A stretch of 23,812 nucleotides of DNA, taken from IMG/VR virus record IMGVR_UViG_3300042868_010659, positions 1 through 23,812 of that record; one strand, given 5' to 3'. A program made the translations under genes and the position numbers. This DNA is from a virus. Shown one piece after another: positions 1 to 23,812 of the stretch (the first letter of the stretch is position 1; each line of letters begins with the position of its first letter). The notes under the pieces are model-generated. The model was not told where the DNA came from, did not search any database, and saw only the letters and a program-made list of their open reading frames with translations.

Positions 1-75
1 AAAAGTTATTTCAAGTGGTAAAATTATATCTTTATCACTTACATTTAAACTAAATCTATAATAATTATTATTCAC
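1..75 (-). CDS. 5' end of an unidentified gene, probably virion protein (runs off window)
   Basis: A reading frame begins with GTG at 75-73 and stays open for 25 codons to the window edge, giving a peptide that starts MNNNYYRFSLNVSDKDIILP. The GTG lies inside the last codons of the 579-aa gene, and the two genes share the 8 bases GTGAATAA (start codon of one, stop codon of the other). The next gene junction upstream has the same 8-nt overlap (ATGTCTAA), which is the main reason to believe this start. No ATG is available in the frame before the edge. The product cannot be identified from 25 residues; its place directly after two tail-type genes suggests another tail or baseplate protein. Confidence 0.55.
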   Translation of the reverse strand, partial: MNNNYYRFSLNVSDKDIILPLEITF

Positions 76-1807
76 AATTGTCAGTTGTTGGTTGGTTTAT
101 CAAGGTAGTAGTCACAACATTAGTTCTTAATATTGGTCTTTGTAAAAATAATGCGTTTTTAAATGGGTAGTGTGCACCATTTGTAAAAGGGTAGTCAACA
201 CCAACACCATCACCATCTATAAATCCATAAGTGTAGATATCTCTCCACATAAAAGTTTGGTCATATTCGGAATACCACGCATATTTTGGAACATTATCAA
301 CATCGTTTCTATTTCCAAACTCCAAATAATCACTAAAAACCCTTATTGGTATTTCGTGATGTGCTTGATAAGCATAACCACTCGGAAAATTAATATTTGA
401 ATTATCATAAAAATAAGTTGAGTTAAAAGAATACTTGTGGTATATTGGTGATAGTACGTATTCTTTTTGTTCTTTATAATTATACTCACAAAAATCACCT
501 TTAATTATATTATTTTCATTTAATAACTTATTGTAATAAAAGAATTGTCCTGACGCCGCAGGATATTCGTAATTTTCTAATAGTATATAATCTTTATTTG
601 ATAAAGACGAATGATTCCACCAAGTATCAATATTATCCCTTTGGAAATTGAACCCCCAACCGATGTCTAACCCTACGGGACTTCCATCTATATTAATTGC
701 AGGTGGGTTAAACCATCCCATATAACCTCTATGAACAAAAGTCAAAAATAAATTTGTTACAGGTTTTCCGTTGTTATCTTTTAATCCGGATATACTTATA
801 TCTTTATCAAAACTAAACGTAAATGACTTAGACCCATCTTTAACCGATACTCTTTGTGTTTGATTTGGTGTAAGTGCAGAATATTCAAGTTTTGATTTTA
901 CAGAAAACGGATTAGTTTCAAAACCAGCCTGAACCAAATTTCCGTCATCACCATTAGTTAGTATTTTATTTAATCTTATATAATAGATAGATTTGGTTTC
1001 ACCGCTATTTTGTATATTACTAATCCTTTTAAAATTACCATAAGTCCCTGTTGTTGTTTCAACAGGTGGAAATTTCAAATCAAAAATTGTAAATACGTTT
1101 TCTTCTGAACCATAAGACCCATCACCTAAACTATAAACTTGGTGTGTGGTCTTTCCTCCTAATCCTGCGGGGTTTGATGGTATTGATAACTCAACGTATT
1201 CACCTACTGATAGATTATGGTTTGTTCCACAATAAAAATAAACTAACGATTTACCGTTAAGTGTTCCTGTATCAATAACAAAAGGTATTCCATCAGAAAC
1301 TATAAAGTTATTTGTAACATTAAACCTTTCGTTTGTATATGACATAGGTTGTTGTGTGTCACTACTAAATGGATATGACACATAAATTGACCAATTATAT
1401 GTTGTTGAACTTTTTGGAACAAACTCTACGTGACCCGTAATACCACTACTTCTAATAAATGTAAATTCACTAAATTGTGGGTATCCTTCCCAAGGTGAAC
1501 CAGGAAGAGCACTTGCATTTGCAATAGAATTTGTGTAGTATAAATCGTTTTTGAATGGTGTGTAATTTGTTTGACCTGAAATCGTATTTTGAAATATATT
1601 TACAATTTTTCCTGCGATTCTAAATACATCACTTTCTTGTCTTTCCTTATCAAATTGTTCTGCTTGATTGATAACGGCAGACCTATCACCCTCAACCATT
1701 GTTCTCATATCACCAATCAATGGTGGTTGAACCCAAACGTCTTTGTCGGTGTTAGACGCATAACGTTTTGAACCTAAAACAATTAATATTTCGTTTTCAT
1801 TAGACAT
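68..1807 (-). CDS. Unassigned 579-aa protein, probable baseplate/tail structural component
   Basis: A 579-residue protein rich in Asn, Ser, Thr, Tyr and Phe, with short alternating beta-type stretches, few charged clusters, no signal peptide and no transmembrane helix; this composition is typical of phage tail and fibre proteins. I see no catalytic motif. Its start ATG (1807-1805) overlaps the stop of the 1668-aa gene by 8 nt (ATGTCTAA), so translation is probably coupled. The gene order gp25-like, gp6-like, 1668 aa, 579 aa parallels the T4 order 6-7-8, so a gp8-like wedge role is possible by position only; T4 gp8 is 334 aa, and I see no convincing sequence match. Host-binding or fibre-attachment roles are equally open. 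Confidence 0.75.
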   Translation of the reverse strand: MSNENEILIVLGSKRYASNTDKDVWVQPPLIGDMRTMVEGDRSAVINQAEQFDKERQESDVFRIAGKIVNIFQNTISGQTNYTPFKNDLYYTNSIANASALPGSPWEGYPQFSEFTFIRSSGITGHVEFVPKSSTTYNWSIYVSYPFSSDTQQPMSYTNERFNVTNNFIVSDGIPFVIDTGTLNGKSLVYFYCGTNHNLSVGEYVELSIPSNPAGLGGKTTHQVYSLGDGSYGSEENVFTIFDLKFPPVETTTGTYGNFKRISNIQNSGETKSIYYIRLNKILTNGDDGNLVQAGFETNPFSVKSKLEYSALTPNQTQRVSVKDGSKSFTFSFDKDISISGLKDNNGKPVTNLFLTFVHRGYMGWFNPPAINIDGSPVGLDIGWGFNFQRDNIDTWWNHSSLSNKDYILLENYEYPAASGQFFYYNKLLNENNIIKGDFCEYNYKEQKEYVLSPIYHKYSFNSTYFYDNSNINFPSGYAYQAHHEIPIRVFSDYLEFGNRNDVDNVPKYAWYSEYDQTFMWRDIYTYGFIDGDGVGVDYPFTNGAHYPFKNALFLQRPILRTNVVTTTLINQPTTDNCE

Positions 1808-4800
1808 CTTGATTCAATATATATTTAGTTATGTATCTACTTATTGCACTTTTTCCAACATTCAAACCAAAATAAAAATGGTATGGTGAACCAACTAAAA
1901 ATGTATTTGTTTGTCCATTAGGGAATGTTTCATCTGTTCCGTTTGCATTGGAGTTGTATATGTACCCTCTTCTACCGTATGGTGTGATGTTATTAAAGTA
2001 GTTTGATAACGGTGATTGGTAAAAACTCAAATCTTGATATTTTTGTGAATAGAATCCGTTACCTTGTAATCCTGTGTCCCAATCGTTTGTGTCTGAACCA
2101 AATATTGTAGGAACTGTTTGTTGGTTCAAAGTCCATTGATAAAAAGGTACTTCTTGTGTTTTTGGAAACCCATAGTAATTTGTAAGAGTAGGGGTAAATG
2201 TAGTTATTCCCGGACTCACAACAAGTCTGTTTTCAGTACTTGATGTAAAGAATACACCGACAGTTGCTGGTCCTGATGTTGCAAGATATATGTCACCTGC
2301 ACCATCGTATTCATCTTCACTAAATCCAGCAACACCATATTCAGAGTTAATACTAAATAACTGAACAATGTCACCATCCATTCTGTCATCACTTCTAGAA
2401 AACATTTTGTTAATTGATGCATCTCCTAAACCAATTAATGCTGATAAAAAGTTGGTATTTAAAAGTCTTGATATAATAAATAACTGTAAAAGGTCTGATG
2501 TGTCATTAAATGACGTTGTTTTAATTGTATCAACAATATAACCTTGAAATTGTGGGTTTGCACATATTTCTTGTGTGAACTCATCTCTTGGTCCTAAGTC
2601 CATTATCGTTGTTGGAAATAATATATTTCTTTCATTTGCACCTCCAAAATCAACAGGTTGTTGTGATGGGTTAATTATGTTCCCTTGTAATGGTACTTGA
2701 CCAACAAAATCGGTACCATTATATGGTGTTGACCTATAAAAGAAAGAGTTTGTTGTTCCTGATGTATAGAAAACAGGTCCTTGACCTGGTCTATAAATGG
2801 AATCATAAGTTCCACAAAACTTATACTTTTTGGGTTGTCCTAAAATGTTAAAGGTTAATTGTTTTTTAAACGAAAACATATAAAGTGTACCATTAACCCA
2901 ATTGTTTTGAAAAACGTGAGCAAAGATTCCTCTACAAGCACCAAACATCATTCTAAATCTAGCCTTCCATTCTGAAAAGTTTTTTAAATCTTTTACTATG
3001 TTAACTATATATGGTTTTTGAATAAACTGATAACAACCATTTTTTACTCTTGTCGGGTCTTCGTTTTGTGGACAAGGGTCAATTACAGTAAAACTATTAG
3101 TTGCGGGGTCAACTTGGTAACAATCAAGTGGCACCATTCCAGCACAATCAAAAGTAGATAACACACTACTTGTTGCTCCTGTATTATCTGGTCCAAAATC
3201 TTGAGCATTATTAGATGTGTCAGTAGCTTGAACTAAAAAGTTAGAGGAAGGCCCCGAACTATTATAGACATATATTGCAAAATTATCATTTTGATGTAAT
3301 AAATGTGATATATTACCATTTGATATTTGTTGTTTGTCCGATGTTGGTAATCTATCCGACCTAAAAACTAATTTAGGGTTTGGTCCGGCGATTGTAACAC
3401 CCAATGAAGGTAGTGTTTGTTGATATGTGAATGAGTAATTTCTTCCTTGAAAACTACTTAATGGGTTGAAATCATTTCCTGGTGTCTTATTTGATGTTAA
3501 AAGTGAACCTCCTTCAACATTACCTTGATAAACTGTATCATAAAATTTTAAATTTTGGTTTGCAATTCCATTATCAGAAACTGTTGATGTATTTATCCAA
3601 TAACTTAACGGTTGTGGAAAAGTACTTTGATATCCTGTAGTTGATTTATCCAATGAAGAATAAAATCTAATTGTACTAGACGTAACAGAACTAAACTGTG
3701 TGTTATCAACTTGAAAATTAAAGGGTTCGTGATACAGTGTTGATGTTGAATAGGGGGCTGAGTGTGATTCGGGTGTTTGTGAGTTAACATACCAAGGTTG
3801 ACCTACTCCGGTATTCGGTTGTACAGGTATGTTTAAATAATACTCACCACTTATTATTGGACCATTACCATATGAATACCCAAATAATCTTGACAAGTCA
3901 TACTGAATATTTTGTTTATCACTGTAAGGGTCAACACCTCTTACTAAAAACACAATCTCTTGATTTTTCCAAGAATCGCCAATTAATGTTAATGGATTTA
4001 TTAATTCAGTTCTGTTATTGTTATTTGCATCACGATAATATATATTCTGTAATTTATTTAAAAAATACTTTCTTAAAAGACTTGATTGGTCGTATTGTGA
4101 CGCAGGGTTTGGGTTTGTAGAAACCTGTATTCCATCCACCATTAAATCAGCACTTAATGCGGTCATACCTGTCACCACTTGAAAATATTCAAAACCGGTT
4201 TTAAACAAGTACTCTTTTTCTGTAGTAGTTCCTGACACCGCAACATTTATAGTTACAGGTGTACCACCTATAGGGTTAGCATATGTTATTGGTACATTTG
4301 TAGTTGTTGTGAAAGAAGACCCTGTAATTGCATTTGAACCAAACTGATTAGATATTGTTAATCCTGTTATGTTTCTATCATTTATGTTTGTTGTATCGTG
4401 AAAAGTCACAAGTGACCCCGGTGTTAATTGACTTAAACTTCCTTGGTCAAGTAGTAATATCAACATATTATCATAAATCGGAGCACTACCATTGATTACT
4501 GTTTGAATTTGGTTTGGTGCCGTCGTATCAAAATATCTTGTTTTTAAATTTGCAAGATTTAAAGATTGTGCAAATGTAACGTCTCTTTGTCCAACCCATT
4601 TATCGTTTGTTAAATCTGCAACCAGTGGTACCCCAATTTCAGGTGCGGTTGGATATCCCGCAATACCATATCTAATCCCATAACTGTCTGCTTGATATTT
4701 TTGGTTTTCCACAGTGTTGTTACCGTTATACTCTGTTGGGTCTAAATAACAAAAATACGTAGGGTATCCTCCACTCAGAATTTGGTCTCCATTATTATCA

Positions 4801-6806
4801 AAGGTACAGATATTTGTGTTTGGTACACTTCCCCAAAATACGTTTGAATTAACGTCAGCTAATAATGAATTATTACTTCTTGAAGTTACCGTATAATCTC
4901 CAAATTGAGTATTTTGACTTGACCCGTCGCTTGTAAATAACCCACCTTGTATTTCATCAGTTTCAGTGTCTGGAACGTCACACGCACAAGCTTCACAATC
5001 AGGGTAGGACATCATCGGTAACGTTAACCCTTTGAATTTGAATTGTGTTAATAATGGTGATACTTTGATTGCAAACAACGTGGCCGCTGCAGTCAAAGCA
5101 ATTGCCGATAACCCATAGACAACCGTGAGTCCAACTGCAGGAAAAGCCGATACTGCGGCTATCCCCGATTGAACCGCTAAATAAACTAAAAGTCCAGGTA
5201 TCGCAATCGCCAACGCCCACTTCAATATTGGCCAAGCAAGTGCCAATACGTGTAAAACAGGTATTAACGCAACAAATACAGGTGTAAATATAGTAACAAA
5301 TAGATTGAATAAGAAAAATATAAAATCAAAATTCTTTACCCCGTCATTAACAGGAAAACGATTGTTAGTGGTCGTACATCTTCTATCTGTAATTTCTTTT
5401 ATACCTAAATGTCTAAATCTATTATACCCCCATTTCCATCTGTCAATGAAGTTTGCAATGGTATATACTTTATTATAATTAAATTCGTAGAATCTATCTT
5501 CACAATTAATTGCTTCACTAATCATTTGAAGTCCTTGTGATGTTGTTGCATCACCATAATCATTCCAATCCAAACTAAATGCGTAGGATTTGTTTTGTGC
5601 AACAGAACCTGCGGGTGGATTTGTGGATGTCCATCCCCATTCTTTAATGTTTGGAACTAAATAATCTGCTCTTAATATGTTGTTTTCTAATCCCGCTTCG
5701 TTTTGATATTGAATTCTGAATCTATACCTACCTTTTGTTGGTATTCCTATTTTTGGGTCGTTTGATAATATTTGTTCTCCAAATTCATTAGTTGTTACAT
5801 AATCTAAATTCATTGGGAGTTCCGTCAACCAGGTTCCGTTATCATCAATAACTTTTCCTCCTTCAGGTAATGGGAATTGTTCTAATATTGGTCTTCCGTC
5901 AACATCGTAATCAATTGTTTGTCTTATTGCTAAAATTGTTCCAGGTGCGGTAACCAAATCACAAAGATTTCCTGTATCTTTTTTTGGTTTACAATTTGTT
6001 TTCAAATAATCTTCTTCGGGTGTAGAAAATATTGAACCCATAAAAATTGAGTGTGGTGTGATTTCAATACCAAAATCTCTTAAATCAAAATCAACTCTTG
6101 TAATTCCTATATCACATAAACCATCTTCGCCCCAAAATGGTGTTATATCCGCATCTGTTTTTATGTTTACTATTTGTGGTAATGAACCTAAATCTGTTGA
6201 CGATTTAAACTGGTCTCCATTAAATTGTTCAGGCCCAGCCAATCCCGCTCTTATAAAGTCGGCAGGTCTTAATGAAAAACAACCAATATTTGAAAGGTCT
6301 AAGTCTAATACAACTGTCTGAACACCAAGTGGCACACCTATAATCATAAAGTCACCACTCTCGTTTGTTTTTACAGTAAACTTATAATATTTTTCATATA
6401 CTTCTAATACTTCCTTTCTTGTTAAGACATCTTCTCTGTCAGGAAATGTTCCTGTTGGTGTGTGTCCGTTGTATTCTTTTCTATAAGGTAAAAGGTTATA
6501 TCTATACCCGTCTTCGTTTTTTTGGTCAACTGTTTTGTATGGGTATAGTGTTGATATTACAACATCGTCTTCGTCTTCCATTTGTAGTGGTACAAAGACA
6601 GATACCGTAGCGTTTGGTACTCCGTAACCACCATTCACGATTACTCTTCCTGCAATTACACCATAGTCAGCACAGAACCTAGTATAAACCTCATCTTGTC
6701 TTATTTTTAAAGATAAAATTTCTAAAAAATCAAAGTCTTGGTTTAAATTTACACGTATATTTTTGTCAACACCAGGTGTTGTTCTTATCCTATAACTTTT
6801 GGTCAT
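1800..6806 (-). CDS. Giant 1668-aa baseplate-locus protein with internal hydrophobic domain
   Basis: A 1668-residue protein. Residues about 48-170 look like a carboxypeptidase-regulatory/transthyretin-type beta sandwich: GRVIVNGGYGVPNATVSVFV followed by the recurring pattern F.V.TNESGDFMIIGVPLG. Residues about 493-583 are almost purely hydrophobic, enough for three or four membrane helices, and are followed by a cysteine cluster (C604, C607, C609). The remaining thousand residues are Asn/Thr/Ser/Gly-rich beta-type sequence like that of tail proteins. It follows the gp6-like gene after a 72-nt gap and overlaps the next gene by 8 nt, so by position it could replace T4 gp7 (1032 aa). I do not recognise it as a named family. 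The membrane-like core is odd for a baseplate protein and might act in membrane contact or DNA entry; that is inference. Confidence 0.8.
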   Translation of the reverse strand: MTKSYRIRTTPGVDKNIRVNLNQDFDFLEILSLKIRQDEVYTRFCADYGVIAGRVIVNGGYGVPNATVSVFVPLQMEDEDDVVISTLYPYKTVDQKNEDGYRYNLLPYRKEYNGHTPTGTFPDREDVLTRKEVLEVYEKYYKFTVKTNESGDFMIIGVPLGVQTVVLDLDLSNIGCFSLRPADFIRAGLAGPEQFNGDQFKSSTDLGSLPQIVNIKTDADITPFWGEDGLCDIGITRVDFDLRDFGIEITPHSIFMGSIFSTPEEDYLKTNCKPKKDTGNLCDLVTAPGTILAIRQTIDYDVDGRPILEQFPLPEGGKVIDDNGTWLTELPMNLDYVTTNEFGEQILSNDPKIGIPTKGRYRFRIQYQNEAGLENNILRADYLVPNIKEWGWTSTNPPAGSVAQNKSYAFSLDWNDYGDATTSQGLQMISEAINCEDRFYEFNYNKVYTIANFIDRWKWGYNRFRHLGIKEITDRRCTTTNNRFPVNDGVKNFDFIFFLFNLFVTIFTPVFVALIPVLHVLALAWPILKWALAIAIPGLLVYLAVQSGIAAVSAFPAVGLTVVYGLSAIALTAAATLFAIKVSPLLTQFKFKGLTLPMMSYPDCEACACDVPDTETDEIQGGLFTSDGSSQNTQFGDYTVTSRSNNSLLADVNSNVFWGSVPNTNICTFDNNGDQILSGGYPTYFCYLDPTEYNGNNTVENQKYQADSYGIRYGIAGYPTAPEIGVPLVADLTNDKWVGQRDVTFAQSLNLANLKTRYFDTTAPNQIQTVINGSAPIYDNMLILLLDQGSLSQLTPGSLVTFHDTTNINDRNITGLTISNQFGSNAITGSSFTTTTNVPITYANPIGGTPVTINVAVSGTTTEKEYLFKTGFEYFQVVTGMTALSADLMVDGIQVSTNPNPASQYDQSSLLRKYFLNKLQNIYYRDANNNNRTELINPLTLIGDSWKNQEIVFLVRGVDPYSDKQNIQYDLSRLFGYSYGNGPIISGEYYLNIPVQPNTGVGQPWYVNSQTPESHSAPYSTSTLYHEPFNFQVDNTQFSSVTSSTIRFYSSLDKSTTGYQSTFPQPLSYWINTSTVSDNGIANQNLKFYDTVYQGNVEGGSLLTSNKTPGNDFNPLSSFQGRNYSFTYQQTLPSLGVTIAGPNPKLVFRSDRLPTSDKQQISNGNISHLLHQNDNFAIYVYNSSGPSSNFLVQATDTSNNAQDFGPDNTGATSSVLSTFDCAGMVPLDCYQVDPATNSFTVIDPCPQNEDPTRVKNGCYQFIQKPYIVNIVKDLKNFSEWKARFRMMFGACRGIFAHVFQNNWVNGTLYMFSFKKQLTFNILGQPKKYKFCGTYDSIYRPGQGPVFYTSGTTNSFFYRSTPYNGTDFVGQVPLQGNIINPSQQPVDFGGANERNILFPTTIMDLGPRDEFTQEICANPQFQGYIVDTIKTTSFNDTSDLLQLFIISRLLNTNFLSALIGLGDASINKMFSRSDDRMDGDIVQLFSINSEYGVAGFSEDEYDGAGDIYLATSGPATVGVFFTSSTENRLVVSPGITTFTPTLTNYYGFPKTQEVPFYQWTLNQQTVPTIFGSDTNDWDTGLQGNGFYSQKYQDLSFYQSPLSNYFNNITPYGRRGYIYNSNANGTDETFPNGQTNTFLVGSPYHFYFGLNVGKSAISRYITKYILNQDV

Positions 6807-6878
6807 TGGTCTTTTTTAAAATAAATAGTTATGTTCCTATTTTTAAAAATAGACGTAAATTCAACAAAATAAACAATC
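6807..6878 (-). promoter_or_regulatory. 72-nt leader of the 1668-aa gene: palindrome and TATTTAT motif
   Basis: The gap between the gp6-like stop and the 1668-aa start holds a perfect 16-nt palindrome, CTATTTTTAAAAATAG (6837-6852), and, 14 nt before the ATG, CTATTTATT (core 6821-6827 read on the minus strand). The same TATTTAT core occurs before four other genes here, and three times before the gp25-like gene. A promoter or processing site for a separate structural transcript is plausible; neither element is a consensus host promoter. Confidence 0.35.
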
Positions 6879-8717
6879 TTATCTGAAGTCCACCGTTTTA
6901 AGATTTTTAACTCTTACTTTAATGTCTTTGTTATCAAATCTTATTTGGTATATTTGTGAAGGTTCTGCAAAAATAGTATCGTCAATTAATGAGATTTCTC
7001 TTGTTGTTTTATTAACGTATTTTTGTGATGTCTCTGAAGAAGAATAAAGACCACCAACTTTATTATAAACTTTTAAATCAGATAATGTGGAAACACCGCC
7101 TGTGTTTTGTATCAATCTTCTAATGTCCGATACATTTACATTTTGACCCATTTCCCTATTACCAGGTGCCATATAATCGGTTATTGAATTAATGATTTCT
7201 GTAATTACTTGACCTTGATTTCTATCTGACTCCAATACAACAAATATCTCAAACTCCAAGTCAATAACTTTTGCAACATCAATAGAAATATAATCATTAA
7301 CCATTCTATATTTTGATAAGTAATTTGCTAAGTTACTCTTTAAATTGTTAGGAACAACTTGTGTTAGTTTACCTGATGTGTCATAAGATAAAAGTTGGAC
7401 TGTAACTTTGTTGTTTTTTTCAGTTATTGCTACTTTTGCAGGTGCTCCAAATTTTCCTGGCATCGTATCTATTAATGATTTGTAATCACTAACTGTAACC
7501 GCTCTTTTTTGTGCTGCAAAATTAAACGACACCATATTTCTAACTTCTTCTGTTGTCGGTGGATTAGCCCCACCAATTGCTGCGGTCACGTTAGTTACCG
7601 CCAATGATTGTTGAACATTCGTATTTATAGCATCAGATGGCCCATTCACAGCAAAATCAATTGTTCCTATTTGATTAATTACTCCAACTCCGACATTTGT
7701 AGAAATACCACCACCAATTCTATATTGTACAAAGATTGTTGTACTTGGTTGTACTGTTAATCCAAGACCTATATTATTTTGGTAATTTCCAAGGTCTAAT
7801 TTAATACCGTTACGAGCAAACTCTTGTAATTGTTGATTTGGTGTTGTTGTTCCTCCACCAAATTGTATTCTTAAAAATCCTTCAGGGGTGTATTCTGTTA
7901 TAAACCTATTTTCTGTTTTAATATATTTTCCAACTTTAATACCGGCACTATCTGTTGGTTTAGTCGTATCTTCAATGAATACCGTATCTTCTGCAAGGGC
8001 ATCTACTTCATACCATCTTCCTTGGTCACTTAAAAATTCTGAATATGTAGGTATACTAGGATAACTAGTCCCGTCTTTTTGTATAATAGATGTAACACCT
8101 AAAACGTTTCTTTCAGGAAGAAAGAATTCAAAAAACGGAACTACATCAGATGGGTTTATTACTCTTTTAAATACCTTTGTTGTCCCATTAACAACGACTT
8201 CTCTTTTTGTTATAACGTAATTGACTATTTTATTATTAGCATCAAATGTTGGTATTTTGGTTCTATTTACAAAACCTTCTTGATTATATTGTGTTGAAAA
8301 GTCAATATCATAAACAGTTTCAAAGGTATTACCTCCTCCATTAAATTGTGAACCCGCTCTTAAAATACCTAAATATCTATAATCTTCACTATCACCAAGT
8401 GGTGGTACAACTATAGAGACATCAACCACAGCAACTGAAGGTCTGTACCCCGGTATTTTCAACCCATATGTTCTTGCAATGTTATAAATAGAAGACCTTT
8501 GTTGGGCATATTGTAATACTGTTTCTTGTATACTTCTGTCAATATGAAAATGTAGGTTGTCACCAATAGCAGCGTTTAAATCCATCAACACAGAAAAGAT
8601 GGATGCATCATTAAAGTTCTGTATTAACTCTGGGTAATACTGTTTTGTGTAATTGATTAAGTCCTGTCTTAATCCAGCAAAATCTCTATTTGTATAATTA
8701 ATTTTTTGATTAGCCAT
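6879..8717 (-). CDS. Baseplate wedge protein, T4 gp6-like
   Basis: A 612-residue protein (T4 gp6 is 660). The N-terminus INYTNRDFAGLRQDLINYTK, followed by YYPEL and the segment SIFSVLMDLNAAIGDNLHFH, is the hallmark of the gp6/gpJ-type baseplate wedge family. A central part around residues 390-430 (TTEEVRN, AQKRAVTVSDYKSLI) matches the conserved core of these proteins. In T4, gp6 dimers join wedges into the ring around the hub and drive the sheath-contraction switch. The start ATG at 8717 is 2 nt after the stop of the gp25-like gene, so the two are surely cotranscribed; gp25 and gp6 are direct partners in the wedge. Cytoplasmic assembly, then virion component. Family assignment is firm; fine function is by homology. 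Confidence 0.92.
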   Translation of the reverse strand: MANQKINYTNRDFAGLRQDLINYTKQYYPELIQNFNDASIFSVLMDLNAAIGDNLHFHIDRSIQETVLQYAQQRSSIYNIARTYGLKIPGYRPSVAVVDVSIVVPPLGDSEDYRYLGILRAGSQFNGGGNTFETVYDIDFSTQYNQEGFVNRTKIPTFDANNKIVNYVITKREVVVNGTTKVFKRVINPSDVVPFFEFFLPERNVLGVTSIIQKDGTSYPSIPTYSEFLSDQGRWYEVDALAEDTVFIEDTTKPTDSAGIKVGKYIKTENRFITEYTPEGFLRIQFGGGTTTPNQQLQEFARNGIKLDLGNYQNNIGLGLTVQPSTTIFVQYRIGGGISTNVGVGVINQIGTIDFAVNGPSDAINTNVQQSLAVTNVTAAIGGANPPTTEEVRNMVSFNFAAQKRAVTVSDYKSLIDTMPGKFGAPAKVAITEKNNKVTVQLLSYDTSGKLTQVVPNNLKSNLANYLSKYRMVNDYISIDVAKVIDLEFEIFVVLESDRNQGQVITEIINSITDYMAPGNREMGQNVNVSDIRRLIQNTGGVSTLSDLKVYNKVGGLYSSSETSQKYVNKTTREISLIDDTIFAEPSQIYQIRFDNKDIKVRVKNLKTVDFR

Positions 8718-8719
8718 AG

Positions 8720-9184
8720 TTAAATATTTATAATGACAAATTCTCTTCCACCGAAGGCTTTATTTTCGTCTGTGTAATCAATTTTTATTTTTGCAGTGTA
8801 TTCTGCGGTATTTGCACCTGGTACTCTAAATATACTAGCCTGACCTAACAATTCATAATTTAACTGTCCGGTAACTTCATCACTTTCAGTATATGGTTGT
8901 ATTGTGATACTATTAATTGTTAAATTTGGTATGTACTTAGCCACCTGTTCTTCAATTTCTGACTTTATACTTTCAAAAGTTTCTCCATCAAGTGGTTCAA
9001 AAATAAATTCATATAATCTTGTACCAAAATCAGGTAAATAATATCTACTACCTCTTCTAGTTAAAAGTAAATGTAATAAATTTGACCTAATTTCATCATT
9101 CGCAAATTCTGTAAGTAATAAATAATCCCCTACACTACTTTGTCTGAAAGGAAAGTTTATACCGTATGTTGTTCCATTTGCCAT
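8720..9184 (-). CDS. Baseplate wedge protein, T4 gp25 / GPW family
   Basis: A 154-residue protein (T4 gp25 is 132). It has the GPW/gp25 signature: an early F..E....V..NL.HLL.T pattern (here TEFANDEIRSNLLHLLLTRR), then G.R.Y.PDFGTRL and FEPLD. The C-terminal half carries the expected strand pattern and an extra beta hairpin. gp25-like proteins sit at the inner baseplate, bind the gp6-type wedge ring and start sheath polymerisation; homologues serve the same role in type VI secretion and phage-tail-like bacteriocins. The gene opens the structural unit, following a strong terminator, so it needs its own promoter in 9185-9230. It ends 2 nt before the gp6-like gene. Confidence 0.93.
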   Translation of the reverse strand: MANGTTYGINFPFRQSSVGDYLLLTEFANDEIRSNLLHLLLTRRGSRYYLPDFGTRLYEFIFEPLDGETFESIKSEIEEQVAKYIPNLTINSITIQPYTESDEVTGQLNYELLGQASIFRVPGANTAEYTAKIKIDYTDENKAFGGREFVIINI

Positions 9185-9230
9185 ACTAATAAATATAATA
9201 TAGTGTAATTTCTAATAAATAGACATAAAT
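9185..9230 (-). promoter_or_regulatory. Candidate promoter region of the baseplate operon (three TATTTAT copies)
   Basis: This 46-nt gap lies between the terminator of the DUF5522-like gene and the gp25-like start, so an initiation site is expected here. On the minus strand it holds three TATTTAT cores (9225-9231, 9215-9221, 9189-9195), the last only 4 nt before the ATG. No TTGACA/TATAAT pair with proper spacing is visible. The motif is close to the reverse complement of the T4 late-promoter core TATAAATA, so it should be treated as a candidate, not as a T4-type late promoter. Confidence 0.4.
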
Positions 9231-9257
9231 AAAAAAATCCCTACTTTCGTAAGGATT
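9231..9257 (-). terminator. Intrinsic terminator with GAAA tetraloop, stop codon inside the stem
   Basis: On the minus strand AATCCTTAC pairs with GTAGGGATT across a GAAA loop (arms 9257-9249 and 9244-9236, one T-G wobble), followed at once by five T. The TAG stop of the DUF5522-like gene (9243-9241) is in the descending arm, so the last codons also encode the terminator. It separates this small gene from the baseplate operon. Confidence 0.85.
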
Positions 9258-9468
9258 CTTTTAAGTTTTTATTACCTTTTTTGTGAAGAGGTTCATAAGG
9301 ACAATGTAAACAACCATTACCACAACAACTACCTCTTTTCATATGGTATTCTTCAGTCATAACCATTTTACCGTTTTCCCAATAGAAATCTGTCTGTTGT
9401 AACTTAGGTTTTACAAATTCCTTAATATACATTTCTTGTATCCAATCTTTTGATGCTCCTACGTTCAT
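9241..9468 (-). CDS. DUF5522-like small cysteine-cluster protein (75 aa)
   Basis: A 75-residue protein with a central FYWENGKMVMTEEYHMKRG segment followed by CCGNGCLHCPY, giving Cys at 48, 49, 53 and 56. This matches the DUF5522 pattern as I know it from Bacteroidota genomes, where these short proteins have the form F..GyVVFTe.YH..RG.CCgngCrHCPY. The Cys arrangement could hold a metal ion, zinc or an iron-sulphur cluster, but no biochemical role is known to me. The N-terminal 25 residues and the Lys-rich tail are less conserved-looking. The gene follows the GIY-YIG gene and a 26-aa ORF and ends in its own terminator. It is probably host-derived; why a phage keeps it is unknown. Confidence 0.8.
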   Translation of the reverse strand: MNVGASKDWIQEMYIKEFVKPKLQQTDFYWENGKMVMTEEYHMKRGSCCGNGCLHCPYEPLHKKGNKNLKESLRK

Positions 9469-9469
9469 T

Positions 9470-9550
9470 TTAATTCTTTTTTCTAAGATTATAAAACGCT
9501 ACCAATATCTGATAGGTTAATGTAACATTATTTCCCCACTGAACTTTCAT
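9470..9550 (-). CDS. Possible 26-aa ORF between the homing endonuclease and DUF5522 genes
   Basis: ATG at 9550-9548 opens a frame that ends with TAA at 9472-9470, encoding MKVQWGNNVTLTYQILVAFY and six more residues (NLRKKN). It begins 4 nt after the endonuclease stop and ends one base before the ATG of the DUF5522-like gene, so it fills the gap exactly, as a coupled gene would. Its middle is mildly hydrophobic and its end basic. No family is recognisable, and an open frame of this length can arise by chance; alternatively it is a remnant left by the endonuclease insertion. Confidence 0.3.
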   Translation of the reverse strand: MKVQWGNNVTLTYQILVAFYNLRKKN

Positions 9551-9554
9551 AATT

Positions 9555-10274
9555 TTAAATATTATCTTTTTTAAATCTCCATTTATAACCACCGGCGGTT
9601 TTTTGTTTACCCCAACAAGCATCTGAAATACAACACCTATTTACATTATTTTTTTTTGATGCTTCATCAATACTACTATAAGACTCAATATATTCACCAT
9701 AAACTGTTAACTTTTCCACTTCTTTAAACTTGGATTTTGCTATTTTATATTTTGTTTCATCGGTTCTTTTTTTTCCTTTGTTTTTTTCACTAATTTTTAA
9801 TTTAGTTTCATCTGAGAATGGTTTTGTGTTTTTCCCGACATTTAATCTTCCTTCTTTATATAGTTTTTTCATTTTTTCGGAGTGTTTCGGTTTTTTAACT
9901 CCAGTTTTCTTTTCTACTGCCTTTAAGTATTTATCAGAATTTTTAACACCATAAGATAATTTATTATAATACTCTTCTAATTCATCATCTGTGAAACCTG
10001 CTCTCGTATTTCCACCATTACCACCTTCAGCAATGTTGTATCCAATTTTTTTATCATAACTTTTAAGTTTATGAATCCAAAATTTTTCAAGTAAGTTTAA
10101 TTTTTTTTCACAATCAACCTCTTCTATTATTTCTTTATTAAAGTTATGAATACCATACTTTTTTTTAGCGTTTTCTAATGCTATTCCAGAACCTAAATAT
10201 TTTTCATTATTATATTTAGATTTCCCAATATATATTTTGTTGTTAATCAGATTTGTTATTTTATAAATTACCAT
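9555..10274 (-). CDS. Free-standing GIY-YIG homing endonuclease with NUMOD motifs
   Basis: A 239-residue protein. The N-terminal GIY-YIG nuclease domain (residues 1-90) shows VIYKITN, then KIYIGKS (YIG at 15-17), a catalytic-type Glu in LLEKFWIHKL (E63) and YNIAEGGNGG. It has two NUMOD3-like DNA-binding repeats (about 128-142, KPKHSEKMKKLYKEG, and 151-184, KPFSDETKLKISEKN) and a NUMOD1-like helix-turn-helix at 193-235 (SIDEASKKNNVNRCCISDAC, then GGYKWRF). Such enzymes cut intronless alleles in related phages and spread by repair. The gene is not inside an intron here: nrdJ upstream is intact and has its own terminator. The sequence is Lys-rich and more A-rich than its neighbours, as expected for a mobile gene. 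An Arg matching I-TevI R27 is not obvious, so activity is not certain. Confidence 0.9.
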   Translation of the reverse strand: MVIYKITNLINNKIYIGKSKYNNEKYLGSGIALENAKKKYGIHNFNKEIIEEVDCEKKLNLLEKFWIHKLKSYDKKIGYNIAEGGNGGNTRAGFTDDELEEYYNKLSYGVKNSDKYLKAVEKKTGVKKPKHSEKMKKLYKEGRLNVGKNTKPFSDETKLKISEKNKGKKRTDETKYKIAKSKFKEVEKLTVYGEYIESYSSIDEASKKNNVNRCCISDACWGKQKTAGGYKWRFKKDNI

Positions 10275-10299
10275 ACCATTATAAATATCTCGGTTGGTG

Positions 10300-10339
10300 A
10301 AAAAATAATATTGGAGAAGTCATCTTCTCCAATATTATT
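10300..10339 (-). terminator. Strong intrinsic terminator after nrdJ
   Basis: A perfect 16-bp stem: AATAATATTGGAGAAG (10339-10324 on the minus strand) pairs with CTTCTCCAATATTATT (10319-10304) across the 4-nt loop ATGA, followed by TTTT (10303-10300). It starts 7 nt after the nrdJ stop codon and closes the replication module. Because of the near-perfect symmetry it may act in both directions. Confidence 0.9.
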
Positions 10340-10346
10340 ATAATTC

Positions 10347-12206
10347 TTAAATAACCTCGCAAGAACCATTCGTACAGGCTAATTCGCCACTTAAATTAGT
10401 ATTGTCCTGTAATTCAATTACTTTTGTTAGGTCAACATTTTTTAATGTCGCTAGTAATCTTTCGTACTCTTCTTTAGTACAATCCTCATAGGGAGCCTGC
10501 TTGTAAGTATGATTTGAGTAGGGTAATACTGATAATCCGTTGTAGAAATTTCTTGAATTCCACATCCAATCACCAACTAATTCCCACTCATCTTCTTTGA
10601 TTGACACTGTTGCTGATACATTGTGCGTGTTTTGACCTGTTCTATGCCCAGGTTTAATCCACTCTTGAGAAACTTTCTTAACTCTTTCCAACATTTGGAA
10701 TACCGACTCATATCTCAAAATTGAACCTTCCGGTGCTCTTTGTGGAATAGTAATAACCGCAGTATCGTGTGGACGGAAAAACTCATCTTCAATTAGTTCT
10801 GGATGGTTAATGTAAAGATAGTTGTAAATTGATTCATTTTTTCCAACACGGATTCTTCTTAAATAGTAGTCATTGTGCCAAGCGTGAATACCTGAAGATG
10901 TGCCCAAAACCAATGATGAAGTTCCCGATGGTTTTACAGTAGTTGTTCTTGCTGATTTGTTAATTCCAATAAGACCAGCAACTCTTTCGTTTTCTTCTTT
11001 TACAACTTTTGCCGCCTTTTTCATATCATAACCCAACACAACACCTGAACCAATACCTGTCATTCCAACACCAATAAGTGCGTCTTTTTCAGTTGTTCTT
11101 TTCCAAATATCACGAAGGTAATGGAAGTCGGTATATCCCGCTTGAAGTGTTCCAATGAAAGATGCTGCTCTAACTCTATTTTCAAAATCTTCTTGTGATT
11201 CAATGTCTGATGCATTTACTTCACAAAGATTACAGAATTGGAAAGGTCTTAGTGCGATTTCACAACAAGGGTTTGTTCCCCAATCTTTATCATTAGATAG
11301 ATAAATACCTGGCTCTCCTGCCCCTGATAATTCAATTCTTTTCCACAAATCCATAAAGTATTCTTTTGTGATTTTGTGACGAAGAAGAACTGCAGAATTG
11401 TTAGCTCTACCTCTTTGTGCATTTTGTTCCCACCAATTTCCTGACTTACAAGAAATCATTTCTTCATCATCTGCAGAAAACAAAGAGATAAGTGCTGCTC
11501 TTCTAATACCACCAGCAAGAACTGCGTCAGCAATATGACATACGATATCGTGAGTTTCAATAGGTGTTAATCTATCACCATCTTGTTTGTTTTCCAACAC
11601 CTTAGTAATGTTGTGAATACAATCTTTAAGTGGTTGTGGTCCTGGCGCCTTTCCTCCTGATGTAACAAGTTGAGCCCCTTTATGACGAATATCAGAAAAA
11701 TCAAACACAGGTGTTGATGATTTCACTCCAAGGTATGATTCAATTAATACTTTGATTGCATCTGCCCATCCTTCAATTGAATCTCCGATGAGGTATCTTC
11801 TTGTTCTATTAGGATTTGGACGTTTTACTTCAGGTAGTTTTTCTACGTGATGTTTTTGAACTGAGAATCCAACACCAGTTCCCCCTAACAATAAGAACAT
11901 TGTTTCAGAAAAAGAATCTACGTGGTCAATTGGCATATACGCACAGTTGTAAACTCTGTTTGGTGAAATCTCAATCGGTTTTCCTCCGAATTGTAAAGAC
12001 CTCATAGATGGTAATACTTTCTTATCGTATACCATTTTATATACCTCCTCAATTTGGTCTTTAATTTGAGGGTATTTTCTTTGGTGCATCTCTTTGTTTC
12101 TTGTCACCAACTCTTCCCAAGTTTCTCTTCTTTCTTTTTCAGGTAGAAACTTAGCGTATTTCATATAGACAGTAATGTCACTTAATATTTTTTGCGAAAT
12201 ATCCAT
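10347..12206 (-). CDS. nrdJ: Adenosylcobalamin-dependent (class II) ribonucleotide reductase
   Basis: A 619-residue enzyme that reduces ribonucleotides to deoxynucleotides for phage DNA synthesis. All five functional cysteines of the monomeric Lactobacillus-type enzyme are identifiable by spacing: C88 (NRVYNC) and C325 as the active-site redox pair, C314 in NPCCEI as the thiyl radical site with N312 and E316, and C611/C616 in the C-terminal CTNGSC tail that re-reduces the active site. The 11-residue C314-C325 and 5-residue C611-C616 spacings equal those of the Lactobacillus enzyme (408/419, 731/736). The length fits an uninterrupted gene with no intein. It starts 26 nt after the helicase stop and ends with a strong terminator. 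No NrdA/NrdB gene lies in the window, and the host or its environment must supply B12. Confidence 0.93.
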   Translation of the reverse strand: MDISQKILSDITVYMKYAKFLPEKERRETWEELVTRNKEMHQRKYPQIKDQIEEVYKMVYDKKVLPSMRSLQFGGKPIEISPNRVYNCAYMPIDHVDSFSETMFLLLGGTGVGFSVQKHHVEKLPEVKRPNPNRTRRYLIGDSIEGWADAIKVLIESYLGVKSSTPVFDFSDIRHKGAQLVTSGGKAPGPQPLKDCIHNITKVLENKQDGDRLTPIETHDIVCHIADAVLAGGIRRAALISLFSADDEEMISCKSGNWWEQNAQRGRANNSAVLLRHKITKEYFMDLWKRIELSGAGEPGIYLSNDKDWGTNPCCEIALRPFQFCNLCEVNASDIESQEDFENRVRAASFIGTLQAGYTDFHYLRDIWKRTTEKDALIGVGMTGIGSGVVLGYDMKKAAKVVKEENERVAGLIGINKSARTTTVKPSGTSSLVLGTSSGIHAWHNDYYLRRIRVGKNESIYNYLYINHPELIEDEFFRPHDTAVITIPQRAPEGSILRYESVFQMLERVKKVSQEWIKPGHRTGQNTHNVSATVSIKEDEWELVGDWMWNSRNFYNGLSVLPYSNHTYKQAPYEDCTKEEYERLLATLKNVDLTKVIELQDNTNLSGELACTNGSCEVI

Positions 12207-12232
12207 TTTTTTACAAATTTATAAATTTTATT
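12207..12232 (-). promoter_or_regulatory. A/T palindrome and TAAATTTG box just before nrdJ
   Basis: The 26-nt helicase-nrdJ gap holds a perfect 14-nt palindrome AAATTTATAAATTT (12215-12228). It overlaps TAAATTTG (12221-12214), a full match to the Bacteroidota -7 box TAnnTTTG, but the TTTG partner 19 nt upstream is missing (CAAC instead). The box is only 7 nt from the ATG. It could be a weak internal promoter or an operator; chance in AT-rich DNA is possible. Confidence 0.25.
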
Positions 12233-13612
12233 TTAAGATTGTTGTTCTTTTTGTTTTTTCTTTTCTAACAGTTCTTTAATTCTGTTACGATTTTTTTCTT
12301 CTTTTTGTTCCTCGTGACCAAGGAAAGTCACACTTTGTTCAGTATCAATATCTAACATACCATTATCAAACTTACAGTTTTCAAATATAATACCATCTTT
12401 ACCTATTCTTGACTTTGTTATTGCTATTGTTGCCAAATTCATTTCTTTTTGTTGTAATGATTTAGCAACAGTAATTATAACGTGTCCGACTTGTGCTTTT
12501 TTAATAGAACCACCCATTTGGTCAGTTGTTACAACTTCTGATGAAATTGAATTTCTATTACCTTGTGTTGCCGTCCAACCAGCTATGTCTAACTCGTGAC
12601 ACATAGCTTCAAATCCTCTCATAACCGAACCTTCGCTTTTCCATTCATCACCTAACACTTTATCAGGTACTACACAATCAATGTAATCTAAAATAATCAT
12701 ATCAATTTTTGTCCCTTCTGCCATCATTTTTCTTACTTGATTTTTGATTTGGTTCATACTAACCGTATCAGAAGGTAATTTTTTCAGAATCAACTTATTT
12801 TTTCTTGTTGACTGAATACTTTTGACTTTGTTCATTACTTCATCTTTGTTTTCAGATAAATCATCGGGGTGTATTCCTGTCCAAAGTGTAAAGTGTTTTC
12901 TTTGGATAATTTTTGGGTTGTCTTCAAAAAATATTTGAAGGACATTATACCCTAAGTTAAATGCGTGATTTGCAATTTTGGTTGTGAATGTTGACTTACC
13001 TACACCTGTTGGTGCAAGTATAACACCAATTTCTCCTTTTGCTAGTCCACCTTTTAATAAGTTATCAATACCGGGAACTCCAATTGGAATTGGGTGTCTG
13101 TAGTCGTCATCCAAAACTTCATCAAGATTAAAAAACACATCACTTGTTCCTTTATCAACTTCACCTACTTGAAGTGCTCCCCTAACCATTTCTTCTAACT
13201 TATCATAACTTTCAAAATCACCTTTATCAATGATTGATTGTGCTTTAGTCATTACTTTTTGGAGCTCTTGCTGTTTGCAAAATTTTAAGGATTTTTCTTG
13301 AACAAAAACTGAACCTTCGTCTGATGTGTCCTTAACCTGTTCCAACGTATCTAAAATGCTCTTTTGAGCCATAGGTGAACTAATTTCAGATTTGGTTAAT
13401 TGTTCAAGAGTGTCAAATGTCGGAGTGTGCTCATATTTTGAGTAGTATTCTTTAATCATCTGACAAATGATTCTAAAATACTGGTTATCAAAATAATGAG
13501 GGTCAATAACTTCAATTATGGAATTAGAGAAATCTTTGTAAATGATAATGTTGTTTAGTAATTGAATTTGAAAGTTGTTCCCTAAATAACCGAAGTTTTT
13601 TTTGTCTGACAT
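12233..13612 (-). CDS. Replicative DNA helicase, DnaB / T4 gp41 type
   Basis: A 459-residue hexameric 5'-3' helicase expected to unwind the phage replication fork and interact with a primase. The N-terminal 150 residues form the helical DnaB-N-like part. The RecA-like motor has Walker A APTGVGKST (200-208), the catalytic Glu in FFED (E230), Walker B MIILDYID (305-312), the TQGNR motif (349-353) and the arginine-finger segment SRIGKDG (401-407). The Lys/Glu/Gln-rich tail after residue 430 is probably disordered. It lies 38 nt downstream of the unknown 150-aa gene and 26 nt before nrdJ. Length agrees with T4 gp41 (475). A TATTTAT core (13641-13647) lies in its leader. No primase gene was seen in the window. 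Confidence 0.93.
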   Translation of the reverse strand: MSDKKNFGYLGNNFQIQLLNNIIIYKDFSNSIIEVIDPHYFDNQYFRIICQMIKEYYSKYEHTPTFDTLEQLTKSEISSPMAQKSILDTLEQVKDTSDEGSVFVQEKSLKFCKQQELQKVMTKAQSIIDKGDFESYDKLEEMVRGALQVGEVDKGTSDVFFNLDEVLDDDYRHPIPIGVPGIDNLLKGGLAKGEIGVILAPTGVGKSTFTTKIANHAFNLGYNVLQIFFEDNPKIIQRKHFTLWTGIHPDDLSENKDEVMNKVKSIQSTRKNKLILKKLPSDTVSMNQIKNQVRKMMAEGTKIDMIILDYIDCVVPDKVLGDEWKSEGSVMRGFEAMCHELDIAGWTATQGNRNSISSEVVTTDQMGGSIKKAQVGHVIITVAKSLQQKEMNLATIAITKSRIGKDGIIFENCKFDNGMLDIDTEQSVTFLGHEEQKEEKNRNRIKELLEKKKQKEQQS

Positions 13613-13650
13613 ATTGAATTGAATTTAATGTGATTTTATAATAAATACTG

Positions 13651-14103
13651 TTAAGCCAATGAATAATTCAAGTACTCAAAAGATAAATTCTGCTCTGATA
13701 AAATGTCAGTCAACTCTCGTAGTATTGTTTTTATGGATGGGCGTATGTCCAGCGTGTATCTTACTTTTGGTGGGTATAGTTTAGCATCTATCACTCTATG
13801 ACAAATTGTCTCATTACCAATCTTTAAAATAATGTTAAATACTTCAGGCCCGTCGGTATTTGAAGTTTCAAGAATTGTTGGGTCTTCTTCAATTTGGAAT
13901 CTGTTTTCCAACATATAAACAACACACTTGTTTCTTAACTTTTTTTGTAGTTCTTCAGATAACGCCTTTACGTAATCATACAACTCAATACTCCTTTTTG
14001 ATTTAGGGTTGTATCCTTTTACATTAAAGAATCTTTGTACTACAAAATTGTCATTCAGCGTAATTAAAAATTCAGCCTTTATAATTTCATTTTGCTCTTT
14101 CAT
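13651..14103 (-). CDS. Unknown 150-aa protein of the replication module
   Basis: A 150-residue protein that I cannot place. Residues 1-40 look like paired beta strands (EFLITLNDNFVVQRFFNV), 45-60 like a helix (YDYVKALSEELQKKL), 85-115 again like strands, and 120-145 like a helix. It has two Cys, no known catalytic motif, and no signal or membrane segment. It sits 5 nt after the 5' nuclease and 38 nt before the helicase, so it is certainly made with them. T4 carries its helicase loader gp59 and co-activator gp33 between gene 32 and rnh, and UvsY as recombination mediator; a loader or mediator role is thus a reasonable idea by context. I see no sequence match to any of these. Confidence 0.8.
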   Translation of the reverse strand: MKEQNEIIKAEFLITLNDNFVVQRFFNVKGYNPKSKRSIELYDYVKALSEELQKKLRNKCVVYMLENRFQIEEDPTILETSNTDGPEVFNIILKIGNETICHRVIDAKLYPPKVRYTLDIRPSIKTILRELTDILSEQNLSFEYLNYSLA

Positions 14104-14108
14104 AAATT

Positions 14109-15116
14109 TTACTTGTTTGATTTAAAATTTGATTTTTCTTTTCTTGTTAGTTTTAAAAATGGTTTCAAAAAATACACCCATTGGTCGTCACCTTTAGGTA
14201 GATATTTAAATAAACCATCTTCCATCATCATTCTTATTAAGTTTTTATATCCTCTACCGTCGGGGTCTAAAGATTCAGAGTAATAAGCATGTACTAACTC
14301 TTTTCCTTCATCTGTTATTAATGGTTCTGACAAATCTACGATTTTTTTGTTTATTTCAAAAAATTCATCACCAAAAATTCCATCTTTTGTTTTTCCCGTT
14401 AAAAGGTTTTTTAAAACCGTATTATCTTTTTGTTCTTTTAATAGTTCTTCACCCTTTTGTAAAATATCAGAAAAAGAAACTTCTTTTTCAACTATTTCAG
14501 GAAATAATTTAACTAAAGTTTTTTCACCTAAATAATATATCCCATCAATATTATCTGATTTATCACCTGATATTATTTTAAATGTTTTAATATTATAATG
14601 TGGTATTTCAACTGTGTGTAATTTTATCATATCACCCTTCTTATAATACTTTTTAGTATTGGGTGAATAGATAGTTACATCATCAGAGATAAGTTGTGTT
14701 AAGTCCCTATCTCCACTAAATATTGTTTTGTGTTCTCCTTTTGATATTTTACAATAATAGGCAATTAAATCATCCGCCTCAGAGTTTTCAAATTCAACTT
14801 GCCTTACAAACATTTCTTCCAAATATTGTTTAACACGTTGTCTTTGTGTGTAAAAAGATTCTTCTTTTAATTGATTGTCAGATGGTTTTCTATTTAACTT
14901 ATATTTTGGATAAATGATACGTCTTTGGGAAGTGCTCTCAGCACCATCCCAAAAGACCACCACTTTTTGGAAATTTGACTCGTCAATAAACCTTCTTAAT
15001 GTGTTTAAGAAATGCCAAAGACCTCCAATGTGTTCCCCTTTGTTAAAATAATCTTTAACTCCGTGAAATCCTATTTTTAATAAATTGTTACCGTCAACTA
15101 ATAAAGTTTTGGTCAT
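14109..15116 (-). CDS. 5'-3' exonuclease / flap nuclease, T4 RNase H (FEN) family
   Basis: A 335-residue nuclease (T4 RNase H has 305) expected to remove RNA primers and flaps from lagging-strand fragments. The metal-binding acidic residues of the FEN family are present in order: D8 (LLVDGNN), D57 (VVFWDG), E113, D115 and D116 (NSEADDLIAYY), D136 and D138 (FSGDRDL), D185 and D188 (ISGDKSDNI). The last lead into a helix-hairpin-helix-like DGIYYLGEKT. Basic residues R65, R66, K71, K73 and R76, and R92-K96, lie where the helical arch that threads the flap is expected. The tail is basic (TRKEKSNFKSNK) and may bind DNA or SSB. It starts 21 nt after the UvsX stop and ends 5 nt before the 150-aa gene. 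Confidence 0.9.
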   Translation of the reverse strand: MTKTLLVDGNNLLKIGFHGVKDYFNKGEHIGGLWHFLNTLRRFIDESNFQKVVVFWDGAESTSQRRIIYPKYKLNRKPSDNQLKEESFYTQRQRVKQYLEEMFVRQVEFENSEADDLIAYYCKISKGEHKTIFSGDRDLTQLISDDVTIYSPNTKKYYKKGDMIKLHTVEIPHYNIKTFKIISGDKSDNIDGIYYLGEKTLVKLFPEIVEKEVSFSDILQKGEELLKEQKDNTVLKNLLTGKTKDGIFGDEFFEINKKIVDLSEPLITDEGKELVHAYYSESLDPDGRGYKNLIRMMMEDGLFKYLPKGDDQWVYFLKPFLKLTRKEKSNFKSNK

Positions 15117-15137
15117 TTATGTTATCTTAAATTGTTA

Positions 15138-16145
15138 CTAATCTACTTCTTCTTTTTCTGCTTTCAAATCAAAGTCACCATCAACACCAATGATTTGTTT
15201 CCAATATTCAGCATATTCTTTTTTGTACGCTTCAATTGATTGTTTTTCTTCTGAGGTATCTTTACCAGGTAAGAACCCGTGTGGTGTTACAATTATCTTT
15301 CCATCCTCAAACCCAAGTCCATTGATGTGGTTTTTCATAACAGAAACCTTTGTTCTTGATGCAAACTTAACGGTTCTTTTATCTTTTGTTGCAGTAATCT
15401 TTGTTGTTCCCGCACCTTTCTGATTTCCAAATAAAAATACAAGTGATGAATTTAACCAAATGGATTCTCCTCCTTTTGCTTTAATTTTTGGTTGACCAAA
15501 AGGATTGTCAGGTAATTCAACCCAAGGCTGATTAACAATGATTAATGTATTCTCATATTTTGAATCCGCCTTTCTTGAACCTGATATTCTTTGGTTGATT
15601 CCCATTCCTATTTTGTCAGCTAATACAGATGCGTTATGTTGTTTACCACCTTTTCCTTCATAAGTCATTTTACAAGGAACTGACCCAACAGAATCCCAAA
15701 GAAAACATAAACTATAATCCAAGTCACCTTTTTCTTGAGCATCTAACATATCGTTAATGTAATCTGTGATTTGTTCAATGTAATCAAAGTTATTGTTAAA
15801 GATATAAAACCCATCCCAATCAACTTCACCTGTGTCTGTGTCAATTACTTCGTCACACTCAAATCCCATAAGTTTTGCGTGTTCAAAACTCCATTTTTGT
15901 TCTGTGATAATAAAAACAGGAAGAATATTTTTCTTTTGCGCATCAACCGCCGTTTTAACAAGTGCCGTAGTTTTTCCTGTATCTGAATGCCCTAAAAACA
16001 TATTAATGTGTCCGATTGCTGGACCAGGTAAACCAACGGCATCTAAAAATTCACCACCCAAATCAAAAAACCTTTGTGGTTTGTATTTTGCTGAAGTAGA
16101 GAACTTTTTCTTCAACGAACTAAAATCATTTTTCTTAATTGCCAT
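15138..16145 (-). CDS. uvsX: RecA-family recombinase, T4 UvsX-like
   Basis: A 335-residue strand-exchange ATPase. The core shows Walker A GHSDTGKT (52-59), a catalytic-type Glu in ITEQK (E82), Walker B LCFLWD (146-151) and an L1-L2 region with a DNA-binding-type loop rich in Gly/Lys around residues 160-175 and 245-260. The N-terminal 20 residues are basic (KKNDFSSLKKK), fitting the UvsX polymerisation/DNA-binding arm, and the tail is acidic (DLKAEKEEVD), as in RecA and UvsX. In T4 it drives recombination-dependent replication with SSB and UvsY. It lies between the SSB and nuclease genes. UvsX is preferred to cellular RecA because of its length, the context and the absence of the RecA C-terminal domain; a phage-type RecA is the alternative. 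Confidence 0.88.
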   Translation of the reverse strand: MAIKKNDFSSLKKKFSTSAKYKPQRFFDLGGEFLDAVGLPGPAIGHINMFLGHSDTGKTTALVKTAVDAQKKNILPVFIITEQKWSFEHAKLMGFECDEVIDTDTGEVDWDGFYIFNNNFDYIEQITDYINDMLDAQEKGDLDYSLCFLWDSVGSVPCKMTYEGKGGKQHNASVLADKIGMGINQRISGSRKADSKYENTLIIVNQPWVELPDNPFGQPKIKAKGGESIWLNSSLVFLFGNQKGAGTTKITATKDKRTVKFASRTKVSVMKNHINGLGFEDGKIIVTPHGFLPGKDTSEEKQSIEAYKKEYAEYWKQIIGVDGDFDLKAEKEEVD

Positions 16146-16181
16146 TGTCTGTGTATAATATTGTTATTATGTAAAAATAAG

Positions 16182-16220
16182 AAAGTATGGACACAATGTC
16201 TATGTAAGTGTCCATACTTT
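16182..16220 (-). terminator. Long hairpin between the SSB and uvsX genes (attenuator or terminator)
   Basis: A perfect 13-bp inverted repeat, AAAGTATGGACAC and GTGTCCATACTTT, encloses a 13-nt loop (16195-16207). On the minus strand it begins 13 nt after the SSB stop, and the sequence after it is only loosely T-rich (CTTATTTTTAC). It may be a partial terminator that lets SSB be made in excess over UvsX, an RNA-processing/stability stem, or an operator. The loop is larger than in the other terminators of the window. Confidence 0.55.
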
Positions 16221-16232
16221 TATTAAAAAAAT

Positions 16233-17084
16233 TTAGAATGGTAAATCTTCACTTGGTTCGTCGTTCGCCTGTGGGTCTTCAACTTTTGTATCAGTTTTTT
16301 GATTTCCACCTAATTGAATTTCCGCTTCATCACCATAAACATATTTCTTAAGTTCAGAATTCCACATTGGTGTTTCTCCTACAGCAACAGCCTCTAAGTA
16401 CTCTACAGGTTTTTTAGAATAAACATCATTCCAAGTTAGTTCGTCTTCCAACCATCCTTCCATAATACCTTTGTCAGAATGTAATGGTGCGGGGTCATCA
16501 TACATAATTGTTTGAACTACAGTATATTCTTTTCCTTGTGGTGTTTTTGCTTTAATTAATTCAATAATTAAATCACGTCCTTTTTCAGAATCTGTAAGGT
16601 CACCCTTTGCCTTCCAAATAGGAAGAATCTTATCTAACACACCTTCTTGTTTATAGTTGTGTTTAAATCTCCAAAATTTAACACCATCTTGTTCGTTATC
16701 TCTATCAATAACTTTTACAATATAAAATAAACGTGAACGATATTGTGAGGCCAAATCTTTATCTTCTTTTTTACCTGTAGACATAAGTTCGTTATAAACT
16801 TCAGTAAGTGGTGAACGTTCGTTTTCGTTTTTACTAGGGTCGTACAATTTTACCCATTGTCCGTTAACTTGAATTTCGTGATACCAAACTTCAACAAATG
16901 GTGATGAACCATCTTTTGTTGGGAGAATTCGGATTCTTTTTTGTGCTGATTTTTCATTTTTTTGAAGAATTGCAGAAAAGTACCTTTTCAATCTGTCTTC
17001 TTGTGAAATGTTTTGTCTTTGCGGACTTGCAGGTTGTGAATTTTTTTCATACTGTGCTAAGACAGCATCTAATGAATTTGACAT
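16233..17084 (-). CDS. Single-stranded DNA-binding protein, T4 gp32-like
   Basis: A 283-residue SSB (T4 gp32 has 301). The OB-fold core is seen in RIRILPTKDGSSPFVEVWYH (50-69) and LFYIVKVIDRDNEQDGVKFW (119-138), which match T4 IRFLPSK..APF and ILVVKDP..GKVFKYRF in order. Residues 1-50 contain the basic self-association arm. The T4 zinc subdomain is missing: this protein has no cysteine, and the matching stretch reads LYDPSKNENERSPLTEVYNE. The tail (about 255-283) is acidic, and it ends EDLPF, like the DDIPF tip of cellular SSB. It is the first gene after a promoter and heads the replication module; the strong position suits a protein needed in large amounts. Confidence 0.88.
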   Translation of the reverse strand: MSNSLDAVLAQYEKNSQPASPQRQNISQEDRLKRYFSAILQKNEKSAQKRIRILPTKDGSSPFVEVWYHEIQVNGQWVKLYDPSKNENERSPLTEVYNELMSTGKKEDKDLASQYRSRLFYIVKVIDRDNEQDGVKFWRFKHNYKQEGVLDKILPIWKAKGDLTDSEKGRDLIIELIKAKTPQGKEYTVVQTIMYDDPAPLHSDKGIMEGWLEDELTWNDVYSKKPVEYLEAVAVGETPMWNSELKKYVYGDEAEIQLGGNQKTDTKVEDPQANDEPSEDLPF

Positions 17085-17123
17085 AATTTGTTTTTTTAAA
17101 ATTTATTACTCTTTTATCTGATT

Positions 17124-17154
17124 AAAAGATAGTCATAAACTCAAAAAAGTCAAA
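17124..17154 (-). promoter_or_regulatory. Promoter of the replication module (TTTG-N19-TATCTTTT)
   Basis: On the minus strand TTTG (17154-17151), 19 nt, then TATCTTTT (17131-17124). This fits the Bacteroidota sigma form TTTG-N19-TAnnTTTG except for the final G. It also reads as TTGACT-N16-TATCTT, a fair general sigma-70 match. It lies between the terminator of the previous unit and the SSB gene, leaving a leader of roughly 30 nt that is A-rich just before the ATG (TTTTAAAAAAACAAATT). Confidence 0.6.
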
Positions 17155-17167
17155 TTTCCTATAAAAT

Positions 17168-17191
17168 AAAAAAGGTGTCTTCTGACACCTT
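17168..17191 (-). terminator. Intrinsic terminator after the 233-aa gene
   Basis: On the minus strand AAGGTGTC (17191-17184) pairs with GACACCTT (17179-17172) across a 4-nt AGAA loop, followed by TTTTATTTT. It begins 4 nt after the stop codon of the 233-aa gene and ends the unit that starts beyond the window edge. Confidence 0.88.
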
Positions 17192-17195
17192 CTAT

Positions 17196-17897
17196 TTAAT
17201 ACTCTTCATCTTCTTGGTCGTAAGAATTGAACGTCTTTTTTACTTCGTTTGGTGAAAAGTTTTCAACCTCGTCGGATGTTAAAACATACTCATTTTTACC
17301 TGTCTCTTCCATTTCTTGTTTTTTGTCATCAAAAAAATCAGTCAATTTTTGGTTATAAGGATAAGAATCTAAAGACCTTAACATAAGTTTTTCTTCAGGG
17401 GTTTTATCTCTGTATCTATCAAACTTGGTTTCCAATGAATTTATTTTATTCATTATGTCATCCATATGTTGTAATTTCTTTTCTAAATCATCAAGTTTAG
17501 AAAACATACCATCCATAAACTCTTGTTGTTTAGTTTGTATTTCTTGTTGACTAGTAACTAAATCTGTGATGTCAACTTCTTCAGTTTCTTCTTCACCTTC
17601 TTTTTCATCACCAACTTCTTCAATATCAGGGTCTTTTTCAACATCTATTGGTTCAGGAACTTCGGTTGGTGCTGCGGCGTCCCCTTCAGGTGCTGCTGCA
17701 TCTGCCCCTGGTTCCGGTGGTGCCGCGGCATCAGCTGCCGGAGCTGCGTCTGCCGGTGGTGGAGGTACGGCAGCATCATCTGCCGGTGGTGGTAAAGCCC
17801 CTTCAGGTTCTCCAACAGGAGCATCTTGTTCATTAATATAGTTATTAATTTGGTTAAATCTTCTTAGTTCTTCTAATATTTTTTTATCTACATTCAT
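17196..17897 (-). CDS. Unknown 233-aa protein: Ala/Pro/Asp-rich linker, acidic segment, coiled coil
   Basis: Residues 1-25 form a helix-like head (KKILEELRRFNQINNYINEQ). Residues 26-83 are almost only Ala, Pro, Asp, Glu and Gly, with repeats such as PPPAD and DAAAPE. Residues 84-110 are strongly acidic, and 113-165 are a coiled coil (QQEIQTKQQEFMDGMFSKLD, then LEKKLQHMDDIMNKINSLET). The last 65 residues (TPEEKLMLRSLDSYPYNQKL, then EYVLTSDEVENFSP) look like a conserved folded or binding region. The low-complexity part is notably GC-rich for this genome, because Ala and Pro codons demand it. The layout suggests a scaffold, chaperone or virion-internal protein. It starts 15 nt after the 75-aa gene and ends at a terminator. 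No family is recognised. Confidence 0.8.
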   Translation of the reverse strand: MNVDKKILEELRRFNQINNYINEQDAPVGEPEGALPPPADDAAVPPPPADAAPAADAAAPPEPGADAAAPEGDAAAPTEVPEPIDVEKDPDIEEVGDEKEGEEETEEVDITDLVTSQQEIQTKQQEFMDGMFSKLDDLEKKLQHMDDIMNKINSLETKFDRYRDKTPEEKLMLRSLDSYPYNQKLTDFFDDKKQEMEETGKNEYVLTSDEVENFSPNEVKKTFNSYDQEDEEY

Positions 17898-17912
17898 TTT
17901 GTAATATATTTT

Positions 17913-18140
17913 TTAACCGTTTAAAAGTGTTTTAACCCCTGTAGGTGTTTCAACTCTCAATGTTCTATTAGTTTTAATTGTATTATCAACTCTTTCAATC
18001 AATCCATCTTTCATTCTGATTGTATAACAATCACCTGTGTCCAAATCACAAACTTGTTTATGGTCACTATCTATTTGTCTTTCACTGATTCTTGTGTCTT
18101 TTCTCAAGTAATCATCCAATAAATTTTTTACACTACTCAT
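17913..18140 (-). CDS. Unknown 75-aa protein between the giant tail gene and the 233-aa gene
   Basis: A 75-residue protein with a charged helical start (MSSVKNLLDDYLRKDTRISE) and a short beta-type second half (CDLDTGDCYTIRMKDGLIER, TLRVETPTGVKTLL). Two Cys, C31 and C38, frame DLDTGD and might form a pair or a turn. No signal peptide or membrane segment. It begins 27 nt after the giant gene, with a candidate promoter overlapping the end of that gene, and ends 15 nt before the 233-aa gene. The even codon pattern, the A-rich leader (TAAATTAAAAGTT) and the tight spacing support a real gene. I do not recognise the family. Confidence 0.75.
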   Translation of the reverse strand: MSSVKNLLDDYLRKDTRISERQIDSDHKQVCDLDTGDCYTIRMKDGLIERVDNTIKTNRTLRVETPTGVKTLLNG

Positions 18141-18157
18141 AACTTTTAATTTATATA

Positions 18158-18188
18158 TAAATATACACTAAATTTGATTTGTTTCAAA
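18158..18188 (-). promoter_or_regulatory. Candidate promoter of the 75-aa/233-aa pair (TTTG-N19-TATATTTA)
   Basis: On the minus strand TTTG (18188-18185), exactly 19 nt, then TATATTTA (18165-18158). The spacing and form are the same as at the SSB promoter; the last G of TAnnTTTG is again absent. It overlaps the last codons of the giant gene and would leave a leader of only about 10 nt. It also contains one of the TATTTAT cores (18157-18163). Confidence 0.4.
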
Positions 18189-21100
18189 TGCTTGATATGC
18201 AACAGTATATAATTCTACCAAATCAGGGTATGTTGAGAATCTTCCATCATTATATTCCTGTAAAACAGCATCTCTTATTTGTTGCCCACTTAATTGTGGT
18301 GGTCCAAATGCTATAGGTGTTTCCCAAGTTGTTATAGCAATTTGAGTTAGTGCTTTACCATATTCTTTATAAACATTTGTATCACTATTTAATGTTTTTA
18401 AGTTTTCTATCAATGGTAAAATTTGTGTATAGAATGAAACCATAAAATCAAATGATGTTGTGTTCGCAGTAAAACTAGCAAATGCCCTTGTTGTTCCTTG
18501 AACATCAATACAAACTTGTTCAGTTAAATACGTATCCATACTTCCGTTAAATTTGTTTTCAGTAGATATTTCAAAGAAGTTAAAGTTACTAATTTCAAAG
18601 GTTGTGGCCGCACCATTAAATGAATTTAAAGGTCTTGTTGTTGCTAGTCCATAAAGTAACGCCCTTAATCTATTGTCGGTTGTTGCATTTTTAATCAATG
18701 GTATTACTTGTTCCAATGTAAAAATAGTTTTACTAATATCCACAAATGGTAGTGATTGGTATTTTGTTACTTCAACACACTTATTTGTTGGTGCACTTAC
18801 AGGAGTAATAACAGGGTCTATTGTGATTTTCTTTTCTTCTTCTGTTACTACTTTTTCTGTTTTAATTTTTTCTTTATATGATTGTAATAATTTTGCATTT
18901 GTATTGATAACTAATTTATCAACATTTGGTAAACTATATTTCGGTATTCTAGTTCCTTTAAAATTAGTGGTAAATGCGTTTTCGCTAATGTTATGTGTTA
19001 CTTCATAAATCCAATAAGGACCATAAAACAATGGTACGTGTCTTAACACAAAATACATTGTTGGTTGTATCATTGCACATCCCATAGACGACACTCCACA
19101 GCTATAAGACCTTGATTTATATATGCTATACATTGACACTGATTGTTGTGCAACTTTGTCTCCTGCAACTGAACTTCCAATATCGGCAAACACTTTAAAA
19201 GATTCTGAAGTATTTTTCATTTCAGACATATCTAAATCAATTTCTTTAAATATGCTTTGGTTTTGAACTCCAAAGTCAACACTGAAACCAACCACTCTAT
19301 TAGTTTTTGAATAATCTCTTTTTGGGTCAGAAACTCTTAAGGGGTTATCGGCGATTCTTAAATCAAAGCTGTCATCGTCAAATCTAATAAAAGAATTTTC
19401 TTTTGGTTTAGGGTACTCGGAAGGATTACCCATATATAAACATAAGAATTTTGGACTTGAATCTGTGTAATCCACTTCTAAATATGTACCAAATAAGGAG
19501 TTTGGTATATCAATATCAATCGGTTTACCGTTTTTGATTGCTTGTTGTATGCCATAAAAGTTTATGTATGCTGGCATCGCAAAGAACATAAACTGATTGT
19601 CACCTAATATATTACTAACAACAGTCATTAAGTTCATATCAGGATTTGATTTTACATCTAACCTTTTAATAATTTGGTCTATATCAACAACATAAACATC
19701 TCCGATATCACTATTTGCTCTATCCATAAACAAAAAGTCTTCAAATAGAGTTACGTATTTTAAATCAGAACCTGCAATCCATTTATCATTAAAGGCCTTT
19801 AATGTGTTATACAATGTCAATTTTCCAACATCTCCTGACACCGCACTTGCAACAACATTTGTATTAACACTAATTTCCTTTAGATTTTTATTTAAACTTG
19901 CAAATGTTTCATTCAACATTTTTGTTTGTAAATCCTGTTGGTCAGTTAAAAACTGATTTATTAGTGATGTGAATTTAACTTTATTAAGTGTCGGGTCTTT
20001 TATTTTTTGTGTGACATAAATTCTAATAAGTGGTGATAATGTTTTAACATATTCTTCAGTAAACGCAATATCCATATCAATAAAGAAGTCAGCAACATAT
20101 GATTTTGGTGAACCAGGTAATGGAACTACAGGTGGGGTAGTATTATTAAATGTTGCCACAATTTGTTGTTGTGGTGGGCCTGTTATTATTGGAGCAATTA
20201 ATTTAATTGGATTTGTTAAATCAGTTGGTCCATTAGGGAAGTATTCTACTACTATTTGATAGTTACCTGATGTATTGTTATTTACTTCACAAACATATAC
20301 GTCATTTGTGTCAGTTGATATGTTTACAGTGCTTTGTACAATGTTTGATATATCTGTTATGTCTGTATTTGCTTTATAAAATAATATTTGACCTATTTTA
20401 TCTCTTGTAAAATTAGGGTCACCTACTACTTGAATAACTTGATATCCACCTGTTGGTTTTACAATGTTAAAGTAACTTGAATTTAAAGTAGAGTTAGTAT
20501 CTAACCCAGGAATAATTGATGATGAATCACCGACAAGTTTAAATTGAACTGAATTTGTTAAAGTATTTGTTGGGCAATTAACTAAAGAACTAAAAAACGA
20601 AAGACAGTAAGATGCCGGATTTGCATTACTTTGTGGTGTGTTACTTTCAGTTAATAAGTTATAATTAGTTGTAACACCTGTGTCATTTGTTATTTTTGTG
20701 GCACAAAAGTTTCTTTGATTTCCACTATTGTCCAATACTTTCAAATACCAAACAGTATCATTTGTATAATTGTTAGCAACCGTACTTAAATTGTTAGGGT
20801 CTGTTACATTAAAAATTTGATTTGTACAAAGGTCTTTAAATGTGTTAGATGTTCCACTAGCAACAGGTGGTGAGTATGTTGTAATATTTGGTGTTGGTGG
20901 TGCAATTGCCGTAGACGGGAAGTTAACATCTAATTGGTTTTCGTAATCAACACCAGGTATTGTGGAAAAACCTAAATATAATCTCAAAGCATTCCAAGCA
21001 CTTGGGTTTTGTGTGATACTTTGTAGTAAGGTAACGTTTGTTCCGTCTCCTGGTAATGCTCCTTTTATATAAGGAACAAACGTTAATTTGTCTTTTTCGG

Positions 21101-23812
21101 GTACAAATGTGGTTAGATTTGAAAAAGAGTTAAACAATAACCTATCAAATTTTCCTGGGTTTCCAATTTTTATAATACAATCAAAAGAAAGAAAATCTTT
21201 CATTGATTTTGAAAACTCCATTATTTGTTTTTCACCTAACGTTTTTCCATCAATATCTTCACCACCTAAAGTTACTCCTGTTTTATTTACTAAAAATAAA
21301 CTTTTAAGAACTGTGTGTAATCTTCTAAAATTTAAATCTTTTAATTTATTTGCATCATAATATGTTGGTGTTGTGATTTCTCCTTCTAATATTAAATCCG
21401 TATCTACTGGTTTTGGATTACAAAATGATAGAAACTTTTCTTCAAACTTATCTAACATTTCTTTACTAAATACAGAAAATAGTTGCTCTAACTCAAAGTC
21501 AAATGGTAAAGTAAACAGTCCATTAGTAAAACTTTCCGTTACTTTTGGTTTTACTTGATTTTTAAAATATCCAAAATTTGAAACCGCCCATAACGCCCTT
21601 GTAGAACCATTATATACTGAATTGTTATTTAATATTTCTTCTGTTATAACATTACTTGGATTTACGCACTCAAAAACACTTTCATCTATAGGTATACCTC
21701 CCATAGATGGAAATAACATATAATATTGTTGTGTTTGAGCACTTAATTCAAGATATGAAAAATAGTTTGTTTTCTGTAATGAACGATTTGTATTATTAGG
21801 GTCAAAACCAAAATTAAGATATGTTGTTGCATTATTATTTTTTCCTAACCTAAAACCTTTTTCATTATAAATTGTTTGAAAATCATTTTGGGTATATCCC
21901 GTTAATAAATCGTTTCCTGTTAAAAAATTATAAACAGAGTTAATTACATTAGGGTAAAACCCTGTACCAACTAAATCTTTTACTTGTGTTGATGGTAATG
22001 GGAAATTTTCTGTTTTTTGTAAATTAACATTAATTGGGTTTCCACTATAGTCAGGTACAACATAGGTTAGTGTTGATGCCGATGTTATTGGGTCATAGTT
22101 TTTTACATAATCAAAGTTTTTCCAAACATCATCTAAAATATCATAATTTTCATTTACATATCTTTTATATCTATGCCAAATTGAACCTAATCTTAAAATC
22201 CAAGCATATGGTACTTGATGAATTGCTGAGTATTTTTTAAATGAATTGTAAATTTTTTTAACCTCAAAGTTGGGGTCTTCCGGTGTTGTTGTAAAAGAAT
22301 AATTATCTAAAGGTAATGAATTTAAAAATATATAACCTAACGCAGTAAAAGGGTTTTCAACATTATTTTTATTTTTTTCAACACCATCAATAATTGAATT
22401 TATAAAATATGGTGTATTTAAAAAGGATGTATATCTTAAACTATATTCGTTTTTTAAATTCCCATTATAATCATTATCATTAAAATAATAATTTTCAGTT
22501 ATATAATTAACGTGACCAAAATCATAATAATCTATTAGTAGTTGTCTAGTTGTAATAGGAACATTATTTTCTGAAATATATGGTTGACTATAATTATTTA
22601 TAGAATCATCATAAAAAAGTTTTATTTCAGTATATTTGTTACTTTCATTTAATCTAGCAATTGTTTTTTTATCGTCCAAATATGTAAATAATCCTGTGGT
22701 ATCGTTATTTTTCTCAGGACTGTCAGTACCTTGTCCCTGACTTGGAAACCACTCTGCATCAGTTAATGGATACGTATCCAAAAACGTTAACTTATTTGAT
22801 GCAGTATCATCTAAATAATCTTGTAGATTTTTAGCCAATGGTAAATCAGAAGATATTTGTATTGACCTATTACTTATTGTGTCAATACTATATATTTCAT
22901 CTTCAGTTGTAAAAAAATTTCTTAAATAATTAGTTTTATACTGACTTCTTATAAAAGTTTGCCAACTATCACCACTACCATCATTTGATATCTTTTTTAA
23001 ATATTCTAAATAACTTGTATAATTAAATTTATAGTTTTTTAGAATTTGATTAATTTCAATTGCATCGCCAGCAGATAATTGAACATTTTTACTTTCAATA
23101 TCTCCATAAAATTTATCTACTTGTTTTTTTGTTACAACATCATTTATAAGATTACCATAGTGTGATGCAATATAAGTTCTTTCAAATAACTCATAGAAAA
23201 AAGAAATTGGTGCTAAATCTTGATATGGTGGTGTTTTAAACGGAAACTCCAATGCATTTGCAGAAACATAACTACTATAGTCTGCAGGATTATTATAAAC
23301 ATTTTGAGTTGTTGGTTTTGCAGTTTCAGTAACACCTTTCAGATATGCTTCAACAAAACCAATTTCAGGCCAAATTGTATAATCAAACGCCCTTGTTTGT
23401 TTAATAACATTAGCGTCTCCAGGATATTGAATTGTATAAAGTTCTCTTTGGTCTGCTTGTTTTTCTTTTACAAAATACAATGGCCAAGGATAAATCACAT
23501 TATCTTTATTTAATCTACCTGCATACTGAATAGCATCTTTTCCATCAACAGAAAAGTTTTTATCAGGTGGAATAACAGAACTTAACCTTGTTGGATTATC
23601 TCTAACATCCCACGCGCTTTGGTGAGTATCTTCCATCAACCTATAAAATGCGTCAGCCCCTGCAAATATAATTGCAAATATATTTCTAATTGTTGGTCTA
23701 AACCCAAGTCCTCCCGTATCAGGATTTTTTAATTGTCTGTCTGCTAAAACTTGTGAAAGTTCTTTTTCTATTATTTCTTCATTTGTTAAAAGAGTTTTTT
23801 CAATTCTATCTA
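18168..23812 (-). CDS. Giant tail/baseplate structural protein, 5' end beyond window (at least 1880 aa)
   Basis: The frame is open without a stop from the right window edge to the TAG at 18168-18170, so the gene begins outside. A TTG at 23639 is only an internal Leu codon: upstream codons give sensible protein (DRIEKTLLTNEEIIEKELSQ, then GLGFRPTIRNIFAIIFAGAD). Most of the protein is Asn/Thr/Ser/Tyr-rich, as in virion proteins. About 20180-20880 encodes a beta-rich NT-rich domain. About 18950-19110 encodes a segment (CGVSSMGCAMIQPTMYFVLR, then FYGPYWIYEVTHNI and FTTNFKGTRI) that resembles the Y.I..V.H.I...F.T.F pattern of hub proteins of the gp27/gpD type. A baseplate hub or hub-fused protein is my best guess, with moderate to low certainty. 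It precedes the 75-aa gene by 27 nt. Confidence 0.8.
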   Translation of the reverse strand, partial: DRIEKTLLTNEEIIEKELSQVLADRQLKNPDTGGLGFRPTIRNIFAIIFAGADAFYRLMEDTHQSAWDVRDNPTRLSSVIPPDKNFSVDGKDAIQYAGRLNKDNVIYPWPLYFVKEKQADQRELYTIQYPGDANVIKQTRAFDYTIWPEIGFVEAYLKGVTETAKPTTQNVYNNPADYSSYVSANALEFPFKTPPYQDLAPISFFYELFERTYIASHYGNLINDVVTKKQVDKFYGDIESKNVQLSAGDAIEINQILKNYKFNYTSYLEYLKKISNDGSGDSWQTFIRSQYKTNYLRNFFTTEDEIYSIDTISNRSIQISSDLPLAKNLQDYLDDTASNKLTFLDTYPLTDAEWFPSQGQGTDSPEKNNDTTGLFTYLDDKKTIARLNESNKYTEIKLFYDDSINNYSQPYISENNVPITTRQLLIDYYDFGHVNYITENYYFNDNDYNGNLKNEYSLRYTSFLNTPYFINSIIDGVEKNKNNVENPFTALGYIFLNSLPLDNYSFTTTPEDPNFEVKKIYNSFKKYSAIHQVPYAWILRLGSIWHRYKRYVNENYDILDDVWKNFDYVKNYDPITSASTLTYVVPDYSGNPINVNLQKTENFPLPSTQVKDLVGTGFYPNVINSVYNFLTGNDLLTGYTQNDFQTIYNEKGFRLGKNNNATTYLNFGFDPNNTNRSLQKTNYFSYLELSAQTQQYYMLFPSMGGIPIDESVFECVNPSNVITEEILNNNSVYNGSTRALWAVSNFGYFKNQVKPKVTESFTNGLFTLPFDFELEQLFSVFSKEMLDKFEEKFLSFCNPKPVDTDLILEGEITTPTYYDANKLKDLNFRRLHTVLKSLFLVNKTGVTLGGEDIDGKTLGEKQIMEFSKSMKDFLSFDCIIKIGNPGKFDRLLFNSFSNLTTFVPEKDKLTFVPYIKGALPGDGTNVTLLQSITQNPSAWNALRLYLGFSTIPGVDYENQLDVNFPSTAIAPPTPNITTYSPPVASGTSNTFKDLCTNQIFNVTDPNNLSTVANNYTNDTVWYLKVLDNSGNQRNFCATKITNDTGVTTNYNLLTESNTPQSNANPASYCLSFFSSLVNCPTNTLTNSVQFKLVGDSSSIIPGLDTNSTLNSSYFNIVKPTGGYQVIQVVGDPNFTRDKIGQILFYKANTDITDISNIVQSTVNISTDTNDVYVCEVNNNTSGNYQIVVEYFPNGPTDLTNPIKLIAPIITGPPQQQIVATFNNTTPPVVPLPGSPKSYVADFFIDMDIAFTEEYVKTLSPLIRIYVTQKIKDPTLNKVKFTSLINQFLTDQQDLQTKMLNETFASLNKNLKEISVNTNVVASAVSGDVGKLTLYNTLKAFNDKWIAGSDLKYVTLFEDFLFMDRANSDIGDVYVVDIDQIIKRLDVKSNPDMNLMTVVSNILGDNQFMFFAMPAYINFYGIQQAIKNGKPIDIDIPNSLFGTYLEVDYTDSSPKFLCLYMGNPSEYPKPKENSFIRFDDDSFDLRIADNPLRVSDPKRDYSKTNRVVGFSVDFGVQNQSIFKEIDLDMSEMKNTSESFKVFADIGSSVAGDKVAQQSVSMYSIYKSRSYSCGVSSMGCAMIQPTMYFVLRHVPLFYGPYWIYEVTHNISENAFTTNFKGTRIPKYSLPNVDKLVINTNAKLLQSYKEKIKTEKVVTEEEKKITIDPVITPVSAPTNKCVEVTKYQSLPFVDISKTIFTLEQVIPLIKNATTDNRLRALLYGLATTRPLNSFNGAATTFEISNFNFFEISTENKFNGSMDTYLTEQVCIDVQGTTRAFASFTANTTSFDFMVSFYTQILPLIENLKTLNSDTNVYKEYGKALTQIAITTWETPIAFGPPQLSGQQIRDAVLQEYNDGRFSTYPDLVELYTVAYQAFETNQI

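Follow-up and report, generated by a model that had tools for sequence, protein, structure and literature searches.

The window analysed here is the whole 23,812-nt stretch of the IMG/VR virus record IMGVR_UViG_3300042868_010659. Its minus strand carries a baseplate gene cluster in which a gp25-like and a gp6-like wedge gene are followed by a gene for a protein of 1668 residues, referred to below as the giant protein. The preliminary description had placed this protein after gp25- and gp6-like genes, and the Pfam and PHROGs matches of the two neighbors agree with that placement. The features at the locus are as follows.

68..1807, minus strand: 579-aa protein, the downstream neighbor of the giant protein, found in 19/19 neighborhoods; its start overlaps the stop of the giant gene by 8 nt.
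1800..6806, minus strand: giant 1668-aa baseplate-locus protein in the gp7 position, an ORF next after gp6 with homologous IMG/VR contigs.
1803..4979, minus strand: C-terminal region, residues 610-1668, beta-rich and partly confident in the AlphaFold model, with no fold match by Foldseek.
4980..4997, minus strand: invariant C604-x2-C607-x-C609 in YPDCExCxC, directly after the module, in 81/81 members; it lies in a low-confidence linker of the model.
5058..5330, minus strand: hydrophobic helical module, residues 493-583, by hydropathy; hydrophobic in 81 members and helical in the AlphaFold model.
5376..5378, minus strand: invariant C477, directly before the module, in 81/81 members.
6297..6665, minus strand: N-terminal beta-rich domain, about residues 48-170, with strands in the model; Ig/transthyretin-like by weak fold matches only.
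6821..6830, minus strand: AACTATTTAT, candidate late-promoter -10 element, the sole exact copy in the window and conserved in 18/18 loci.
6879..8717, minus strand: gp6-like baseplate wedge protein (Baseplate_J; PF04865, phrog_219).
8720..9184, minus strand: gp25-like baseplate wedge protein (PF04965, phrog_261).

Beyond the gp25-like gene, the minus strand also encodes a 75-aa ORF matching DUF5522 (9241-9468), a GIY-YIG endonuclease-like ORF (9555-10274) and a ribonucleotide reductase (10347-12206). The endonuclease-like ORF, which most relatives lack, is located between the baseplate cluster and the reductase gene. The reductase has a B12-dependent (class II) insertion-domain match and shares 68% identity with Microcystis phage Mel-JY01; in many relatives its place is taken by a different two-gene set.

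The composition of the giant protein was examined by Kyte-Doolittle hydropathy. The preliminary description had proposed a nearly uncharged core of about 90 residues at 493-583, and this was borne out. The segment has only three charged residues (D494, K529 and K581) plus one histidine, with a mean hydropathy of 1.81 and a best 19-mer of 2.41. The best 90-residue window of the protein scored 1.83, compared with a maximum of 1.17 in 1000 whole-protein shuffles. Since its best 19-mer falls below the shuffle maximum of 2.86 and is unremarkable alone, the signal of the module is the length of the stretch. The best 90-residue windows in the gp6-like, 579-aa, 1823-aa, ribonucleotide reductase, helicase, RecA-like and gp32-like proteins of the window were all 0.23 or less.

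Relatives of the giant protein were encoded on 443 IMG/VR stretches in a single-sequence scan and on at least 595 in an alignment-based scan. The giant protein is thus a large protein family present on hundreds of IMG/VR contigs and not a single-contig oddity. No relative was confirmed in GTDB bacterial genomes, and tblastn against 50,697 phage records returned none with the giant protein of the window and chance-level matches only with a divergent member. The only Pfam match up to E = 1 was YbhQ at 0.11, PHROGs gave nothing meaningful and PDB sequences gave no match. These searches name a large protein family that is without a match here in Pfam, PHROGs, the PDB or the 50,697 phage records.

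Conservation was analysed in 81 diverse full-length members dereplicated at about 90% identity. The hydrophobic module followed by C-x2-C-x-C is kept in all 81, down to about 36% identity. From the NDG to the PDC motif the region spans 59-142 residues, and no member has a best 19-mer below 2.16 there. By simple counting, the modules hold one to five non-overlapping peaks of transmembrane (TM) length, mostly two or three. The cysteine cluster noted after the core in the preliminary description (C604, C607 and C609) is present and, together with C477, invariant in the 81 sequences, and the motifs flanking the module are strongly conserved. The module itself is more variable in sequence than the flank that precedes it, and its second half changes in both sequence and length among relatives with its hydrophobicity retained. 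The columns for residues 495-536 are almost all non-polar, with exceptions at N501, T505, T508, H519, K/R529 and, in part, N533. N501, T505, T508 and H519 fall within 40 degrees of one helix face, and the polar moment over this range peaks at a helical angle of 100 degrees (permutation p = 0.003, which is only indicative because the range was picked after inspection of the columns). A polar stripe on one face is what membrane helices would show if they packed against each other or lined a channel.

AlphaFold2 was used to model residues 1-1000 (81 sequences) and, in a second run, residues 590-1668. The first model had a pLDDT of 74.6 and a pTM of 0.42, and its domain packing is unreliable because of this pTM; the second had a mean pLDDT of 80.7 and a pTM of 0.58. 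The module was predicted as two helices, 495-553 and 558-588, in a block with a pLDDT of about 74-87, with linkers of pLDDT below 50 on both sides (480-494 and 597-609). Outside the module both models are mainly beta, and residues 1-45 are almost helix-free at a pLDDT of about 30-50. The outcome named beforehand as refuting a membrane role, a segment buried as the core of a soluble domain, did not appear; the model shows separate helices between low-confidence linkers. The three or four membrane helices suggested earlier fared less uniformly: the two predicted helices could hold up to four spans, but the span count is not fixed and many relatives have modules of two-span size. The giant protein does not fit a tape-measure protein with TM segments, as the models are mainly beta outside the module and not mostly helical. 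With Foldseek, neither model matched a PDB entry at E ≤ 0.001, and residues 590-1668 matched nothing in BFVD at this cut-off. The best matches of the N-terminal model were teneurin and Ig/pilin-like beta domains at E values of 0.0015-0.01, too weak for a claim.

The gene order gp25, gp6, giant gene and 579-aa gene was identical in 19/19 neighborhoods; in one of them, L151, gp6 and the giant gene are separated by an additional ORF of 304 aa. When the scan was begun from gp6, the giant gene was present in all 72 testable loci with room for it, and the hydrophobic segment preceded C-x2-C-x-C in 57/57 of the loci reaching that motif; the loci found in this way are mostly close relatives of the single gp6 query. 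The 8-nt overlap between the giant and 579-aa genes recurs in several loci, and its length varies among relatives. The 579-aa protein had no family match in Pfam or PHROGs and no homology to T4 gp7-gp11.

The gap between gp6 and the giant gene is about 70-90 nt in 18/19 loci and contains a conserved CTATTTAT-type element, which is found ahead of the giant gene in all 18 aligned loci. In the window, CTATTTAT starts 22 nt ahead of the giant start codon. The 162-kb relative G002 has 16 copies of CTATTTAT, 9 of which are placed 12-27 nt upstream of an ORF start, against an expectation of 1.9% of positions; among all 168 permutations of its letters, the motif ranks first for this placement. The genes preceded in this way include those for the portal protein, a 1587-aa tail-cluster protein and the giant protein. 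CTATTTAT looks like a late-promoter element, which would put the giant protein among the virion genes. A late structural role is likely because this late-type motif stands ahead of the giant gene and also ahead of the portal gene of a relative.

The relatives provide some indication of the virus and its host. G002 encodes T4-type sheath, tube, hub and portal proteins. The best 19-mer is 1.22 or less in its sheath, tube, T4_baseplate-type hub and 648-, 1587- and 2216-aa tail-cluster proteins. gp23 was seen in 3/10 long relatives, whose contigs may be partial. SprB repeats, a feature of Bacteroidota, were found in 9/10 related contigs and point to Bacteroidota as hosts; the phage would therefore have two membranes to cross. 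In locus L104, a PKD-domain gene (17595-18734, 380 aa) and a gene with SprB repeats (22662-25010, 783 aa, cut at the locus end) lie downstream and are probably fibre or adhesin-like tail genes that offer a host clue. The lineage appears to consist of abundant, uncultured T4-like viruses of Bacteroidota. Uncultured aquatic relatives of T4 linked to Bacteroidetes have been described as 'Far-T4' (PMC4360716, PMC7198788) and as 'moraphages' (PMC12619734). RM378, considered as an isolate relative representing Far-T4, has no credible giant, gp6 or gp25 homolog in its whole genome.

By position (gp25-gp6-giant), the giant protein is the counterpart of T4 gp7 (PDB 5HX2, 5IV5). Both occupy the slot directly after gp6, both are large and both contain TM-like sequence; the next gene in T4, gp8, overlaps gp7 by 8 nt, just as the 579-aa gene overlaps the giant gene of the window. 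The preliminary description held that T4 wedge proteins have no such hydrophobic part. This stands for a stretch of 90 residues, but T4 gp7 (L175 3061-6159) does have a single TM-like 19-mer at 886-904 with a hydropathy of 2.07, and the note in its GenBank record says 'C-terminus is predicted integral membrane domain'. A relationship to gp7, raised earlier as one to look for, found no backing in sequence: profile comparison detected no similarity (hhalign with T4 gp7, probability 0.14 on a 0-100 scale). There was likewise no gp7 among the listed Foldseek PDB matches of the giant models, which are of moderate confidence. We have not filed the giant protein as gp7 because no sequence or fold homology was found; no homology to T4 gp10 was found either. 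Since T4 gp7 is part of solved baseplate structures, hydrophobicity in the gp7 slot need not imply membrane insertion. The precedent may cut both ways: proteins in this slot may contact membranes, or such stretches may just be buried.

Other known systems offer partial parallels. The tail knob protein gp9 of phi29 has an L-loop that emerges as a helix barrel and penetrates the membrane (PMC6542822). Like gp9, the giant protein would be a beta-rich tail-tip protein with a hydrophobic insertion, its tail status coming from its locus and motif. However, gp9 forms the knob of a short-tailed virus and its emergence has been seen, whereas the giant protein is known from sequence and models; it had no PDB sequence match or significant fold match that would make it a gp9 homolog. 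The prePAAR/TMD effectors of the T6SS, too, carry membrane-type helices, and a contractile machine delivers them (PMC7773334). Theirs are N-terminal TMDs combined with PAAR, whereas the module of the giant protein is internal, and identity with such effectors was rejected as Pfam gave no PAAR match. Flavobacterium phage immuto and Microcystis phage Mel-JY01 encode large proteins (1265 and 1336 aa, respectively) a few ORFs past a clear gp6 homolog, but these positional counterparts are without a TM-like segment and show no homology to the giant protein (hhalign probability 0.17). The counterpart in LR756508 is not homologous either.

Hydropathy, the 81 members, the model, synteny, the upstream motif and SprB together give good support for a late protein of the baseplate locus, from a phage of Bacteroidota, with a conserved helical module of membrane type. 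The reading in the preliminary description, a tail-tip component that would insert in the host envelope or form a DNA channel, is thereby partly supported. The module may serve to breach or to anchor in the bacterial envelope. We give about even chances to the giant protein being a wedge protein in the gp7 position whose helical module enters or anchors in a host membrane on infection, much as the phi29 gp9 loop does. As a late structural protein of a contractile-tail baseplate, it would follow gp25 and gp6 in the wedge and fill the slot of gp7. Its beta-rich N- and C-terminal parts would be separated by two to four hydrophobic helices on flexible linkers, with invariant cysteines on either side. 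The baseplate of the free virion would keep these helices shielded; upon attachment or contraction, rearrangement of the wedges would let them swing into a host membrane. Once inserted, they could anchor the baseplate or line a membrane opening, by analogy with the hydrophobic loops of phi29 gp9. We infer the virion location of the protein, the shielding and insertion of its module, the identity of the membrane and any channel. Two further considerations speak against such deployment: the number of spans, and hence topology, differs between relatives, and the module would need to avoid the membrane of the cell that produces it.

The main rival to membrane deployment is that the helices form a structural bundle permanently buried in the assembled baseplate and never enter a membrane, for example by holding wedges together or forming a gp6-giant interface in place of a T4-type core bundle. 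We consider this possible but somewhat doubtful. Contractile baseplates do have a (gp6)2-gp7 helical core bundle (PMC10457771; PMC10811340), T4 gp7 is part of solved baseplates despite its TM-like 19-mer, and the polar stripe of residues 495-536 would also fit packed helices. In XM1, however, both proteins contribute to the core bundle with helices at their N-termini (PMC10457771), whereas the module of the giant protein lies at 493-588 and its N-terminus is predicted, at low confidence, to be helix-free. Ninety nearly uncharged residues also exceed what a bundle with a solvent-facing side should need, and a second half that keeps its hydrophobicity rather than its sequence and length is unlike a tight interface. 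Membrane deployment is favored for the last two reasons and because phi29 gp9 is a worked-out precedent for a tail protein that carries a hydrophobic insertion on flexible linkers (PMC6542822).

It is unlikely that the giant protein is a non-virion protein of the inner membrane made late in infection, such as an assembly platform or an exclusion factor. Its hydropathy is typical of an integral membrane protein, but its fixed place in the gp25-gp6 cluster, the upstream motif it has in common with the portal gene of a relative, the large beta-rich regions on either side of the module and the lack of any other baseplate gene in the gp7 slot all argue otherwise. The least likely of the explanations named, and a very improbable one, is that the giant protein is partly injected, with a module that aids translocation and depends on a dedicated chaperone for its solubility; the 579-aa neighbor might be this chaperone. 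Eag proteins are known to shield the TMDs of T6SS effectors in this manner (PMC7773334), and the neighbor is always present with an 8-nt gene overlap in several loci; yet the overlap length differs among loci, and neither protein matches PAAR, effector or chaperone families in Pfam or PHROGs.

A more tentative reading, to which we give rather low odds, has a multi-span module deployed by each of six copies of the wedge protein in this contractile-tail lineage. Anchoring in a host membrane, or opening it, would then be a task of the baseplate too and no longer of the tube tip or tape measure alone, and the cysteines on either side of the module (C477 and the triplet) would serve as a redox or metal latch. 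A disulfide latch is conceivable because the tail of phage Milano is locked by disulfides (PMC10811340); a metal site is equally possible. How contractile-tailed phages get their DNA across the inner membrane is a step that is not yet well understood. A clear, testable candidate is offered here by an abundant lineage in which a membrane-type module seems to be obligatory in the wedge slot.
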